NCBI GenBank assembly: GCA_022510865.1
Contig: JAFLSQ010000002.1
Span: forward strand, 1-64,000
Source of the DNA: Treponema sp.
GTDB lineage: Bacteria; Spirochaetota; Spirochaetia; Treponematales; Treponemataceae
DNA: 64,000 nucleotides
Direction: 5' to 3'
Shown: positions 1 to 64,000 of the stretch, in pieces
Layout: each line of letters opens with the position of its first letter
Position numbering within the stretch: the first letter of the stretch is position 1
Notes under the pieces: model-generated
The model's input: only the letters and a program-made list of their open reading frames with translations
What the model was told of the DNA's origin: nothing
Databases searched by the model: none
Made by a program: the position numbers and the translations under genes

Positions 1-245
1 CACTCGAACGCTTTCTCATAGTTCTGCGCCACGCCCTCGCCACACCAATACATAAACCCAAGACGCATCTGTGCACTTGCATTCCCCTGCTCAGCGGATT
101 TTAGAAACCAATCAAACGCTTTGTCATAGTCTTGCTCCACACCTTCGCCATCGTAGTACATCTCTCCAAGCTCGTTCTGTGCTTCTGCGTCTCCACGTTC
201 CGCTCGCTCAATCAGTTCTTGAATGTTATTTCTTGTTATTTCCAT
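1..245 (-). CDS. Sel1-repeat (TPR-like) protein, C-terminus outside the window
   Basis: Reading leftward from ATG at 245, the window holds the first 81 codons of an open frame with no stop before position 1. After a short N-terminus (MEITRNNIQELIERAERGD) it shows the Sel1 pattern: AxAQNELGEMYYDGEGVEQDYDKAFDWF, then a second unit beginning SAEQGNASAQMRLGFMYW. Each unit is about 36 residues. Sel1 repeats form alpha-helical solenoids that mediate protein-protein contacts; the partner cannot be inferred. The start is supported by GAGGAG 6-7 nt upstream, and a TATAAT hexamer on this strand lies at 273-278. No signal peptide is visible, so it is probably cytoplasmic. It is the most downstream gene of the accessory cluster. 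Confidence 0.85.
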   Translation of the reverse strand, partial: MEITRNNIQELIERAERGDAEAQNELGEMYYDGEGVEQDYDKAFDWFLKSAEQGNASAQMRLGFMYWCGEGVAQNYEKAFE

Positions 246-316
246 TGCTTCTCCTCTATGCCATGCATCCCAATTATACCCCAACACACCGCCAAAAGAA
301 AGCATTTAACAACCTT

Positions 317-427
317 TCACCCAGCCACCATCCCGCGCGCGCCCATTTCCCAGCGCACCATAGTAAGAAAACCAAAACAGAACGCCCCGTCAATCTGATT
401 ATGCGTTAACCCAAGCAGTTTATACAT
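317..427 (-). CDS. Possible 36-residue small protein
   Basis: A 36-codon frame starts at ATG 427, directly behind a near-consensus Shine-Dalgarno sequence (AAGGAGATAAT-ATG), and ends at TGA 317-319. The predicted peptide begins MYKLLGLTHNQIDGAFCFGF and is mildly hydrophobic in the middle. It matches no family I recognise. It lies 24 nt downstream of the frame that ends at 451, with a small CCGC-TAAC-GCGG hairpin between them, so it could be the last cistron of a short operon. The strong ribosome site is the only real support. A chance frame or the remnant of a degraded gene remains possible. Confidence 0.35.
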   Translation of the reverse strand: MYKLLGLTHNQIDGAFCFGFLTMVRWEMGARGMVAG

Positions 428-450
428 ATTATCTCCTTCCGCGTTAGCGG

Positions 451-681
451 TCACAGGAGGCACGACAAACACGCGGACGCATTTTCATCATGCCTCTTTT
501 TGTCTGAATATCTCAGCGGATTACCAACCCGCACCCCAAAATCCGCAGGCCTCCGTCTAAACGCCGCACAAAGGAAGCGCGACCAGAAGCAGCGAAACGA
601 CAAAATAAAAAATCCGCTCGCAATCCATATCACCCCAAGCACGATGATTTTCCCGCAGCCGCGCAAAAAATCCGTCAGATT
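451..681 (-). pseudogene. Out-of-frame membrane segment continuing the 675-911 gene
   Basis: This frame overlaps the end of the preceding small gene and reads on after a one-base shift at CAGAAAATCTGA. It encodes a stretch with one clear transmembrane helix (IIVLGVIWIASGFFILSF) followed by a basic region (RRRPADFGVRVGNPLRYSDKK). It has no convincing start codon or ribosome site of its own. The simplest reading is that it was once the C-terminal half of the 675-911 protein: a soluble N-terminal part, then a membrane anchor. A real -1 frameshift product is conceivable at the AAAA run, but the run is not a classical slippery heptamer. Confidence 0.35.
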
Positions 682-911
682 TTCTGACGCTCCTGCTCCA
701 GAATCTGCGCGAATTTTGAGTTCTTGTGCTTGTTCAGCTCCAGAAGTTTCTTGTAATAGAACCAGTCGTCCGTCTCCGCCGCGCGAACCTGATAGTACCA
801 CCGCAAATACTGCGGATTTGACCAGCTCTTTGTGTGATACTCAACGCTCTGAACTTTGTGCACGCCCGATGTGGGCGCAACTGTGTGCACATAATCCGTT
901 GGAAAAATCAT
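675..911 (-). CDS. Small protein of unknown function, probably truncated by a frameshift
   Basis: The chosen start is ATG 911, preceded by AGGAGG 4 nt upstream, giving 78 residues that begin MIFPTDYVHTVAPTSGV. A longer frame opens at 968, but the promoter element at 983-1015 would place the transcript start near 975, leaving almost no leader. The middle is rich in aromatic and charged residues (LRWYYQVRAAETDDWFYYKK) and the end is helical and basic. I recognise no family. The start region is duplicated just upstream at 1096, where the homologous protein begins VVLPTDYVYRVARVSGV with a conserved ribosome site. Translation stops at TGA 675, in front of an out-of-frame continuation with a membrane helix, so the annotated product may be incomplete. 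Confidence 0.5.
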   Translation of the reverse strand: MIFPTDYVHTVAPTSGVHKVQSVEYHTKSWSNPQYLRWYYQVRAAETDDWFYYKKLLELNKHKNSKFAQILEQERQKI

Positions 912-955
912 AATCCCTCCTGCAAACACAAGAATCAGCGGCCGATTTTTCCGCG

Positions 956-1096
956 TCATCCTGAGCATAAAATATCCTTAATATTATAAAGCATCTTATT
1001 CCCAATACACGGGAACATCAAGAAAAATTGCAAAGAATCGCCGCTAACCCCGGACACACGCGCAACCCGGTAAACATAATCTGTCGGCAAAACCAC
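956..1096 (-). pseudogene. Truncated duplicate of the neighbouring small gene
   Basis: From GTG 1096, aligned with ATG 911 of the neighbour and behind the same GGAGG site, the frame reads VVLPTDYVYRVARVSGV and then diverges. It runs through the next copy of the TTCCC box (its residues MFPCIGNK are the box translated) and stops at 956. Only about 17 residues resemble the paralogue, so this looks like the 5' end of a tandemly duplicated promoter-plus-gene unit whose body was lost. An ATG at 1144 is in frame, but it lies upstream of the TATAAT hexamer at 1127-1132, so it would not be on a transcript started there. Confidence 0.4.
983..1015 (-). promoter_or_regulatory. TTCCC-box promoter copy 1
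   Basis: On the minus strand TTCCCGTGTATTGGGAA occupies 1015-999 and TATAAT occupies 988-983, with 10 bp between box and hexamer. The GTG of the box sits where a -35 element would be. It precedes the small gene starting at 911. The same element recurs four more times between 1127 and 7588. Confidence 0.65.
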
Positions 1097-1126
1097 AGCA
1101 CCTCCAATCATCAAAGCCATCGTCTG

Positions 1127-1160
1127 ATTATAACGCCGCGTCATTCCCAACGCACGGGAA
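1127..1160 (-). promoter_or_regulatory. TTCCC-box promoter copy 2
   Basis: Minus-strand TTCCCGTGCGTTGGGAA at 1160-1144 is followed after 11 bp by a perfect TATAAT at 1132-1127. It drives, or once drove, the truncated duplicate at 956-1096. The two central bases (CG) differ from the other copies, while the arms, GTG and TT are unchanged. Confidence 0.65.
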
Positions 1161-1177
1161 CAGCATGGCAGTTCCGA

Positions 1178-1432
1178 CTACCCTTCCTCTCTCCGCACCT
1201 GCCTGAGTTTCCGCAGGATTTTTGCCTCTATCTGGCGGATTTCCTGCCGGTCAATGCCGAACCGTCCGCCAACATCCCCAAGCGACCGCGCGGGATTTCC
1301 GTCCAGCCCGAACCGCATCGTGATTACCTCCTGCTCAAAAGGAGTCAGAAGCTCAATCGCGCCGCGCATCTGCTCCTGAAGCCGCGCAAAAGCCTCCCTG
1401 CTCTCATCCGTTGTTGTCTGGTTTGTGCTCAT
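1178..1432 (-). CDS. Stand-alone sigma-70 region 4 protein
   Basis: This is an 84-residue protein made almost only of a sigma-70 region 4. Residues 29-43 (LLTPFEQEVITMRFG) match region 4.1 and residues 50-77 (SLGDVGGRFGIDRQEIRQIEAKILRKLR) match the region 4.2 helix-turn-helix that reads the -35 element in RpoD. Regions 1-3 are absent, so it cannot open promoters alone. It could bind DNA, the RNA polymerase beta flap or another sigma factor. In the recognition helix, RpoD has TRERIRQIEAK and this protein has DRQEIRQIEAK: the flanking R is kept, but E-R becomes Q-E, implying altered base preference. The start has GAGGAG 7 nt upstream. It lies just upstream of the two copies of the TTCCC box whose centre occupies a -35 position. 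The family assignment is secure; the role is inference. Confidence 0.85.
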   Translation of the reverse strand: MSTNQTTTDESREAFARLQEQMRGAIELLTPFEQEVITMRFGLDGNPARSLGDVGGRFGIDRQEIRQIEAKILRKLRQVRREEG

Positions 1433-1462
1433 AAAATCCTCCTCTGGTGATTTATTTCCGAG

Positions 1463-1492
1463 AAAAAATCAGTGTAACGTCGCGCTGATTTT
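1463..1492 (-). terminator. Rho-independent terminator of the BspA-like gene
   Basis: Immediately after the stop at 1500 the minus strand reads AAAATCAG, a 12-nt loop, then CTGATTTT continuing into a run of T. The stem is 8 bp and AT-rich, so it may be leaky and allow read-through into the sigma region-4 gene 31 nt further on. Confidence 0.65.
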
Positions 1493-1499
1493 CCAGTAA

Positions 1500-3293
1500 T
1501 CAGTATGTATTTTTCTGCCAGCTGTAGCCGCAGTAATCCTTTACAAGCATCCTTGCATTTTCGGCTGAGTCTGTCACATCAACATCATAAATGCTCGCTG
1601 AATCCTTGAAACAATTCCACGTTCTTGTGTCCACAAATTCTACTGATGATAAGGCGCTCTCATACTGGCTGTAAAATGCATATTTACCAATACTCTCCAC
1701 ACTTCTTGGAATCACAATAGACTCCAGTGAATCGCACCGAGAAAATGCTCTTTCACCTATAGTCCTGACTCCATTTCCCAAATCAACTGAAACTAATCTT
1801 TCGCAGGAAAAAAACGCATAATCGGCAATATGCTTTACGTCATCGTAGATTTTTATGTAGGAAAACTTACATCCCATGAACGCCTCGCTGCCTATGTAGT
1901 CCAATGTTCTGGGGAGTATGAGTTTATCAAGGTTATAACACGCGCCAAAATATGACCTAGTTATACCAAGCAGAATGACAGATTCCGACAAATCCAGAGT
2001 GATGGGCTTGTTGGCCTCTACTATTTTTCTTGCTAATTTTTCAAGTGACGAACCTGTAATGTATCCTTCAACACGGACTGTGTATTCCCCGGTAAGGTGC
2101 GACAAATCCAAATCAGCAATATCCTCATCTCTGACGATTACGCCCATGAACTGCCACAGCGCGTAAAGCGTCACAACTGCACCGTCCGTGGCGGACAAAT
2201 TCCTCACGCTCTCGCCGTCCGCGTACATTCTGCCGCCGTCATCAGCCCAGCCATAGAAAGAGTACCCCGAATGCGTGAAAGCATTCCTGCTCAAGTTCTG
2301 CGCCACGCCGTAATAAAAAACCTGCTCGCCCATGCTGCCGCCCCCGCCGCACGCGTCAAAGCGGACTGTGTACTTGTTGCGGTCGTAATAAATTCTTACA
2401 GTTGTAGAACCATCCGATTTTATGATTTCCTGCGAGAAGTCTTTTGCATGAAACCCGGCATAAGTGTTTGCCGTCACCTTTGTGGCAGAATTCTCCGCGC
2501 CGTAAAATGTGCCCGCCTCAACAAACATATAATCTGACAGATTTGTGCCTTGCTGGTAGTGCTCAACGGTATATTTTAAAGGCGGCTTTTCATCCCATTT
2601 TGCGTAGAAAACTGTGTCGCCGCCAAGTCTATAGGGAAATACCGCCGGGATTGTACAGACATCATCCAGAAACCATCCGGCAAAGAAGTACGCGCTTCTT
2701 TCTGTGACGGGAGCCTCATTTATGACCGCCGCATGAACAGACTGCACGGCCGTTCCTCCGTTTGAAACGAACGTTGCCGTATAAGCAGGCAGTGCCCGCC
2801 ATGCGGCGTACAGCGTGACGTTGCAGGTCAGCGTGAGCGGGAATGAGACCGCCTCGCCGGAACAATCCTGCGTCACATACCATCCCGCAAAGACGCTGTC
2901 TGATTTTGCAGTGACCGGCTCATCCTTAATCACAGAAGTCTTGTACGCCGCCACATCGCTGCCGCCGTTCGTCTCAAAGGCAACCAGATATTTCTGATTC
3001 CACTTGGCGTAGAGCGTGGTGTCCTCGGTCAGCTCATAAGGAAATTCGACCGCCCCGCCCGCAAAAGACGCGCTTGTGTACCATCCTGCAAAATCCGCAT
3101 CGTTTTTTTCCAGCGTCCGGATTTCCTTGACCTTGGCCGTCCTGTACGAGTCAAGTTTTGTGTCGCAGTTTGTCTCAAAGCTGACAACGTAAAGCTTCAC
3201 CGCATCCAGCAGAAAAGGATTCGTGCACGAGAGCGCAAGCAGCGCAAGCGATGCCACCAGGCAGAATCTGATTTTTTTAAGCAGGGACATCAT
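1500..3293 (-). CDS. BspA-like surface lipoprotein with Listeria-Bacteroides repeats
   Basis: Starting at ATG 3293 behind GGAGG, this is a 597-residue exported protein. The N-terminus is a lipoprotein signal (LLKKIRFCLVASLALLALSC) with the lipid-modified cysteine near residue 23. Residues about 35-235 hold three Listeria-Bacteroides (Flg_new) repeats, each with an FAGWY/FAGWF core and ending in YAKW or YAAW. Next come a MucBP-like stretch (TVEHYQQGT) and a fourth repeat ending YALW at about 365. Residues about 450-560 are BspA-type leucine-rich repeats (LDYIGSEAFMGC, VKHIADYAFFSC, VRTIGERAFSRC, VESIGKYAF). Such proteins act as adhesins in oral and gut bacteria, including the treponemal LrrA group. 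It is the last gene of the exported-protein cluster that begins at 5998, so it may share regulation by the TTCCC box. The binding target is unknown. Confidence 0.85.
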   Translation of the reverse strand: MMSLLKKIRFCLVASLALLALSCTNPFLLDAVKLYVVSFETNCDTKLDSYRTAKVKEIRTLEKNDADFAGWYTSASFAGGAVEFPYELTEDTTLYAKWNQKYLVAFETNGGSDVAAYKTSVIKDEPVTAKSDSVFAGWYVTQDCSGEAVSFPLTLTCNVTLYAAWRALPAYTATFVSNGGTAVQSVHAAVINEAPVTERSAYFFAGWFLDDVCTIPAVFPYRLGGDTVFYAKWDEKPPLKYTVEHYQQGTNLSDYMFVEAGTFYGAENSATKVTANTYAGFHAKDFSQEIIKSDGSTTVRIYYDRNKYTVRFDACGGGGSMGEQVFYYGVAQNLSRNAFTHSGYSFYGWADDGGRMYADGESVRNLSATDGAVVTLYALWQFMGVIVRDEDIADLDLSHLTGEYTVRVEGYITGSSLEKLARKIVEANKPITLDLSESVILLGITRSYFGACYNLDKLILPRTLDYIGSEAFMGCKFSYIKIYDDVKHIADYAFFSCERLVSVDLGNGVRTIGERAFSRCDSLESIVIPRSVESIGKYAFYSQYESALSSVEFVDTRTWNCFKDSASIYDVDVTDSAENARMLVKDYCGYSWQKNTY

Positions 3294-3400
3294 AAAAACC
3301 TCCAGCGTTTTATTGATATGCGGGCCTGCGACGCAAACCCGGCGGAAAAATCCGCGCATTTTCATTACAGGCATGAACCGGTTCACAGCCCGAAAACCGC

Positions 3401-4336
3401 CTAGAATTCCAGTCCTGCGGAGAAGCCCACGGCGAACATATACGGATAGCCGACGCGAAGAGACGGCTCCAGATAGAGGCATCCGAAATCGACCAGTCGT
3501 CTGAATCCGAGTGCGCCGCCCGCATTGAAGACCGCGTGCGCATCGGAATCCAAGACCAAGGCTGATAATCCCACCTGCGCCTCAATGAAAAAGCCCGAGT
3601 TCGGGTCAAGAAACGGGGCTTTGGGATAAAATCTGAAAGTGCAGAACGTTTCAAACGTAAAAAGCCCGTGAAAATCATAGCCCAGAATCACGTGCGCCCC
3701 GATGGAGAATTTATCGCCCAGCGCGTAGTCAAAAGCCACATTGACGGCGGGAGCAACGTAGTCAATTGAATTCTTGTTCACCTCAAAGCCAAGCCCCAGC
3801 GACCCCCAGTTTAAATATTTAAGCGGCTTCCAGTCCAAAAGGCGGAAGGTGCGCTCGTCAATGGATGAGCGCGGAACTGTGTAGCTTTTCCTGAAAACGT
3901 ACGCGTCGGTCTCCACCGAAATCATCCTTACCCGCAGAATATAATCGCCGCCCACTTCCTCGAACGCGCCGAACACGACGTTCCTCGCGCCGAGCCTTTT
4001 TGCAACGGAAAGGATTGTGCTCTCGTCCACCACGCCCGAATTCTGGAACCGCCGCTCGCGCTCGGTCAACTGCTGAGAGAGCTTGTCGCGTGTCACGATT
4101 CTTACAAGCCCGTCCTGCGCGTAAATCAAATCTCCAAGCTGCTCGCGGATGTACTCGGTCATCTTGGCAGACGGAGACGCAAAATCATCGATTACAAGGA
4201 TGTCCTTCACGCCGCACATCCGCGCAATGTCCGCGCCCGCAAGACGCAGCGCGTTGTCCAGCGTTTTTTCCGCGAACGCCCGCGCACAAAAAGACAGAGT
4301 GAGAAAAATCAGAGTGATTTTCTGCCTTAAGCCCAT
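3401..4336 (-). CDS. CsgG/FlgO-like protein with outer-membrane C-terminal half
   Basis: This is a 311-residue exported protein with a Sec signal (MGLRQKITLIFLTLSFCARAFA, cleavage near residue 22). Residues about 40-155 have the CsgG/FlgO/LpoB-type fold pattern: ILVIDDFASPSAKMTEYIRE, then VRIVTRDKLSQQL, VAKRLGARNVVFGAF and LRVRMISVETDAYV. These match treponemal proteins usually called CsgG or penicillin-binding-protein activator LpoB. Residues about 165-311 alternate hydrophobic and polar residues and end in an aromatic C-terminus (VGFSAGLEF), consistent with a small outer-membrane beta-barrel. The start has AAGGAGG. It sits 57 nt downstream of an LPP20-like gene. I infer an envelope assembly or surface role; the exact function is not known. 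Confidence 0.75.
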   Translation of the reverse strand: MGLRQKITLIFLTLSFCARAFAEKTLDNALRLAGADIARMCGVKDILVIDDFASPSAKMTEYIREQLGDLIYAQDGLVRIVTRDKLSQQLTERERRFQNSGVVDESTILSVAKRLGARNVVFGAFEEVGGDYILRVRMISVETDAYVFRKSYTVPRSSIDERTFRLLDWKPLKYLNWGSLGLGFEVNKNSIDYVAPAVNVAFDYALGDKFSIGAHVILGYDFHGLFTFETFCTFRFYPKAPFLDPNSGFFIEAQVGLSALVLDSDAHAVFNAGGALGFRRLVDFGCLYLEPSLRVGYPYMFAVGFSAGLEF

Positions 4337-4393
4337 GAATCCTCCTTATCTGAAAAAAATCCCCGTGATTCCGCGTGGAATCCGCCGCCACTG

Positions 4394-5347
4394 TCAGCGG
4401 AGATGCTCCTGCGCAAGGCTCTCCAGAATGCGCACTGCCTCCGCGCGGCAGAGCCGCTCCAAAGTCTGCTCGTTGTATGCGGACAGCCTGTCTGTCATTG
4501 CGCAGAGCGTCGCGCCGCCAAGTGTCAGCGTGACCTCCGCCTGCGCATAAAGAATCTCACCGTGATTCTGGCGCATTACATTCGTGACCGCAGAAAAATC
4601 GTACTGGGCGGCTCCGCGCACCACCGAAAAGCCCGCGCCGGAGAGAATGCCCTCCAGCCGTGCGCGCGTGTCCGCCGCAAAATCACCGGAGGCAAGGACG
4701 CGGATTTTCATGCCGGACTTTGCAGACCGCACCTCTTTCTCCAGCACGGCTTTCCGTTCGAGCGTCCTGCCATACTCGCCGCCACGCCCCGGAAAGACCG
4801 CCAGAGCCATGAAGTAAAGGCCCTCAAAATCCGCCATGTCATCAACCGCGCTGCCAAGAAGAAAAAGCCTCCTGAGCGGGTCGCGCTCGCGCTCCGCCGC
4901 CGCAACGGATGCGGTGAACGCACCTTGCAGCAAGTCCAGCCGCCGCGAAAGGACTAGCCACGCCTCATCACGGCTGATGTACGCGCACACGCTGTATGAT
5001 TTGCCCCGCCTGTCGTAGGAGAAGCCGGTGTAGCGCACGGAAAAAAGGCTCGCCGAGGATGATGTCTCCACAATCCGCTCTATTCTTTCCTGCGCGGAGA
5101 AAACGCCGTTCCCGTTCTGCATGACGGATTTTGCCGTCACCCCGCCTGCCACGGTCTGCGAGAAGTAGGCGGCAAGCTCCGCGAGCGCGGATTTTCTTGC
5201 GGCATCCTTTGTCATGCCCTCGCCCACTGCCGCTATGAACTTCTCCTCCGGAAAATTCTTCCGCAAGTCCGTAAGCCCGCCCGCAAAGCAGATGGTTGAG
5301 CAGACGGCCGCAACCGCAATCAGACAGAATTCTCTCATGCCACGCAC
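4394..5347 (-). CDS. LPP20-like exported protein
   Basis: GTG 5347 is preferred because GGAGGG lies 7 nt upstream; the in-frame ATG at 5338 is too far from it. The 317-residue product has a signal peptide (CLIAVAAVCSTICFAGG). Residues about 37-65 carry the LPP20 hallmark IAAVGEGMTKDAARKSALAE, in which a GxG turn precedes an alanine-rich helix. The central part (VVETSSSASLFSVRY, CAYISRDEAW) continues the domain. The C-terminal part (IRVLASGDFAADTRARLEGIL) resembles the alpha-beta modules of CsgG/TolB-like partners. LPP20 proteins are often encoded beside CsgG-like and FlgO/FlgP-like proteins, as here. It is the second gene of the cluster starting at 5998, 18 nt after it. Location is probably periplasmic or outer membrane. 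Confidence 0.75.
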   Translation of the reverse strand: MRGMREFCLIAVAAVCSTICFAGGLTDLRKNFPEEKFIAAVGEGMTKDAARKSALAELAAYFSQTVAGGVTAKSVMQNGNGVFSAQERIERIVETSSSASLFSVRYTGFSYDRRGKSYSVCAYISRDEAWLVLSRRLDLLQGAFTASVAAAERERDPLRRLFLLGSAVDDMADFEGLYFMALAVFPGRGGEYGRTLERKAVLEKEVRSAKSGMKIRVLASGDFAADTRARLEGILSGAGFSVVRGAAQYDFSAVTNVMRQNHGEILYAQAEVTLTLGGATLCAMTDRLSAYNEQTLERLCRAEAVRILESLAQEHLR

Positions 5348-5365
5348 CGCACTTCCCTCCGGCTT

Positions 5366-5998
5366 TTATCTTGCGTCAACCATCGTGTAGCTCATCAGAT
5401 AGTCAATCAGCTGCGCGGTAATCTCGTCGTCCTCATCGGCGAACGCCCGCTTAATCTGCTTCTGGTACAAGTCCTCGTCAAGCGAGTAGACAACCATGTA
5501 GGTGTACTTGGGCTCGTCTCCGTTTTTCTTGTCGCGCCTGGAGATGCCCAGCACCCACCAGTCGGTCTCCTTGTTCAGCCCGGACACGCTGATTGCCGAC
5601 GCCCTTGCCGAATAACGAGCAACCGTCTCATCCATGCCGCTGTTCTCGCCGCTCGCACGCGCCCCCACAAAATCAGAGATGCCCTGCTTGATTGACGCGC
5701 CGATTTCCGCGCGAGCGTCCACCTGGTCTGCCCATGTCTTCACGAAGTCAAGGTTCTCCCCGCTTTTTGTGACCACCCAGATGTGCTTGTCAATCCCAAG
5801 CGATTTGCTCAGCGTCTTCTGGTTGGGCGTTGACAGCACCGTGGCGACCCACTCCGGCTGCGCCACGCCGAAAGACGTTCCCTTGTGCTCGATGATTTCC
5901 GTAGGCCCGGAGACATCCCTCACTTTGGGCGCGCTCGCGCATGAGCCGAACGCCGCCACGACACCCGCCACTGCCAGAACCAAAGCCACTCTTCTCAT
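5366..5998 (-). CDS. LPP20-family lipoprotein
   Basis: ATG 5998 with AAGGAGG 5 nt upstream gives a 210-residue lipoprotein: MRRVALVLAVAGVVAAFGSC, lipidated cysteine at residue 20. The mature part (PEWVATVLSTPNQKTLSKSL, TWADQVDARAEIGASIKQGI, ETDWWVLGISRRDKKNG, YTYMVVYSLDEDLYQKQI) fits the LPP20 lipoprotein pattern, with alanine-rich helices followed by paired beta strands. It is the first gene of a minus-strand cluster with a second LPP20-like protein, a CsgG/FlgO-like protein and a BspA-like adhesin. A TTCCC-box promoter at 6036-6069 lies about 40 nt upstream with no other promoter visible between them, so expression probably depends on whatever reads that box. It is a probable outer-membrane component of an envelope assembly. 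Confidence 0.8.
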   Translation of the reverse strand: MRRVALVLAVAGVVAAFGSCASAPKVRDVSGPTEIIEHKGTSFGVAQPEWVATVLSTPNQKTLSKSLGIDKHIWVVTKSGENLDFVKTWADQVDARAEIGASIKQGISDFVGARASGENSGMDETVARYSARASAISVSGLNKETDWWVLGISRRDKKNGDEPKYTYMVVYSLDEDLYQKQIKRAFADEDDEITAQLIDYLMSYTMVDAR

Positions 5999-6035
5999 AA
6001 AAACCTCCTTGCGCCTCTTGCGCAGTCTGCCATGA

Positions 6036-6069
6036 AATATAAGACACATCCATTCCCAAGTCACGGGAA
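6036..6069 (-). promoter_or_regulatory. TTCCC-box promoter copy 3
   Basis: Minus-strand TTCCCGTGACTTGGGAA at 6069-6053 is followed after 11 bp by TATATT at 6041-6036, placing a transcript start near 6030. It precedes the LPP20 lipoprotein cluster. The stop codon of the upstream ankyrin gene (TGA at 6061-6063) lies inside the box. Confidence 0.7.
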
Positions 6070-7440
6070 CAAAACTGATTTCCCAGAGTTTTCCAGAAGC
6101 ACAAGACACCGAAGCAGAGCCAGAACCATCTCCCAGTCCTCCCTGAAATTTACCGGAACAAGGGCGCTGCTCACAGCAAGGTGCGCGTCAAAACTGGGGG
6201 TTTTGAGAAGATATGCCGCGCCCGTGTCCACGTTGATTTTCCCGCCGCAGAACGCGAGCAGATGAATCATCTCAAAATCAGGATTCTCGTGGCTGAAGGC
6301 CGCGTCAAGGCACGTCATCCCCCCGACCATGGCATTGACATCCGCGCCGTGCTCAATCAGAAGCCCTGCCATCTCCGTGTTCCCGCACAGAACCGCCACA
6401 CGCAGCGCAGTTCCGTCGTGAACTGTCAGGGCGTTAACGTCCGCGCCGTATTCAATCAGAAGTTTTGCCGCAGAAAGACAGTTGCGCATGGCGGCATACA
6501 TCAGAGGGGTCAGAACTCCGCTTTTCTTTCCATCGTTCGGGCTTACGCCGCATTTCAAAAGGAATTCCAGCATGGTGTCATAATTCGGCTTTATTTCAGG
6601 AAAGCACGATAGAAAGTCATGGTCATCAATCGCCCCGAAAATATCATACTTTGCGCCGTTCTGAATGAGAAACTTCCCCGCCCGCACGCCACCAGAACTG
6701 CACGCACTGCAAAGAGCATTAGTCACAGCAGGACTGCGCTCCGACCAAGTGTTTGTGACGGCCATGAGCGCGCCGTTTTTGAGCAGCAGCCCGCAGATTT
6801 CCACGCTGTCATTATAAGCGGCATTCTCCAGCGCAGATACCATGGTGCACGGATTTCTGAAATTCACGTCCGCGCCATCTGTTATCAGGCTCTCCGCCTT
6901 CCCAAAATCACCGTCAGAGACAGCACGCAGCAGCCGCATATTCACGGCTATGTCATCGCGGTTCAAAAAACTTTCCATGCGGCTGTAATTGGACTGCAAG
7001 TGGAAGCAGCGCAGCCCTATCTTTTCCTTATAAAAAGTGCAGTCATAGAAAACATAGTCAAAGCCCGTGGGCACGGCAAAATGCCGCTCGGTCCCGCCCT
7101 TGGATATGCGCGGCAGGCTTATGTCCGCCCGGAGCTTGTACCTGCCCGTCTCTTTATTGAACTGCGGATTATAAGAATCATAGTACTTCCTGATGTTCTC
7201 AAAATCGGCATCAGAAAGAGGACTGCCGCCCGGCGTGAGCCACACATCCATCTCGCAGAAAAAAACAACCGGAGAATCCATCCTGTAGCAAATTGCGCAG
7301 TTTGACTCGGGATTCGGCTTTCCCTCCCAGATGAAGAAATCGTTCTTGAGCCTCACATCAACAAACTGATTCTCAATCATATTGATTCGCTGGCCGCCAA
7401 GAAAAAATCCTTTCTCGGAAATGCTCAGTTTTATTTCCAT
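6061..7440 (-). CDS. Ankyrin-repeat protein with a distinct N-terminal domain
   Basis: ATG 7440 with GGAGGGG 5 nt upstream is chosen; the frame is open further upstream but has no ribosome site there. The product has 459 residues. Residues 1 to about 165 form a beta-rich domain I do not recognise, with scattered aromatics (NDFFIWEGKPNPESNCAICY, PTGFDYVFYDCTFY). From about residue 170 there are six or more ankyrin units, seen as GDFGKAESLITDGADVNFRN, DSVEICGLLLKNGA, NCLSAAKLLIEYGADVNALT and NTEMAGLLIEHGADVNAMVG. Ankyrin arrays bind other proteins. There is no signal peptide, so it is probably cytoplasmic. The TTCCC-box promoter at 7476-7509 lies directly upstream, and its neighbour on the other side is the WYL regulator. 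The gene ends inside the next TTCCC box. Confidence 0.85.
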   Translation of the reverse strand: MEIKLSISEKGFFLGGQRINMIENQFVDVRLKNDFFIWEGKPNPESNCAICYRMDSPVVFFCEMDVWLTPGGSPLSDADFENIRKYYDSYNPQFNKETGRYKLRADISLPRISKGGTERHFAVPTGFDYVFYDCTFYKEKIGLRCFHLQSNYSRMESFLNRDDIAVNMRLLRAVSDGDFGKAESLITDGADVNFRNPCTMVSALENAAYNDSVEICGLLLKNGALMAVTNTWSERSPAVTNALCSACSSGGVRAGKFLIQNGAKYDIFGAIDDHDFLSCFPEIKPNYDTMLEFLLKCGVSPNDGKKSGVLTPLMYAAMRNCLSAAKLLIEYGADVNALTVHDGTALRVAVLCGNTEMAGLLIEHGADVNAMVGGMTCLDAAFSHENPDFEMIHLLAFCGGKINVDTGAAYLLKTPSFDAHLAVSSALVPVNFREDWEMVLALLRCLVLLENSGKSVLFP

Positions 7441-7475
7441 AACACCCCTCCAAGCAGGCCACGCGCCCGGCCGCC

Positions 7476-7509
7476 ATAATAGCGCAGACATATTCCCAAG
7501 TCACGGGAA
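7476..7509 (-). promoter_or_regulatory. TTCCC-box promoter copy 4
   Basis: Minus-strand TTCCCGTGACTTGGGAA at 7509-7493, then 11 bp, then TATTAT at 7481-7476. Inside the box, GTGACT stands 17 bp from the hexamer, the classical -35 distance. It lies 53 bp upstream of the ankyrin gene start. Confidence 0.7.
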
Positions 7510-7529
7510 CAAGTGCCGTCCTAACGCAT

Positions 7530-7557
7530 TTGACTTTCTGCCGGAATAGTGTAGAAT
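7530..7557 (+). promoter_or_regulatory. Sigma-70 promoter of the WYL regulator gene
   Basis: TTGACT at 7530-7535, a 16-bp spacer and TAGAAT at 7552-7557 point to a transcript start near 7565, about 40 nt before the WYL gene. TTCCC-box copy 5 lies wholly downstream of this start, where a bound repressor would block RNA polymerase. Confidence 0.55.
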
Positions 7558-7571
7558 ATAAACTGCATACA

Positions 7572-7588
7572 TTCCCAAGTCACGGGAA
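7572..7588. promoter_or_regulatory. TTCCC-box copy 5, operator candidate of the WYL gene
   Basis: The 17-bp box is identical to copies 3 and 4. Read on the minus strand it is followed 11 bp on by TATATT (7560-7555), as in the other copies, so it could fire leftward toward the ankyrin gene. For the plus-strand WYL gene it lies between promoter and start codon, 17 bp before the ATG and just ahead of the ribosome site AGGGGG. Confidence 0.65.
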
Positions 7589-7605
7589 TAAATCAGGGGG
7601 ATTTC

Positions 7606-8655
7606 ATGGCTGTTGACTTCACGGAGAGGGCAAAACGCTATCAGGCGATTGACGAGATTATCGCGTCGGGCAGGATGCTCAAATGGAACCAGATTATCGC
7701 GGAGCTTGGCGAGAAGTACGGAATCAAAACCAGCCGCACATCTTTTTTCCGCGATATTGAGGACTTGCAGGAGAAATACGCCGCGCCGATTGACACGGAC
7801 TTTGAGACCAGCGGATATTTCTACACCGACCCGCAGTACCGCCTGCCGCGCTTCTACACGGACGAGAACGCCGCCAAAGCCGCAAGGCTGCTGAAAAACC
7901 TGCTTGACATGGTGAGGAACAATCCGCTTTACGACGAGGCCCGCGAGGTGTTCGAGTCGCTTTCGGTGGAGAGCCGTGACCTTTCACTGGAGAGAATCAG
8001 AATCAAGAAGAAGCCGGAGGACGACAGGATTATTTTTGTGGGCGCGCCGAACAAGAAAATCCCCGCGGAGACATGGCGGATTATCTCCCGCGCGCTCTAC
8101 GAGAACCGCGTGATAACGTTCGAGTACAAGTCGCTCACAAGCCCCGGACTGCGCGGACGGCGCGTGCAGCCATGGCAGCTGATTTTTGATGACGGCAACT
8201 GGAATCTCCACGCGCTTGACGTGGTGAAAAACGCGAGGCGGCGTTACAGCCTGAGCGAGATAAAGAACCTTAAAATCACAAACGAGGTCTTCACCCTCCC
8301 CAAGGACTACGACTTCCGCAATATGACGGCAGGCTCGTTCGGCTGTATGTGCCATGACGAGCACCTTGACTACAAAATCCACCTGCACGGCTACGCAGCC
8401 CGCTTCGCCAAAAACCGCGTGTGGGGCGAGTGCCAGACAATCACGGAGGACACGACGCATCCCGGCCCTGACGGCGACGGCGTGATTCTGAGCTTCCGCA
8501 GCAACCAGCTTGAGTCCATAGAGCACTGGGTGTGGAAATGGGCGGACGAGGCATGGCCGATTGAGCCGCAGGTTCTGGTGGATGACTGGAACGGAAGGCT
8601 TGGCAGGGTTAATGAGATAGCAAGGCTCGGAGTCTGCGGCGCGGACGTATCCTAG
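7606..8655 (+). CDS. WYL-domain transcriptional regulator
   Basis: This is a 349-residue regulator. Residues about 10-70 form a winged helix-turn-helix (RYQAIDEIIASGRMLKWNQI, then IKTSRTSFFRDIEDLQEKY). Residues about 150-245 form a WYL domain (ISRALYENRVITFEYKS, VQPWQLIFDDGNWNLHALDV, RRRYSLSEIKNLKIT), in which the usual W-Y-L core reads WNLHALD. Residues about 265-345 form a C-terminal extension of the WCX type (IHLHGYAARFAKNRVWGE, WVWKWADEAWPIEPQVL). WYL proteins sense ligands, often nucleotides or nucleic acid, and commonly control defence or accessory loci beside them. The TTCCC box overlaps its own leader and recurs only in this neighbourhood, so autoregulation and control of the cluster at 245-7440 are plausible. 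The ATG has AGGGGG upstream. Family assignment is firm; the operator link is inference. Confidence 0.88.
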   Translation: MAVDFTERAKRYQAIDEIIASGRMLKWNQIIAELGEKYGIKTSRTSFFRDIEDLQEKYAAPIDTDFETSGYFYTDPQYRLPRFYTDENAAKAARLLKNLLDMVRNNPLYDEAREVFESLSVESRDLSLERIRIKKKPEDDRIIFVGAPNKKIPAETWRIISRALYENRVITFEYKSLTSPGLRGRRVQPWQLIFDDGNWNLHALDVVKNARRRYSLSEIKNLKITNEVFTLPKDYDFRNMTAGSFGCMCHDEHLDYKIHLHGYAARFAKNRVWGECQTITEDTTHPGPDGDGVILSFRSNQLESIEHWVWKWADEAWPIEPQVLVDDWNGRLGRVNEIARLGVCGADVS

Positions 8656-8697
8656 CCGCTCCCCGCACTGCAAGCGCGTTCGCGCTCCCGAAACAGT

Positions 8698-8742
8698 ACG
8701 GTTGACGTTTCGTCAACCGTGCGATTTACGTAACGTCAACCG
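8698..8742. repeat. Inverted and direct repeats of CGGTTGACG
   Basis: ACGGTTGACG (8698-8707) and its reverse complement CGTCAACCGT (8711-8720) form a perfect 10-bp inverted repeat with a 3-nt spacer. A third copy, CGTCAACCG, follows at about 8734-8742. The region between the WYL gene and the metG terminator contains no gene that I can support. The repeats could be a regulator site or a stable hairpin; there is no T run after it. Confidence 0.6.
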
Positions 8743-8855
8743 CACTGTGCAGAAATGCTATTCGTGCTGTGCAGGAACGGCGCACGTGCTTGTGCAAGCC
8801 CCCGGTAATCATAGAATGCGAGGCGGCAAAAAATCCGCAGCGCAGACACAGCCGC

Positions 8856-8889
8856 AAAAAAACTCCGGGGCAAGACCCGCCCCGGAGCT
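8856..8889 (-). terminator. Rho-independent terminator of metG
   Basis: The arms GCTCCGGGGC and GCCCCGGAG pair in a 9-bp GC-rich stem (8863-8871 with 8879-8887) with a short loop. On the minus strand this runs into TTTTTTT (8862-8856). It lies 66 nt after the metG stop. Confidence 0.9.
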
Positions 8890-8954
8890 TAATGTTATTA
8901 TGAGCAGACCGTGATTACAGGCAGTCAGGGCGATAAAATCGCCATGCCAGAAAA

Positions 8955-11243
8955 TCACCCAATCTCGCTGTCAAGCGCGTTTCTGGTGGTCACGGGTTTT
9001 CCGTCAGCAAGAAGGGGCTTCCCGCCAACGCGCACAACGCCGCCCTCCGCCAGAATCTGGACTTTAAAGAAGTCATCGGCGGTAATCTCCGCTTTTTTCG
9101 CTGACTGCCCGTCCGCGCCCTCCAGAATTACGCGCGTTCCCGGAGCAGCCCACGGCACGTCAAGCACCTCCACGCGCTCCTTGCCGTCCGCATCCTTGTA
9201 GTCGCCGGCAAGGAGCATCCCGCGGCTCTCCACACCCCGCATCGTGCGCGGCGCGAGGTTGCTGGCAATCACAACGTGCTTCCCCAGAAGCTCCTCCTCC
9301 TTAAAATACATCCGGAGGCCGGACTGGATTGTGCGCGGAACGCCGCTTCCGTCATCCAGCGTCTCGATGAAAAGTTTCTCGCCATCGGGATTCGGCTTTA
9401 TATCGGTGATTTTTGCGACCGTCAGCTCGATGCTGGCGTTAAAAAAGTCAATCTGCTGCCCGGGCGTAAGCGGCTCCGGCTTGGTTTTCTTTTTTGCGGG
9501 TGACGGCGCGCTCTGTTTTCCGCTGAACTTCTCGCGGAACGCGCTCATCGTCTTCTGATCCATCGGCTTGAAGTAAATCTCGGTCTCGCTCACCGTACTA
9601 AGCCCTTCCATCACCCCAAGATTATCCCAGGTGAGGCCCGGAACATCAGGCTCGCCAACCCTGCTCTCTGCCACGGACTTCCCGAAATACGCCATGATTT
9701 TCTGCGCGTACTGCGGCATGTAAGGGTGAATCATAATCATCAGGTCTTTGATTACATAGCACAGGTTGTGAATCAGGCTCTCCGCGACCCCGGGATTCTC
9801 CGTGCGGGCTTTCCACGGCTCGGCCGCCTGGAACTTCTTGTTGCAAATATCGGCAATCTCGAACATCGTGCGGAACGCGTCCTTCAAGTCCGCCCATTCA
9901 AGGCTCTCTGTCGCCTTTTTCTCAAGCGCGCGGATTTTCTCCCAAAGCTCCTCATCAGCATCCGCCTCCGGGATTTTTCCGCCGTAATACTTGTTTACAA
10001 AAAGAAGCGTGCGGTTCACAAGATTCCCAAGGTTTCCGATAAGCTCGCTGTTGAGCTTCTCCATGAAGTCCTTCCACGTGAACTGGAAGTCCTGCTTTTC
10101 CGGGCGGTTGTAAAAAATGTAGAAACGCCATGCGTCGGCAGGAATTCCGCTCTCAATCGCATCGCTTCCGAAAACGCCGACACCGCGGCTCTTGGAGAAT
10201 TTTCCGTCCTCATAGTTCATGTACTCGGTCGATGACATGTGATAGAGCTTTGTCCACTCATGCGGACTTCCAAGCAGCGTGCACGGGAAAATCACCGTGT
10301 GGAACGGAATGTTGTCCTTGCCGATGAACTGGAACAGCTCAACCTTGCCTTTGTCCTTTCCCTCCGCGGACTCTGACGGAATCCACCAGCTTCTCCAGTC
10401 AAAGCTCTGCTTACCCGCTCTCACAAGCTCGTCCGCCAGCTGCTTTGTGATTGAGATATAGCCGATTGGCGCATTGAACCAGACATAAAAGACCTTGCTC
10501 TCATATCCGGATTTCGGCACCGGAATCCCCCATTTAAGGTCCCGGGTGATTGCGCGTGACTCCAGTCCGTCACGAATCCACGCCTTTGTGATGTTCACGG
10601 CGTTGTCCGCCCATCGCCCCTCCCTGCTCGCGGTCTCCGCCCACGCGCCCAGTCTGTCAGAAAGCGCAGGCAGGTTGATGTAAAGGTGCTTTGTCTCGCG
10701 CAGCTCAGGGGTTGAGCCGCAGGTGTGGCAGCGCGGCTCTTTGAGGTCTGTTGGGTCAAGGAGCGAGCCGCAGTCATCGCACTGGTCGCCGCGCGCTTTT
10801 GTTGAGCCGCACTTGGGGCACGTTCCGTCAACATAGCGGTCCGCAAGGAACATCCGGCATTTCGGGCAGTAAAGCTGCTTGGTCACGCTCTCGGATATGA
10901 GACCCGCGCTGTCCAAATCATTGAAAAGCGACTGCGTGATTTCCGTGCACTGCTCGTTCGAGGTGCGCCCGAATTTATCAAAATCAATCTTGAACCAGTC
11001 ATAGATTTTTTTATGCTCGTTGTAATAAAAATCGCACAGCTCGCGCGGAGTCTTGCCCTCCTCCAGAGCCTTTGTCTCGGTGGCAGTTCCGTACTCGTCA
11101 ACACCGCAGACATAAAGCGTGTCGTAGCCCCGGCTGCGGCAGAACCGGGCAAAAACATCGCCAGAGAGAGACTGGATTATGTTTCCCAGATGCGGGATAT
11201 TGTTCACATAAGGTAACGCCGCTGTGATAAGTCGCCTGTTCAT
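8955..11243 (-). CDS. metG: Methionyl-tRNA synthetase
   Basis: This 762-residue cytoplasmic enzyme charges tRNA-Met. The class I signatures are present: the HIGH-type motif as PHLGN within LPYVNNIPHLGNIIQ (residues about 10-24) and the KMSKS-type motif as KFSKS (residues about 350). The connective-peptide knuckles show the C-x2-C pairs expected for zinc (CPKCRMF, CPKCGS, CDDCGS, CHTCGS), as in the E. coli-like four-cysteine-pair type. After the anticodon-binding domain, a charged linker (KQSAPSPAKKKTKPEP) leads to a C-terminal EMAPII/Trbp111-like tRNA-binding domain (IELTVAKITDIKPNPDGEKL to the end), which supports dimerisation. The start MNRRLITAALPY fits the family and GAGGG lies upstream. 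It is monocistronic, with a promoter at 11273-11301 and a strong terminator. Confidence 0.97.
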   Translation of the reverse strand: MNRRLITAALPYVNNIPHLGNIIQSLSGDVFARFCRSRGYDTLYVCGVDEYGTATETKALEEGKTPRELCDFYYNEHKKIYDWFKIDFDKFGRTSNEQCTEITQSLFNDLDSAGLISESVTKQLYCPKCRMFLADRYVDGTCPKCGSTKARGDQCDDCGSLLDPTDLKEPRCHTCGSTPELRETKHLYINLPALSDRLGAWAETASREGRWADNAVNITKAWIRDGLESRAITRDLKWGIPVPKSGYESKVFYVWFNAPIGYISITKQLADELVRAGKQSFDWRSWWIPSESAEGKDKGKVELFQFIGKDNIPFHTVIFPCTLLGSPHEWTKLYHMSSTEYMNYEDGKFSKSRGVGVFGSDAIESGIPADAWRFYIFYNRPEKQDFQFTWKDFMEKLNSELIGNLGNLVNRTLLFVNKYYGGKIPEADADEELWEKIRALEKKATESLEWADLKDAFRTMFEIADICNKKFQAAEPWKARTENPGVAESLIHNLCYVIKDLMIMIHPYMPQYAQKIMAYFGKSVAESRVGEPDVPGLTWDNLGVMEGLSTVSETEIYFKPMDQKTMSAFREKFSGKQSAPSPAKKKTKPEPLTPGQQIDFFNASIELTVAKITDIKPNPDGEKLFIETLDDGSGVPRTIQSGLRMYFKEEELLGKHVVIASNLAPRTMRGVESRGMLLAGDYKDADGKERVEVLDVPWAAPGTRVILEGADGQSAKKAEITADDFFKVQILAEGGVVRVGGKPLLADGKPVTTRNALDSEIG

Positions 11244-11272
11244 TTTAGCCCTCTTTTGTTGGATTGCAGAGA

Positions 11273-11301
11273 ATTATATAGAAAAAACAGAGAATTTTCA
11301 A
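11273..11301 (-). promoter_or_regulatory. Sigma-70 promoter of metG
   Basis: TTGAAA (11301-11296), a 17-bp spacer and TATAAT (11278-11273) lie 30 nt upstream of the metG start. Confidence 0.7.
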
Positions 11302-11309
11302 TCGGATTG

Positions 11310-12131
11310 TTACGCCTTGATTCCCCCGCGCGCGACTCCGTTCAGGATGTATTTTCTCGCGACAAGAAAAAGCAGGACCATCGGCAGGATGATTACGGAC
11401 GATGCCGCCATCAGAAGCTCCTGGAAACTTCCGCCCTCCGTCGTGAAGACTTGCAGGCCGTAAGGCAGTGTCCGCGAGTGATAGTCCGAGGTGACGTAAA
11501 GCGGCCAGATAAACGAATTCCACGAGGCAAGCGCGTTGAGCAGCACGATTGTGAAAAGTGACGGTTTTGCCATGGGCACAAGAATGCGCCACAGGAATTT
11601 CCAGTTGGACGCTCCGTCAATGCGCGCGGAATAGTAGAGGCTGTCGCTCACTGTGTCAAAGAAATTGCGCAGGATGTAGGTGTAGAAAATGCTCGCCACA
11701 AAAGGCAGGACGAGAGCCGGAATCGTGTTGAAAAGCCGCATCCGCACGATTGTCGTGTAGTTCGTGATTATGAGCATCTCGAACGGAATCATCATCATGC
11801 TCAGAAGGATTGAGAAAACGATTTCCTTGCCCTTGAACTTTAGGCGGGAGAAGGCGAACGCCCCCAGAACCGAGGTTGTGGTCGTCGTAATCACAGAGAG
11901 AATCATCACAATCACGGAATTCAGAAAATATCTGCCGAACGGCGCCATGGAGAACGCTTTCTTGAAATTCACGAGGGAAAACCTTGACGGGAAGAGCTTT
12001 GGCGGGAACATTATGATTTCTTCCTGCGTCTTGAACGCGCCCATCACCATCCACAGGAACGGGAAAACCATCACGAACGCGCCGAACGCCAGCGCCGCAT
12101 ACAGGAAAATCTGCCTTAAAATCCGTCTCAT
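11310..12131 (-). CDS. Sugar ABC transporter permease, MalG/UgpE type
   Basis: This is a 273-residue inner-membrane permease with six predicted helices, the first being FLYAALAFGAFVMVFPFLWMV. The cytoplasmic EAA loop that docks the ATPase is visible at about residues 170-190 as RIDGASNWKFLWRILVPMAK. The protein matches the CUT1 carbohydrate family (MalG, UgpE, LacG, MsmG). It is the last of four genes: binding protein, ATPase, MalF-type permease, this gene. It starts 9 nt after the partner permease. Substrate cannot be read from sequence; oligosaccharide or glycerol-3-phosphate-like compounds are usual. I see no strong terminator between its stop and the metG promoter. Confidence 0.9.
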   Translation of the reverse strand: MRRILRQIFLYAALAFGAFVMVFPFLWMVMGAFKTQEEIIMFPPKLFPSRFSLVNFKKAFSMAPFGRYFLNSVIVMILSVITTTTTSVLGAFAFSRLKFKGKEIVFSILLSMMMIPFEMLIITNYTTIVRMRLFNTIPALVLPFVASIFYTYILRNFFDTVSDSLYYSARIDGASNWKFLWRILVPMAKPSLFTIVLLNALASWNSFIWPLYVTSDYHSRTLPYGLQVFTTEGGSFQELLMAASSVIILPMVLLFLVARKYILNGVARGGIKA

Positions 12132-12140
12132 CGCGCCCTC

Positions 12141-13064
12141 CTAGTCAAGCCCCTTGCGCCTCATGCGCTTGCGCACAAAAAGCTGCAGGAAAGTGAAAAT
12201 CATAACGCAGAGGAACATTATCACGGCGGCCGCGGCGGCATATCCGTACCTGCGCTTCTCCATCATCGCATAGCGGATATAATAGACAACCGTGTAAAGA
12301 TTGTAGTACGGCCCGGGCTTGGCATTGAAAAGCGGGTACAGCTCGCTGAAAACCTTGAAGCACGAGATTGTGTTTATGATTGACACAAGAAAAATCGTGG
12401 GAGAAAGAAGCGGGACTGTAATCCTGAGAAAAATCCTGATTGAACGCGCGCCGTCAACCTTGGCGGCGGTGTAATAAAGCGGATTGATGTTCTGAAGCCC
12501 TGAAATCAGCAGGATGATTGTGAAAGGCAGGATATTCCAGATTCCGAAAATCACCAGTGCGGGAAGCGACCATTTTGCGTCCGTGAGCCAGCCGATTTTC
12601 TCCACCCCAAACTTTGAGAGCACGAAATTTATCACGCCATAGTGCTGGTTGTACATGAACCGCCAGATAAGCCCCACTGCGGTGACAGAAGTGACAAGCG
12701 GCATGAAGAACGCCGTCTGAAAAACCGCGATTCCCCTCAGCTTTGTGTTGAGCAGGGTCGCAAGAATCACAGAGATTGCGGTGCTCACGGGCACTACCCA
12801 CAGCACATACAGGACTGTGTTTCTGAGCGCGGAGCGGAATTTCTCATCACTGATGACTTTGGCATAGTTCTCAAAGCCAAGGCCGTCAAAACTTCCGCGC
12901 AGCGCGTTGTAATTTTTCATGAAAGACAGCGCGAACACATTCACGATGGGATAAAGTATGAAAACCGCGGAGAACACAAGGAGCGGCAGAAGATAAAGCC
13001 AGAATTCCCCGGCCTCAAAAATCCGTCTGCGCCTGAGCGACTTCAAAATCCCGGACTCGTCCAT
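12141..13064 (-). CDS. Sugar ABC transporter permease, MalF/UgpA type
   Basis: This 307-residue permease has an N-terminal cytoplasmic segment (LKSLRRRRIFEAGE), six helices (LYLLPLLVFSAVFILYPIVN is the first) and an EAA-type loop at about residues 200-220 (AAKVDGARSIRIFLRITVPLL). It belongs to the CUT1 family and pairs with the MalG-type permease just downstream to form the membrane channel. The gene starts 6 nt after the ATPase stop. The short periplasmic region between helices 1 and 2 resembles UgpA or MsmF rather than the longer MalF of enterobacteria. Confidence 0.9.
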   Translation of the reverse strand: MDESGILKSLRRRRIFEAGEFWLYLLPLLVFSAVFILYPIVNVFALSFMKNYNALRGSFDGLGFENYAKVISDEKFRSALRNTVLYVLWVVPVSTAISVILATLLNTKLRGIAVFQTAFFMPLVTSVTAVGLIWRFMYNQHYGVINFVLSKFGVEKIGWLTDAKWSLPALVIFGIWNILPFTIILLISGLQNINPLYYTAAKVDGARSIRIFLRITVPLLSPTIFLVSIINTISCFKVFSELYPLFNAKPGPYYNLYTVVYYIRYAMMEKRRYGYAAAAAVIMFLCVMIFTFLQLFVRKRMRRKGLD

Positions 13065-13070
13065 CTGTCC

Positions 13071-14084
13071 TCACCTCTCCAGAATGCGCGCGCCGGTATT
13101 CTTATCGAACAGGAAGACGCCGCGTTTTTTAAGGCAAAGGCGGATTTTCTGACCGGGCGTGACATCAAAATCATACGGGAGGATTGCCCGCGCCTCTTTT
13201 TCGCAGACGCGCACATAGACAATGCGCTCTTTTCCAAGCAGCGAGACTCTGAGCACCTGCGCCTCAAAACTGTCTGAGTCCACGGAATTGTCCGGGCAGA
13301 CAGAGAACGCCTCCGGGCGGACGTAAAGCACGGCATCGCGGGAAAGTCCGTCAAAATCATCAAAAACATTCACAGGGGGATTGCCCAGAAAATCCGCGGC
13401 AAAACGGCAGGCGGGATTGTCGTAAAGCTCCTGGCTAAGGCCGCCCTGCACAAAAACGCCGTCTTTCATCAGAATTATGCTGTCGGAGATGGACATGGCT
13501 TCCTCCTGGTCGTGCGTGACAAAAACCGTGGTCACTCCTGTCTCCAGCTGGATTCTGCGGATTTCCTCGCGCATCTCAAGCCTGAGCCTTGCGTCAAGGT
13601 TTGACAACGGCTCGTCCATCAGAAGAAGCCTGGGATTCTTCACAAGAGCGCGCGCGATTGCCACCCGCTGCTGCTGACCGCCGGAAAGCTCGCCGGGGTA
13701 GCGGCGCAGAAGCGAGTCAACGTGGACAAGGGCGGCGATTCTCATCGCTCGCTCAACGCGCTCTTTCCTTGCGATTTTCTGAACCTCAAGCGGAAAGCAG
13801 ATGTTCTCGCAGACTGTCATGTGCGGATAAAGCGCGTAGTTCTGGAAAACCATGCCCACGTCACGGCGGTCTGCCGGAAGCCTCGTCACATCACGGTCAT
13901 CAAAATAAATGCGGCCGTCCGTGACATCGGTAATGCCGCAGAGCATATTCAGCAGGGTTGATTTTCCGCACCCGGAAGGCCCGAGCAGGCAAATCAGGCT
14001 GCCGTCTGGCAAAGTGGCAGAGAAATCCCTGACGGCAACCGTGTGACCATATTTTTTTGTGACGTTCTCAAGGCGTATCTGCAT
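13071..14084 (-). CDS. Sugar ABC transporter ATP-binding protein, MsmK/UgpC type
   Basis: This 337-residue ATPase starts at ATG 14084 (MQIRLENVTKKYGHTVAVRD), which matches family starts; the open frame further upstream has no ribosome site. Visible motifs are Walker A GPSGCGKST (residues about 35-43), Q-loop VFQNYALYPHMTV, signature LSGGQQQRVAIARAL, Walker B LLLMDEPLSNLD and switch histidine VFVTHDQEEAMS. The C-terminal third (YVRPEAFSVCP, VRVCEKEARAILPYDF) is the MOI/TOBE regulatory domain typical of MalK, UgpC and MsmK. It energises the two permeases encoded downstream. MsmK-type ATPases can serve several sugar importers, so this one may be shared. Confidence 0.93.
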   Translation of the reverse strand: MQIRLENVTKKYGHTVAVRDFSATLPDGSLICLLGPSGCGKSTLLNMLCGITDVTDGRIYFDDRDVTRLPADRRDVGMVFQNYALYPHMTVCENICFPLEVQKIARKERVERAMRIAALVHVDSLLRRYPGELSGGQQQRVAIARALVKNPRLLLMDEPLSNLDARLRLEMREEIRRIQLETGVTTVFVTHDQEEAMSISDSIILMKDGVFVQGGLSQELYDNPACRFAADFLGNPPVNVFDDFDGLSRDAVLYVRPEAFSVCPDNSVDSDSFEAQVLRVSLLGKERIVYVRVCEKEARAILPYDFDVTPGQKIRLCLKKRGVFLFDKNTGARILER

Positions 14085-14104
14085 ATCATTCTGGCAAGGG
14101 CGCG

Positions 14105-15373
14105 CTAGTCTGCAAGAGCCTCGTTGCACTCACGGACGACTGCCTCGGCCGCCTCCAGTGCGCTCATCTTGCCGCCCACGACATTGTTCAGATACTCCTC
14201 AAGAATGTTGCGCACCTGAGAGCCGCCGCGCACATTCGGGAACGAGCCGGAAGCCGGAAGGTTCGCCTGAACTGACGGCAAGGCGGAGGTTGACGGAAGA
14301 TTGCTGACATACGCCATGTAATCCTCATCGCCCTGTGTAGTTCTGTATGGAGAGAGCGCGGAATTCGCCTTTGCCCAACCCGCGTTCATCTGCGGCGCAA
14401 GGAAGAACTTCACGAACTCATACGCGCCCCTGTCAACTTTCTCGCTGCGGGCAAGGAAGATTGGGCCGCGGTTCCATGCGGTGTAGAACGAGCGTCCGTT
14501 CGAGGAGGAAATCCACGGTGCGATTCCAAGCTCGCCTGTAAGCATTGTGATGTACTGGTCGTTCACGCAGGAGCCGGAGAATGAGCCGAGCACTCCGGTA
14601 GCCAAATCCTCTGATGAGTACTTACCGACTGTATTGAACTCAAAATAGCCTTTAGCGCAGTTGTCGGCATACCACTGGTAGATTTCCGCAAGCTTATCAG
14701 CGCTGAAAGCCACCTGTTTTTTCTCCACGTCGATGTAGCCAAGACCGTTCTGCATAATCAGCATCTGGATGTTGTCAACAAGGCCGTCCGAATGAAAGCC
14801 CGGAATTCCTTTTTTCTCGTAGATTGTCTTTGAGACCTGCTCAAGCTCATTCCAGTCGCGCGGAGGAGCAAGGCTCAGCTCATCAAAAATCGCTTTGTTA
14901 TAGAAGAATACGGGGCCTGTCGTGCATCCGGGAAGATAATAAATTCCGCCGTCATCAAAACCGCGCACGTCATCCTGCATGGCATCCGGCAGGGAGGCGA
15001 TTAAATCGCGCATCGTGGTGTCGCCGCTCCTCACATCCTCATCAATATATTTCCTGATGTCAACGGCAAGGCCTTCCTTGGCATAGTCCACGGCGGTAGA
15101 GCCGTAATTGAAGATTATGCTCGGGCCGATTTTGTTCGCCACGGCGTTGTAAACAATATCCGCGAAACCCGAGGCATCCTGGTCAAGCACCTTCACCTCG
15201 TACTTGTCCTGCGAGGCGTTGAATTCCTGCGCTGCCTGAACAAGATATTCCTGCTGGATTCCGTTGTAAGTGTGCCAGATTTCCACAGAAACCTTCTCTG
15301 ACGATTTTGAACAGCCGGAAATCAAAATGCCGGCAGCCAACAAAGACAATGCTGTTGCTATGATTTTTTTCAT
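14105..15373 (-). CDS. Sugar ABC transporter substrate-binding lipoprotein
   Basis: From ATG 15373, behind AGGGG, the product is 422 residues with a lipoprotein signal (MKKIIATALSLLAAGILISGC) and the lipidated cysteine at residue 21. The mature sequence is a family 1 extracellular solute-binding protein: VSVEIWHTYNGIQQEYLVQA, VKVLDQDASGFADIVYNAVA, YLPGCTTGPVFFYNKAIFDE and IAPWISSSNGRSFYTAWNRG. It resembles UgpB/MalE-type proteins. It captures a sugar or sugar phosphate outside the inner membrane and delivers it to the permease pair. It is first in the operon, with a promoter at 15430-15458. The ligand is not determined. Confidence 0.92.
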   Translation of the reverse strand: MKKIIATALSLLAAGILISGCSKSSEKVSVEIWHTYNGIQQEYLVQAAQEFNASQDKYEVKVLDQDASGFADIVYNAVANKIGPSIIFNYGSTAVDYAKEGLAVDIRKYIDEDVRSGDTTMRDLIASLPDAMQDDVRGFDDGGIYYLPGCTTGPVFFYNKAIFDELSLAPPRDWNELEQVSKTIYEKKGIPGFHSDGLVDNIQMLIMQNGLGYIDVEKKQVAFSADKLAEIYQWYADNCAKGYFEFNTVGKYSSEDLATGVLGSFSGSCVNDQYITMLTGELGIAPWISSSNGRSFYTAWNRGPIFLARSEKVDRGAYEFVKFFLAPQMNAGWAKANSALSPYRTTQGDEDYMAYVSNLPSTSALPSVQANLPASGSFPNVRGGSQVRNILEEYLNNVVGGKMSALEAAEAVVRECNEALAD

Positions 15374-15429
15374 GATTACCCCTGATTTAGGAAAAGTTTG
15401 CTCGCCCATCACGCTGATTTTATGACTGG

Positions 15430-15458
15430 ATTCTAGCACTTATGCGTTTTTTTATCAA
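15430..15458 (-). promoter_or_regulatory. Sigma-70 promoter of the sugar ABC operon
   Basis: TTGATA (15458-15453), 17 bp, TAGAAT (15435-15430) lie 57 nt before the binding-protein start. The spacer contains an A run. No obvious operator palindrome is seen. Confidence 0.6.
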
Positions 15459-15494
15459 CTTAAAAATTCTCACGGGATTTTCCCGCCGCACCGT

Positions 15495-15531
15495 AAAAAA
15501 AACGCCCCGGCATTCCAACGGAAGCCGGGGC
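15495..15531 (-). terminator. Rho-independent terminator of the flgF-flgG-flgJ operon
   Basis: GCCCCGGC (15504-15511) and GCCGGGGC (15524-15531) form an 8-bp stem, followed on the minus strand by eight T residues. It lies 45 nt after the flgJ-like stop. Confidence 0.9.
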
Positions 15532-15575
15532 ACAGATGTAAACAAAACTCAGAGGAATCTCTGTAATTTCCAGTT

Positions 15576-16085
15576 TTATACCAGAGAGAGGTAAATCTGA
15601 TCGGCAAGCCCGAAGCCCGCGTTCTTTGTGAGCGCGTTCGCGTACTCGTCGTAGAGCATGTCCTCGTAGGTCTGGCTGGCAAAATCCTGCTTGTCTGCGC
15701 GCATGATTGTCTTTCTCATCTCGGAGAGCATCTGCTTCACAAAATAGCTCTCAAGCTCCATCGCTTTCTCGTAAAGCTCTGATGTGCGGTCAACAGTCCT
15801 CTGCCTGACATTCGGGTTCGCCTGATTCGCGGCGGCTCCGGAAGGCAGGGATTTCTTGTCCGCATCGCGTGTGTACGTGCCGGAAAATCCTGTTGTGTAC
15901 TCGCCGTTGAGCCTTCCGTTCTGGGCAATCTGACTGGAAGAGACCGTGCCTTTTCCATCGTCCTGATTGCGGAACCGCTCCACAAGCTCATTGAATTTTC
16001 CGCTGTCGGCCGAAGCGCGCGCGCTTTGCAGCGCGCCCTGCCCCCCCGTGATTCCGCTGTATGAATTAACCAAATTGACGTTCAA
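15576..16085 (-). CDS. flgJ: FlgJ-like flagellar rod-binding protein
   Basis: This 169-residue protein carries only the rod-binding half of FlgJ. The N-terminal 100 residues are low-complexity and polar (SSSQIAQNGRLNGEYTTGFS). Residues about 105-165 match the rod-binding domain: SELYEKAMELESYFVKQMLS, EMRKTIMRADKQDFASQTYE and AKNAGFGLADQIYLSL-like ending. It lacks the peptidoglycan hydrolase half found in enterobacterial FlgJ, as is common in spirochaetes. It helps rod assembly in the periplasm. It follows flgF and flgG and ends the operon at a strong terminator. Confidence 0.85.
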   Translation of the reverse strand: MNVNLVNSYSGITGGQGALQSARASADSGKFNELVERFRNQDDGKGTVSSSQIAQNGRLNGEYTTGFSGTYTRDADKKSLPSGAAANQANPNVRQRTVDRTSELYEKAMELESYFVKQMLSEMRKTIMRADKQDFASQTYEDMLYDEYANALTKNAGFGLADQIYLSLV

Positions 16086-16124
16086 AACAAACCCCTTAAA
16101 ATCCTGCTATGAAATCCGATTCAA

Positions 16125-16922
16125 TTACGCGCGTTTCAAGTTCACGGCGGTCTGAAGCATTGTGTCCGATGTCTGCACCGCCTTGCTGTTGAACTCATAG
16201 GCCCGCTGCGCGACAATCATCTGGACCATCTCGTTCACAACCGACACGTTGCTCATCTCCAGGAATTTATGCCTTGTGTCACCGAAGCCGTCGTATCCGG
16301 GGCGGCCGGCAATCGCATCGCCGCTCGCGGCAGTCACCTTGAAAAAGTTGTCTCCGTCCGCCTGCAAGCCCACAGGATTGGGGAAGCGGTACAACTCCAG
16401 CTGACCAACCTCAACCGGGTCATTCCCGCCGTTCACTTTCACAGAGACAAGACCCGTCTGCGTGATGTTCAGGGTTGAGACATCATAGCCTTCCGGCAGG
16501 ATAATCTCCGGGATTACGCGCTGACCGCCGCTTGTCACAAGCTGGCCGTTCGAGTCAACTTTGAAAGAGCCGTCGCGGGTGTAGGCGTAGCTTCCGTCGT
16601 ATTTCTGCACGCGGAAAAATCCCTCGCCCACAATCGCGACATCGGTGTCAACGCCGGTGTTCTGCAACGAGCCTTGGCTCATAATCCTCTGCGTCGCGCC
16701 CACCTTCACGCCGCTTCCCTGCTGGATTCCCACCGGAACCACGGTGTCCTCCGTGGCGGGAGTGCCCGCGAGCTTCAGGTTCTGGTATACTAAATCCTCG
16801 AATTCAACGCGCTGCTGCTTGTAGCCGGTCGTGTTCACGTTCGAGAGGTTGTTTGATATTGCATCGATGTTCGACTGCTGGCCGTTCATTCCGGTTGCGG
16901 CTGTCCACAAACTTCTTACCAT
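16125..16922 (-). CDS. flgG: Flagellar distal rod protein FlgG
   Basis: This 265-residue axial protein has the FlgG N-terminus (MVRSLWTAATGMNGQQSNID, then ISNNLSNVNTTGYKQQRVEF) and the C-terminal helix (NVSVVNEMVQMIVAQRAYEF, VQTSDTMLQTAVNLKR). The middle (GEGFFRVQKYDGSYAYTRDG) fits the D1/D2 domain. It polymerises into the distal rod of the periplasmic flagellum. It follows flgF by 59 nt. Both genes are 265 residues long and clearly paralogous; the NTTGYK and QSNIDAISNN motifs assign this one to FlgG. Confidence 0.95.
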   Translation of the reverse strand: MVRSLWTAATGMNGQQSNIDAISNNLSNVNTTGYKQQRVEFEDLVYQNLKLAGTPATEDTVVPVGIQQGSGVKVGATQRIMSQGSLQNTGVDTDVAIVGEGFFRVQKYDGSYAYTRDGSFKVDSNGQLVTSGGQRVIPEIILPEGYDVSTLNITQTGLVSVKVNGGNDPVEVGQLELYRFPNPVGLQADGDNFFKVTAASGDAIAGRPGYDGFGDTRHKFLEMSNVSVVNEMVQMIVAQRAYEFNSKAVQTSDTMLQTAVNLKRA

Positions 16923-16981
16923 AAAAAATCACTCCTTAATCACGCTTGTCCGCGCCAATCTTTATGATGTGCTGGCAGGAT

Positions 16982-17779
16982 TTACCTGAGCACCGCGACT
17001 TTCTGCCAGAGCGTGCCCATCATGCTGTCCTGCGATGTGATTGTCTTCTGGTTCGCCTCGTAAGCGCGGTTAACCTCAATCATCTGAACCATCTCGTTCA
17101 CGACGTTCACGTTGCTGGTCTCGGTGTACCCCTGCATGAATCTTGGACGCTCGTCGCCCTCCGCAATGTGCGCGGGACCTGAGACATCGGTCGGGATATA
17201 AAAGCTGTTGCCCATTTTCTTAAGGTAACGCTCGTTGTCAAAGCGCACGACTTTGAGGCGGTCAATCTCAGTTCCGTCATTCTCAGTCCTGATGACCCCG
17301 TCCTCGTTCACAGTGAATTTATCATCATCAACATAGATGTATCCGTTCTCGCCAAGAACCGGATATCCGTCCTTGGTCTCCAAAATCCCCTCTTTGCCGA
17401 TGAAAAAATCCCCGTTCCGCGTGTAACGCTCGCCCGCCGGAGTGTCAACCACAAAAAATCCCGGGCCGTAAAGAGCGACATCTGTTTTTGTGCTGGTGAT
17501 TTTAAGAGAGCCTTGCGTGAAATCGGTGTAGTTCTCGTTGGTCTCAACTCCAAGGCCAAGCTTCCCGATCACAGGCGCGGCATCAGAAGAGCCGAAGTCA
17601 GTCTTGTAGACGCCGTCCATGTTCATGCGCCGAACAAGCAGCTCAGAAAAATTCTTGCTCACAGTCACATCGCGCTTATAACCTGCGGTGTCAACGTTCG
17701 CAAGGTTGTTGGCGATTGCATCAAGACGGTTCTGCTGGGCGTTCATTCCTGACGCGCCGGTGTACCAACCGCGTATCAT
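16982..17779 (-). CDS. flgF: Flagellar proximal rod protein FlgF
   Basis: This 265-residue rod protein begins MIRGWYTGASGMNAQQNRLD with IANNLANVDTAGYKRDVTVS, the FlgF/FlgG N-terminal heptad motif, and ends with NVNVVNEMVQMIEVNRAYEA and the helix SMMGTLWQKVAVLR. The central domain (YGPGFFVVDTPAGERYTRNG) is shared with FlgG. Position upstream of flgG and the divergent middle assign it to FlgF (called FlgG1 in some treponemes). It is the first gene of the rod operon, with a sigma-28 promoter 110 nt upstream and AAGGAGG before the ATG. Confidence 0.92.
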   Translation of the reverse strand: MIRGWYTGASGMNAQQNRLDAIANNLANVDTAGYKRDVTVSKNFSELLVRRMNMDGVYKTDFGSSDAAPVIGKLGLGVETNENYTDFTQGSLKITSTKTDVALYGPGFFVVDTPAGERYTRNGDFFIGKEGILETKDGYPVLGENGYIYVDDDKFTVNEDGVIRTENDGTEIDRLKVVRFDNERYLKKMGNSFYIPTDVSGPAHIAEGDERPRFMQGYTETSNVNVVNEMVQMIEVNRAYEANQKTITSQDSMMGTLWQKVAVLR

Positions 17780-17889
17780 TCGTTCCTCCTTGTAAAACTT
17801 GTGTCACCGCGCAAAATGACAGAAAAACCGGGGTCTCTCAATCACCTGCGCTCGCGCATCAAGTTTTGATTTGTTCACATCTGTTTTTA

Positions 17890-17916
17890 TAATCGGAAAG
17901 TGGCGGAAAATTATTA
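17890..17916 (-). promoter_or_regulatory. Sigma-28 (FliA) promoter of the rod operon
   Basis: The minus strand reads TAAT, a 15-nt spacer, then TCCGATTA, against the consensus TAAA-N15-GCCGATAA. The spacing is exact and the mismatches are few. The gene for the matching sigma factor is in this window at 38805-39587. Confidence 0.65.
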
Positions 17917-17975
17917 GATGATTTGCCGGCAAATCCGTGCGAAAATCATCGGAGCAAGAAAATCCCAGAAATAAT

Positions 17976-18004
17976 TTGCAAATAGAAAAATTCAGACTTA
18001 TAAT
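17976..18004 (+). promoter_or_regulatory. Sigma-70 promoter of glgC
   Basis: TTGCAA (17976-17981), a 17-bp spacer and a perfect TATAAT (17999-18004) put the transcript start near 18011, leaving a leader of about 155 nt before glgC. Confidence 0.65.
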
Positions 18005-18061
18005 GATTGAAATGAACTGGCAGAAACCATCAGAACAACCGGTTTTTGTCCGATATTTCAA

Positions 18062-18120
18062 GTTTGCGTCGCAAACAATTCTATTCAACCGCGCGCCCAC
18101 TTCGCTTGGGTGGCGCGTAA
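18062..18120 (+). other. Hairpins in the glgC leader
   Basis: The leader holds a perfect 6-bp hairpin, GTTTGC-GTC-GCAAAC, at 18062-18076. About 20 nt further on is a GC-rich imperfect hairpin (CGCGCGCCCAC, loop TTCGCTT, GGGTGGCGCG). The rest of the 387-nt gap between flgF and glgC holds only the two divergent promoters. No known riboswitch class is recognised. Confidence 0.4.
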
Positions 18121-18166
18121 AAAGCGGACTGGCTGATGCCTGCGCCGTTTTTTATGGGAGTTTTTT

Positions 18167-19450
18167 ATGGCAGAAGAACCAAGAGTCTTGTCTATCATTT
18201 TGGGAGGCGGAAAAGGAACCCGTCTCTATCCGCTTACAAAAGAGCGCTCAAAGCCGGCGGTCTCGTTCGGTGGAAAATACCGCATTGTCGATATTCCCAT
18301 CTCAAACTGCATAAATTCGGGATATAAAAAGATTTACCTGCTGACCCAGTTCAACTCGGCGTCGCTTCATCTTCACATCTCAAGCTCGTATAATTTTGAC
18401 CGGTTCTCCGGCGGCTTCGTTGAGATTCTTGCGGCGGAGCAGACTCTTGAGCATTCCGGATGGTACGAGGGCACGGCGGATGCGGTTCGCAAGAACTTCA
18501 TTCATTTCAAGACGCAGAAACCCACGCACTACATCATCCTGTCCGGTGACCAGCTGTACAAGATGGATTTGCGCGCTTTCATGGACGCGCACATTAAATC
18601 CGGGGCGGACGTGACAATCGCCACAACTGCGGTGAACAGGCGCGATGCATCGGGCTTCGGAATCATGCGGATTGACCAGGAGAACCGTGTCAAGGCATTC
18701 ATGGAAAAACCAAAGCCGGACGCGAACATAGACGAATGGAAGATTCCCGCGGAGGCGCGAGGCGCGCTCCCCAAAGAGAAAGAGTACCTTGCGTCAATGG
18801 GCATCTACATTTTCAACGCGGACACAATGGAAGAGTGCCTGCTTGGGGAGAACTCCAAGTACACGGACTTCGGCAAGGAAATCCTGCCGCTTGCAATCGG
18901 CAAGAAAAAAATCAACTCCTATGTGTTCGACGGCTACTGGGAGGACATCGGAACAATCCGCAGTTTCTACGAGGCAAACATCGCGCTGTGCGAGCCTTAC
19001 CCCACGTTCGACTTCTTCGGCGAGACCCAGACAATCTACACGAACATGACAAACCTTCCGCCGTCAAAAATCAACAAGGCGGACATAAACGCATCGCTCA
19101 TCTCTGAGGGCTGCATCATCACCGAGGCAAAGCTGAACAAATCCGTGATTGGAGTGCGCTCAATCATCAATGACGGCACCGAGCTTGACGGCGTGATTAT
19201 GATGGGCGCGGATTTCTACGACACCGAGGAGGAGAAGCGGGACGCATCAAAACAGCCCGCGACAGGAATCGGAAAGAACTGCAAGATTGCCAACACCATC
19301 ATCGACAAGAATGCCAGAATCGGTGACAACTGCAAGATTGGCATAAGCGGCAAGAAATACGAGGACGGCGACCACGGCTCATTCTACAGCGCGGACGGCA
19401 TCATCGTAATCAGGAAGGGCGCGTCAATTCCAGCCGGAACAGAAATCTAA
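18167..19450 (+). CDS. glgC: Glucose-1-phosphate adenylyltransferase
   Basis: This 427-residue cytoplasmic enzyme makes ADP-glucose from glucose 1-phosphate and ATP, the first committed step of glycogen synthesis. The nucleotide-binding start is ILGGGKGTRLYPLTKERSKP (residues about 10-30), followed by VDIPISNCINSGYKKIYLLT. Other landmarks are HYIILSGDQLYKMD, FMEKPK, YLASMGIYIFN and SYVFDGYWEDIGTI. The C-terminal part (CKIANTIIDKNARIGDNCKI) is the left-handed beta-helix of hexapeptide repeats involved in allostery. GGGAG lies upstream of the ATG. It is monocistronic, with its own promoter, structured leader and terminator. Length and motifs fit bacterial GlgC well. Confidence 0.96.
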   Translation: MAEEPRVLSIILGGGKGTRLYPLTKERSKPAVSFGGKYRIVDIPISNCINSGYKKIYLLTQFNSASLHLHISSSYNFDRFSGGFVEILAAEQTLEHSGWYEGTADAVRKNFIHFKTQKPTHYIILSGDQLYKMDLRAFMDAHIKSGADVTIATTAVNRRDASGFGIMRIDQENRVKAFMEKPKPDANIDEWKIPAEARGALPKEKEYLASMGIYIFNADTMEECLLGENSKYTDFGKEILPLAIGKKKINSYVFDGYWEDIGTIRSFYEANIALCEPYPTFDFFGETQTIYTNMTNLPPSKINKADINASLISEGCIITEAKLNKSVIGVRSIINDGTELDGVIMMGADFYDTEEEKRDASKQPATGIGKNCKIANTIIDKNARIGDNCKIGISGKKYEDGDHGSFYSADGIIVIRKGASIPAGTEI

Positions 19451-19491
19451 GCGACAAGGCCGATTTTCTGGCCGGAAACCAAAAGACATAG

Positions 19492-19531
19492 AATCCAGTC
19501 TGAAAGTATGTTTTCAGGCTGGATTTTTTTT
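19492..19531 (+). terminator. Rho-independent terminator of glgC
   Basis: AATCCAGTCTGAAA pairs with TTTTCAGGCTGGATT across a 5-nt loop and continues into eight T residues. It lies 42 nt after the glgC stop. Confidence 0.92.
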
Positions 19532-19747
19532 GCACAAAACTGCATAAAAACCGTATATTTATGCAATCACAGAATTTTTTCATAAATATGCAACGCCATA
19601 TATAATGTGTAGACTTTATTTTACTATACAGCAATCATAATTTGTATGATTTTTCAGACTTTTTTTTATTAAAAACCCTCCGTTACTTGCAAAAGACTCT
19701 CCTTGGGTATAGACGACAGTGTTCATAAATTCATACTGTATGATATT
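19532..19747. other. AT-rich gap between convergent genes
   Basis: This 216-nt stretch is much richer in A and T than its neighbours and has no supportable gene. It contains one inverted repeat, TGCATAAA (19541-19548) with TTTATGCA (19558-19565), and T runs on both strands that may help end the convergent transcripts of glgC and the response regulator gene. Confidence 0.6.
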
Positions 19748-21103
19748 TTACACAATATTATAATCATCGAGTTTACGGTGCAGGGTCTTGCGCCCTATCC
19801 CAAGCACATCGGCGGTCTTTGACTTGTTGCCGTTGTTCGCGGCAAGATTCTCCTGAATGATGATTCTCTCGGCCTCCTGCATCGGAATGCCAATCGGAAT
19901 GGTGATTGATTTCTCGGCTCCTTTCTCCTGAACAGAGGCCGGCAAATCCTCCAGACGGATTTCATCGCCTCCGCACATCACAACCGCGCTCTCCACGCAG
20001 TTCCTAAGCTCGCGGATGTTTCCGGGCCACGAGTATTTTATCATCGCGGATTTTGCCCGGTTGTCGAACCCGCGGATATTCTTCTCGTTCTCCACGTTGA
20101 ACTCGCGTAGAAATGAATGCATCAGAAGCGGAATGTCATCCTTGCGCTCACGAAGCGGCGGCATCTCGATGCGCACGACGTTCAGGCGGTAATACAAATC
20201 CTCGCGGAACCTCCCTGCCCTGACCTCCTCCTCAAGATTCCGGTTCGTCGCGGCAACAATCCTCACATCACTCTCGATTGTCGTCTCGCCTCCGACGCGC
20301 TCAAAAGTCCTCTCCTGCAGAACGCGCAGAAGCTTCACCTGTGTCGCAGGATTTATCTCGCCAATCTCGTCAAGAAAAATCGTGCCTCCGTTTGCCAGCT
20401 CAAAGCGGCCCTTGTGCTGACTTTCTGCCCCGGTGAAAGCGCCCTTCTCAAAACCAAAAAGCTCGCTCTCCAGAAGGCTCTCCGAGAGAGCCGCGCAGTG
20501 CACGACAACAAACGGCATTGAAGCGCGCGGGGATTTCTCATGCACCGCCCGCGCAACAAGCTCCTTTCCCACGCCGCTCTCGCCGGTAATCAGGATGTTC
20601 GCTCTGGTGGGCGCGGCCTTGTCAATCATCGTGCGCACCCTGCCAAGCTCCGCGCTGTTGCCTATCATCGCGCCGGAATTTCCTCCTGCGGATTTCTCAA
20701 GTTTCTCTTTCAGCTCGCGGTTCTGCTCGGCAAGCTCTTTTCCGCGCAGGGCATTTTTCACAACGACGTTCAGGTGATCCAAATCAAGAGGTTTCGTCAG
20801 AAAATCAAACGCCCCGGATTTTATCGCCGATGTCGCGTCGTCAATGCTCCCGTGCCCGGTCAGGACAATCACAGGAATTCCAGGATGCTCGGACACGACT
20901 CTGCGGACCACCTCCTCGCCGGGAAGTCCGTCCATGCGCAGGTCTGTAATCACAAGGTCGATTCCGCCTTTTGCAACAAGCTCAAGCCCGGATTTTCCGT
21001 CCGCGGCCTGCCGCACATCATAGCCCTCCATCTCAAAATTGTCCGAAAGCCCGTTACGGATGTTCGCCTCATCATCAATCGTGAGGATGGTAAATTTTCT
21101 CAT
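19748..21103 (-). CDS. atoC: NtrC-family sigma-54-dependent response regulator
   Basis: This 451-residue activator has three parts. Residues 1-120 are a receiver with the acidic pocket (LTIDDE), phosphorylation site in DLVITDLRMDG and the conserved K in FLTKPL. Residues about 140-375 are the AAA+ domain: Walker A ITGESGVGKE, the sigma-54 contact loop GAFTGA, Walker B IFLDEIGEI and sensor motifs in VRIVAATNRNLEEEV. The last 45 residues are a Fis-type helix-turn-helix (NKSKTADVLGIGRKTLHRKL). It must work with RpoN, encoded elsewhere. The histidine kinase gene is 35 nt upstream in the same operon. The gene order fits the T. pallidum AtoC/AtoS pair. ATG 21103 gives the usual start MRKFTILTIDDE. 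Confidence 0.93.
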   Translation of the reverse strand: MRKFTILTIDDEANIRNGLSDNFEMEGYDVRQAADGKSGLELVAKGGIDLVITDLRMDGLPGEEVVRRVVSEHPGIPVIVLTGHGSIDDATSAIKSGAFDFLTKPLDLDHLNVVVKNALRGKELAEQNRELKEKLEKSAGGNSGAMIGNSAELGRVRTMIDKAAPTRANILITGESGVGKELVARAVHEKSPRASMPFVVVHCAALSESLLESELFGFEKGAFTGAESQHKGRFELANGGTIFLDEIGEINPATQVKLLRVLQERTFERVGGETTIESDVRIVAATNRNLEEEVRAGRFREDLYYRLNVVRIEMPPLRERKDDIPLLMHSFLREFNVENEKNIRGFDNRAKSAMIKYSWPGNIRELRNCVESAVVMCGGDEIRLEDLPASVQEKGAEKSITIPIGIPMQEAERIIIQENLAANNGNKSKTADVLGIGRKTLHRKLDDYNIV

Positions 21104-21138
21104 AATCACCGCCTGTTTATCTCTGCGCGGAAAACCGC

Positions 21139-22356
21139 CTATTTTTCAGAAGGAAGAAGCTTCACGTCTTTCTGCGGAACGGGGAATTCCAGCGTAAAGA
21201 CGCTCCCCGCATTCTCACGGGAATCCACAAGAATCTCGCCGGCGAATTCCTTCGTGATTTTATAGACCATCGTCATTCCAAGGCCGGTCCCGTTCGCTTT
21301 TGTGGTGTAATACGGCTCAAAAATCTTGGCGACAGTCTCATCGCTCATTCCGCAGCCGTTGTCTGATATTCTGATGACGAATTTGCTGTCCCGGATGGAA
21401 TTCTCGATGCGGAAAACGCCGGAAAATCCGTCCTGCGCGGCAGAAGCCCTCGTTTTGATTGCCGCAAGCGCGTTCTGCGCAAGGTTGAGCACGGCGTCGC
21501 GGAAAAGTTTCTCATCCGCCATGATTCTCTTGCCGCTTTCGGAAGGCTTGAATTCCACCAGAATCCCCTCTTTTTTGAATTCCGGCCGGATAAAATCCAC
21601 AAGCGAGCGGATCATTTTGTCCGGGTCTTTCAGCTCAAGGCTCGCCTTGACCGGGCGCACCGCGAGCAGGAAATCCATCACAAGTTTGTTCAGGTGCTCA
21701 ATCTCCTCGTTCACAACATCGATGTGGCCCTCAATGAATTTTGCGGGCGGCATCACATCCTGATTCTCCCGCGCTTTTGTCACGGCTTTCTGCAGCAGCT
21801 GGATGTGAATGCTGATTGCCCCCAGCGGATTTTTTATCTCATGCGCCATTCCCGCCGCAAGATTCGTGAGGTTCGCAAGATTCTCCATCCGGTGAAGGAG
21901 CACGTCCTGATTTTTTTTCTCTGTGATGTCATTGACCAAAATGATTTTCCCGCAGAGTTTTGAATTGTGCATCAGTGGCGAGATTGTGATTGTTATGAAG
22001 CGGACTGACCCGCCGGAAGTCACGGTGGAAAAATCCTCCGAGCCGTTTGTGATGCCTTTGGCGTGGCAGTCGCGCAGAAAATCAGAAATCTCATCGTCCT
22101 CGATGCAGTCCCACAGCGGAAGGCTCTGCACCTTTATGTCATCCAGATGCGCGGAAAAAGGAAGCCTGCTGTCCGCAATCGTGTTTTTGCGCAGGAGCAC
22201 AAAATCATTGTTGACGATTACAAGGCCTGCCGAGATGGAATCAAGAAGCGAGTACAAGCCCTCGTTCTCATCCGCCACAGCATCAAGGAGGCTGAGCAGC
22301 TGCTCTTTTGAGAGTTTCTCCGCTTTTTGCGTGACGCGCCTGACATATCCTTTCAT
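21139..22356 (-). CDS. atoS: Cytoplasmic PAS-containing sensor histidine kinase
   Basis: This is a 405-residue kinase with no membrane segment, so it senses an internal signal. Residues about 30-145 look like a PAS domain (LLDSISAGLVIVNNDFVLLR, FITITISPLMHNSKLCGKII). The H-box is LAAGMAHEIKNPLGAISIHI, with the phosphorylated histidine near residue 175. The ATPase domain shows N-box LNLAQNALAAI, G1 ISDNGCGMSD and G2 GTGLGMTMVYKI. The expected partner is the sigma-54 response regulator just downstream. The start ATG overlaps the stop of the upstream DNA polymerase subunit gene (TAATG), which means translational coupling. The architecture resembles NtrB more than membrane-bound AtoS. Confidence 0.9.
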   Translation of the reverse strand: MKGYVRRVTQKAEKLSKEQLLSLLDAVADENEGLYSLLDSISAGLVIVNNDFVLLRKNTIADSRLPFSAHLDDIKVQSLPLWDCIEDDEISDFLRDCHAKGITNGSEDFSTVTSGGSVRFITITISPLMHNSKLCGKIILVNDITEKKNQDVLLHRMENLANLTNLAAGMAHEIKNPLGAISIHIQLLQKAVTKARENQDVMPPAKFIEGHIDVVNEEIEHLNKLVMDFLLAVRPVKASLELKDPDKMIRSLVDFIRPEFKKEGILVEFKPSESGKRIMADEKLFRDAVLNLAQNALAAIKTRASAAQDGFSGVFRIENSIRDSKFVIRISDNGCGMSDETVAKIFEPYYTTKANGTGLGMTMVYKITKEFAGEILVDSRENAGSVFTLEFPVPQKDVKLLPSEK

Positions 22357-23585
22357 TATTGCAGAATGCCTCCGTTCTGAGCGTTTATTGCCGACAGGTC
22401 ACGGAAAAGTGTCTCAAGCGCCGCGCCCGCTGTCTGATTGTACGACACAACGTTGTCATAGCACTTGCGCAGGAGAGCCATCACCTTTGCGCCGGCCTCG
22501 CTCCCGGCATGAGAGAAGCGCAGGGCTGAATAATGCGCGGCGATGTAATGCAGAAAAAGCCTTAGCTCAACGCGCGGACTGAAATTCCCGCTGCTCTTGG
22601 CAAGCGCATTGCAGTCGATGATGCGCCTTGATGCGACGGCGTTGCAAAAATCATCGGCGGTATTCTTTATCTGCGACGGAGGAACGGGAAGAAAAGTCAG
22701 CAGATAATCGTTGATTGTGAGTTTTCCGCAGGCCTCGCTGTCATGAAAAACCCGGGAAATCACATCCGCTTGATTCTCCATCGTGCGCTCCCTGAATGTG
22801 TAAGTCCGCACCCTTGAAAGAATTGTCTGCATCATCGCGTTGCGCCTTGATGTGAGCAGGATAAAAACGCAGTCCGCGGGCGGCTCCTCAAGGATTTTCA
22901 GCAGGGCATTCCGCACGCCCTCAAGCATTCTGTCCGCGTTCTCGATGATGACCGTCTTTCTGCCGTCCTCGCTTTTGATGTGCGCCCACGACTCCATGTT
23001 GCGCACCTGACTTATTGGGATTGACGAGTACAAAAAATCATCCTCAAGGCGACTGGTCTGCTTCGCAAGATTCTCAGTGATTTTTCTAAGCTCGTCCATG
23101 GAAGGAAGGTCTCGGGGGAAATCAAGGCGCTCCAAATCCTCATTTATCTCCTCCATCACAGAGCCGATTTTGCCCAAATCCGAGTCTCCCTGCCATAAAA
23201 TCGGATTGAAGCGCATGGTCAGTTTCCTTATGCTCCTGATGTAAAGATAACGCGCGGCGGTCAGAAACTGCGCGGATGAGGCGACCGCGTCCAGAAAAGT
23301 TTTCTGCGCGGCGGCAATCTCAAGCGAGCAGTCGCGCGGCCCCATCAGAACCGTTCCGGTGCTTGTCAGCGACTTTGACTGGAGGCACAGCGGGCAGCCG
23401 CACTGCCAGCTGCCCCAGCGTTCCGCAGTGCCGGAGCAGGAGAAAATTCTCGCGCACTCAAGCGCGGCAGTCAGCTTTCCGGAAGCCTCCGCGCCGGAAA
23501 AAAGCACCGCCCGCGGAAACCTCGCTGATTTTATGTCAGATATAAGGGATTTTCCGGCCTCCTGCGCGACAAGATTCTCAAACAT
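22356..23585 (-). CDS. holB: DNA polymerase III delta-prime-like clamp-loader subunit
   Basis: From ATG 23585 the product is 409 residues. The N-terminal region shows the degenerate ATPase core of delta-prime: FPRAVLFSGAEASGKLTAAL, a P-loop-like motif lacking the usual T/S after the lysine, and a cysteine-rich loop WQCGCPLC. The sensor region is clear: KTVIIENADRMLEGVRNALL, KILEEPPADCVFILLTSRRN and ILSRVRTYTF, where bacterial loaders usually have an SRC arginine-finger motif and this has SRV. An insertion of about 70 residues (residues about 105-180) separates the two halves. It overlaps the cvpA stop by 8 nt. Loss of ATPase motifs is normal for delta-prime. I cannot exclude a more general replication role. 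Confidence 0.85.
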   Translation of the reverse strand: MFENLVAQEAGKSLISDIKSARFPRAVLFSGAEASGKLTAALECARIFSCSGTAERWGSWQCGCPLCLQSKSLTSTGTVLMGPRDCSLEIAAAQKTFLDAVASSAQFLTAARYLYIRSIRKLTMRFNPILWQGDSDLGKIGSVMEEINEDLERLDFPRDLPSMDELRKITENLAKQTSRLEDDFLYSSIPISQVRNMESWAHIKSEDGRKTVIIENADRMLEGVRNALLKILEEPPADCVFILLTSRRNAMMQTILSRVRTYTFRERTMENQADVISRVFHDSEACGKLTINDYLLTFLPVPPSQIKNTADDFCNAVASRRIIDCNALAKSSGNFSPRVELRLFLHYIAAHYSALRFSHAGSEAGAKVMALLRKCYDNVVSYNQTAGAALETLFRDLSAINAQNGGILQ

Positions 23586-24084
23586 TCTCGCCTCCCAAAT
23601 CGGCCGCGGGCACAGCGTCAACCTGAATCTTCTCTATCATCTGGTTTGTAATCCGCGCGTAAAAACTGCCGTTCAGCAGGTTGTCCACGGGCACAAACGG
23701 CTGATTCCCGAGCAGGAAAATCAGAAAGGCGACGACCGCAAGCCCCTCGACAATCCCGAAAAAAAATCCGAGGGTGCGGTCAAGGCTTTTTAAAATGCTG
23801 AGCGAGAAAATCTTCGCAAACAGAATCTGGATGATTTTTATGACCAGAAACACCGCCACAAAAACCGTGACAAACCCTGCGATGTTCGCGACCGTCCTGT
23901 TCGCGATATTTGACCAGAGCCGCTGCGCGATGTCCCGCGAAAAAATGCAGCCGCAGATTATCCCGCCGATGACGGCAAGTTTTCCGAAAATGTTATCCAC
24001 AAAACCGCGTGACAGCCCGACCAGCGCGAAAATCAGGATGACGGCCGACAGCACATAATCAAAGACTGTGAAACTGACGCTCAT
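23578..24084 (-). CDS. cvpA: CvpA-family membrane protein
   Basis: This 168-residue inner-membrane protein has four hydrophobic helices (FDYVLSAVILIFALVGLSRG, FGKLAVIGGIICGCIF, ANIAGFVTVFVAVFLVIKII, FFGIVEGLAVVAFLIFLLGN). It matches the CvpA pattern, including the GLSRGF turn after helix 1. CvpA proteins affect envelope integrity; the molecular function is unsettled. Its ATG overlaps the murG stop as ATGA and its end overlaps holB, so the genes murG-cvpA-holB-atoS-atoC form one coupled operon, matching T. pallidum order as far as I recall. Confidence 0.88.
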   Translation of the reverse strand: MSVSFTVFDYVLSAVILIFALVGLSRGFVDNIFGKLAVIGGIICGCIFSRDIAQRLWSNIANRTVANIAGFVTVFVAVFLVIKIIQILFAKIFSLSILKSLDRTLGFFFGIVEGLAVVAFLIFLLGNQPFVPVDNLLNGSFYARITNQMIEKIQVDAVPAADLGGENV

Positions 24085-25253
24085 TTCTCACCTCCGCAGA
24101 TGCGGGCATAAACGAGCGCGGCAATCTGCTCCTCCGGGGCTTTTTCCGGCATCAGTGATTTCAAGGCCGCGGCAAATTCATCACGCTTTGATTTCTCCAG
24201 CATGACCTCAAGGCTTGATTTCAGATTCCCGCCGGAAGCCTCATCCCCAAGGAGCACCAGAGCCGCATTCTTTGATTTGAAAAACCGGGCGTTGTCCACC
24301 TGGTCTCCGCGCGTTCCGCTTCCGCAGAGCGGAACCAGAACCATGGGCTTAAGCAGAACGGCGGCCTCCCACAAAGAATTCGCGCCCGCACGGGAGAGAA
24401 TCACATCGGAGGCGGCCATGACATCGGGCATTTCCTTGTATATAAAATCATAAGGCTTGTAATCGCATCGCAGATTATCCGGCAAACCGACGGCAAGCCC
24501 GGTCGCTGTGTTCAGAAGCCCGGTCTGATGAACCACGATGAACCGCTCGCAGAGCCACACAAGGTTCTCATGCACAAGCTCGTTAATCTGCCTGGAGCCG
24601 GAACTTCCGCCGAGCACAAGCAGGACAGGTTTCTCATGCGCCGGCGGAATGCCAAGGAAAGAAAGCCCTGAAGAGGCGGAGGCTGAATGAAAAACCGGGC
24701 GCACAGGATTTCCAGTCACCACTACCCGGTCCTGCCCGTCCGCACCAAGACGATTTTTTGTCTCCTCGTATGAGACGAGCATTTTCTCCGCTGATTTAAA
24801 ATTCAGCCTGTTCGCAAGCCCGAGCGAAAAATCGCACTCGTGGGCAAAAACGGGAATTCCAAGCGTTCTTGCGGCGAAGCACGGGGGAACGCTCACAAAT
24901 CCGCCTTTTGAGAAAACAACGGCAGGCTTATATTTTCTGAGGATGCGTTTTGCGGCGAAAAATCCGCCAAGGACACGGAACAAATCAGAAAGATTTTTGA
25001 GCGAGAGATAACGGCGGAGTTTTCCCGCTGGAATCCCGAAGAACATATCCACGGCATTTTTACCCGATGCGGTGAGCGCAGAGGTCACGATGTTCCTGTC
25101 CATGCCTTTTGAGCTGCCAATCCAGCAGACAGTCAGTTTTCTGCCGTCACGCTCGGCAAGAGAGCGCAGCCGCTCGGCGACCGCAAGCCCCGGGTAAATA
25201 TGCCCGGCAGTCCCTCCGCCAGTAAAAAAAACAATGTCATCGTTCAGCTTCAT
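24081..25253 (-). CDS. murG: UDP-GlcNAc:lipid I N-acetylglucosaminyltransferase MurG
   Basis: This 390-residue peripheral membrane glycosyltransferase adds GlcNAc to lipid I to form lipid II in peptidoglycan synthesis. The N-terminal G-loop is FFTGGGTAGHIYPGLAVAER and the second G-loop is LVLGGSSGSRQINELVHENL. Acceptor and donor regions are seen in FSKGGFVSVPPCFAARTLGI and SRAGANSLWEAAVLLKPMVL. ATG 25253 is preferred over the in-frame GTG two codons earlier. A TAGAAT hexamer about 40 nt upstream may be its promoter. It is the first gene of a five-gene operon ending with the two-component pair. Confidence 0.95.
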   Translation of the reverse strand: MKLNDDIVFFTGGGTAGHIYPGLAVAERLRSLAERDGRKLTVCWIGSSKGMDRNIVTSALTASGKNAVDMFFGIPAGKLRRYLSLKNLSDLFRVLGGFFAAKRILRKYKPAVVFSKGGFVSVPPCFAARTLGIPVFAHECDFSLGLANRLNFKSAEKMLVSYEETKNRLGADGQDRVVVTGNPVRPVFHSASASSGLSFLGIPPAHEKPVLLVLGGSSGSRQINELVHENLVWLCERFIVVHQTGLLNTATGLAVGLPDNLRCDYKPYDFIYKEMPDVMAASDVILSRAGANSLWEAAVLLKPMVLVPLCGSGTRGDQVDNARFFKSKNAALVLLGDEASGGNLKSSLEVMLEKSKRDEFAAALKSLMPEKAPEEQIAALVYARICGGEK

Positions 25254-25407
25254 TCTCACACCCGCAACAAAAACTCACCTTATAATTCTAGCAGATTTCC
25301 CACGTAAATGAAATAGCATTCCATCAGACAAAAAACGCGATAAGACAGCCGCATACGGATTTTCATGCCGGGAACGATAAGGATGAGGGAAACGTCAGAA
25401 AATCGCC

Positions 25408-26313
25408 CTACTCTTTGTGATATTTCTGCAAAATATCCACAAGCCGGGCTTTCTTGAACAGCGTGGCATAGGTGTACGCGCTCATGCCCATCATGTCCTT
25501 CACATCTGGATCCGCGCCGTTTTCCGCAAGAAGTTCCACAAGGCTCTCGCGGTTCGCACCCACGGCAAGAATCAGGTTCGTCTGACCTTCCTTGTTGATT
25601 GTGTTCAGCTCCGCGCCCTTGGCAATCAAAAATCTCGTGATTTTCTCGTTGCCCCGCCACACAGCGTCCATGACGGCGGTGTAGCCGCGGTCCTCGGAGG
25701 TGGCATTCAGCTCCGCGCCAAGCTCCAGAAGCATCTCAACGAACTCAAAGTTGTCGTTGCGACAGGCGATGTTCAGCATGGGCGTGCCGGTATCATCGCG
25801 GGCATTCACGCTCATCCCCGCCTCCAGAAACTCATTCACAATCTCAAGTTTGTTTTTCGCTATGTAAGTTCCGAAGCAATCTGATGTGAACGGAATTCCG
25901 CGGTCAAGAAGCCTGTTCCTCGCAATCCGGGCCACAGAATCCGAAATGATTTTCCCGCATTTCTTGTCAAAAACAGCCGGCAAATCATTTTTTCCGCTGA
26001 TTCTCACGCCGATGTCTTTCGCAAAAATCGGATTGCCAAGAATAAGCTCAAGGTTCGTAATCACGGGAATTCTCTGGAACGCCAGAAATCCGGCGATGCT
26101 GGAGATGAGGGCGACATCGTCCCTGGAGAACTGCCCTTCGCGCTCAGAATAGATGACGCAGCCGATGTACTCGCTGAAACGATTTTTCTGCTTTTTCAGA
26201 GCCTCGGCAGAGAAATCACACTGCAAAAGTTTGTTTTTCTTGTCAATTTTTGCAAGTGAACCGCTCACAATATCGAACAGAGAATCGTCATCTGTAATCA
26301 GCAACCACTTCAT
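25408..26313 (-). CDS. Ankyrin protein with an N-terminal receiver-like or TIR-like domain
   Basis: The 301-residue product starts at ATG 26313 (MKWLLITDDDSLFDIVSGSL). Residues 1 to about 135 alternate strands and helices like a Rossmann or receiver-type fold (WLLITDDD, GCVIYSEREGQFSRDDVALI, IPVITNLELILG); I cannot assign the family. Residues about 150-300 are ankyrin repeats: LEIVNEFLEAGMSVNARDDT, FEFVEMLLELGAELNATSED, EKITRFLIAKGAELNTINKE and ESLVELLAENGADPDVKDM. There is no signal peptide. A perfect TATAAT ends only 6 nt before the ATG, so the transcript may be leaderless. Treponemes including T. pallidum have ankyrin proteins of this general type. Confidence 0.85.
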   Translation of the reverse strand: MKWLLITDDDSLFDIVSGSLAKIDKKNKLLQCDFSAEALKKQKNRFSEYIGCVIYSEREGQFSRDDVALISSIAGFLAFQRIPVITNLELILGNPIFAKDIGVRISGKNDLPAVFDKKCGKIISDSVARIARNRLLDRGIPFTSDCFGTYIAKNKLEIVNEFLEAGMSVNARDDTGTPMLNIACRNDNFEFVEMLLELGAELNATSEDRGYTAVMDAVWRGNEKITRFLIAKGAELNTINKEGQTNLILAVGANRESLVELLAENGADPDVKDMMGMSAYTYATLFKKARLVDILQKYHKE

Positions 26314-26319
26314 CCTTTC

Positions 26320-26348
26320 ATTATAATGGCGGATTTTCAATACTTCAA
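26320..26348 (-). promoter_or_regulatory. Promoter of the 26313 ankyrin gene
   Basis: TTGAAG (26348-26343), 17 bp, TATAAT (26325-26320). The hexamer ends 6 nt before the start codon. It is divergent from the tRNA-Phe promoter. Confidence 0.65.
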
Positions 26349-26388
26349 GCAAAATTGTCATTTTTTTCAAAAAAATGCCCTTCTGATG

Positions 26389-26417
26389 TTGACATTCCGC
26401 CGGATTTTTTATATTAT
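26389..26417 (+). promoter_or_regulatory. Promoter of tRNA-Phe
   Basis: A perfect TTGACA (26389-26394), a 17-bp spacer and TATTAT (26412-26417) place the transcript start about 7 nt before the tRNA. Confidence 0.8.
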
Positions 26418-26430
26418 GACAGACATCAAC

Positions 26431-26503
26431 GCCGCAATAGCTCAGTTGGTAGAGCGCCGGACTGAAAATCCGTATGTCGTTAGTTCGATTCTAACTTGTG
26501 GCA
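26431..26503 (+). tRNA. tRNA-Phe, anticodon GAA
   Basis: The 73-nt sequence folds as a full cloverleaf: acceptor GCCGCAA with TTGTGGC (one G-U pair), D-arm GCTC/GAGC, anticodon loop CTGAAAA giving anticodon GAA, T-arm GTTAG/CTAAC with loop TTCGATT, discriminator A. The outermost anticodon-stem pair is a C-U mismatch. CCA is not encoded. Confidence 0.96.
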
Positions 26504-26506
26504 CTT

Positions 26507-26537
26507 GGCTTCCGCTTTGTCGGAAGCCATTTTTTTG
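26507..26537 (+). terminator. Terminator of tRNA-Phe
   Basis: GGCTTCCG and CGGAAGCC form a perfect 8-bp stem with a 6-nt loop, followed by A and a run of seven T residues. Confidence 0.95.
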
Positions 26538-26583
26538 CGCGGATGATTGACACCCGAAACGCACATCAAAGGATGACTGGAGC

Positions 26584-26646
26584 GAAAAATCCGCCCTGTT
26601 TGTAAGACAGCGGTTCTCAATCAGTCTGAGAAAAACTGCGGATTTT
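26584..26646 (-). terminator. Long hairpin after the nusG-like gene
   Basis: On the minus strand AAAATCCGC and GCGGATTTTT bracket about 45 nt that contain further short inverted repeats (CTCAG/CTGAG-like and CTGT/ACAG). A T run follows the second arm. It may be a terminator with an elaborate loop or a site for an RNA-binding antiterminator. The inner arm resembles a tRNA anticodon arm, but there is no tRNA. Confidence 0.4.
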
Positions 26647-26666
26647 CCTGCCGATGCCCGAATAAG

Positions 26667-27203
26667 TCAGCAGTCAGCCTTTTTGTTCTCGTGCGGATTA
26701 TGCCGGACAACCTCGTATGAAAGCCCCACGACGCGAACGCTGCCCATGAAATCCAGCTCGATGTTCACGCGTTTGTTCCTGCGGTTCACCGCCACGACTT
26801 TGCCGGAAAAGTCCTTGAAAGGGCCGTCAACAATCACAATGCGGTCTCCTTTATCAAAAGTCACGTTCTGTATTCCCACGGTGTCTCCAAAACGCAGAAT
26901 TGAGGTTACGATGCTCAAATCGGTATTCGCAAGCGGAGCAATCTCCTGATTTGACGGCAGAAAGCGGATGAATCCCTTGCCGGCCTCCAGCTCCTTTAGC
27001 CGCACAGGAAGCGTCTCCTCCGTCTCAAAAAACAGATACCCCGGAAAAAAAGGCTCGCAGTATTCCTTGCCGGTTTTGAGCCGCATTTTTTTCCGGAAAA
27101 AATGAAGCGTCCCGGAAATTCCGTCATCAGAAATCACAGGCTCGACGCTCTGCTTGTATTTCTCTTCCATGCCAGTGCGCACCGAGATGCAGTAAAAATT
27201 CAT
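26667..27203 (-). CDS. NusG paralogue, LoaP/UpxY-like specialised antiterminator candidate
   Basis: This 178-residue protein has an N-terminal NGN domain (MNFYCISVRTGMEEKYKQSV, EPFFPGYLFFET, GKGFIRFLPS) and a C-terminal KOW domain (FDKGDRIVIVDGPFKDFSGK, VVAVNRRNKRVNIEL). The overall sequence differs from a housekeeping NusG, whose gene normally lies between secE and rplK; here it is alone between tRNA-Phe and the V-ATPase operon. NusG paralogues of the LoaP, UpxY or RfaH kind bind RNA polymerase and regulate elongation of selected long operons. The target is unknown. TATAAT lies 6 nt before the ATG with no ribosome site, so the message may be leaderless. If no other nusG exists in the genome this could instead be the general factor. 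Confidence 0.8.
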   Translation of the reverse strand: MNFYCISVRTGMEEKYKQSVEPVISDDGISGTLHFFRKKMRLKTGKEYCEPFFPGYLFFETEETLPVRLKELEAGKGFIRFLPSNQEIAPLANTDLSIVTSILRFGDTVGIQNVTFDKGDRIVIVDGPFKDFSGKVVAVNRRNKRVNIELDFMGSVRVVGLSYEVVRHNPHENKKADC

Positions 27204-27248
27204 AGGATGATTATAACGCATTTTCGGGATAAAAGAAACCGGGATGAT

Positions 27249-27286
27249 AAAAAAAAGCCGGAAATCCGAAGAGGGAAATCCGGCTC
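27249..27286 (-). terminator. Terminator of the V-ATPase operon
   Basis: On the minus strand AGCCGGATTTCC and GGATTTCCGGCT form a stem with one two-base mismatch around a 6-nt loop, followed by eight T residues. It lies about 50 nt after the atpK stop. Confidence 0.85.
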
Positions 27287-27332
27287 AAAAATCTCCCGGC
27301 CCGCTCAAAAACGATGCCGCCGGGAAATCCGT

Positions 27333-27782
27333 CTAGGCAATCAGAGAGAATACCATTGCGAACAGCGCGACGGACTCACAAAGACCTACGACCATGATGT
27401 ACTGCGCGAAGCCTTTTCCTGTCTCACCAAGAGCGTCAGACGCGGCCGCACCCGCTTTTCCCTGCGCAATCGCAGAGAAGCACATCGCAAGACCGGAAGC
27501 GATTCCAAGACCAAGCGCGAATCCGGGAGACATTCCTCCAGCCGCAGCCCCTGCCTCAACCTTCGGTTTCATGGCGATGTTCATCAGAAGGAAGCCGTAA
27601 ATCGTCTGCGTAAGCGGCGCACCCGCGAACACAGTGAGGATGAAGGGCGCGGGCTTGTTGTTGATGTAACAGCGTTTCCACGCTCCGATTGCCCCCTGAC
27701 CTGCGATTCCAATTCCGATTGCCGAACCGATAGCGGCAATTCCCATACAAACAGCGGCTCCAATGTAACCTAAAATATCCAT
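27333..27782 (-). CDS. atpK: V-type ATPase membrane rotor subunit K (proteolipid)
   Basis: This 149-residue proteolipid is a duplicated two-helix hairpin. Helices 1-2 cover residues about 5-70 and helices 3-4 about 85-148. Only the second hairpin carries the ion-binding carboxylate, E136 in VVGLCESVALF; the first has TQTIYGF in its place. T58, Q59 and Q107 align with the Na+-coordinating T64, Q65 and Q110 of Enterococcus hirae NtpK, suggesting Na+ coupling. It forms the c-ring-like rotor of the V0 sector and is the last gene of the operon. Confidence 0.95.
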   Translation of the reverse strand: MDILGYIGAAVCMGIAAIGSAIGIGIAGQGAIGAWKRCYINNKPAPFILTVFAGAPLTQTIYGFLLMNIAMKPKVEAGAAAGGMSPGFALGLGIASGLAMCFSAIAQGKAGAAASDALGETGKGFAQYIMVVGLCESVALFAMVFSLIA

Positions 27783-27833
27783 ATAACGTTCTCCTATATT
27801 TTTTCCCTGCCCACAGCAGGTTTTTTACAAAAA

Positions 27834-29771
27834 TTATGACGATGATTTCTCAGCAAACGGCTGATACTTCACACCGCTCCAGCTCATTCCAATGTGCGTA
27901 CAGAATTCAAGCGTATTCAGTCGCACTCCATGCACAATCACCGAGAGCAGGTTCAGAATCATGTTCAAGCCATGACCGAACACAAGCAGGACAATCGCCG
28001 CAATGAACAGAAATGCGTGACCAAGAATCGGCCCGGCAAGAGTGTTCACTGTCTCGGAGATGGCAGCTCCGGCAAGCCCCACCGCCCAAAGACGGATGTA
28101 AGAGACAATATCGCTGAACACATTCACCACGCCCAAAAGCACAGAGATGATGTTCTTGCAGCTCTCCAGGATTGACTTTCCGATGCTTCCCTCATAGTTC
28201 GCGAACACAAAGCTCATCACAAATCCCACAGCAATCAGTGACACGGCGATTTTTCCGACCGGCACATCCCCGATGTAACCGAGCATCTGGAACACCTGAC
28301 CGTTCACCACCATCGCAAGCACGACCCAGAACATACCGACAAGCTGCAGGAGCGAGCCAATGTCGCCGACAGCCTTAACGCCGTTTCCGCCTCTGATGTT
28401 CTTTGCCGCGGCCTTTATATGCGCGATTGAAAGCTGAAGCAGTGCCAGAGCGAAGCAGAAAATCTGCAGGTTCTGGCTTTTTGTCAGCCCGACGTTCACA
28501 TCAGACACCCAGGGCACACGCCACAAAGTGTCCTCGTATGCGCTGGAAATCCACGGCACAGAAAGTCCGGTGAGCCATCCTGGGAGTTTGTCCACCGGAA
28601 TGCCGAACCAAGTGCACGTGACCGCGCCCCAGATTACAGTCGCGCACGAGACAAGAATCACAAGCCCCAGCATCGGACTGAACGGCTTTTTCGCGGCCTT
28701 GTTCTTGAGTGACATAATCAGCGCGACTGCCAGAACCAGAAGCCCATAGCCGCCGTCGCCGAAAATCATCGCGAAGAAGACCGTGAAGAACATCAGGAAC
28801 CAGAATGATATGTCAAACTCATGGTAGCCGGGAACGGTTCCCAGAAAGTCCGTGAGCGGGTAAATCAGGCTCACAAACTTGTTGTTGCGCAGTTTTGTCG
28901 GAACCTGCGCGTCGTCATCCTCCGGGTCAGCATAGGCAACCGCCCAGTGATTCTCGGCGCAGCTTTTCCTGAACGCATCCAAATCTGCGGCAGGAACATA
29001 TCCGCTTATCCATGCAAGCTCGCTGTCGCCCTCGCCGCTCTCATGCTCCATTCCAGAATTGATGTTCTCAAATTCAATGTCGCTCTCCAGAGCCTTGCGG
29101 AATCTCACGACAGACGGAATAAGGTGCGCGTTCTGCGCATAAAAATCCTCAATCTGAGCAATCTCCGCCTCATCCCGGCGAATCTCATCCTCAAGCAGCG
29201 CGGTGGATATCCGCGGAAGCGGAACCTCAAACGCCTCTGGAAGAAGATTCTCCGGTCTGCCATCCCCGCCGTTTATAATCATAAAACGCACGGATTTCTT
29301 GTCGTTGTTCACAAGGATTGTCTGGATTTTCTCGTCAATCTGACTGTATTTCTCGACAGGAATCTCATACATTCGCAATGCGATTCCCTTGCCTTTCAGA
29401 TACTCAAAATCATCCAGATTCACGCTGCCCCACGCAGAAAAACGGTCAAGCTCGGTCGTATCGGCGGAAATCTCCTCCATCAGCTGCTTTTTGCGCTCGC
29501 TTTTGGCGACAACGTCCGCACACAAGGCGGCAACTTTATCATCAGAAAGCGTCATGGATTTCTTCCCTTTGGATTTAGGGAGCTTTATCTCGCCCAGAAT
29601 GCTTTCTGTGAGAACCGCGTTCGCGGACTGCTCCTTGAATGCGTTCAGCTTCTCGCCCGAGCCCTCAACTTTCTCCAAGTGGACAAGCGCGATTTTCCGC
29701 AGAGTTTTGAGCGCAGCCTCTTTTTCCTTGTTCAGAAGCACAACGGAGACTTTTTTCATAGGTTCAATCAT
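27834..29771 (-). CDS. atpI: V-type ATPase membrane subunit I
   Basis: This 645-residue subunit corresponds to the eukaryotic a subunit and to NtpI. Residues 1 to about 330 are a mainly helical cytoplasmic arm ([20 protein letters not shown]; later [20 protein letters not shown]) that forms a peripheral stator contact. The C-terminal half has seven or eight membrane helices ([54 protein letters not shown]). The essential arginine region is in [20 protein letters not shown]. Its start overlaps atpD by 4 nt (ATGA). With subunit K it forms the ion path. Confidence 0.95.
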
Positions 29772-30394
29772 CTGCCTGCCTCCTGCGCATCCAAATCAAT
29801 TTTTGCCTGCAGCTTTTTCTTTGAAATCTTACTGCGGACGACAGCCGCAACCTGCTCGTCTCCAAGATACACGGTGATTTTTTTTATGTTCGCCTTTGTC
29901 TCCGGAATCTTGACTTTCTCAAAAAGATTCACGCGCTGTGTCGTAGTGCGCAGTTCCTGAGAAAGAAGCCGGACCTGCTCATCAAGAACCTCGGCTTCCA
30001 AATCAAGGGACAAAGCCTTCTCCATCCTGTCTGCCGCCATGTCAATCCACAGCGGAGTCTTGTACAAGTCATAGTCACCGCGACCGAAGTCCGCGCCCTC
30101 ATACACCGGGATTGTAACGCCGGCAATGTTCCCCACGCCCTTTTTTATGTTCCGAACAGTGACCATATCCGGCGTGAAAGCCTCGCTCTCGCCGAACACC
30201 GAAATCCACTGCTCGAATTCTTTCTCAAGGGCGGCTCGGGATGCCCTGACTTCTTTTGCCTTGGCATCTATCGTGCGGATTTCTGTCTGAAGCTGCTGCT
30301 TTTTGAGAATGAGAGTCGGAAGATAACGCCTGTACATTTTAAGCGCGTCTTTCTGGACTTTCAGCTCATTTTTTGTCAGCTTAATCTTTGCCAT
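29768..30394 (-). CDS. atpD: V-type ATPase central stalk subunit D
   Basis: This 208-residue subunit is mostly two long helices that form the rotor shaft: [20 protein letters not shown] at the N-terminus and [20 protein letters not shown] near the C-terminus, with [20 protein letters not shown] before the end. This is the standard pattern of V/A-ATPase subunit D. It couples ATP hydrolysis in A3B3 to ring rotation. It lies 10 nt after atpB and overlaps atpI. Confidence 0.94.
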
Positions 30395-30404
30395 CTAAAA
30401 CCTC

Positions 30405-31697
30405 TTATTTAGGCCAATACTCTTCAATCAGTGATGATTTAAGACCTGTCTCTTCCGGCTCAAAACAATCAGCAAGAATTTTCCAGCCCAAATCCAGAGC
30501 ATCCTCCAAAGAAATATTCTTTGAAAGATCCATCATTCCGTCCTCAAACTTCTTTCCGTAAGCAAGAAGCTTCTCATCCCACCGGCTCATGTTGAATCCC
30601 ATGGATTTCTTTTCCAGAGTATCTTTGTAGTTCGAATAAAGCCTGATCATACCGTCCATGAGCGCACGATGATCCGGGCGGGTGCTTCCGTTCACGTTCT
30701 GCTTCAGGCGCGAGAGCGATCCGAACGGCTCGATGCGTCCGCCTTTAAGATAATACTGCCCCTCCGTGATGTATCCGGTGTTGTCCGGAACCGGGTGGGT
30801 CACATCATCACCGGGCATTGTCGTCACCGCAAGAATTGTAACCGAGCCCGCGCTGTCAAAATCAACCGCTTTCTCATAGCGGCTCGCAAGCTGAGAGTAC
30901 AAGTCTCCCGGATAACCACGGTTTGACGGAACCTGCTCCTGCGTGATGGCGATTTCCTTGAGCGAATCGGCAAAGTTTGTCATATCCGTAAGAAGGACGA
31001 GGACATCCTTTCCTTTGAGCGCGAACTGCTCCGCGACCGCAAGCGAAAGATCAGGGATTTTCTGACATTCTACCGTAGGGTCAGCGGCAGTGTGCATGAA
31101 CATCACGGTCTTGCTCAGCGCGCCGCCATCCTCAAGCGTTTTCTTGAAGTAAAGATAGTCGTCATATTTTAGACCCATTCCGCCAAGAACGATTACATCA
31201 ACCTCAGCCTGCATCGCGATGCGCGCAAGAAGCTGGTTGTACGGCTCGCCGGAAATTGAGAAAATCGGAAGCTTCTGTGATACGACAAGCGTGTTGAACA
31301 TATCAATCATCGGGATTCCAGTGCGGATCATCCGCCTTGCCATGATACGCTTTGACGGATTTACGGACGGTCCTCCGATTGTCACGAGGCTGTCTGCGAG
31401 GGCAGGCCCGTTGTCGCGCGGCTCGGCAGAGCCATTGAAGATGCGGCCGAGCAAATCATCAGAGAAAGAGACTTCCATCTGATGCCCCAGGAATTTGATG
31501 TGGTCTCCGGTGGAGATACCGCGTCCGCCTGCAAAAACCTGCAATGAGACTACATCGCCCTCAATTTTGTTCACTTCGGCAAGAGATTTGCCAAAGCGCG
31601 TCTCAATTTCGGCAAGCTCGCCGTAAGCCACGTTATCGGCTTTTACGGTGATGACGCTTCCGACGATGGATTCAATTTTACTATAAACCTTGTTCAT
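30405..31697 (-). CDS. atpB: V-type ATPase subunit B
   Basis: This 430-residue subunit is the non-catalytic nucleotide-fold partner of subunit A. It has the N-terminal beta-barrel ([36 protein letters not shown]), the central domain with a P-loop-like segment degenerate for catalysis ([18 protein letters not shown]), and landmarks [40 protein letters not shown] and [20 protein letters not shown]. Length matches other spirochaete and archaeal-type B subunits. It forms the A3B3 hexamer and lies 2 nt after atpA. Confidence 0.96.
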
Positions 31698-31699
31698 AA

Positions 31700-33469
31700 T
31701 TACTCACCATCCTTAAGCATTGCGCTCACTTCATCACGGACTTTGCCGTTGGCGGAGGCATAATGAGCGTCCACGGATTTCTCTGCCTGGACGAATTTAT
31801 CACTGTTCCAAAGCGAATAGTTCCAGTCGATGAATTTCTGCCTCATCTGGTTGAAGAAATCGCGCGCGCTGTCCTTGTCCGCAAGCTCAAAATCAGAGCC
31901 AAGGACTTTGAGAACTTTCGCGAATGTGTACCGCTGCCGCTCAACGCTGACCGCCGCGTCAATCTCATCAAAAGAGTTCTGCTGCATATAAACCGCGTCA
32001 AGGAATTCGCTCTTCAGATATTCGATATAATCCTCTGTCGTCGTTCCTTCCTCACCGACAACTTTCATCATCTGATTAACCTCAACACCGCCAAGGAATA
32101 CCTTGCGGGCATAAGTCACCCAGTCCTCGCGGATAACCGACTTATATTTTGACCATGAGATAATCGGGTCAATCGCAGGATATTTTCGGGCATCGGATCG
32201 CTCGCGGCTCAGACCATGGAACGCGCCCACAACTTTAAGCGTGGCCTGCGTCACCGGCTCCTCAAAGTTACCGCCGGCAGGAGACACCGTACCGCCGATT
32301 GTGACAGAGCCGACATTCCCGTCACGAAGCCTTACAATACCCGCGCGCTCATAGAATGCCGCGATATATGACTCAAGATATGCAGGGAACGCCTCCTCAC
32401 CCGGAATCTCCTCAAGACGGCCGGACATCTCTCGCAGAGCCTGCGCCCAGCGGCTTGTTGAGTCCGCAAGAAGAAGAACGTGCAGCCCCATCTGACGGTA
32501 ATACTCGGCCAGCGTCACCGATGTATAGACGGATGCCTCGCGGCTCGCTACCGGCATCGATGAAGTATTGCAGATTATGATTGTCCGTTCCATAAGGCTT
32601 CTGCCTGTACGCGGGTCTTTAAGTTCCGGGAACTCTTTGATTGTCTCGACGACCTCTCCGGCACGCTCACCGCACGCGGCGATGATTACGATGTCAACAT
32701 CGGCATTTCGGGATGTAGTGTGCTGCAAAACCGTTTTTCCCGCACCAAAAGGTCCCGGAATACAATATGTTCCGCCTTTTGAGACCGGATAGAACGTGTC
32801 AATCAAACGGACCTGCGTGACCATCGGCTCACTTGGGGCAAGACGCTCCGCATAGCAGTCAACCGCGCGTTTTACAGGCCACTTGAACGCCATTTTAAGC
32901 TCGTGATCCTTGCCTTTCTCATCAGTGACAACCGCAACAGTGTCCTCAATTGTGAAGCTTCCCGCTGGAGTGACTTTTTTGACGATGTACATTCCAAGTA
33001 AATCAAACGGAACAAGGATTTTGTGCGTGAACGGCCCTTCAGGAACAGTTCCGATTGAATCACCGCGGAGCAGCTTATCACCCTCTTTCACAGTGGGCGT
33101 CCAGTCCCATTTTTTATCACGAGGAAGCGAATCCACATAAACGCCCCTCTCCAAGAAGAATCCCGCTTTCTCGGCGACAAGAGGAAGCGGATTTTGCAGA
33201 CCATCAAAAGTCTGACCAAGAAGACCCGGACCAAGCTCCGCGAAGAGAAGGTCGCCAATCAGCTCAACCTTGTCCCCCGCCTTGATACCCTGCGTCATCT
33301 CAAAAATCTGCATCTGAGCCTTGTTGCCGCGAATGCGGATAATCTCGCCACGGAGTTTTTTTCCGTCAACATTCACGTAGCCCACTTCATTCATGGAAAC
33401 AGAGCCGTCAAATTCAATTGTGACCATGTTTCCGTTAATGCCGACTACTTTTGCTTTTGTATCAGTCAT
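31700..33469 (-). CDS. atpA: V-type ATPase catalytic subunit A
   Basis: This 589-residue subunit starts at ATG 33469 (the preceding in-frame ATG at 33472 is equally usable). The catalytic Walker A is [20 protein letters not shown] (residues about 235), and the acidic catalytic region [20 protein letters not shown] follows. [38 protein letters not shown] and the bulge domain (residues about 110-180) characteristic of A subunits are all present. It hydrolyses or makes ATP on the cytoplasmic side. The gene overlaps the DUF2764-like gene. Confidence 0.96.
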
Positions 33470-34011
33470 CATTTATCTCCATCTAGAATCGTATCGTAAA
33501 TCTTATGATAAGATATCTTTCCGTTCTCAACCTCGAACTTGCGCATTCTTTCTATGAGAAGCAAGCGGAGGCCGTAAGCATACACCGCGTCAATGGAAAA
33601 AGCGTCCATAGGGCGCAAATCATCCAGCAAGCGCAGCCTGTACTCAAAAAGAAACTGCTCCGCGCTCAAAGGGCTGTCCATTCCGACGGCAGTCCGTGCG
33701 GCAGAAATGATGTCCGCGGTGCAGCCGGCAGGAAGAGGAACGCTGTCCTTGTGCATTTTCTGTGCCCTTATCTGGGCGATTGCACAGCGCAGATTCCGCT
33801 CTTTTTCATACCAAACATCCAAAAAATCAGAGCCTGTGGATTCCAGATTCATAGGCGGAACAAGAGAAAGCCTTGCCAGCACAGCTTTCTCATCATCAGT
33901 TATGAACCGGGACGCAAGCTCCATGAAACGCTCCCCGTCCAGAGGAAGGGCAGTTTTGCTTTCACCAGCAGAGATATTCGGTAACTGTGAAACCAAATAA
34001 TAGTATGCCAC
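33469..34011 (-). CDS. DUF2764-like V-ATPase operon protein
   Basis: This 180-residue protein has no membrane segment or signal peptide and is predicted to be largely helical (LRLLDDLRPMDAFSIDAVYA, YGLRLLLIERMRKFEVENGK). Its start MAYYYLVSQLPNISAGE matches the treponemal protein encoded between atpE and atpA, usually named DUF2764 and thought to take the place of subunit C. It overlaps both neighbours by a few bases, so it is made together with them. The operon has no recognisable gene for subunits C, F or G/H, which supports a structural role. Function is inferred from position. Confidence 0.8.
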   Translation of the reverse strand: MAYYYLVSQLPNISAGESKTALPLDGERFMELASRFITDDEKAVLARLSLVPPMNLESTGSDFLDVWYEKERNLRCAIAQIRAQKMHKDSVPLPAGCTADIISAARTAVGMDSPLSAEQFLFEYRLRLLDDLRPMDAFSIDAVYAYGLRLLLIERMRKFEVENGKISYHKIYDTILDGDK

Positions 34012-34631
34012 TACTGCGCGTCCTTTGCGGCGGATTTCAGGAGGGCCGCAACTTTTGGATTAAGATATGCCGCGAACATCTCCGCAAGGCTTTCCGCAGA
34101 ATAGTCGTAGTATGCCGCGCCGTTGCTCACACCAATTCTGAATCCCGCAGAGAGAGTTTTGTCCGGCTTGATTTCAAGGCCTTTCGCAATCTCGGCCTTC
34201 AGCTCAGATGTAAGTGATTTCTCAAGCTCCTTCAAATCTTTCTCGCTGAGCAGGACAGAAAGCTCAGACGCATTTGTGTTCTTTGCCCACGCCCGCACAG
34301 TCTCAGGCACAAGCTTCGCGAGCACATCCTTTGAGGCAGCCTTCGCGGTCTCCGCCTGAATCAGACCATCAAGCTCGGCAACAAGAGAATCCTTGAATGA
34401 GAGCAGCATGTTGCGTCCGGCCTGTGCGATTGCCTCCTCGCTCGCCTTCTCCATCCTCTCTGTCTCAGCCTTCGCATTCTTGATGATTTCCTCCGCCTTT
34501 TTCTGAGCGTCGGCGACAATGCTCTCGGCTTTCTTCTCGGCATCCGCCCTGACCTTCGCGGCCTCCGCCTCGGCAGTCGCAACACCGTCTTTCTTGATTT
34601 TATCAATCAGTTCCTGTAATTGTACATCCAT
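34011..34631 (-). CDS. atpE: V-type ATPase peripheral stalk subunit E
   Basis: This 206-residue subunit has a long N-terminal coiled coil rich in A, E and K (LQELIDKIKKDGVATAEAEA, AEKKAESIVADAQKKAEEII) and a C-terminal globular part (LSVLLSEKDLKELEKSLTSE, AGFRIGVSNGAAYYDYSAES). This is the pattern of V/A-ATPase subunit E, which forms the stator stalk, normally paired with a G/H subunit not seen here. It is the first gene of the operon. The 142-nt gap upstream carries an inverted repeat. Confidence 0.9.
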   Translation of the reverse strand: MDVQLQELIDKIKKDGVATAEAEAAKVRADAEKKAESIVADAQKKAEEIIKNAKAETERMEKASEEAIAQAGRNMLLSFKDSLVAELDGLIQAETAKAASKDVLAKLVPETVRAWAKNTNASELSVLLSEKDLKELEKSLTSELKAEIAKGLEIKPDKTLSAGFRIGVSNGAAYYDYSAESLAEMFAAYLNPKVAALLKSAAKDAQ

Positions 34632-34678
34632 TACAATACCTCGCTAAAATATTAACCAATGTAATATTTAATAATTCT

Positions 34679-34723
34679 AAACGATGTTATCAAATACATC
34701 AATGAAAAAAGACAACATCGTTT
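34679..34723. repeat. Inverted repeat upstream of the V-ATPase operon
   Basis: AAACGATGTT (34679-34688) and AACATCGTTT (34714-34723) are perfect 10-bp inverted arms with 25 nt between them. They lie between galM and atpE, about 48 nt before the atpE start. There is no T run after either arm, so a regulator site is more likely than a terminator. Confidence 0.5.
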
Positions 34724-34773
34724 TAAAATTTTTGAGATTTCCCGCACTTTTTTAAAAATCACCGGACACAAGC

Positions 34774-35835
34774 TTATATCTTGAACGAATACACCGTCAC
34801 AGAGCGCATTTCCTGCCCCGGCTCAAGCACGCAGGTCGGAAAATTCTCATGATTCGGAGTATCTGGGAAAGCCTGCGTCTCAAGGCAGAACGCATCATGA
34901 TTCTGATAGACAGTGCCGTTCTTGCCGACAATCCCCTTGATGAAATTCGCCGTATAAAACTGACAGCCCTCAAGGTTGGTGAAAACGCTCATCTCGCGGC
35001 CGGAAGAAGGCTCGCGCACAGTGCAGAATTCGACCAGATCACTGTCATCAAGCGGAACGGACGTGCGGATTTTCTGCGGATTATACATCTCGGTCACATA
35101 GCAGTGATCATAGCCAGGCTTCACAGAATCGATGTCCTTTCCAATCTCCTTCTCGGTCCTGAAATCAAACGGAGTGCCTGAGACATCCGTGAGATTTCCC
35201 GTCGGGATGAGTTTTGGCGAGACCTCCAGAATATGGCCGGAATTCATCCGCATTGTGTGATTTTTGATGCTGCCCTTTCCCGCAAGATTAAAATACGCAT
35301 GATTCGTTATGTTGATTGGAGTGGCGGAATCGGTTGTGGCAGTGTACCGGCAGGTGAGATTGTTCTTTTTGTCCAGCAGATAAGTCACCGTCAGATTAAG
35401 GTTGCCGGGAAAGCCCTGCTCTCCGTCAGGACTCACGCGGGAGAAAATCACGCCGGAGCAATCATCTTCTTTTACCGCAGTGCCTTTCCACATCATCTTG
35501 TCATAGCCATCAAAACCGCCGTGCAGTGTGTTCGGCCCGTCATTTTTGTCCAGAGTGTATTTTTTTCCGTTAAGGACAAATGACGCTCCGCCGATTCTGT
35601 TCGCGAATCGTCCCACAACCGAGCCGAAGCAGAATTTTGTGTTCAGATAGCCTTCCAAAGTTGAGAAGCCGAGCAGGACATCGGTTTTGGTGCCGTTTTT
35701 GTTGTCAAGGACAATGCTTGTGAGCGTCGCGCCGTAATCGGTGCAGGAGAATGACATTCTGCCGTTACTCACCGTAAAAAGACTGACTTTTGTGCCGTCA
35801 GACAGCATTCCGAATTTTCGTTTTGTAACTTTCAT
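34774..35835 (-). CDS. galM: Aldose 1-epimerase (mutarotase)
   Basis: This 353-residue enzyme interconverts the alpha and beta anomers of galactose and glucose. Family landmarks are CTDYGATLTSIVLDNKNGT, VVGRFANRIGGASFVLNGKK, NTLHGGFDGYDKMMWKG, INITNHAYFNLAGKGSIKNH (catalytic histidine in NHAYFNL), GYDHCYVTEMYN and CLETQAFPDTPNHENFP (catalytic glutamate in the ETQ motif). There is no signal peptide, so it is cytoplasmic. ATG 35835 is chosen; an in-frame TTG at 35844 sits closer to AGGAAGG and is a credible alternative. It lies downstream of the motility-linked genes, 21 nt after the SwrB-like gene, so it may be read through from them. Confidence 0.93.
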   Translation of the reverse strand: MKVTKRKFGMLSDGTKVSLFTVSNGRMSFSCTDYGATLTSIVLDNKNGTKTDVLLGFSTLEGYLNTKFCFGSVVGRFANRIGGASFVLNGKKYTLDKNDGPNTLHGGFDGYDKMMWKGTAVKEDDCSGVIFSRVSPDGEQGFPGNLNLTVTYLLDKKNNLTCRYTATTDSATPINITNHAYFNLAGKGSIKNHTMRMNSGHILEVSPKLIPTGNLTDVSGTPFDFRTEKEIGKDIDSVKPGYDHCYVTEMYNPQKIRTSVPLDDSDLVEFCTVREPSSGREMSVFTNLEGCQFYTANFIKGIVGKNGTVYQNHDAFCLETQAFPDTPNHENFPTCVLEPGQEMRSVTVYSFKI

Positions 35836-35856
35836 TTTCTTCAAAGCCTTCCTGAA

Positions 35857-36519
35857 TTATTTGAGCATATCTATTATAAACTGAACTTCCGATATAGAAC
35901 AAGACAATTCCGCCGCAATCTCCTCAACCTGATAGCCCTGCAAATACATTTTCTCCACTTTCCTGCCAAGATTTTTCGCGGATTTTCCCGCCTGGCCGGA
36001 CGGCATATCCTCGTAAAGTTTTGTGACAATCACAGGAACCTGCTTGTACGCCGCCCCGTCATCGCGGACGCTGACCTCGTCATCATCAAAAAGATTCTGC
36101 TGACTGCTCGCCACATAGACCGCATCAGGATTAACATACGGATTCGGTCTTTGAGATGCTTGAATTCCTGCAAGGCCGTCATTGTGCGCGTAAACCGCCT
36201 GCATTCCGTTTTTTTTCGCCACGGAATCCGCCTCTTTGATTGCGCTGCGCAGAAGGTCATACGCCTGATGGAAATCAGACGCATTTTTCTCGCATTTTTT
36301 GTCAAGCTCGTTAATCAGGGCTTTAATCCGCCTTGAATTCTCGTTCACAAGCTCAATATCGCGGTTGGCGTTGCTGTTTATGTCCTTGATAATCCTGTTC
36401 ATCTGCGCCCTTGTCTTCTCGATGATTCCGTCGGTGGAGAAAAGCCGCTTGAACCTCACAAGTATAAAAATCAAAAGGATTATATTGATGACAGACAGGA
36501 CAATCGACAGTTCGAGCAT
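35857..36519 (-). CDS. SwrB/DUF6115-like membrane-anchored helix-turn-helix protein
   Basis: This 220-residue protein has an N-terminal membrane helix (LELSIVLSVINIILLIFILV), a charged helical middle (QMNRIIKDINSNANRDIELV, LIKALINELDKKCEKNASDF-like), a polar linker, and a C-terminal helix-turn-helix of about 40 residues (YLQGYQVEEIAAELSCSISE, VQFIIDML). This is the architecture of SwrB of Bacillus subtilis, which activates the flagellar export gate and is encoded just downstream of the sigma-28 gene; the same position holds here. Direct homology is not proven. The C-terminal motif suggests binding to protein or DNA. Confidence 0.6.
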   Translation of the reverse strand: MLELSIVLSVINIILLIFILVRFKRLFSTDGIIEKTRAQMNRIIKDINSNANRDIELVNENSRRIKALINELDKKCEKNASDFHQAYDLLRSAIKEADSVAKKNGMQAVYAHNDGLAGIQASQRPNPYVNPDAVYVASSQQNLFDDDEVSVRDDGAAYKQVPVIVTKLYEDMPSGQAGKSAKNLGRKVEKMYLQGYQVEEIAAELSCSISEVQFIIDMLK

Positions 36520-36522
36520 CTC

Positions 36523-36852
36523 TTACCTCGTGATATCTATGATTGTCCCCAAATGCGAGTAGCGTGATTTATGCGGTGCCTGCTCGTGCGTTCCGGGCGT
36601 CACATCATCCCGCTTTTTTTTCTGACCGCCGGCAAAAGACGATGAGCCTGAGCCGTTCTGGTTCACCTCATTCGCGTCCGCCTTCTCGTTCGATGCCTCC
36701 TGCACCCTCTCCGTGTTCTCTATATTTTTCTGGATGTTGGACTGCTGCTGCATCGCCTCAGTGAGCTGCGCCTGCTGAGTGCCTGACATCGCCTTTGAGA
36801 CATTTGACAGCTGCGAGTACATCGTCTGGAGGTCAATCGGTTGTATAGCCAT
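36523..36852 (-). CDS. Hypothetical protein of the fapA-swrB-like segment
   Basis: This 109-residue polar protein is predicted to be helical and disordered (MAIQPIDLQTMYSQLSNVSK, QQAQLTEAMQQQSNIQKNIE), ending in a charged tail. It has no membrane segment or motif I know. The frame overlaps the end of fapA by 20 nt and stops 3 nt before the SwrB-like gene. A similar small gene is present at this place in treponemal genomes as far as I recall. It may be an accessory factor of flagellar or cell-envelope regulation. Confidence 0.6.
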   Translation of the reverse strand: MAIQPIDLQTMYSQLSNVSKAMSGTQQAQLTEAMQQQSNIQKNIENTERVQEASNEKADANEVNQNGSGSSSFAGGQKKKRDDVTPGTHEQAPHKSRYSHLGTIIDITR

Positions 36853-38800
36853 CCGGCTCCTCCAAATTCAAAGATGGAGGCTCATACGGCCCGCGTTTGC
36901 TGAAACTCTTCTCGTAATAAAAAGTCACGCCCGGACTGTCAATCTTAACCTCGTCAAGCACATCGCGGACATAGACTTTCACGCCGGCATACACACTGCT
37001 CTCAACCTTGACCTTGCCGACAGCCTTCAAATCCCTAAGATGCGATTGTATTGAGTTGATTTCCTTGGTCATCTCCTCAAGCTCGGTGCTGATTTGGGCG
37101 CAGCGCTCTTTCAGGCTCTGAAGTTTCTCCTCTTTTTCCTGCGGCAGCTTTTTCCTGAGTTTCTTCTGCTGCTCCAAAGTCTGGATGTCAAGGTCGCAGT
37201 TCTCGTACTCCTTGGTGCTCTTTGCCTGCATGGTCTGCAATTCCTCAAGACGCTTCTTGGCGCGCGGGTCAATTCCCACCTCAAGGATTGTCTCAGTTCC
37301 GCCGCCCGGAGAGCCGACCTTTTTCGCGCAAATCTCCTCGGTCGCAAGAAGATGCCCGCCGATAATCTGCGCCTTCTTTCCGCGCACAACGATATTTTTC
37401 ATCGCGGTAATATTTGAATTCACGATGCTGTCATAGACGATGACGTTCTCCTCAACCTCAACCGTCGTGTCATTTATGAATTTAGCCCACAGCGATTTTC
37501 CGGCCTTCACCACGCCCTCGCCTTTTCCGAAAATTCCCTGGCGCACGATGATGTTGCCTGTGGCCTCAAGCCGTGATTTATCAACAATTCCGTTGACCTC
37601 AATGTTCGTGGCCTCAACCTTGTAGCCTTCCTCAACGGAGCCTTTTATGATTACAGTGCCCACAAACTTGATGTCACCGGTCTTGACGTTAACGGCATCA
37701 AGATATTTGACAGGATGGACGGACACCTTGCCGTTCACCAGCATGACCTCTCCGTCAATCTCCGCTTTGATTGTCACGCCGTCAGTGTCAAGCTTGACGT
37801 TCGCCCCCAGCTGAATCTGAATATCCTTGCCGTTCTTCGCCTCAAGATAACGCCCGAACAGGGTCTTTCCGCCCTTTCCTCGCTCAGCGGGAATTTTCTG
37901 GGCAAGCGGCTGCTCCGCAATGACATTCTGAATCTGATTCTGCTCCTTGTAGTTAATCTGCCCGGTCTCAGAAATCTTCGGCTTGAGTTTCTTGGGGTCT
38001 GTCTCAAAATTATACTGGATGTACGCGTCATGGCCGTCAACAGGCTGAATCGCGGCCGCAACCTCAAACGGCTCATTATAGACAGGATGATCAACAAACG
38101 CGGTGATTTTCTCATCGTCATAGCACGCCTCAACGACTCCCTGCGAATTAAGCGCGCGCCGAATCATCTCTTTTGAGGCCTCCGAGCCGCTGCCACTTGG
38201 CGGAGAGACCACAATGCAGCCGACCATCTCATCTTTGGAGACCTCAACGCCAATGACGACATCACCGGCAGAAGAATGCTTGTACTGCCCTACCGTCACA
38301 TATTGATTCTCTGTGCCCTGCTTTACAAGCCGCTTAATCAAATCCTCATCATATTCTATGGTGTCCTCACGCTTGACCTCCGCAAGAACATCCCTCAGCT
38401 CAATCTCAAGCCCGTTCCCGACCGGCAGGATGACTTTAAGCGCGATATCCGACTTGAAATGGCGGACATAGAACATTCCGTCCCTGTTCTGATTGATTAC
38501 CGCATCCTCGCTGTCAATATCATCAAAAAGTCCGTCCGATGCAAGGTTCGAGCTGCGTTTGACCGTCGCAGGATCCTGATAAATTCTCAGCCTCCAGTGC
38601 TTTTTCCCAAGCCCAAGAAATCCGTCGCTGCCTTTCTCAATAATCTCATACTGCAAATTCGCGATTTTGGTGTCAAGCTGAACTGAGGCATCGGCAAGAG
38701 CCTCGTCAATCGTGTCTGCATTGACCTCAACGGAACGAAGTTCCTTGTCCACCGCGAGAAGCGCTCTTATATCCTGACGAACTTTATCAAGCGTGACCAT
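36833..38800 (-). CDS. fapA: FapA-family (DUF342) protein
   Basis: This 655-residue cytoplasmic protein begins with a Jag-N-like domain (residues about 1-70, VTLDKVRQDIRALLAVDKEL, DGFLGLGKKHWRLRIY). Residues about 250-500 form a long beta-solenoid typical of FapA/DUF342 (VKYLDAVNVKTGDIKFVGTV, VEATNIEVNGIVDKSRLEAT, GGHLLATEEICAKKVGS). A coiled coil follows (residues about 525-605, RLEELQTMQAKSTKEYENCD). FapA homologues affect cell envelope or flagellar placement; function is unsettled. The gene starts 4 nt after the sigma-28 gene, matching the T. pallidum arrangement. Confidence 0.82.
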   Translation of the reverse strand: MVTLDKVRQDIRALLAVDKELRSVEVNADTIDEALADASVQLDTKIANLQYEIIEKGSDGFLGLGKKHWRLRIYQDPATVKRSSNLASDGLFDDIDSEDAVINQNRDGMFYVRHFKSDIALKVILPVGNGLEIELRDVLAEVKREDTIEYDEDLIKRLVKQGTENQYVTVGQYKHSSAGDVVIGVEVSKDEMVGCIVVSPPSGSGSEASKEMIRRALNSQGVVEACYDDEKITAFVDHPVYNEPFEVAAAIQPVDGHDAYIQYNFETDPKKLKPKISETGQINYKEQNQIQNVIAEQPLAQKIPAERGKGGKTLFGRYLEAKNGKDIQIQLGANVKLDTDGVTIKAEIDGEVMLVNGKVSVHPVKYLDAVNVKTGDIKFVGTVIIKGSVEEGYKVEATNIEVNGIVDKSRLEATGNIIVRQGIFGKGEGVVKAGKSLWAKFINDTTVEVEENVIVYDSIVNSNITAMKNIVVRGKKAQIIGGHLLATEEICAKKVGSPGGGTETILEVGIDPRAKKRLEELQTMQAKSTKEYENCDLDIQTLEQQKKLRKKLPQEKEEKLQSLKERCAQISTELEEMTKEINSIQSHLRDLKAVGKVKVESSVYAGVKVYVRDVLDEVKIDSPGVTFYYEKSFSKRGPYEPPSLNLEEPDGYTTD

Positions 38801-38804
38801 TTAA

Positions 38805-39587
38805 TCAGATTATACCTTTGCGTAAATTTGTAAGCTTTGCCCTAAGACGCAGATTCGCCTTCGTATGAAGCTGAGAAATCCGCGACTCGCTCACCTCAAG
38901 CACCTCGCCAATCTCCCTGAAAGTAAGGTCCTCGTGATAGCACAGGACGATGACCATCCTCTCTTTTTCTGGAAGCTCGCTGATAGCCTGCGCTATCACT
39001 TTTTTTATCTCCTCGCGCTCGGCGATTACATCGGGATTGAGGCTGGAAGGCGACTCAATATTGTTCCCGATTGACATATTGTCGTTGTCATCGCCCGCAT
39101 ACCAGACATCGTTCAGCGAGAGGACGCTTGTGCCGGAGACTTTCATCACAGTGCGATGATACTCGTCCTCGGTCATGTTCAGAGAGCCTGCGATTTCTGA
39201 GTCCGTCGCGGTACGCCCGAGCCGTGATTCCAGCGAGACAATCGCATCCTCAATTTCCCGGGATTTCTGGCGGACTGAGCGCGGAACCCAGTCAATCTGC
39301 CTCAGCTCATCAAAAATCGCGCCGCGGATTCTTGTGACCGCGTAAGTCTTGAATTTTACGCCCTTGTCCGGGTCATACTTGTTGATTGCGTCAAGCAGAC
39401 CGAACTGACCGTAACCCACCAAATCATCAAATTCAACCGAATTCGGAAGCCCGACCGCGACTTTTCCGGCCACATATTTCACAAGAGGCATATACTGCCT
39501 GATAAATTTATCTCTCAGGGCAGGAGATTTCGTTTTCTTGAATTCTTCCCAAAGGTCGTCTTCTTCTTTCTCATCGTTAATCGGCAT
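38805..39587 (-). CDS. fliA: Flagellar sigma factor sigma-28 (FliA/WhiG)
   Basis: This 260-residue sigma factor has regions 2, 3 and 4. Region 2: LRDKFIRQYMPLVKYVAGKV, FDDLVGYGQFGLLDAINKYD and KGVKFKTYAVTRIRGAIFDE. Region 3: WVPRSVRQKSREIEDAIVSL. Region 4: ISELPEKERMVIVLCYHEDL and FREIGEVLEVSESRISQLHT. This is the FliA/WhiG type. It directs late flagellar promoters with TAAA-N15-GCCGATAA, such as the candidate at 17890-17916. It sits in the motility operon behind the flhG segment. Confidence 0.95.
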   Translation of the reverse strand: MPINDEKEEDDLWEEFKKTKSPALRDKFIRQYMPLVKYVAGKVAVGLPNSVEFDDLVGYGQFGLLDAINKYDPDKGVKFKTYAVTRIRGAIFDELRQIDWVPRSVRQKSREIEDAIVSLESRLGRTATDSEIAGSLNMTEDEYHRTVMKVSGTSVLSLNDVWYAGDDNDNMSIGNNIESPSSLNPDVIAEREEIKKVIAQAISELPEKERMVIVLCYHEDLTFREIGEVLEVSESRISQLHTKANLRLRAKLTNLRKGII

Positions 39588-39600
39588 CTAATCAATCCTC

Positions 39601-40395
39601 TTACATAGAATTCTCATCTGCTAAAACAGTGCTGATTGCTTTCGCTATCAGCCCCGCATCCTGCACCCCAGCTCCCTGCTCAGGTTTTCTGGAAGTATAT
39701 GACACACCCACGTCCGAATCATTGTCCGCGGCGACTTCGCTGTCCTCTGCCGCGGAAGGCTCCGCATTCCCGAACGCAAAATCGCTCATATCAGGAAGAG
39801 TGTCGATTTTCTCCTGCGCCGCCGCGCTCTCATGGCGATTATCTCTGCCTGTCTCCGGCGCGGAACTGGTCAAAGCCGGAATTCCCTGCGGAACAAATTC
39901 AGGCTTCTTATCATCAGCCGCAGAGTCTGACGGCTCGTCGGAAGCGGGCATCTGAGTTACGTTCGGCACGCTCATCGCAGGAGATGCCGGCTCCGCCGCG
40001 GAAGGCTCCGTGACAGATGCCGCAGAGCCTCTCACATCAGTATCATTCAGCATCTGGCGGTTCTCGCCCACGGCGAAACGGTTCTCGCTCTCACCGGGAG
40101 AAATATCCTCATCCTGAATCACAATGTCAACCAGCTGCCCTTTTTTAGGCGCAGCCGCGCTCCCGGCCGGAGAAGCAACCGGCGTTAAATCCGAAGACAA
40201 ATCCCCGTCGGAATCCGAAAGGAAGATTTTATAAACCACTTTTATGCCAAAACCAAGCGCACCGAAAATCACCGCAAAAAGCAGAGCCATCAGAAGCTTG
40301 TGCAAAAAAGATGAGTGAGGGGAAAAAAGACTTGACACAAACGACAATACAAATCCGAAAACAGCAAAGCCGGAAATAAACTTCATATCTTTCAT
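39601..40395 (-). CDS. Motility-operon membrane protein with acidic cytoplasmic tail
   Basis: This 264-residue protein has two N-terminal hydrophobic helices (FISGFAVFGFVLSFVSSLFS, LLMALLFAVIFGALGFGIKV) and then a long polar, A/S/P/E-rich region with no fold I recognise (VTEPSAAEPASPAMSVPNVT). It lies between flhG and the sigma-28 gene, the place of an unnamed treponemal protein. Start ATG 40395 has a weak ribosome site; an 8-codon frame with a strong GGGAGG lies just upstream. Function unknown. Confidence 0.65.
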   Translation of the reverse strand: MKDMKFISGFAVFGFVLSFVSSLFSPHSSFLHKLLMALLFAVIFGALGFGIKVVYKIFLSDSDGDLSSDLTPVASPAGSAAAPKKGQLVDIVIQDEDISPGESENRFAVGENRQMLNDTDVRGSAASVTEPSAAEPASPAMSVPNVTQMPASDEPSDSAADDKKPEFVPQGIPALTSSAPETGRDNRHESAAAQEKIDTLPDMSDFAFGNAEPSAAEDSEVAADNDSDVGVSYTSRKPEQGAGVQDAGLIAKAISTVLADENSM

Positions 40396-40484
40396 TCGCG
40401 CTTTGTCACATCAATCTGACACCAGATTATGCATCATTCCTCCCACAAATTTATAAAAACCCTCCGTAATTATACAACACAAAC

Positions 40485-40515
40485 AAAAAAAAATACAGAA
40501 ATATCTGATTATCTG
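40485..40515 (-). terminator. Weak terminator after flhG
   Basis: The minus strand reads CAGATAATCAGATATTTCTG, an imperfect hairpin overlapping the flhG stop, then a run of nine T residues. A TATAAT hexamer follows at 40474-40469. Together they suggest a break where the fliA segment gets its own transcript. Confidence 0.35.
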
Positions 40516-41405
40516 CCGCTTTTTTTTCCTAAAAACTTTTTCAGGAAGTTCGACACGCCCTCGTTGTATTCAGGCTCGGTTTTCTCTATGCGCCCCACGA
40601 TGTGCCTAAGATATGCGGCGGGCTTTGACGTAGGGTTCACGATTATGAACGGCTTCTGGCGGATTACCGCGGCCTGAACCAGCGGGTCCTCCGGAATGCA
40701 GCCAAGATACTCGACTTTATAGCTCAGAAACTGCCCGACAATCGTTATGATTCGCTCCGCAATCCTTTTTCCCTCGTCCGGGGAATGAACGCGGTTCACA
40801 ATCAGCTTTATGTCCACAGTGCGGTCAACAATCTCTGTCGTTATGATTTTTATGATTCCGTATGCGTCCGTGATTGCCGTAGGCTCGGGGGTGGTGACCA
40901 CAAAAACCTCATCCGCAGCGGCCACAAATTGCAGGACATTGTTTGCGATTCCCGCTCCCGTGTCTATGATGATTATATCGGCGTTCCCCAGAGTGGAGAA
41001 CTGGTTCGCAAAATACTCAAGCTCCTCCACGCTCAGGTTCGCGATTTTTGAGAAACCGTTCGCGCCCGCCACGAATTTTATGCCGAATTCCGTGTCATTG
41101 ATGATTTCCTTCATCGTCTTTTTCTTATTGATGACGTGCATAAGGTTGTACTGCGGGACAATGTTCAGGAGGACGTTCACGTTCGCCATCCCAAGGTCTC
41201 CGTCTATCAGAATGACTTTCTTGCCAAGCTGCGCATACGCGATTGACATATTCACGGCAAAATTCGTTTTCCCGACTCCGCCTTTTCCGCTTGTGACCGC
41301 TATAATCCGTGTATTATGATCTCTGTGCGCCAGTTTCGTTTTCTGTTCCTGGGCAACTGTGGCCTCTGCCATCAACTCTCTCAATCCTTCTGCCTGTTCT
41401 TCCAT
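40509..41405 (-). CDS. flhG: FlhG/YlxH MinD-like flagellar number regulator
   Basis: This 298-residue ParA/MinD-type ATPase has the deviant Walker A ITSGKGGVGKTNFAVNMSIA-type sequence (AVTSGKGGVGKTNFAVN, residues about 35-50), VILIDGDLGMANVNVLLNIV and DIIIIDTGAGIANNVLQFVA. The N-terminal helix EEQAEGLRELM carries the DQAxxLR-like motif by which FlhG stimulates FlhF GTPase. It works with FlhF to set the site and number of periplasmic flagella. It starts 6 nt after flhF. Confidence 0.93.
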   Translation of the reverse strand: MEEQAEGLRELMAEATVAQEQKTKLAHRDHNTRIIAVTSGKGGVGKTNFAVNMSIAYAQLGKKVILIDGDLGMANVNVLLNIVPQYNLMHVINKKKTMKEIINDTEFGIKFVAGANGFSKIANLSVEELEYFANQFSTLGNADIIIIDTGAGIANNVLQFVAAADEVFVVTTPEPTAITDAYGIIKIITTEIVDRTVDIKLIVNRVHSPDEGKRIAERIITIVGQFLSYKVEYLGCIPEDPLVQAAVIRQKPFIIVNPTSKPAAYLRHIVGRIEKTEPEYNEGVSNFLKKFLGKKSGR

Positions 41406-41411
41406 AAGTCT

Positions 41412-42653
41412 TTATTCTCCAAATTTATCTTCGACATGAACCCTGTCAATCTTAAATCCTTCAAGCCGTTTCAGAAAATCCACGACATTCGCCCTTGTAA
41501 TATCACGGGATGCCATCTGACCGTGCGTGAAATATGAGACAGTCTTGTGCCTCTCGCTCAGCACGCTGATTACATTCCCGATTTGCCCGGACTCATCGCA
41601 TTTTGTGACTATGACAGATTTGTAGCCGAACGGCTCGTAATTCTGCATGATGTTCAATAAATCCCGCGCTTTTGTTGATGCGGTAATGGCAAGATAGACA
41701 TCGGGATTCATGCCCGGCACATCCAGAAGCATTTTGATTTTCGCAAGATGCTCCGCGTCATTCGGACTGAAACCGCTTGTGTCGATGAAAATGGCGTCCA
41801 TGCTCGCGCTGTTCCCATCATACAGTTTTTTCAAATCCTCAGTTTTCTCCGCCTTCAAAACGCTGTATGAGAGCACATCCCCCCAACGCTCAAGCTGCTC
41901 CTTCGCGCCAACTTTCATTGAGTCAGTCGTGATGAAACAGAAAGCGGGCTTTCGCTCGTGATTCTCCTCCACAAATGCCTTGTATGACATTGCCGCAAGC
42001 TTCACAAGGGTGGTCGTCTTGCCGACTCCCGTAGGCCCCACAATGATGTACACGTGCGGCGGCCTGTGCACAGCCTCTTTCTCAACCACAATCGTCTCGC
42101 CAATCCAGTCAACCACACGCCGCTCGACAAGATTAAAATCCTCCAGGTCTTTGATTGAGAAAGTGTCCCGGATTTTATCCTCAATCATATTGATGAAAGA
42201 ATACGTGAACTCATTCTGATCCAGAAGCTCCGAGATTTTTTTGATTGACTCGTGCTTCTCCTGCGAGCCAACTGCAATCGCCTGCAATTTTGAATTCATC
42301 TCTTTTGTGAGCGCGTCCAGTTTTGATGAGACCTGCTGGTTTATCTGGGAAATCTGGGTCGTCATCAGAACCGCGCTCTGATTCTGAAGGATTCCCTCGC
42401 GGTTTTTCGCAAGCCTCTGCGCCTCAGCGTCATCATCATAGGATTTTGAGTCCGGGGAATATGCGTTCGGATGGAACGTCACATAAGTCACCTCGGTGAG
42501 ATCTTTTTTTCCCATCCCTAAAAATCCGCTTTTCTGCACAATCTGCTTGTCAACAATCCGGAAATCTTTTCCGAAAGTCCTGAACAGCTTATCCTTGCAG
42601 TCATCCAGAGATTTTCCAGTGATTTTCAGTTTCTTATCGTAATCAAAGCCCAT
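41412..42653 (-). CDS. flhF: Flagellar SRP-like GTPase FlhF
   Basis: This 413-residue GTPase has an N-terminal B domain (residues about 1-80), a helical middle (LVERRVVDWIGETIVVEKEA) and an SRP-type G domain: VYIIVGPTGVGKTTTLVKLA (G1, residues about 210), DAIFIDTSGFSPNDAEHLAK (G3 region) and VIVTKCDESGQIGNVISVLS (G4/G5 region). It selects the membrane site for flagellar assembly. The start lies 5 nt after flhA. Confidence 0.95.
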   Translation of the reverse strand: MGFDYDKKLKITGKSLDDCKDKLFRTFGKDFRIVDKQIVQKSGFLGMGKKDLTEVTYVTFHPNAYSPDSKSYDDDAEAQRLAKNREGILQNQSAVLMTTQISQINQQVSSKLDALTKEMNSKLQAIAVGSQEKHESIKKISELLDQNEFTYSFINMIEDKIRDTFSIKDLEDFNLVERRVVDWIGETIVVEKEAVHRPPHVYIIVGPTGVGKTTTLVKLAAMSYKAFVEENHERKPAFCFITTDSMKVGAKEQLERWGDVLSYSVLKAEKTEDLKKLYDGNSASMDAIFIDTSGFSPNDAEHLAKIKMLLDVPGMNPDVYLAITASTKARDLLNIMQNYEPFGYKSVIVTKCDESGQIGNVISVLSERHKTVSYFTHGQMASRDITRANVVDFLKRLEGFKIDRVHVEDKFGE

Positions 42654-42658
42654 GTTCT

Positions 42659-44803
42659 TTATTCTTCATCCTTAATCTCATCGATTATCTCAACGGAAAT
42701 ACTGTTTCCGGCCATATACATCTCCATATCAGAAAGCACCACGATTCCCGGCTGCTCACGCTCCAAAGACGAGCGCACAAGCTGGCGGACGCTGCTGACC
42801 GTAAGGATTATCGGCATGATTCCAAGCCCCTGCACTTTCACCAGCGAGTCGTTCACAGCCTGTATCCAGCGGCGGCGGTCCACCGGGTCAAACGAGACAT
42901 AAGGCCTTGAGCCGTCAGGCGGATTGTAAGCGTGGGACGCGACAAGCTCCGTCAAATCCTGGGAAAGCCGCATCACGCGCAGTCTTCTGTCGGCAGGATT
43001 CGTGTATTGCAGGCAGATTTGCGCGCCAAGAGCCTCGCGCACTTTCTCGGTCAAATCCCAGACATTGTGGGAGACCGCCGAATAATTCGCCATAGTCTCC
43101 AGAATCTTCACATAATTTCTGATTGAGACCTTCTCCTCCAGAAGATTCTGCAGAACTTTCTGGATTACGCCGTAAGAGATTTTCGCGGTGTTAAGAACCT
43201 CATCCACAAGCACAGAGTTTGATTTCTTGACCGTGTCCAGAATATCAGAGACAGCCTGGCGGTCAAGAAGATCCGCGGCATGAGAGCGGATAATCTCCGT
43301 GATATGCGTTGAGATGATTGTCGGGGCATCGACTACCACATAGCCCGCGCTCTCGGCCTCACTGCGCCTGTCCTCCGGAAGCCAGATTGCGTCCATTCCG
43401 AACGCGGGGTCTTTCGTGCTCTCGCCCTCAAGCTTGTCCACGACAGAGCCGGCATCCATGCACATCACATAGCCAAGGCGCACAGACGCATGCCCCACCT
43501 CAATCCCTTCGATTTTAAAACTGTAGTCATTCGGATCAAGCGTCATATTATCCTGAATCCGGATTTTCGGGATATTCAATCCGATGTCAAGCCTCGCCTC
43601 CTCACGAATCCGCGAGATTCGCTCCAGAAGCTCCGCGCCTTTCTCCTTGTCCACAAGCGGAATGAGCGCATAGCCAAGCTCCAGAGAAAGCGGGTCAAGC
43701 ATGACGATTTTCTCGGCGTCCGTGCTAGATGCAGTCTGCGTTGACGCGGCGCGCTGCACCGCCTGCTGCTCCGCGAACTGCCTTGCGACATTCTCGCGCG
43801 TCATCCTAAAACCGATGAAAAAGAAAAGGGCCGCCACAGGAATCAGGATGGCGAGCAGAGACGGCTGACCGTTAAAACTGAAAATCAGGCCGGAAGCCAG
43901 AAGAACGGCCGCGACAATCTGATATATTCTGCCGTCCGCGCTGAATTCTTTCTTGAGCTGCTGGTCGATTGTCTCGTCTGATTTTGTTCCAGTCACAAGA
44001 AGGCCGGTCGCAAAAGAGATGATAAGAGACGGCAGCTGGGATGAAAGTCCGTCACCGATTGTAAGGCTTGAATAAGTGCGCATCGCGTCGCCCACGCTCA
44101 TCCTCGGGTTTCCGAAAAACGATGCGAGTGCGGTCCCCATCAGAATGCCGCCTATAAGATTGACGACAGTAATCACGATTCCGGCCTTGACGTTCCCGCT
44201 CACGAATTTTGACGAACCGTCCATGTTTGAGTAAAAATCGATGTCACGGCGGACGGCGGCCTTAAGCTCCTCCGCCTGCTGCTCGTCAATCACGCCGGAA
44301 TTCAGCCGGTTGTCAATGTCAAAAAGTTTCTGGTTCATTGAGTCCAGAGAGAACCTTGCCGCAACCTCAGAGACGCGCCCCGCTCCTTTTGTGACGACAA
44401 GAACCTGCACGACAATCAGGATGATAAAAATTATGAAGCCGACAACAAGATTGTTCCCCGCGACAATATTCGCGAACACCTGAACCATATCGCTCTGCCC
44501 GATGAGCCTTCCGTTACGAATCTGCCCGGTAAGAATGAGCCGCGTGGACGATATGTTGATTGCAAGGCTGAACATTGTCTGGAACAATATCACGCGCGGA
44601 AAAGTCTGGAAATCAGACGGACGGGGCATCTGCACGACAACAAGCAGAATGATGATTGACAGGGCAAGATTTAAAATCATGCTCAAATCAACGAGGAATT
44701 TTGGAATTGGAATGAAAAGGAGGAAAACACCAAGAACTACAGCCACCGGAACTGCGTTTCTTTGTATTATTGATAAAATGCTTCCCCTGCGCTCATCTGC
44801 CAT
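42659..44803 (-). CDS. flhA: Flagellar export gate protein FlhA
   Basis: This 714-residue export protein has eight N-terminal membrane helices (residues about 15-330, e.g. VAVVLGVFLLFIPIPKFLVD, ALSIIILLVVVQMPRPSDFQ) with the cytoplasmic FHIPEP region (QTFPRVILFQTMFSLAINIS, AARFSLDSMNQKLFDIDNRL). The C-terminal cytoplasmic domain (SLELGYALIPLVDKEKGAEL, IAKISYGVIQKVLQNLLEEK-like, VQGLGIMPIILTVSSVRQLV) receives chaperone-substrate complexes. Length is typical. It follows flhB by 21 nt. Confidence 0.96.
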   Translation of the reverse strand: MADERRGSILSIIQRNAVPVAVVLGVFLLFIPIPKFLVDLSMILNLALSIIILLVVVQMPRPSDFQTFPRVILFQTMFSLAINISSTRLILTGQIRNGRLIGQSDMVQVFANIVAGNNLVVGFIIFIILIVVQVLVVTKGAGRVSEVAARFSLDSMNQKLFDIDNRLNSGVIDEQQAEELKAAVRRDIDFYSNMDGSSKFVSGNVKAGIVITVVNLIGGILMGTALASFFGNPRMSVGDAMRTYSSLTIGDGLSSQLPSLIISFATGLLVTGTKSDETIDQQLKKEFSADGRIYQIVAAVLLASGLIFSFNGQPSLLAILIPVAALFFFIGFRMTRENVARQFAEQQAVQRAASTQTASSTDAEKIVMLDPLSLELGYALIPLVDKEKGAELLERISRIREEARLDIGLNIPKIRIQDNMTLDPNDYSFKIEGIEVGHASVRLGYVMCMDAGSVVDKLEGESTKDPAFGMDAIWLPEDRRSEAESAGYVVVDAPTIISTHITEIIRSHAADLLDRQAVSDILDTVKKSNSVLVDEVLNTAKISYGVIQKVLQNLLEEKVSIRNYVKILETMANYSAVSHNVWDLTEKVREALGAQICLQYTNPADRRLRVMRLSQDLTELVASHAYNPPDGSRPYVSFDPVDRRRWIQAVNDSLVKVQGLGIMPIILTVSSVRQLVRSSLEREQPGIVVLSDMEMYMAGNSISVEIIDEIKDEE

Positions 44804-44824
44804 AAGTCCCCACCCAGCAAACTT

Positions 44825-45892
44825 CTATTCAGCGTTATTGAATTTACCAAGATGCGCATAAATGACCGCCACCGCAGTCATATACGCCTCTGGTATTATA
44901 TCACCAATCTCAATGTTTGTATACAAATCTCGTGCCAACGGACGATTTTCTACCACAGGAACGCCGTTCTCCTCCGCAATCCGCCTGATTGTCAGCGCGA
45001 TGTTGTCCTCTCCCTTGGCGTTCACCATCGGAGCATCGGATGACTGCGCGTCATATTTCAATGCCACCGCAAAATGAGTCGGGTTGGCAATCACGACATC
45101 GGATTCCGCAACCGCCTTGGGAATATTCTGCTGGAGAAGCTGACGCTGCATCTGCTGGAGACGGCTTTTTACCTCGGGATCGCCCTCCATCTCCTTGTAC
45201 TCCTCTTTGACCTCCTGCTTGGTCATCTTCATCTCTTCCATAAAATCCCGCTTCTGGATGAAATAATCTGGAATTGAGATTGCCAGGAACAGGACCGCCA
45301 CCGTGAGCAGAATCTGCGCCGCCATCGATGCGATTTTCACGAGCGCGCCCGCAATATCGCCGTTGCTTATAATCTCCATCAGAACGAAAATATCTTTGCG
45401 GATGTAAGTGTACGCCACGAGGATAATCAGGGCGACTTTCCCCAGCGATTTTGCCACGTTAAAAAGCCCTTTGGCAGAAAAAATCGTCTTTTTAAGATAC
45501 TCGCCGATTTTCGGCACGATTTTAGAGAATTTCGGCTCGATGGGCTTGAGGCTGAAAATAAAGCCGCGCGTCTGGATGATGTTCCCGACAATCGCCGCGA
45601 TGAATCCGACTACGCCGACCGGAAGCACGCAACGCAGGAAAAAATCAAAGAAAGCGGTCACAAAAGACGGATTTTTTATGTCGCCCGCAGTGCAGCGCGA
45701 GAAATAAAACTGCATCGCGCCAATTAGCTGCGCCAGAAGGAATTTCGCCATTGCGATTATTATGATGATGCCGAACAGCAGGATGAGCGCTCCGCTAACC
45801 TCCTGGCTTTTTGCGACCCTGCCCTCTTTCCGGGCTTTCTCCAGTTTGTATTCCGACGGCTCTTCGGTGCGGCCCTCGTCTTCTGCTGCCAT
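44825..45892 (-). CDS. flhB: Flagellar export switch protein FlhB
   Basis: This 355-residue inner-membrane protein has the FlhB start (MAAEDEGRTEEPSEYKLEKA, RKEGRVAKSQEV), four membrane helices and a cytoplasmic domain with the autocleavage site NPTH in SDVVIANPTHFAVALKYDAQ (near residue 270). It controls substrate switching from rod/hook to filament proteins. It starts 3 nt after fliR. Confidence 0.96.
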   Translation of the reverse strand: MAAEDEGRTEEPSEYKLEKARKEGRVAKSQEVSGALILLFGIIIIIAMAKFLLAQLIGAMQFYFSRCTAGDIKNPSFVTAFFDFFLRCVLPVGVVGFIAAIVGNIIQTRGFIFSLKPIEPKFSKIVPKIGEYLKKTIFSAKGLFNVAKSLGKVALIILVAYTYIRKDIFVLMEIISNGDIAGALVKIASMAAQILLTVAVLFLAISIPDYFIQKRDFMEEMKMTKQEVKEEYKEMEGDPEVKSRLQQMQRQLLQQNIPKAVAESDVVIANPTHFAVALKYDAQSSDAPMVNAKGEDNIALTIRRIAEENGVPVVENRPLARDLYTNIEIGDIIPEAYMTAVAVIYAHLGKFNNAE

Positions 45893-45895
45893 AGC

Positions 45896-46708
45896 CTAAA
45901 CACCTCCCGCCGCGGTCTGCGATACAGAGCGGAAAAAAATCTGAAGGTCAGAGAAACCTTTGTTGAACGAGCGCACAAAAAAATCGATGATGCCGGGAAT
46001 CAGGAACGCGATTACCGTGAACGCCACCAGAATCATCACCGGGAAACCCTCCGAAAGCAGGTTCATCTGGGGCGCGGCCTTGCTCAGAAGCCCCGTCGTG
46101 ATTGTGATGAGGCTGAGCGTCCCCATAATCGGAAGCGCGATTACAAGGGCATCCGCGAACAAATCCGTGAGGCTTCCCATCATAAATCGCACAATCTGAT
46201 TGCCCGACGCAGCCATGCTCACAGTATTCAGCGAGCCGAAGCTTTCCGTCAGCCCTTTGAGAAAAAGTGCCTGGAACCATTTTGTCTGCATGAAAACCAG
46301 CATCGCCACAAGATTGAAAAACTGACCCATCAGCGGATTTTCAACCTGGGACAGCGAGTCATAGGAGCTTGCCGCGCTGAGTCCCATCTGGAACGCGATG
46401 AACTGCCCGGACGCGCTGAAAGCCGAGAAAATGATTGTGACAAAAAAACCGATTATGATGCCTATCAGCGCCTCGCCGACCGCAATCAAAAGGAAAACAA
46501 GCGACATCGTGCCGTCGCCCGCGATGTACGGAGCATAAACGCGCAAATCCACGCTGCCCATGATAAAATACGCCAGATACCCGGCGAACGCAATCTTCGC
46601 GACTCTTGGGACACCGCGCATGGAAAGCAGAGGAAGTGTGAAAATCATTGCCGCGCACCGCACAAAAACGAGAAGAAAAACTGGAGCCTGCGACAAAATC
46701 AGATTCAT
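45896..46708 (-). CDS. fliR: Flagellar export protein FliR
   Basis: This 270-residue integral membrane protein has FliR features: MNLILSQAPVFLLVFVRCAA at the start, LLSMRGVPRVAKIAFAGYLA, GFFVTIIFSAFSASGQFIAF and ALPIMGTLSLITITTGLLSK. It forms the export gate with FliP and FliQ. It starts 8 nt after fliQ. Confidence 0.94.
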   Translation of the reverse strand: MNLILSQAPVFLLVFVRCAAMIFTLPLLSMRGVPRVAKIAFAGYLAYFIMGSVDLRVYAPYIAGDGTMSLVFLLIAVGEALIGIIIGFFVTIIFSAFSASGQFIAFQMGLSAASSYDSLSQVENPLMGQFFNLVAMLVFMQTKWFQALFLKGLTESFGSLNTVSMAASGNQIVRFMMGSLTDLFADALVIALPIMGTLSLITITTGLLSKAAPQMNLLSEGFPVMILVAFTVIAFLIPGIIDFFVRSFNKGFSDLQIFFRSVSQTAAGGV

Positions 46709-46716
46709 TCCTGCCT

Positions 46717-46986
46717 TTACCTCGCAAAATCAGGAATGCGGCCGAAAAGCCGGATTGTGTACTCGCCGAGCGAGCCGAACATCGCTCCGCCCAAAAGCGC
46801 GATTACAAGAAGAATCACAAGGAGTTTTGGCAGAAAAGTGAGCGTCTGCTCCTGAATTGAAGTTGTCGCCTGAAAAATCGCGACAATCAAGCCGACGATG
46901 AGCGCAAGGCCCAGAACCGGCGCGACCATCGTAATCACCTGCATGACCGCCCCGCGCACAAGAACAGAAATCTCACCTGTAGACAT
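46717..46986 (-). CDS. fliQ: Flagellar export protein FliQ
   Basis: This 89-residue protein has two membrane helices (VLGLALIVGLIVAIFQATTS, LLVILLVIALLGGAMFGSLG). ATG 46986 is chosen because GGGAGG lies 6 nt upstream and the start MSTGEISVLVRGAVMQVITM fits FliQ. It is part of the FliPQR gate. Confidence 0.93.
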   Translation of the reverse strand: MSTGEISVLVRGAVMQVITMVAPVLGLALIVGLIVAIFQATTSIQEQTLTFLPKLLVILLVIALLGGAMFGSLGEYTIRLFGRIPDFAR

Positions 46987-47014
46987 TTTTAACCTCCCGT
47001 AATCCAATCAAAAA

Positions 47015-47842
47015 TCAGCGCAGAACTGATGTGAACAGCTGCTGCGTGAGCAATCCCCAGCCGTCAACAAGCACAAAAAGAATCAGCTTGAACGGCATTG
47101 AAATCTGGACCGGCGGGAGCATCATCATGCCCATTGCCATGAGGACGCTCGCCACGACCATATCTATTATTATGAACGGAATGTAAAGCAGCACACCGAT
47201 TTTAAAAGCGACCGTAAGCTCGTGGAGGATGTACGACGGAATCAGAACATAGGTCGGGACATCCGCAAGATTCTGCGGACGTGACAGCTTGGCCATCCCC
47301 ATGAACATGGTGATATAACTTGTGTCATCGGACATCTGCGTGTACATGAAAATTCTGAGCGGTGCCTCCGCCTCCTGATACGCCTCCTCAATGCCAATCT
47401 GCCCGTCAGAAAGAGGCTTGTAGGCGCGCTCATAAACTGTGCTGAAAGTGGGCCACATGGCAAAGAGCGTCATAAAAAACGCGATTCCGTTCAGAACCGC
47501 AGTAGGCGGAACTTGCTGCAATGAGAGCGCGCGTTTTATAAAATCAAGGACGATTGAGAACCTCAGAAAACAAGTGAGCAAAATCAGTATGCTGGGCGCG
47601 AGCGTCAGAATTGTGAGGACAAGAAGAAGCCGCACCGAGAAAGCCACCTCGCGGCCAGTCTGCGGCTCCGTGACCTGCACCGAGATGTTCGGGATGAGCG
47701 GCTGCGTGACGTTCCCGCTCATCTCCGTGGTTCCCTGCGCACTGCCCTGCGGAAAATTCTGATTCTGCGACTGGGCGAAAAACGGAGAGGCAAGAAAAAT
47801 CATCAAAATCAAAAAGAGGGGTCTAAGCGTAGGATTTCTCAT
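47015..47842 (-). CDS. fliP: Flagellar export protein FliP
   Basis: This 275-residue protein has a cleavable signal (RPLFLILMIFLASPFFAQSQ), a polar stretch, and the FliP core: VRLLLVLTILTLAPSILILL, TCFLRFSIVLDFIKRALSLQ, PPTAVLNGIAFFMTLFAMWP and the C-terminal helices YIPFIIIDMVVASVLMAMGM, MMLPPVQISMPFKLILFVLV. The start overlaps fliO by 4 nt. Confidence 0.95.
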   Translation of the reverse strand: MRNPTLRPLFLILMIFLASPFFAQSQNQNFPQGSAQGTTEMSGNVTQPLIPNISVQVTEPQTGREVAFSVRLLLVLTILTLAPSILILLTCFLRFSIVLDFIKRALSLQQVPPTAVLNGIAFFMTLFAMWPTFSTVYERAYKPLSDGQIGIEEAYQEAEAPLRIFMYTQMSDDTSYITMFMGMAKLSRPQNLADVPTYVLIPSYILHELTVAFKIGVLLYIPFIIIDMVVASVLMAMGMMMLPPVQISMPFKLILFVLVDGWGLLTQQLFTSVLR

Positions 47843-48495
47843 GCCTGCTCGCCTCCGCCACCGCTCTCGTTGTGCGCATCACCGGCGAACATCTCATCCA
47901 CTTTCTGCTCGGAATCCGAGAAAACATTCTTATTCTTGCCGGTCTTGACAAGGAACATATCAAGGACATCGGAAAAAGTGGCAGGCTTCTTTGTGTTTGA
48001 TTTTTTGTCCGCGTTCAGATTCATGGCCTTTATCAGCTCGTCGTCATCAATCTCGCCGAGCAGAGTGATTGAGTCGTCCGTCACGCCAATCAGATATGCC
48101 TTGTCGATGAGGGTGACCACCTGGACGCTTTTTCCCGGGGCGACGTTGATTGCCGCGACACGCCTGAGATAATCATCATCATTTGTGACGATGTTCGACT
48201 TGCGTTTTATGAACCAGAAAACGCCGTAAATCAGCGCGACAATCACGACAAGAGCCAGAATCATCCGCACAAAAATCCCGATTCCCGAGCCGGATGATGT
48301 TACAACGCCGTCCGTGGAAGCGCTGCTGCCCGCATTGTCAGAGAAAACGATGCTGCGCTCCCAGTCTGCGGCCGACTGCACGGTCTGAAAAGCAGAGCCA
48401 TCCTGCGCGCCTTCCGCGGACTGCGGGAACATAAAAACAGCGAAAACCATACCAAAAAGCATGGTGAAAAGAGATTTTCTAATTATATTTCCCAA
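47839..48495 (-). CDS. fliO: Flagellar biosynthesis protein FliO/FliZ
   Basis: This 218-residue protein has an N-terminal signal-like segment (SLFTMLFGMVFAVFMFPQSA), a variable region, one membrane helix near residue 85-110 (FVRMILALVVIVALIYGVFW) and a cytoplasmic tail with FliO-type sequence (RRVAAINVAPGKSVQVVTLI, DKAYLIGVTDDSITLLGEID). FliO helps FliP assembly. Position between fliY and fliP confirms the assignment. Confidence 0.87.
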   Translation of the reverse strand: MGNIIRKSLFTMLFGMVFAVFMFPQSAEGAQDGSAFQTVQSAADWERSIVFSDNAGSSASTDGVVTSSGSGIGIFVRMILALVVIVALIYGVFWFIKRKSNIVTNDDDYLRRVAAINVAPGKSVQVVTLIDKAYLIGVTDDSITLLGEIDDDELIKAMNLNADKKSNTKKPATFSDVLDMFLVKTGKNKNVFSDSEQKVDEMFAGDAHNESGGGGEQA

Positions 48496-48519
48496 TTTCC
48501 CACCCTTATAAAATTGGTT

Positions 48520-49707
48520 TTACGTCAACTCATTAACGCGCTCAATCGGAGAGAGGATTTCCGTCACGCGGACACCGAAGTTCTCGTCAATGACCACGAC
48601 CTCTCCTTTTGCGATTGGCTTGTGATTCACAAGAATATCAACAGGCTCACCGGCAAGCTTGTCAAGCTCGATGATTGTGCCCTCGCCCATCCCAAGAATA
48701 TCTTTTATGGACTTTTTGGTGCGACCAAGCTCTACGGTCATCTCCATGTTAACGTCCATGATAAGACCGATATTCCCCTGCTCATTAGCGCTCAGGCCCG
48801 CAGTAAGATTCGGATACTGAAGCTGCTGGATGTTCGGAACGTTCATTCCCATATTCATGCCTATCTGCGGCATTGCCATTCCTCCCATGTTAGGCATACC
48901 GCCGCCCATCTGTGCGCCCATAGCCATACCTCCGCCCATATTGGGCATTCCTCCCATTTGTGCCGCTCCCATCGGCATACCACCGCCCATATTGGGCATA
49001 GCGGCCGGCTGACCGCCCGCTGCGGCGTTCAAATCCACGGGAGCAAGCGTCGCAGAAGTGTCACCGCCGAGTGCTTTTGTGATTCCCTCCGCGGCATCAC
49101 CGCCAAGACACTCCCACAAAGTATAAGAATTCTCTTCAAGAGTAAAAGGATAACTGATTAAAGCAAAATCGCCCTGAGGGAACATCACCATCGCCTTGGA
49201 CTCATTGAATCCTTCCGGCGTGGCATAAGCCAGCCCCGGGATTTTCCCCGCGCTGTCAATCTGTGTGATTTCAGACGCGATATGAGTGGCCACGAATTCC
49301 GAGACAACGGAGAGAACCATGTCATCGACTTCCGCCGCCTCCTCAGAGCTGACGAGCTGGAAAAGTTTCAGCGCGAATTCCGATGACAGAAGATACAAGT
49401 GGCTTCCCTTAATCCCCTGATTGTAATCCGCATTAACGCCAATCACAACCTCCGGAAGTTTTGAGAGCACCCTGTCCCTGTTCGTTTTCTCCACGACAGG
49501 AGCACCGCAGGTAAAGGACGCGCTCGTATACTTGTTGATATTCTCCTCGGACTTGGGTTTCAAATCATCAGAAAATTTCTGCAAAACCGAAATATCAAAA
49601 TTATATGAAGGCGCATTGCCTACATGACCCGAGGAATTCAATCCGTCTACAGATACACCGGACAACAACGCGTCAATTTCATCTTGTGATATTGCGCCAT
49701 CACTCAT
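48520..49707 (-). CDS. fliY: Flagellar switch protein FliY/FliN with Met-Gly-rich linker
   Basis: This 395-residue rotor protein has an N-terminal CheY-binding-like peptide (residues 6-16, ISQDEIDALLSG), a CheC/FliM-middle-like domain (residues about 30-210) and a C-terminal SpoA/FliN domain (residues about 312-392, MDVNMEMTVELGRTKKSIKD, LDKLAGEPVDILVNHKPIAK). Between them residues 237-290 are an unusual run of GGM, PNM and MGA units. It forms the C-ring with FliG and FliM. It overlaps the fliM stop by 8 nt. Confidence 0.93.
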   Translation of the reverse strand: MSDGAISQDEIDALLSGVSVDGLNSSGHVGNAPSYNFDISVLQKFSDDLKPKSEENINKYTSASFTCGAPVVEKTNRDRVLSKLPEVVIGVNADYNQGIKGSHLYLLSSEFALKLFQLVSSEEAAEVDDMVLSVVSEFVATHIASEITQIDSAGKIPGLAYATPEGFNESKAMVMFPQGDFALISYPFTLEENSYTLWECLGGDAAEGITKALGGDTSATLAPVDLNAAAGGQPAAMPNMGGGMPMGAAQMGGMPNMGGGMAMGAQMGGGMPNMGGMAMPQIGMNMGMNVPNIQQLQYPNLTAGLSANEQGNIGLIMDVNMEMTVELGRTKKSIKDILGMGEGTIIELDKLAGEPVDILVNHKPIAKGEVVVIDENFGVRVTEILSPIERVNELT

Positions 49708-50737
49708 ATGTTTCGTCTCCTTCTACAGAAAGCTCTTCAAATTCGTCTGACTCAACGTCCTCAACCTTTCCTGTAATTTGCACTGCCATTTTTTTACCGA
49801 CAACTCCGGGCTGGCAGTAAAACTTTTTTCTGTTTCCTATGCTCAAAGACAAAGGATCTCCGATTTTTACGGTGGAAAGCCGCACCACATCGCCGACACG
49901 AAGCGACAGAACATCCCTGATTGGCAGACTGACAGTCCCGATATCCGCCACAACATCCATATCCACGGTTGTAAGCTGCTGCTTGATTGTCCCAAGATAC
50001 TGCGTGGTGGAATTCTTTCTTACGGAAGAGAACCAGAACTGCGATGAAAGCTTTGAGATAATCGGCTCAAGGACAAGGTACGGAATGCAGAAATTCATCA
50101 TTCCCTCCTCATCACCGACTTTTGTCTCCAAGGTCACAAGGACGACCATCTCTGTCGGCGGAACAATCTGCGCGAACTGCGGGTTCGTCTCAATCTGCGC
50201 GAAACGCGGGCGCAAATCAATGACCTGCGTCCACGCCTCACGTATGTTCGCAAGAATTCGCACGATTACGCCTTCCATGACTTCCTGCTCAATGTCCGTA
50301 AGATCGCGGTTTTTGTTTCCTGTGGTCGCGCCACGTCCGCCAAAAAGCCGGTCAATCATGCAGAAAGTGATTGCAGGGTCAATCTCAAGGACGGCATTGC
50401 CCTTGAGCGGATCCATATTGATTACCGCGAGCGTGGTCGGGGTCGGGATGGAGCGGATGAACTCCTCATAGGTAAGCTGGTCAACGGAAGCCACGTGCAC
50501 ATGAACCAGAGAGCGCAGCTGTGCGGAAAGACTTGTCGTTGTTAAACGCGCAAAAGTCTCATGCATGTTTGAGACCGTGCGCAGCTGCTCCTTTGAGAAC
50601 TTGTCAGGACGCTTGAAGTCATAAATTTTTATTTTACGGGTACTGTTGACAGGCTTAAAGTCATCAGCATCGGAATCACCCGAACTGATGGCTGTAAGCA
50701 GCTGGTCAATCTCGTCCTGTGACAGAACTTCGTTCAT
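49700..50737 (-). CDS. fliM: Flagellar motor switch protein FliM
   Basis: This 345-residue rotor protein has the CheY-P-binding peptide at its start (MNEVLSQDEIDQLLTAISSG), the middle domain with the GGxG motif (DRLFGGRGATTGNKNRDLTD, IEQEVMEGVIVRILANIREA) and a C-terminal SpoA domain (LPIRDVLSLRVGDVVRLSTV). It forms the C-ring and receives chemotaxis signals. It lies 30 nt after fliL. Confidence 0.96.
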   Translation of the reverse strand: MNEVLSQDEIDQLLTAISSGDSDADDFKPVNSTRKIKIYDFKRPDKFSKEQLRTVSNMHETFARLTTTSLSAQLRSLVHVHVASVDQLTYEEFIRSIPTPTTLAVINMDPLKGNAVLEIDPAITFCMIDRLFGGRGATTGNKNRDLTDIEQEVMEGVIVRILANIREAWTQVIDLRPRFAQIETNPQFAQIVPPTEMVVLVTLETKVGDEEGMMNFCIPYLVLEPIISKLSSQFWFSSVRKNSTTQYLGTIKQQLTTVDMDVVADIGTVSLPIRDVLSLRVGDVVRLSTVKIGDPLSLSIGNRKKFYCQPGVVGKKMAVQITGKVEDVESDEFEELSVEGDETYE

Positions 50738-50767
50738 TCACTTTCCACCTTTCCAATGATGTTCTTT

Positions 50768-51319
50768 TTAGTTCTGCTCAATGACATCTTTCTGCTGGAA
50801 CACAACATCCCGGATTCGGGAGCTGCTGAGAATTTTATCATTGATACCGTTCTTAATCTCATTTTCCAGAGCATCCTCGTTAGCGGCATTACGAAGCTCC
50901 GCGGCAGTCTTGCTGCTGAAATAGCGGCGCAGGAAAGCCTTAAGCTCAACTGTGCGCTGTGTGATTTCTGTTGATGTTGTCTTGTCATCTTTTTTATACG
51001 CAAGAGCGACATCTACACGCACAGTCGCAGGAGGATCATCGCTTGTGGTTGTCTGAATAAGCCCCAGCGAAGTGTACCAGTCGTAAATCTCACGCTGACC
51101 GGAAACATATTCCTCTGAGGTTGGGATGGCGGTAACGCGCGTAGCATTTTTGCCGGCTATTTTCATAGTAACGACAACGACCACCACGATAACTATAATC
51201 GCGGCAAGAGCTATAATCACCCATTTTAACAAACCTGACAGCAAACCGCCAAGACCGCCCTTCTTTTCGGAAGCCCCGCCTGAGCCACCGTCATCAAGGA
51301 TATCATCATCGTCTGCCAT
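50768..51319 (-). CDS. fliL: Flagellar protein FliL
   Basis: This 183-residue protein has an N-terminal acidic and glycine-rich cytoplasmic part, one membrane helix (residues about 32-53, WVIIALAAIIVIVVVVVVTM) and a periplasmic domain (VRVDVALAYKKDDKTTSTEI, LKAFLRRYFSSKTAAELRNA, ILSSSRIRDVVFQQKDVIEQ). FliL forms a ring around stators in spirochaetes and supports motor torque. Position between motB and fliM is standard. Confidence 0.94.
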   Translation of the reverse strand: MADDDDILDDGGSGGASEKKGGLGGLLSGLLKWVIIALAAIIVIVVVVVVTMKIAGKNATRVTAIPTSEEYVSGQREIYDWYTSLGLIQTTTSDDPPATVRVDVALAYKKDDKTTSTEITQRTVELKAFLRRYFSSKTAAELRNAANEDALENEIKNGINDKILSSSRIRDVVFQQKDVIEQN

Positions 51320-51352
51320 TTTCCCTCCAGCAAATCATTTGCAATTGTAACA

Positions 51353-52081
51353 TTAAAAATGTCCTTCGTCTAGGATAATTATATCCACACGTCTGTTATA
51401 GGCACGGCCTTCCGCCGTATCATTCGAGAACTTTGGTCTGGTATCGGCATAACCGGCAACAGAAAAATCGTTCTCCCTTACTCCATAATCGGCAAGATAA
51501 TGAAGAACATTAACAGCTCTTGTAGCAGAAAGTTCCCAGTTGCTCGGAAACTGCGAGTCCGGGTCAACCGGAGTGCTGTCCGTGTGCCCCTCAATCCGGA
51601 AACGGCGGCCTTTCAGCTCGTCAGACTTGAAAAAATCCGCGAGGCGAAGCAGGGTATCCCGGGTCTCGTTGATATTCAGCTCCGCGCTGCCCTCATCAAA
51701 AAAATTGTCGGAAAGCAGCGTGATGATAAGGCCGCGCTCATCACTTGTGATTGTGATTTTATTAGACTTGACGTCCGGCGCAAAAAGACTCACCGCCTTT
51801 TTCTTGGCGGTTCCCAGCGATTTTCCTTTCTCCAGAGAAGGCAGGGAATTCACGTTGTTTCCCAAATCGGCAAGCTGCCCCGTGGAAAGCGAAAGACCAC
51901 CGGTCGTGGTCGTCGTCTCTGACATTTGCAGGCTCTGCGTGATTGTAGCCATCGTAGTGATGTCAACCTCTGTGGGGTCATAAAGCATTACGAAGAAGCA
52001 GAGCATGAGCGTAATCATATCACCATAAGTGCCCTGCCAGGCTGTAGACGGTTTTTCAGGTGCCTTAGCTTTTTTTGCCAT
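51353..52081 (-). CDS. motB: Motor stator protein MotB
   Basis: This 242-residue stator protein has an N-terminal membrane helix with the ion-binding aspartate D21 ([19 protein letters not shown]), a periplasmic plug/linker and an OmpA-like peptidoglycan-binding domain (residues about 115-238, [40 protein letters not shown]). With MotA it forms the ion-driven stator anchored to the cell wall. It starts 6 nt after motA. Confidence 0.96.
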
Positions 52082-52087
52082 ATATTC

Positions 52088-52870
52088 CTAATCCTTGAGC
52101 ACGTCTGCCTCTATCGCCTTCCTTGACACAGGGTCAAGATAAGAAAGCAATTTCTGAGCCATGATACGCGGATTCTCACCAGCCTGAATAGCAAGCACAC
52201 CCTCAATCACCATCTCTTTGGCGCGCATTTCAGCAGAGTTGTGGGCAAGGAGCTTTGTGGCGAACGGAGTGATGAGCCAGTTCGCCATCATAGAACCGTA
52301 GAGCGTCGTAATCAAAGCGACAGCCATGTTAGGACCGAGCGATGACTTATCCTCCAAGTTGTTCAACATACCGATAAGTCCTACTACAGTACCCATCATA
52401 CCAAAACCCGGAGCGAATCCCGCCCATGCGTTGACAAGACCAATCCAGTCCATGTGGCGGGCCTCAACCTGGTTCATCTCATTCTCCATAATCGCGCGGA
52501 TGATGTTTCCGTCCGTGCCGTCAACCACAAGGCGCAGCCCCATCTTCATAAAATCGTCCTCAAGGTCATCAAGTCCGTCCTCAAGGGCAAGGATTCCCTC
52601 GCGTCTGGCCTTCTCCGAGAGGGCCTGCATATTCACGACTATATTTTTCTCACCAAAATCAGGAACTTTGAAAGCGCGTCCCATAATCTTGAACATACCC
52701 AGCGCTTTCTTTAACGGAGCCGCAATGAACATGGCGAAATATGAGCCGCCGATTGTCATTGCCATTGAAGGCACATCGATAATTCCGCCAAGCGTACCAC
52801 CTGATGTCATGACCGACATGACAATCATGGCCGCACCGCCAACGATACCAATAATACTTGCTATATCCAT
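52088..52870 (-). CDS. motA: Motor stator protein MotA
   Basis: This 260-residue inner-membrane protein has four helices (IASIIGIVGGAAMIVMSVMT, MAMTIGGSYFAMFIAAPLKK, GFAPGFGMMGTVVGLIGMLN, ALITTLYGSMMANWLITPFA) and a cytoplasmic loop with the basic and acidic residues (LSEKARREGILALEDGLDDL) that contact FliG. Conserved prolines are in GFAPGFG and ITPFA. Its ATG overlaps the flbD stop (TAATG). Confidence 0.96.
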   Translation of the reverse strand: MDIASIIGIVGGAAMIVMSVMTSGGTLGGIIDVPSMAMTIGGSYFAMFIAAPLKKALGMFKIMGRAFKVPDFGEKNIVVNMQALSEKARREGILALEDGLDDLEDDFMKMGLRLVVDGTDGNIIRAIMENEMNQVEARHMDWIGLVNAWAGFAPGFGMMGTVVGLIGMLNNLEDKSSLGPNMAVALITTLYGSMMANWLITPFATKLLAHNSAEMRAKEMVIEGVLAIQAGENPRIMAQKLLSYLDPVSRKAIEADVLKD

Positions 52871-53070
52871 TATAAGACCTCTTGCGCGTCCACACCGATA
52901 TTGCGCCGGTATGCAACGATTTTTTCTATGATGTCTTCGGGGGAATTCTTTACAATGATTTTACGACCCGACAGCATTGTCATCGTCAGGTCCGGAGTAG
53001 TCTCCATACATTCAATCATATGCGGATTCACCCAATATTTTTTCCCATCTAACCGCATTACATCTATCAT
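52870..53070 (-). CDS. flbD: FlbD-family flagellar protein
   Basis: This 66-residue protein matches small FlbD proteins (MIDVMRLDGKKYWVNPHMIE, TPDLTMTMLSGRKIIVKNSP). FlbD is usually encoded between flgE and motA in spirochaetes; its role is unclear. Here it is the first gene of the operon. The ATG lies 10 nt after a TATAAT hexamer and lacks a ribosome site. Confidence 0.88.
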   Translation of the reverse strand: MIDVMRLDGKKYWVNPHMIECMETTPDLTMTMLSGRKIIVKNSPEDIIEKIVAYRRNIGVDAQEVL

Positions 53071-53080
53071 TATTATAACA

Positions 53081-53108
53081 ATTATAATCTTTTTTTTCTA
53101 GATTTCAA
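53081..53108 (-). promoter_or_regulatory. Promoter of the motility operon
   Basis: TTGAAA (53108-53103), 16 bp, TATAAT (53086-53081) on the minus strand, directly upstream of flbD. The hexamer ends 10 nt before the start codon, so the transcript would have almost no leader. Confidence 0.55.
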
Positions 53109-53217
53109 CATTTTATTCGCAAACATTCTCAAAAACTTGCGATTTTTAGGCAAAAACAGCGATTAAAATCCATTCCTGGAAGCCACATCCCCATGATTTC
53201 CTCCGCCGCCGATTTTA

Positions 53218-54408
53218 TCACGGCAGCTCGCCAAGAAAAGCGTTCAGAAAAAGAATGCCCTCTCTCCCAAGCGAATACACCGCATCACCGCCAGCCGCAG
53301 AAATCCGGGCAAGCCCCTTCTTCTGCCATCGCAAAAACACATCCCGCACATCCTGCGGAAGCCTCCTCCCGAACGCGCGCTCGTACTCAGACTCAGAGAA
53401 GCCCGCGGATTTTCTGAGCGACATCATAAAAAACTCAAATTCCCCGGATTTCTCATCAATATTCTCTGTAGTCCACGGAAATTCCCCGGATTTCCCCGCG
53501 TCACCGCAATTCCAGTACCCGGTGTACTGTTTTATGTCCCGCGAATTTGTGCGGCGCAGAGCGCGTCCGCCGGGAAAATAAAGCGTTCCGGCAGCCCCGC
53601 TCCCGACACCGGCGTAATCCCCGCGGCTCCAGTACCGGATGTTGTGGGCGCACTCCTTGCCGGGCAAAGAAAAGTTCGAAATCTCATACTGATTGTAGCC
53701 CGCATCCTCCAGAAAATCACGGCCGGAAATCCACATCTCGTCGGCGAGGTCATAATCATAGGCAAGCGAGCCACAGGCAATCAGAGAGCCGAGTGGTGTC
53801 TCCTCCTCGACGGTAAGGCAATACATCGATATGTGGTCAGGACGCAGGGAGACAAGCTCGGCAAGTCCGTCAAGAAAAGAGCGGCTGCTCTCATGCGGCA
53901 TTGCGCAGATGATGTCCACAGAAAGGTTTCCATGCCACCGTTTTTTCAAAAGCGAGAGCGCGCTCCTGCTGATTTCCGCGCTTGCCCGGCGGCGGCAGAA
54001 AGTCAGGGCATCATCGCAAAGGCTCTGGATTCCGCAGGATATGCGGCTCACGCCGCATGAGGCCAGAGCATCAAGAAGGCTGTCGCACACATCATCGGGA
54101 TTGACCTCAAAAGTAATCTCGCAGCCGGGTTTGAGCCGGACATTCCCGCGGATGCACGAGAAAATCGTGTGAATCTGCGCGGGCGAAAGCAGGCTCGGAG
54201 TTCCGCCCCCGACATAAACCGACTCAACGAGGCAGTCCGAGCCGGAGAATCGGGATGAGATTTCTCCGCAGAGAGCGCGCACATAATCATCCGGAACTTT
54301 ATTCGCGGAGGCGACGCTGAAAAAATCGCAGTACGAGCATTTTGACAGGCAGAACGGAATGTGGATGTAAAGCCCGAGCGTCCTGCCCGAAAATTCAAGG
54401 TCGGCCAC
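53218..54408 (-). CDS. hemW: Radical SAM protein HemW (heme chaperone, formerly HemN-like)
   Basis: This 396-residue protein has the radical SAM cluster motif C-x3-C-x2-C in YIHIPFCLSKCSYCDFFSVA (residues about 14-33), followed by GGGTPSLLS and family regions ISCGIQSLCDDALTFCRRRA, HISMYCLTVEEETPLGSLIA and AHNIRYWSRGDYAGVGSGAA. It matches HemW, which delivers heme, rather than the HemN oxidase, which has an extra N-terminal cysteine pattern. The gene starts 11 nt after lepB. No convincing terminator is seen after it. Confidence 0.9.
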   Translation of the reverse strand: MADLEFSGRTLGLYIHIPFCLSKCSYCDFFSVASANKVPDDYVRALCGEISSRFSGSDCLVESVYVGGGTPSLLSPAQIHTIFSCIRGNVRLKPGCEITFEVNPDDVCDSLLDALASCGVSRISCGIQSLCDDALTFCRRRASAEISRSALSLLKKRWHGNLSVDIICAMPHESSRSFLDGLAELVSLRPDHISMYCLTVEEETPLGSLIACGSLAYDYDLADEMWISGRDFLEDAGYNQYEISNFSLPGKECAHNIRYWSRGDYAGVGSGAAGTLYFPGGRALRRTNSRDIKQYTGYWNCGDAGKSGEFPWTTENIDEKSGEFEFFMMSLRKSAGFSESEYERAFGRRLPQDVRDVFLRWQKKGLARISAAGGDAVYSLGREGILFLNAFLGELP

Positions 54409-54419
54409 GGATATTCCGG

Positions 54420-55127
54420 CTAGTAGACTTTGAAATTCTTGAACGGCAGATAGCAGAACAAGGCCTTGCCGTCAATGTCCGCCTTTGTGACCGCTCCCCA
54501 CAGACGCGAGTCATCCGTGGATTTCCTGTTGTCGCCAAGGACAAAATATTCGTCAGAGCCAAGGGTAATCTCATCAAAAGAGCCTTTCACTCCGATTGAC
54601 GAGTCCCAGCCCGAGGGCGCGGTGAAGAAAGTTACGTTGTAAGGCTTGGGCGTAATCTCGAATTCCGTGAGAAAATGACGCTCTCCGGCGGGCCTTACAT
54701 AAACGACATAATCGCGCATATAAATTGTGTCGCCCGGCATTCCTACAACCCTGCGCAGTTTCTGTTTTGTGCCGGGAAAAGACGAATCCTCGGAGAGAAA
54801 AACCTGCCGTCCTGTGAAAAACGACACGAAAACCTCGGACAGCCGCGCAATCCCCGATGATTTTTTCTCTGAAGGATGAGCGCGCCTCCCCAGAAGCACG
54901 ATGTTCCCGCGCTCGTAATTCTTTGCGGCCGGCGAGACCATCACGACGGATTCCTGAAGCACATCCGGAATCATTGAGACTGAGACCTGCCTCACAGGAA
55001 AAACAAAATACGAGAGTATTATGTTCACGAAAGCGAACAAAAAGACGGCGTAAAGAAAAACCAAAAAAGCGCGTCTCTGCTTTGCCTTTTTCATCTGGTA
55101 GGGTGTCTGCATCTGGTTGCGGTTCAC
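54420..55127 (-). CDS. lepB: Signal peptidase I family protein with arginine at the catalytic lysine position
   Basis: From GTG 55127, with AGAGG 5 nt upstream, the product is 235 residues. It has an N-terminal membrane helix (RRAFLVFLYAVFLFAFVNII), the catalytic serine in VRQVSVSMIPDVLQES, box D in LRRVVGMPGDTIYMRDYVVY and box E in EYFVLGDNRKSTDDSRLWGA. The box D sequence of typical enzymes is KRxVGxPGD, where the lysine is the general base; here that place is arginine (LRRVVGMPGD). The protein is otherwise a normal S26 peptidase that would remove signal peptides outside the inner membrane. The longer frame upstream (from 55166) starts at or before the predicted transcript start. Confidence 0.87.
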   Translation of the reverse strand: MNRNQMQTPYQMKKAKQRRAFLVFLYAVFLFAFVNIILSYFVFPVRQVSVSMIPDVLQESVVMVSPAAKNYERGNIVLLGRRAHPSEKKSSGIARLSEVFVSFFTGRQVFLSEDSSFPGTKQKLRRVVGMPGDTIYMRDYVVYVRPAGERHFLTEFEITPKPYNVTFFTAPSGWDSSIGVKGSFDEITLGSDEYFVLGDNRKSTDDSRLWGAVTKADIDGKALFCYLPFKNFKVY

Positions 55128-55166
55128 GGCAATCCTCTTAATCCTTGATTTCTCTGATTCTCTCAC

Positions 55167-55195
55167 ATATTAAAGTAATCAGGCGCAATTTTCAA
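55167..55195 (-). promoter_or_regulatory. Promoter of lepB-hemW
   Basis: TTGAAA (55195-55190), 17 bp, TAATAT (55172-55167) lie 39 nt upstream of the chosen lepB start. It faces away from the smpB promoter. Confidence 0.6.
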
Positions 55196-55212
55196 CAGTG
55201 TTGACAGAAAAC

Positions 55213-55241
55213 TTGAAACCAAAGTCGGTATGTCATATAAT
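55213..55241 (+). promoter_or_regulatory. Promoter of smpB
   Basis: TTGAAA (55213-55218), 17 bp, TATAAT (55236-55241). The hexamer ends 7 nt before the smpB ATG. Confidence 0.65.
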
Positions 55242-55248
55242 ATCATGT

Positions 55249-55710
55249 ATGGCTGGAAGAAAAAACATTGCGGAGAACAGAAAAGCCAGGTTCGATTACT
55301 TCATCGAGGACACTTACGAGTGCGGCATTGAGTTGCAGGGCACGGAAGTGAAATCGGTGAAAAACGGCAGCATCTCTTTCCCGGACGCATTCGCGGAGAT
55401 TACAGACGGCGAGGTGTGGATTAAGAACCTGCACATATCCGAATATTTTTTCTCGTCAGTTTTCAACCACAATCCGGACAGGCCCAAAAAACTCCTGCTT
55501 CACCGCGAGGAAATCAAAAAACTATCAAGAAAAGTCGATGAGAAAGGCTACACCCTCATTCCGCTGGACTTCTATCTTAAGAACGGGCGTGTCAAAGTCA
55601 CGCTCGGTGTATGCAAGGGAAAAAAGCAGTATGACAAGCGTGAGGCAATCAAAAACCGGGACCTTGACCGCGAGATGCAGAGGGATTTCTCAAAGAGACT
55701 GAGAGGATGA
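55249..55710 (+). CDS. smpB: SsrA-binding protein SmpB
   Basis: This 153-residue protein binds tmRNA and rescues stalled ribosomes. The conserved start is MAGRKNIAENRKARFDYFIE with the motif ECGIELQGTEVKSVKNGSIS; further landmarks are EVWIKNLHISEYFFSS and RKVDEKGYTLIPLDFYLKNG, and the basic tail is KKQYDKREAIKNRDLDREMQ. ATG 55249 fits family starts and lies 7 nt after a TATAAT, with no ribosome site, so the message is probably leaderless. Confidence 0.96.
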   Translation: MAGRKNIAENRKARFDYFIEDTYECGIELQGTEVKSVKNGSISFPDAFAEITDGEVWIKNLHISEYFFSSVFNHNPDRPKKLLLHREEIKKLSRKVDEKGYTLIPLDFYLKNGRVKVTLGVCKGKKQYDKREAIKNRDLDREMQRDFSKRLRG

Positions 55711-55717
55711 GGGCTAA

Positions 55718-56590
55718 GTGAAAAAAAATGCGCTGAGGTTGTTTTTTTCTGCGGTTCTCTTTTTGACTCCGTGCCGGGCAGTCGCTCAGGTTTACAACAT
55801 CGACTATTACGGCATTGTCTCAACCCAGATAGACGCGAACATGTCAAAAATGACCAGCGACCTTTATTACACGCAGCTCACAGAAATCAGCAATTTCTCC
55901 GTATCCGACAAGCGTGACGGCGCGTCAGTTTTCTCGCAGGAGCCGGACAGCGCGGATTTCTCGCAGACAACGCTCGCTTTCTACGCGCTGATTTCCAAAG
56001 ACGAGAGGACTGACAAATGGACTTCGGTCTTTAAAGTCGTGGACAAGATGCGCAACGAGGAGCACTCAAAATCAAAGACATACGACTCGTTCTATAAAAT
56101 CCTGATGGAGCCAAAATCTGTCCTGCAAGAGACAATCAGAGATTTGATAGAGAGCGACCAGAACGCCGTCGCAATCCAGAGGCGGCCGCAGGAAACGCAG
56201 AGCGCGAGAACCGGCGGGATTGAGTCCACGGAGGTGCTCTCCGGAACTTGGAGCGGGGAATCCACAATAGACAAAGTTGTGATTCTGCGCGGCGGGCGCG
56301 GATTCGTGATTTTCAAGAACGGAGCCTCCATGAACATCGGAATTGAGCTGACATCAAGCGGAGACAAGCAGAACATCGTAATCACGCAGAAAGGACGCTC
56401 GAACGCATCGTTTTACCCGGAGCTGCCGCGGAACATCGCGCTGAACGCCGCGCTCACAGCAGAGCCGATAACATGGACGTTCACGCCGCTTGACCCGGAC
56501 ACGCTCTCAGGCACAAAAAACACGCTGATTCAGAACGGCGAGGATTATGAGAACGGAACACTTTCTGTGGAATGGAAGCGGGTGAACTGA
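55718..56590 (+). CDS. Exported protein of unknown function
   Basis: This 290-residue product starts at GTG 55718 (MKKNALRLFFSAVLFLTPCR) with a signal peptide cleaved near AVAQ. The mature part has two regions: residues about 30-140 (YYGIVSTQIDANMSKMTSDL, FYALISKDERTDKWTSVFKV) and residues about 170-290 (LSGTWSGESTIDKVVILRGG, RGFVIFKNGASMNIGIEL), which looks like a beta-rich sheet. I recognise no family. It lies 7 nt after smpB and is probably cotranscribed. Location is periplasm or outer membrane. Confidence 0.7.
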   Translation: MKKNALRLFFSAVLFLTPCRAVAQVYNIDYYGIVSTQIDANMSKMTSDLYYTQLTEISNFSVSDKRDGASVFSQEPDSADFSQTTLAFYALISKDERTDKWTSVFKVVDKMRNEEHSKSKTYDSFYKILMEPKSVLQETIRDLIESDQNAVAIQRRPQETQSARTGGIESTEVLSGTWSGESTIDKVVILRGGRGFVIFKNGASMNIGIELTSSGDKQNIVITQKGRSNASFYPELPRNIALNAALTAEPITWTFTPLDPDTLSGTKNTLIQNGEDYENGTLSVEWKRVN

Positions 56591-56617
56591 GACACCCCAA
56601 GAATCCGGATGAGCGGC

Positions 56618-57115
56618 TCAGAGCTGCGGAAGGTCATATACGGGAACGCCCGTGATTATCGGTGATTTTTTTCTGCCGAAAACGATGTTCCCGGCATTCA
56701 CATCATACAAAAAGAGAATTACAAAAGTCAGAATCCCGAAAAACACGCCGATCATCTTGCAGTATTTCTCAGGCAGGAATTCCGGCTCCTCGTGGCGCAG
56801 GACAGTTCCTGTGTCATAGAGCGCGGTCTGGGCGGGCTTGAGCCCCGTAATCTTAACAAGTTTCTCATCATCACGGACATAGTCAAGGCGGCGGGCATAC
56901 GCGGCAATCACAGCCTTGTCAAACTGCAGCGCGGTCAGCTCAAGCCTAAGCTCGCTGTTTATGTTCTGAATGTCATCTGTCCGCTTGCTTATGACGCGCC
57001 TCTGCTCCTCCATCTGGTTAAAACAGCGTATGCTGTTCTGCCCTACAGTCACGGAGACAAGAACATAGGAAAAAGCCGCAGAGAAAATCGCAAAAAAATA
57101 TTTTGCACGTTTCAT
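56618..57115 (-). CDS. FtsB/DivIC-like septum protein
   Basis: This 165-residue protein has an N-terminal membrane helix (YFFAIFSAAFSYVLVSVTVG), a coiled coil (RCFNQMEEQRRVISKRTDDI, NINSELRLELTALQFDKAVI) and the DivIC-like core (AYARRLDYVRDDEKLVKITG). A second hydrophobic segment (CKMIGVFFGILTFVILFLYD) lies near the C-terminus, which is not standard for FtsB and may make it a two-helix anchor. FtsB/DivIC assists septal peptidoglycan synthesis. It is divergent from the acidic-protein gene. Confidence 0.75.
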   Translation of the reverse strand: MKRAKYFFAIFSAAFSYVLVSVTVGQNSIRCFNQMEEQRRVISKRTDDIQNINSELRLELTALQFDKAVIAAYARRLDYVRDDEKLVKITGLKPAQTALYDTGTVLRHEEPEFLPEKYCKMIGVFFGILTFVILFLYDVNAGNIVFGRKKSPIITGVPVYDLPQL

Positions 57116-57168
57116 AATATATTTCTTTATCGGAAAGAATTTCTGTTTTCTGAAATCGAAAGTTGTGC

Positions 57169-57174
57169 TATAAT
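57169..57174 (+). promoter_or_regulatory. TATAAT hexamer upstream of the acidic-protein gene
   Basis: A perfect TATAAT on the plus strand lies 85 nt before the start at 57260, without a clear -35 partner. A 13-codon frame (57184-57225, MKLAYVLFVVFHR) starts 9 nt after it. Confidence 0.35.
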
Positions 57175-57259
57175 CAAAAAAGGATGAAACTTGCCTATGT
57201 ACTTTTTGTCGTTTTCCACCGATAATAGTACGGACAATTCAATTATTGAGAGGAAATCT

Positions 57260-60148
57260 ATGAGCAGAGCGGATGACAATGCCAATGATCTTGAGAGCTA
57301 CGGAGTCTGGGTAAAAAACTCAAAATCATCCGAGAATGACAGTCAGCCGAGCGATGATTCTTTAGAAAGCCTGCCAGATTTTGATGACGCGGATTTCTCC
57401 GATATGTTCAAGGATGACTCACAGTTCTCCACAGAGAGCGCGGGAAATCCCACGGATTCTGCCGATGACATCCCCGGGCCGGCAAAAAAATCCGATGACC
57501 TGCCTGATTTCCAGGAAATTACCGCCGATGATTTTTCCTTTGACGCTTCCGACAACGCCCCGCAGAATGAAAAGCCCGATGATTCGGAGGAGATTGCCTT
57601 CGGAGAGGACGAGGAAATCTCCCTGGACGATTTTATGGACGGGGGATTCTCTGATGAGTCGGTCGCGGCCGGAAACAACGGTTTTGAGCCGGGAAAAGGC
57701 CCGGATGCCGCAGCCCAGCCGGGAGAAACGGAGGAGCTTTCCCTTGACGATTTTATGGACGGCGATTTTTCCGTCGCAGTTCCCGAGGAGGCGCAGAAAG
57801 CGCAGGAAGAGATAATCGATGAGAAGCCGCTTGAGATGGACATAACTTTTGATGACTCCGCGGATTTGGTCGAGCGCGAGGACAACATCACGATTGAGAG
57901 TGATTTTTCTGACGATGATTATGACAACGACACCATCTCAGAATCACAGACAGAGGAAGTCTCCATCGATGATTTCAGCTTTCTGTCTGACAGCGCGCCG
58001 CAATCCTCCCCGGCCGAGGAGAGAAATCCGCCAGCCTCTTCCGGTGAGATTTCCACAGAGGAAGTCGATCTCTCTGACTTTGGAATAGATGCCAGCGCGG
58101 AGGAGACTCCTGTAACCCAGGATGTTGAGGAAGCGAAAAACAAAGAGAAAGTCATTGATTATGACCTAACAGTAGGAGATGAAAATATGAGCACGGCACC
58201 AGTTGTAAATGAGATTAAGCAGACCGCGTCGTCAGACAAACCGGAGAACCCGGAGGCACAGGGTCAGACAGTCCCCGCGAACGCCACAGTCGTGGAGAAT
58301 TCGCTTTTGCAGCAGATTGTCTCTGACCTTGCGGGCCTCAAAGACGAGATAAACAAGATTAAAGGCACAATCGCAGAAATGAAATCCGGCGAGCCTCATG
58401 CGGACATAAGCGCGGATGCATCAGACGAGCCTGTGATTCCTGCGGACGAAGACGCGAATTCAGGCGGATTTTTTGACGCGGACGACACGGATGAGACAAT
58501 CGCGCTTTCCGGTGACGAGCTGTCGAATATTTTCAGCACCGCGGAATTCAGCGAGGCGGACAGCACCGCCCCCGCGCCGGTTGAGATTTCTGAGCCGGAG
58601 AGTGATTTTGAGGAGCCGGCCGTGCAGTCAGAAGAGCCTGCGGAAAGCCCCGCGGAGACTTCTGATGAGGTAATTGAGAGCACAGAGATGGAGGCGGACA
58701 ATCCCGCTGAGACCCCGGCCGAGGAAATCATTTCTGAGGAGATTCCCGAGGAAGAGCCTGCTTTTGAGGACGATGCGGGCGCGTTCGAGCTTCCTGATTT
58801 TGAGGAACCGATTGTTGAGGACGAGCCTCTTGCAGAGGAAGCGTCCGGCGAGAGCGTCTTTGAGGAGCCGATCGCAGAAGAGACATCCGCCAAAGAGGGC
58901 ATCGCTGACGCAGAGCCTGTTTTTGCGGACGAGCTTTCACAAGAAGAGACAGCCGCGCAGGAACGCCCCGCCTTTGATTTTGAGGATGAGCCGCTCACCG
59001 AGCCTGATTTTGACACGATTGAGGAGGCCGGTGAGACAGAGCAGGAGGATTTCAGTGACCTGCCCGAGGAAATATCAATCCCGCAGCCAGAGGAGCTTGT
59101 CGTGGAATCGGTCTCATCTGATTTCATAAACTCTGTCGCGGACACCACGGAAAAAGACGATGAGATTCCGACGGTCGAGAAACTTCTGGACGAGAAGTTT
59201 GATGACGAGCCATCCGTTGACGCGGAAATCGCAGTTGAGGCTGAGACCACCGAGGAAACCACGGACGACAACGAAAACGCTCCGATTGAGGAAGAGATTG
59301 CTTTTGATAATGAGCCGGCACCCGAAGTTGAGGAGGCCGCAGCCGAGGAACTTTCCGCCGACACCGCAGACGTTCCTGTTGAGGACGAGGTCTCTTTTGA
59401 TGAGGAACCTGCACTTGAAATCGAGGAAGCCGCAGCCGAGGAGATTTCCGCCGATAGCACAGACGTTCCTGTTGAGGACGAGGTCTCTTTTGATGAGGAG
59501 CCAGTGCTTGAAGTCGAAGAGCCGTCCGCCGCAGATGAGACGCAGGCGGAGGAGGAATTCGCCGACACAGAGATTTTCGCCGGAACTGACGAACTTTCTG
59601 AGATTGAGAGCATCCCAGAAGAGCCGGTTGTGGAGGAGACCGCCGCAGAGCAATCAGAAGAGGCGCAGAGCGAGGACGCTTTTGCCGATGTGGATGTCTT
59701 TGAGCCAGCGGACGAGCCTTCCGAGCCGGAACTGCAGAGCGTGGAGGAAGAGCCTGCCGCAGAGATTTCTGATGAGACGGCCAGCGACGATGACTTCACG
59801 ACAACGGACGATTTCATCGCGGATGAGCCGGAGCCAGTTGAGGCCGAAGAAATCGCGCAGAACATCACGACAGAGACCCCTGCCGAGGAATTCTTCTCTG
59901 AGGTTGACAACCTTGACAACAATATTTCCGACAGCAATCTGGATTATCTTACTGCAAAGAAAGAGCAGGCCGCTCCTGCCGCGGATGACACTGCGGTATC
60001 CGGAGACCTCAAGCAGGACATCAAATCTGTGCTGCTTTACATGGATCAGCTGCTTGAGAATCTGCCGGAAGAGAAAATCATCGAGTTCGCGAAATCGCAG
60101 GAATTCGTAACATATAAAAAACTTTTCAACGAACTGGGACTTTCCTGA
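57260..60148 (+). CDS. Very large acidic repeat protein of unknown function
   Basis: From ATG 57260, with GAGAGGAAA before it, the product is 962 residues, extraordinarily rich in D and E. Residues 1 to about 240 contain repeated ISLDDFMDGGFSD- and LSLDDFMDGDFSV-type units. A short conserved block lies at about 315-400 (VVENSLLQQIVSDLAGLKDE, INKIKGTIAEMK), then a long stretch of FEEP, EEPA and EDEV units, including a 31-residue repeat (DVPVEDEVSFDEEPALEIEE at two places, 93 bp apart). The C-terminus (DIKSVLLYMDQLLENLPEEK, IIEFAKSQEFVTYKKLFNEL) is helical and well conserved in appearance. There is no signal peptide. It may be a scaffold or an intrinsically disordered partner of the next genes; function unknown. 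Confidence 0.75.
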   Translation: MSRADDNANDLESYGVWVKNSKSSENDSQPSDDSLESLPDFDDADFSDMFKDDSQFSTESAGNPTDSADDIPGPAKKSDDLPDFQEITADDFSFDASDNAPQNEKPDDSEEIAFGEDEEISLDDFMDGGFSDESVAAGNNGFEPGKGPDAAAQPGETEELSLDDFMDGDFSVAVPEEAQKAQEEIIDEKPLEMDITFDDSADLVEREDNITIESDFSDDDYDNDTISESQTEEVSIDDFSFLSDSAPQSSPAEERNPPASSGEISTEEVDLSDFGIDASAEETPVTQDVEEAKNKEKVIDYDLTVGDENMSTAPVVNEIKQTASSDKPENPEAQGQTVPANATVVENSLLQQIVSDLAGLKDEINKIKGTIAEMKSGEPHADISADASDEPVIPADEDANSGGFFDADDTDETIALSGDELSNIFSTAEFSEADSTAPAPVEISEPESDFEEPAVQSEEPAESPAETSDEVIESTEMEADNPAETPAEEIISEEIPEEEPAFEDDAGAFELPDFEEPIVEDEPLAEEASGESVFEEPIAEETSAKEGIADAEPVFADELSQEETAAQERPAFDFEDEPLTEPDFDTIEEAGETEQEDFSDLPEEISIPQPEELVVESVSSDFINSVADTTEKDDEIPTVEKLLDEKFDDEPSVDAEIAVEAETTEETTDDNENAPIEEEIAFDNEPAPEVEEAAAEELSADTADVPVEDEVSFDEEPALEIEEAAAEEISADSTDVPVEDEVSFDEEPVLEVEEPSAADETQAEEEFADTEIFAGTDELSEIESIPEEPVVEETAAEQSEEAQSEDAFADVDVFEPADEPSEPELQSVEEEPAAEISDETASDDDFTTTDDFIADEPEPVEAEEIAQNITTETPAEEFFSEVDNLDNNISDSNLDYLTAKKEQAAPAADDTAVSGDLKQDIKSVLLYMDQLLENLPEEKIIEFAKSQEFVTYKKLFNELGLS

Positions 60149-60149
60149 A

Positions 60150-60944
60150 ATGGGCTTAATTGCAAAAGCCGGCTCGCTTGAGCCATCAACCGGGCTGGCT
60201 TTTTCTGACTTCGTCAACAAATACAAGTTAAGATTCTGCGCAGTCTTTGAGAAGGACAAAAATGCTTTTTACATAAAAAACAGCATTGGATTTGACGGCT
60301 CGTCCATCATATCATCCTGCTCCACTGCGGATTTTTGGGACGGCATCTGCTCCTCAATCAAAGAACTTAACATTTTTGCGCGAGAGAACGGCACGCTCAA
60401 ACCGCTCCTGCAACTTTTCTCGTTCGCGCAGAAGGATGACATTGCCGCAGTCTCAATTTACAGGCTCTCGCAGACAAAAATTCTCATGGTCTGCAACCAG
60501 TCGTTCCCAAAAGAATGCACAGCCGATCTTGATTGCCTGGAGGACAAGAGGAATCCAATCCGGCTCGGCACAATAAATCATCTGATTACGAGCAAATCAA
60601 AAGTCATAAAAATGCAGATTGATTTCAAGGATGCCGCGGACAGTTTCGTGCAGGCACAGGTGATTGACAGGCAGCGCGCCGAAATCTTCAGGAAATCCGT
60701 CTACAATGAGATTTCAAACCGATTTCTCTGCTTTTTCGCAAAACACGTCTCTTTCTGCCCGAACGAGCACACCGTCCGTGCAATTTTTGTCGTCACACGC
60801 GATCTTACAAAAGAGCATCTCATAAATCACATCATACTCAATCTTTCGGGCGTGATTGGAAGATACGCGGAGAAAATCAGCTGCGATATTTCCGGGAGCG
60901 CAGTCTCCATTCCGGAGATAAAAGAATTCTTGCAGGACGGATGA
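60150..60944 (+). CDS. Hypothetical protein between the acidic protein and Maf-like genes
   Basis: This 264-residue cytoplasmic protein starts 1 nt after the preceding stop (TGAAATG). It has a mixed alpha-beta appearance (YKLRFCAVFEKDKNAFYIKN, KILMVCNQSFPKECTADLDC, VRAIFVVTRDLTKEHLINHI) and no motif I can name. It overlaps the next gene by 4 nt. It is probably an accessory factor of the flagellin-glycosylation genes that follow; this is inference from position only. Confidence 0.65.
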   Translation: MGLIAKAGSLEPSTGLAFSDFVNKYKLRFCAVFEKDKNAFYIKNSIGFDGSSIISSCSTADFWDGICSSIKELNIFARENGTLKPLLQLFSFAQKDDIAAVSIYRLSQTKILMVCNQSFPKECTADLDCLEDKRNPIRLGTINHLITSKSKVIKMQIDFKDAADSFVQAQVIDRQRAEIFRKSVYNEISNRFLCFFAKHVSFCPNEHTVRAIFVVTRDLTKEHLINHIILNLSGVIGRYAEKISCDISGSAVSIPEIKEFLQDG

Positions 60945-62443
60945 CCTTGATTGAATTCATCTGCGCGAAAAACGGCGAGCTGACCGCAAAAGCAGACGGA
61001 CTGTTCCTGCACTCGTCTTACAATCCGTCAAAAGAGTCTGAGCGTTTTGCGCAGAACCTCAAAGTTGAGCTGCCCGAGGAGGCGGTCATCATAATTGAGC
61101 CGGGCATCTCGTATGTGGCAGAAAATCTGCGGGAAATTTATCCGGCAAAAAAAATCGGCGCAATCAGGCTTGAGAAATCTTTCAGAGAATATGACGGACT
61201 TTTTGATTTTGTGCTTGATTTCTGCGATGACACCCGGGATGATTCTGAGCTGCAGAATCTGCTGCTTGGAAAGCTCGGCGAGCAGATGATTTTCTCGGCG
61301 CATTTCGCGGACTGGGAGCCGTCAAAAAAAGCGTTCGCGCAAGGGTGCGCAAGAACACACGCCGCGATAAAAGGCGCGATGGAGAAAGCAAGGACAATCC
61401 TTGTCACCCGCGAGTATTTTGAGAAAAAATGGCTTTTGAATTCCGCCGCGTTCGTAAAATACCTGCGAAATCCTGTAAGTCTCAGAAAAAAAATCGGCAT
61501 GAATGTGCTGATTGTCGCGTCCGGGCCGAGCCTTCACAACGCGCTCGGCACAATCAGGGAATTTCAGGCGGATTTTTTCACCATCGTCCTCTCCTCTGCC
61601 CTCTCCGCCTGCAAGAAAAACGGCATATCCGCAGATTTGGTCATGTCCACGGACGGAGGATTCTGGGCCGGCGAGCATCTGAAACATCTTGATTACAGCA
61701 CTGTGCTTGCCCTAAGCCCCGAAAGTTTCTGCGCAAGAAACAGGCTGGAGAGAAATCCTGTGCTCCCGCTTTTTTACAGGGACGGCCTTTCAAAAAAACT
61801 CACATCGCTCTGCGGATTCTCTGGCGGCGTGATTGCAGAGAGAAACGGAACTGTTAGCGGGACCGCGCTCGAATTCGCGCTCAAAAATTCAAGCGGAAAA
61901 ATCTACTTTTCTGGCCTTGACATGGCGACCGCCCGCGGCTTCCAGCACGAGAATCCGAATGAGATTGAGAAAAACAACGAGCAGAAGGATGACCGGCTCC
62001 GCACCAGGAGCACAAGATGCCTCAAAAGCGAGCTTTCCGGCGAGAGCCTTGGAATATACTTGCAGTGGTTCAGGCACACGGATTTTGAGCCTGGCAGGAT
62101 TTTCCGGATCATCGACAGCCCCAGAAATTCGCTCGGGAGAATTCAGGACATCACAACTGCGGATTTCAAGAGCCTCTGCGAAAAAAATCACGGGCAGGCA
62201 ATCGCGGGGAAAAAAGAGCCTCTGCAAAAAGATTTTTTTGTGCGCATGAAAGACGCGCCCCAAAATCCGCAGCGCATAACACCGCACCTTGACGATATTT
62301 TTGATGACGACGCTGTGAGCCAGATTTTTCCGCTAACATCGCTCTCGCTCAGGCGCAATCCCGGGAACAACGAGCTGAAAGAAAGGCTTGCGGCCGAGGT
62401 CTCACATCTCCGGGCAAAAATAAAGGACATTCTGAATGACTGA
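60941..62443 (+). CDS. Maf/MptE-like (DUF115) motility-associated glycosyltransferase candidate
   Basis: This 500-residue protein contains the DUF115/6-hydroxymethylpterin pyrophosphokinase MptE-like core: MNVLIVASGPSLHNALGTIR (residues about 187-206), FFTIVLSSALSACKKNGISA, DLVMSTDGGFWAGEHLKHLD and KIYFSGLDMATARGF. Proteins of this type in motile bacteria (Maf) add nonulosonic acid to flagellin. It is followed by a paralogue, and both are downstream of the acidic protein. Cytoplasmic. Substrate is unproven. Confidence 0.8.
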   Translation: MTLIEFICAKNGELTAKADGLFLHSSYNPSKESERFAQNLKVELPEEAVIIIEPGISYVAENLREIYPAKKIGAIRLEKSFREYDGLFDFVLDFCDDTRDDSELQNLLLGKLGEQMIFSAHFADWEPSKKAFAQGCARTHAAIKGAMEKARTILVTREYFEKKWLLNSAAFVKYLRNPVSLRKKIGMNVLIVASGPSLHNALGTIREFQADFFTIVLSSALSACKKNGISADLVMSTDGGFWAGEHLKHLDYSTVLALSPESFCARNRLERNPVLPLFYRDGLSKKLTSLCGFSGGVIAERNGTVSGTALEFALKNSSGKIYFSGLDMATARGFQHENPNEIEKNNEQKDDRLRTRSTRCLKSELSGESLGIYLQWFRHTDFEPGRIFRIIDSPRNSLGRIQDITTADFKSLCEKNHGQAIAGKKEPLQKDFFVRMKDAPQNPQRITPHLDDIFDDDAVSQIFPLTSLSLRRNPGNNELKERLAAEVSHLRAKIKDILND

Positions 62444-63956
62444 TTTTTTATACAAAGATTTTATGACCGCAAAGAACGGCACGGTAATCCCGGTGCTCGC
62501 GGACGGCAGAACCGTGGACTCACGCTACAATCCAGAGAAAGAGGCTTTGAGCTGCGTGAATTCGGTGAGCGCAGCATCCGGGCACAGTTTTTTCATCGTC
62601 CTTGGAATCGGCTCCGCGCTGAGCGTGAGAATGCTGTCCCAGAAATTCCCGGAAAGCAGGATTATCGCGCTTGAACGGACACGGCATGACATCGATTTTC
62701 TGATGCGTCTTGACGCGGTGCGGGATCTTGGCGCGAGCAGGAGGATTTTTCTCACTGATATTCAGGGCCTTGCCGGGACAATCATCAGGACTTATCTTCC
62801 CGCAAAATACGAAACACCGCAGATAATCGAGCAGCGGGCGTGGATGCAGGCGAACGCCGACAAAACACAGCTAATCCGCGATGAGATTAACAGGGCGTTC
62901 AGGACGGTGAGCGCGGATTATTCGGTTCAGGCGCACTTCGGCAAAATCTGGATGCACAACATAATGGAAAACCTTAAAATCCTCGCCGGTCAGACGCAGG
63001 CGGACGCGACTGCACGGAAAATAGCTCGGATTGACAGGAAAAAGACCGCGGTGATAATCGCGGCTGGCCCGAGCCTTGAAAAAACTCTGCGGCAGGTGCA
63101 AAACCGCAGGGAGGATTTTTTTGTCATCAGCACGGACACAGGCCTGAAAATCCTTGAGAAAACAGATTTGACTCCCGATGCCGTGATTTCCATCGACGCG
63201 CAGAGCATCTCAACGAATCATTTTGCGGGCAGAGCCTTGGGGAACGCGCTTTATTTTTTTGACATCTGCGCCTCGTCCTCCGCGGCAAGCCACATAACCG
63301 GCGGGGGCGGAAAAATCGTCTATTTCACATCCGGCCACCCAATGGGATTTTTTGCCTCGCAGTTCGCAAAGAACGGATTGCCCTGCCTTTTCTCCGGCGC
63401 GGGCACTGTGACCATCGCTGCGGTTGATTTGGCGCGGCAGCTTGGCTTTGAGCGAATCAGAGTGATTGGCGCGGACTTCGCCTATTCCGGTGGCAAGGCT
63501 TACGCCCGCGGCACTTACCTTGAGACTTTGTATGATATGCGCTCGATGCGGCTGGAGCCATCAGAGAAAAAATATGACGCGCTGATGTTCAGGACGGAGC
63601 TTTTTTTGCAGGACGGCGGGAAAAATCCGGGGAGACTTACGACGCAGATTCTTGACGCATACAGGAAATCTTTTGTCGGCTACGCGCTGGAAAATCAGAT
63701 GACGTGCGATTATGACGGCGAGGCGTACAACCTCAGCGCAGGAAAATCAGAGGGCGTTTTTGATGTATGCGCCGGATTTGATTTTGCGGCCTTCTGTGCG
63801 GAATGCAGGAAATCATCAAAAAACGCGCTTGAGATTCCGCTTCTGCCTTACATCGCGTATCTGAAAAACCGGGCCGGGCAATCCGCAGGCTATGAGGATT
63901 TTCTGAACCTTGCACATAGTCATATAGTGAGTTATAATGAAGATTATGAAAAATAA
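62436..63956 (+). CDS. Second Maf/MptE-like (DUF115) protein
   Basis: This 506-residue paralogue of the preceding gene has the same core: KKTAVIIAAGPSLEKTLRQV (residues about 205-224), FFVISTDTGLKILEKTDLTP, DAVISIDAQSISTNHFAGRA and FERIRVIGADFAYSGGKAYA. The N-terminal region (NGTVIPVLADGRTVDSRYNP, FFIVLGIGSALSVRMLSQKF) also resembles its partner. It overlaps it by 8 nt, which suggests coupled translation. Tandem Maf genes are common in flagellated bacteria. Confidence 0.8.
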   Translation: MTDFLYKDFMTAKNGTVIPVLADGRTVDSRYNPEKEALSCVNSVSAASGHSFFIVLGIGSALSVRMLSQKFPESRIIALERTRHDIDFLMRLDAVRDLGASRRIFLTDIQGLAGTIIRTYLPAKYETPQIIEQRAWMQANADKTQLIRDEINRAFRTVSADYSVQAHFGKIWMHNIMENLKILAGQTQADATARKIARIDRKKTAVIIAAGPSLEKTLRQVQNRREDFFVISTDTGLKILEKTDLTPDAVISIDAQSISTNHFAGRALGNALYFFDICASSSAASHITGGGGKIVYFTSGHPMGFFASQFAKNGLPCLFSGAGTVTIAAVDLARQLGFERIRVIGADFAYSGGKAYARGTYLETLYDMRSMRLEPSEKKYDALMFRTELFLQDGGKNPGRLTTQILDAYRKSFVGYALENQMTCDYDGEAYNLSAGKSEGVFDVCAGFDFAAFCAECRKSSKNALEIPLLPYIAYLKNRAGQSAGYEDFLNLAHSHIVSYNEDYEK

Positions 63957-64000
63957 ATTTATAGTCGTCTACTCGGTGATTGCATCGCTTTTCATTTTGT
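63946..64000 (+). CDS. Start of a membrane or exported protein, 3' end outside the window
   Basis: ATG 63946 overlaps the end of the previous gene by 11 nt. The visible 18 codons (MKNKFIVVYSVIASLFIL) form a basic start plus a hydrophobic segment, the usual appearance of a signal peptide or first membrane helix. No more can be said. Confidence 0.55.
   Translation, partial: MKNKFIVVYSVIASLFIL

Follow-up and report, generated by a model that had tools for sequence, protein, structure and literature searches.

A gene encoding a small protein of 84 amino acids (hereafter r4) lies near the start of the window, the 64,000-nt stretch of Treponema sp. DNA analysed here, and is the last gene of an operon led by a palindromic box, TTCCC-N7-GGGAA (Table 1). 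The gene begins with ATG and is preceded by a ribosome-binding site (aGAGGAGGA). The operon opens with a lipoprotein gene, followed by genes for LPP20-like and LpoB-like proteins and for a secreted protein with Flg_new and BspA-type leucine-rich repeats, whose true start is probably near 3290. A hairpin in the interval between this repeat gene and r4 (1433-1510) was no better than those in shuffled sequences (z -0.65); therefore, the interval gives no argument against a single operon. Upstream of the operon, an ankyrin-repeat gene with its own box and a divergently oriented gene for a WYL-domain regulator were found. r4 is present in a single copy in its genome, and RpoD of the same genome is encoded elsewhere.

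Table 1 Features of the island at the start of the window
Feature	Position	Strand	Evidence or details
Box-led 97-aa protein	675..968	minus	No Pfam match
Decayed partial copy of the small gene 675-968	956-1150		Own box at 1144
Box before small gene 675-968	999..1015	minus	-10 TATAAT at 988-983
Box before decayed copy of small gene	1144..1160	minus	-10 TATAAT at 1132-1127
r4, stand-alone sigma region 4, 84 aa	1178..1432	minus	Pfam, fold model, PDB fold match; translation MSTNQTTTDESREAFARLQEQMRGAIELLTPFEQEVITMRFGLDGNPARSLGDVGGRFGIDRQEIRQIEAKILRKLRQVRREEG
Secreted protein, Flg_new and BspA-type leucine-rich repeats, upstream of r4 in same operon	1500..3482	minus	Same order in island L075
LpoB-like lipoprotein	3401..4336	minus	Pfam LpoB E 0.0066, below cut-off; conserved in islands
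LPP20-like protein	4394..5347	minus	Pfam LPP20 E 0.001, below cut-off; conserved in islands
Lipoprotein, first gene of operon ending with r4	5366..5998	minus	65-73% identity in four islands; start 54 nt after box
Box of r4 operon promoter, TTCCCGTGACTTGGGAA	6053..6069	minus	-35 GTGACT (6064-6059), 17 bp, -10 TATATT (6041-6036)
Ankyrin-repeat protein	6061..7440	minus	Pfam Ank_2 E 5.8e-25; start 52 nt after own box
Box of ankyrin gene	7493..7509	minus	-35 GTGACT, 17 bp, -10 TATTAT
Probable WYL gene promoter	7530..7557	plus	TTGACT, 16 bp, TAGAAT; 7572 box just downstream
Box between divergent ankyrin and WYL genes, pointing away from WYL	7572..7588	minus	GTGACT, 17 bp, TATATT
WYL-domain regulator, proposed box reader	7606..8655	plus	Pfam WYL E 2.6e-11 (above cut-off), WCX 7.7e-5 (just below)

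The r4 protein matched Pfam Sigma70_r4 over the whole profile (residues 24-77 of the protein, positions 1-50 of 50; E = 1.8e-11, 43.8 bits, cut-off 24.1), and this was the sole Pfam family matched, in agreement with an earlier reading made from the sequence alone that r4 consists of sigma region 4 and nothing else. A single-sequence fold prediction gave four helices with a mean pLDDT of 79.9, and the top matches of this predicted region-4 fold in the PDB were sigma-A domain 4 (TM relative to the target 0.77-0.86). r4 corresponds to the portion of the main sigma factor that contacts the -35 element; it is not a complete sigma factor, since it lacks region 2, which serves -10 recognition and core binding. 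It clearly resembles region 4 of the RpoD proteins of the genus and shares with RpoD the M561-R562-F563-G564 segment and R588 (numbered after what we take to be the E. coli RpoD sequence), but it is free-standing and lacks the C-terminal HPRR..LRDYI tail of RpoD. The altered recognition helix described by the sequence-only reading, in which TRERIRQIEAK has become DRQEIRQIEAK, was confirmed (T583D, E585Q and R586E, thus including the E-to-Q and R-to-E changes). However, R584, R588 and Q589 were retained, and most of the base-reading residues are unchanged despite the substitutions.

The exact TTCCC-N7-GGGAA box occurred six times in the window (0.07 expected from shuffles); the 2.28-Mb genome has 15 such sites. 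Genome-wide, the form with a GTGNNTT spacer did not occur outside the first 8 kb of the window. Specifically, five window boxes (999, 1144, 6053, 7493 and 7572) carry this spacer on the minus strand, and each is followed, after 10-11 nt, by a -10 hexamer; this bears out the earlier description of the palindromes as -35-positioned. An independent general promoter scan identified GTGACT-17-TATATT/TATTAT at three of the window boxes. The sixth box (40769-40785) has an unrelated spacer and lies far from the island. Among 200 genomes of the genus, the oriented box pattern was found in 45, and the reversed control gave no match. The gap between the box end and the -10 hexamer (TATATT/TATAAT) was 11 nt in 80 of the 87 boxes scored (89 distinct boxes), and this gap together with the usual 17-bp spacing places the -35 element at box positions 6-11. 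The hexamer at these positions was G/T-T-G/A-A/C-C/A-T, most commonly the weak GTGACT or GTGCAT, although conservation at box positions 6, 7, 11 and 12 was partly imposed by the box-collecting scan, which demanded some of the spacer letters. When all island boxes with exact arms were counted without any spacer demand and oriented by the better -10, GTGACTT, GTGCATT and TTAACTT still prevailed. The TTCCC and GGGAA arms thus flank a weak -35 hexamer situated 17 bp from a good -10, and this hexamer lies within the spacer, outside the arms. GTGACT and GTGCAT dominated in islands with and without region 4 alike, and the TTAACT type was found only in islands without it.

Genes led by boxes in the islands encode LPP20/LpoB-like lipoproteins, leucine-rich-repeat and other secreted proteins, ankyrin proteins and small membrane peptides, as well as an AAA ATPase together with a fusion of the FlhA cytoplasmic domain to region 4. 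Boxes of the TTAACTT form lead PARG/macro and SLOG proteins beside a sigma factor of 227 aa. This small sigma factor, with PARG/macro and YpsA-SLOG neighbours, was seen in five islands (L160:2288-2968, L188:12469-13149, L082:2118-2798, L193 and L179); its region 4 was assigned by a match and its region 2 by eye. The first ORFs after the box in L143, L149, L155, L157, L163, L178 and other islands encode membrane peptides of 52-67 aa, many with an N-P/E-x-F-W-like motif. The first long ORFs after the box in L078, L144, L149, L166 and L176 encode a secreted family with a YDYNGDGKINCxDYSCVFKxTWD-like motif, and the one member tested had no Pfam match. Box-led DUF7738 matches were found at L075:6140-6988 and L077:7285-8388; the former also gave a weak FlhB C-terminal-like match (Bac_export_2, E = 0.0016), with the NPTH cleavage site seemingly absent by eye. 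Defence-system models returned only generic WYL, MzaA-domain and ankyrin matches.

The neighbouring WYL regulator is predicted, with good support from co-occurrence and position, to be the reader of the box. Close relatives of this protein (at least 67% identity) were found in 37 of the 200 genomes, 33 of which have the box (Fisher p = 2e-23, kinship ignored). Of 40 loci at which the start of the WYL gene is intact, 28 have a box 14-204 nt upstream of it, and all 28 boxes point away from that gene. Seven WYL loci that lack or deviate from the oriented box (L197, L198, L201, L148, L167, L169 and L156) keep ATTCCC-N7-GGGAAT-like arms with other spacers; because the arms are kept while the spacer changes, the two seem to have separate readers. 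The WYL protein probably reads the arms, and sigma would constrain the spacer. Among solved structures, the WYL protein was closest to chains that, judging by their entry codes, are presumably of the DriD type (E = 6e-10 to 3e-9), followed by PafBC (6e-6) and by chains presumed, on the same grounds, to be CapW-type (2e-4) and BrxR (0.003). The similarity to DriD was limited to the WYL-WCX part, residues 162-327. A DriD-type activator is expected to carry an N-terminal winged helix and to be activated by ssDNA; here the N-terminus gave a weak match to a DNA-binding family, and the fold model of the WYL protein was too poor for use (mean pLDDT 38.7).

DriD of Caulobacter crescentus is reported to be a WYL dimer that binds a pseudo-palindrome and flanks the -35 element with its DNA-binding domains, with sigma-4 sandwiched between them; it acts at a fixed distance from the -10 and at nonoptimal -35s, and activates an operon divergent from driD without controlling itself (PMC12340889). 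The checkable sequence-level features of this promoter arrangement were found in the islands carrying the box and the WYL gene: a palindrome centred on a weak -35 at a constant distance from the -10, and a site oriented towards a divergent gene. The two regulators would also share the WYL-WCX make-up, the WCX match here falling just below the cut-off. The likeness concerns the promoter arrangement at the sequence level; the box sequence, the targets and the ligand are not known to agree. Unlike here, the part of the DriD report covered mentions no free region-4 protein (PMC12340889).

An inverted repeat between the WYL promoter and the WYL gene (window 7530-7606) fits BrxR/CapW and DriD alike. 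It is possible but doubtful that the WYL protein is a repressor of the BrxR/CapW type, which would cover the -35s of its targets and repress itself from the box downstream of its own -10, with r4 as derepressed cargo. BrxR represses by binding to inverted repeats located immediately downstream of its own promoter (PMC9122601), and BrxR and CapW share with the present system a WYL regulator and an inverted repeat at its promoter (PMC9122601, PMC9122588). The 7572 box starts 15 nt downstream of the -10 of the WYL gene, and the loci L148 and L201 look alike in this respect. However, a repressor would have no need of a fixed distance to the -10, yet the gap was constant, and the -35s of the box promoters are weak. 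Moreover, DriD is the closer relative, and DriD sites, too, lie beside a divergent start, although DriD does not control itself. The published BrxR arms are 10-11 bp with 5-bp spacers, the sequence similarity of BrxR and CapW to the WYL protein is lower, and several separate targets are found here as opposed to one defence operon. Another WYL regulator, PafBC, acts at sigma domain 4 in sigma adaptation, but it is a heterodimer reading a -26 motif and not a palindrome centred on the -35 (PMC11804915).

A first search with the r4 protein returned chiefly RpoD, and the box positions in relatives then revealed islands with the same operon. A family profile separated r4 members (108-128 bits) from RpoD (at most 106). 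The r4 family was present in 17 of the 200 genomes, all 17 of which carry the box (Fisher p = 6e-13, kinship ignored); the sequence-only reading had tied such homologues to the TTCCC box, and none was found in a box-less genome among the 200. Across these genomes the family was confined to box islands, 3' of a box. Specifically, a co-oriented box lay 76-5100 nt upstream at 16 of 18 family loci, and at the other two the contig extends just 150 and 801 nt upstream. Short RpoD-like frames in G064, G202, G150, G130, G091 and G169 were considered as counterexamples and rejected, since all read TRERIRQIEAK and are ordinary pieces of RpoD; five of them are truncated at a contig end, whether at its start or its finish, and the frame in G064 breaks within its contig. 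No stand-alone region-4 family of this kind was found described in PHROG, PADLOC or the literature. Additionally, neither r4 nor the WYL protein had a relative among viral contigs, and an origin from a phage or plasmid was rejected, the WYL protein having no match in phage records and plasmid matches of at most 26% identity.

Three layouts of the family were found: a single region 4 (window, L075, L152, L159 and L178), a tandem double region 4 (L150, L170, L177, L212 and L215) and a region 4 fused behind an FlhA cytoplasmic domain (L074, L143, L145, L154, L184, L190, L191 and L194). The fusions are about 420-460 aa long and lack the membrane part (for example, L074:150-1403 and L143:7358-8689); the L143 protein matched FHIPEP (E = 2e-53) and Sigma70_r4 (4e-13). 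Such fusions were restricted to this genus among 394 sampled genomes of the order. They suggest that region 4 could be part of an export-gate module, an FlhA cytoplasmic domain beside an AAA ATPase, which it would tether to RNA polymerase or DNA; eight islands carry the fusion, in some directly behind an AAA ATPase. This reading is improbable, as FlhA sequence is absent from the window copy and from nine other loci. Still harder to credit is that r4 is a functionless relic, a decaying fragment of a duplicated rpoD. The likeness to RpoD of the genus and the decayed neighbour copy at 956-1150 would suit a relic, but pairwise dN/dS values of 0.06-0.45 indicate purifying selection among relatives, nine positions are invariant in the family, and r4 is retained in operons with its start and ribosome site intact.

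The conserved and variable positions of the family bear on the proposal, made from the sequence alone, that r4 may recognise the TTCCC arms instead of the usual -35, either alone or as a dimer. Relative to E. coli RpoD, E555, M561, R562, G564, R588, E591 and L595 were kept in 14 of 14 members, and R554 and R586 were lost in all, position 586 being E, K or D. Positions 584 (R/L/H/S), 585 (E/L/K/Q/N) and 589 (G/K/T/R/I/M/Q) varied, while the box arms are invariant; because of this variation, the family is no conserved reader of one DNA sequence, although single contacts may remain. The perfect co-occurrence with the box, the altered helix and the tandem double region 4 of some islands, which could span the palindrome, favour recognition of the arms by r4. 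However, 28 of the 45 box genomes lack the family, the adjacent WYL regulator accounts better for the arms, and the sigma-type -35 lies inside the spacer. Recognition of TTCCC by r4 is therefore unlikely, and a role as the reader of the arms in place of the usual -35 very much so. r4 may nevertheless bind DNA, because R562 and R588 were kept throughout the family and the window copy also has R584 and Q589.

Since the palindrome is best explained as a WYL site, r4 is more likely a decoy or helper at RNA polymerase than a palindrome reader. The reading we favour, at a probability of roughly 0.55, is that r4 represents RpoD region 4 in free form, produced within a DriD-like WYL regulon and acting as a decoy with a feedback effect or as a co-activator. 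By analogy with DriD, a WYL dimer would bind the box arms and activate by holding sigma region 4 in a clasp over the weak -35. We infer that r4 would act as a mimic of sigma region 4, occupying its place, which could be at the tip of the beta flap or, at the box, between the subunits of the WYL dimer. As a decoy, r4 would limit the response once made; as a helper, it would replace region 4 of RpoD, and supplying region 4 at the box promoters, an idea akin to that of the sequence-only reading, would be one version of this model. The two versions predict opposite effects. Phage T4 gp33 would be comparable in the way it works, as a small protein replacing sigma region 4 on the beta flap, but it is structurally unrelated to region 4 and acts with gp55 and the sliding clamp (PMC7892883). 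Seventeen of the 28 box genomes without the r4 family have both the box and the WYL gene, suggesting that box promoters work without r4; because so many box/WYL genomes do without it, its role would be accessory. More tentatively, and at less than even odds, the full scheme would pair a WYL activator clasping sigma region 4 over the -35 with a regulon-encoded free region 4, in single, tandem or FlhA-fused form, that occupies the clasped site and would thereby tune or redirect RNA polymerase at the box promoters.

The box, the WYL regulator and the targets make up a sequence-defined regulon in a spirochaete-like genus, with a promoter geometry recently described for DriD. In addition, a free copy of exactly the sigma domain around which the DriD clasp closes recurs in it, in some islands in tandem form or fused to a domain of the flagellar export gate. 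Decoys or substitutes of region 4 are so far best known from phage proteins acting at the same place; should the mimic act on RNA polymerase, bacteria would provide an example as well.
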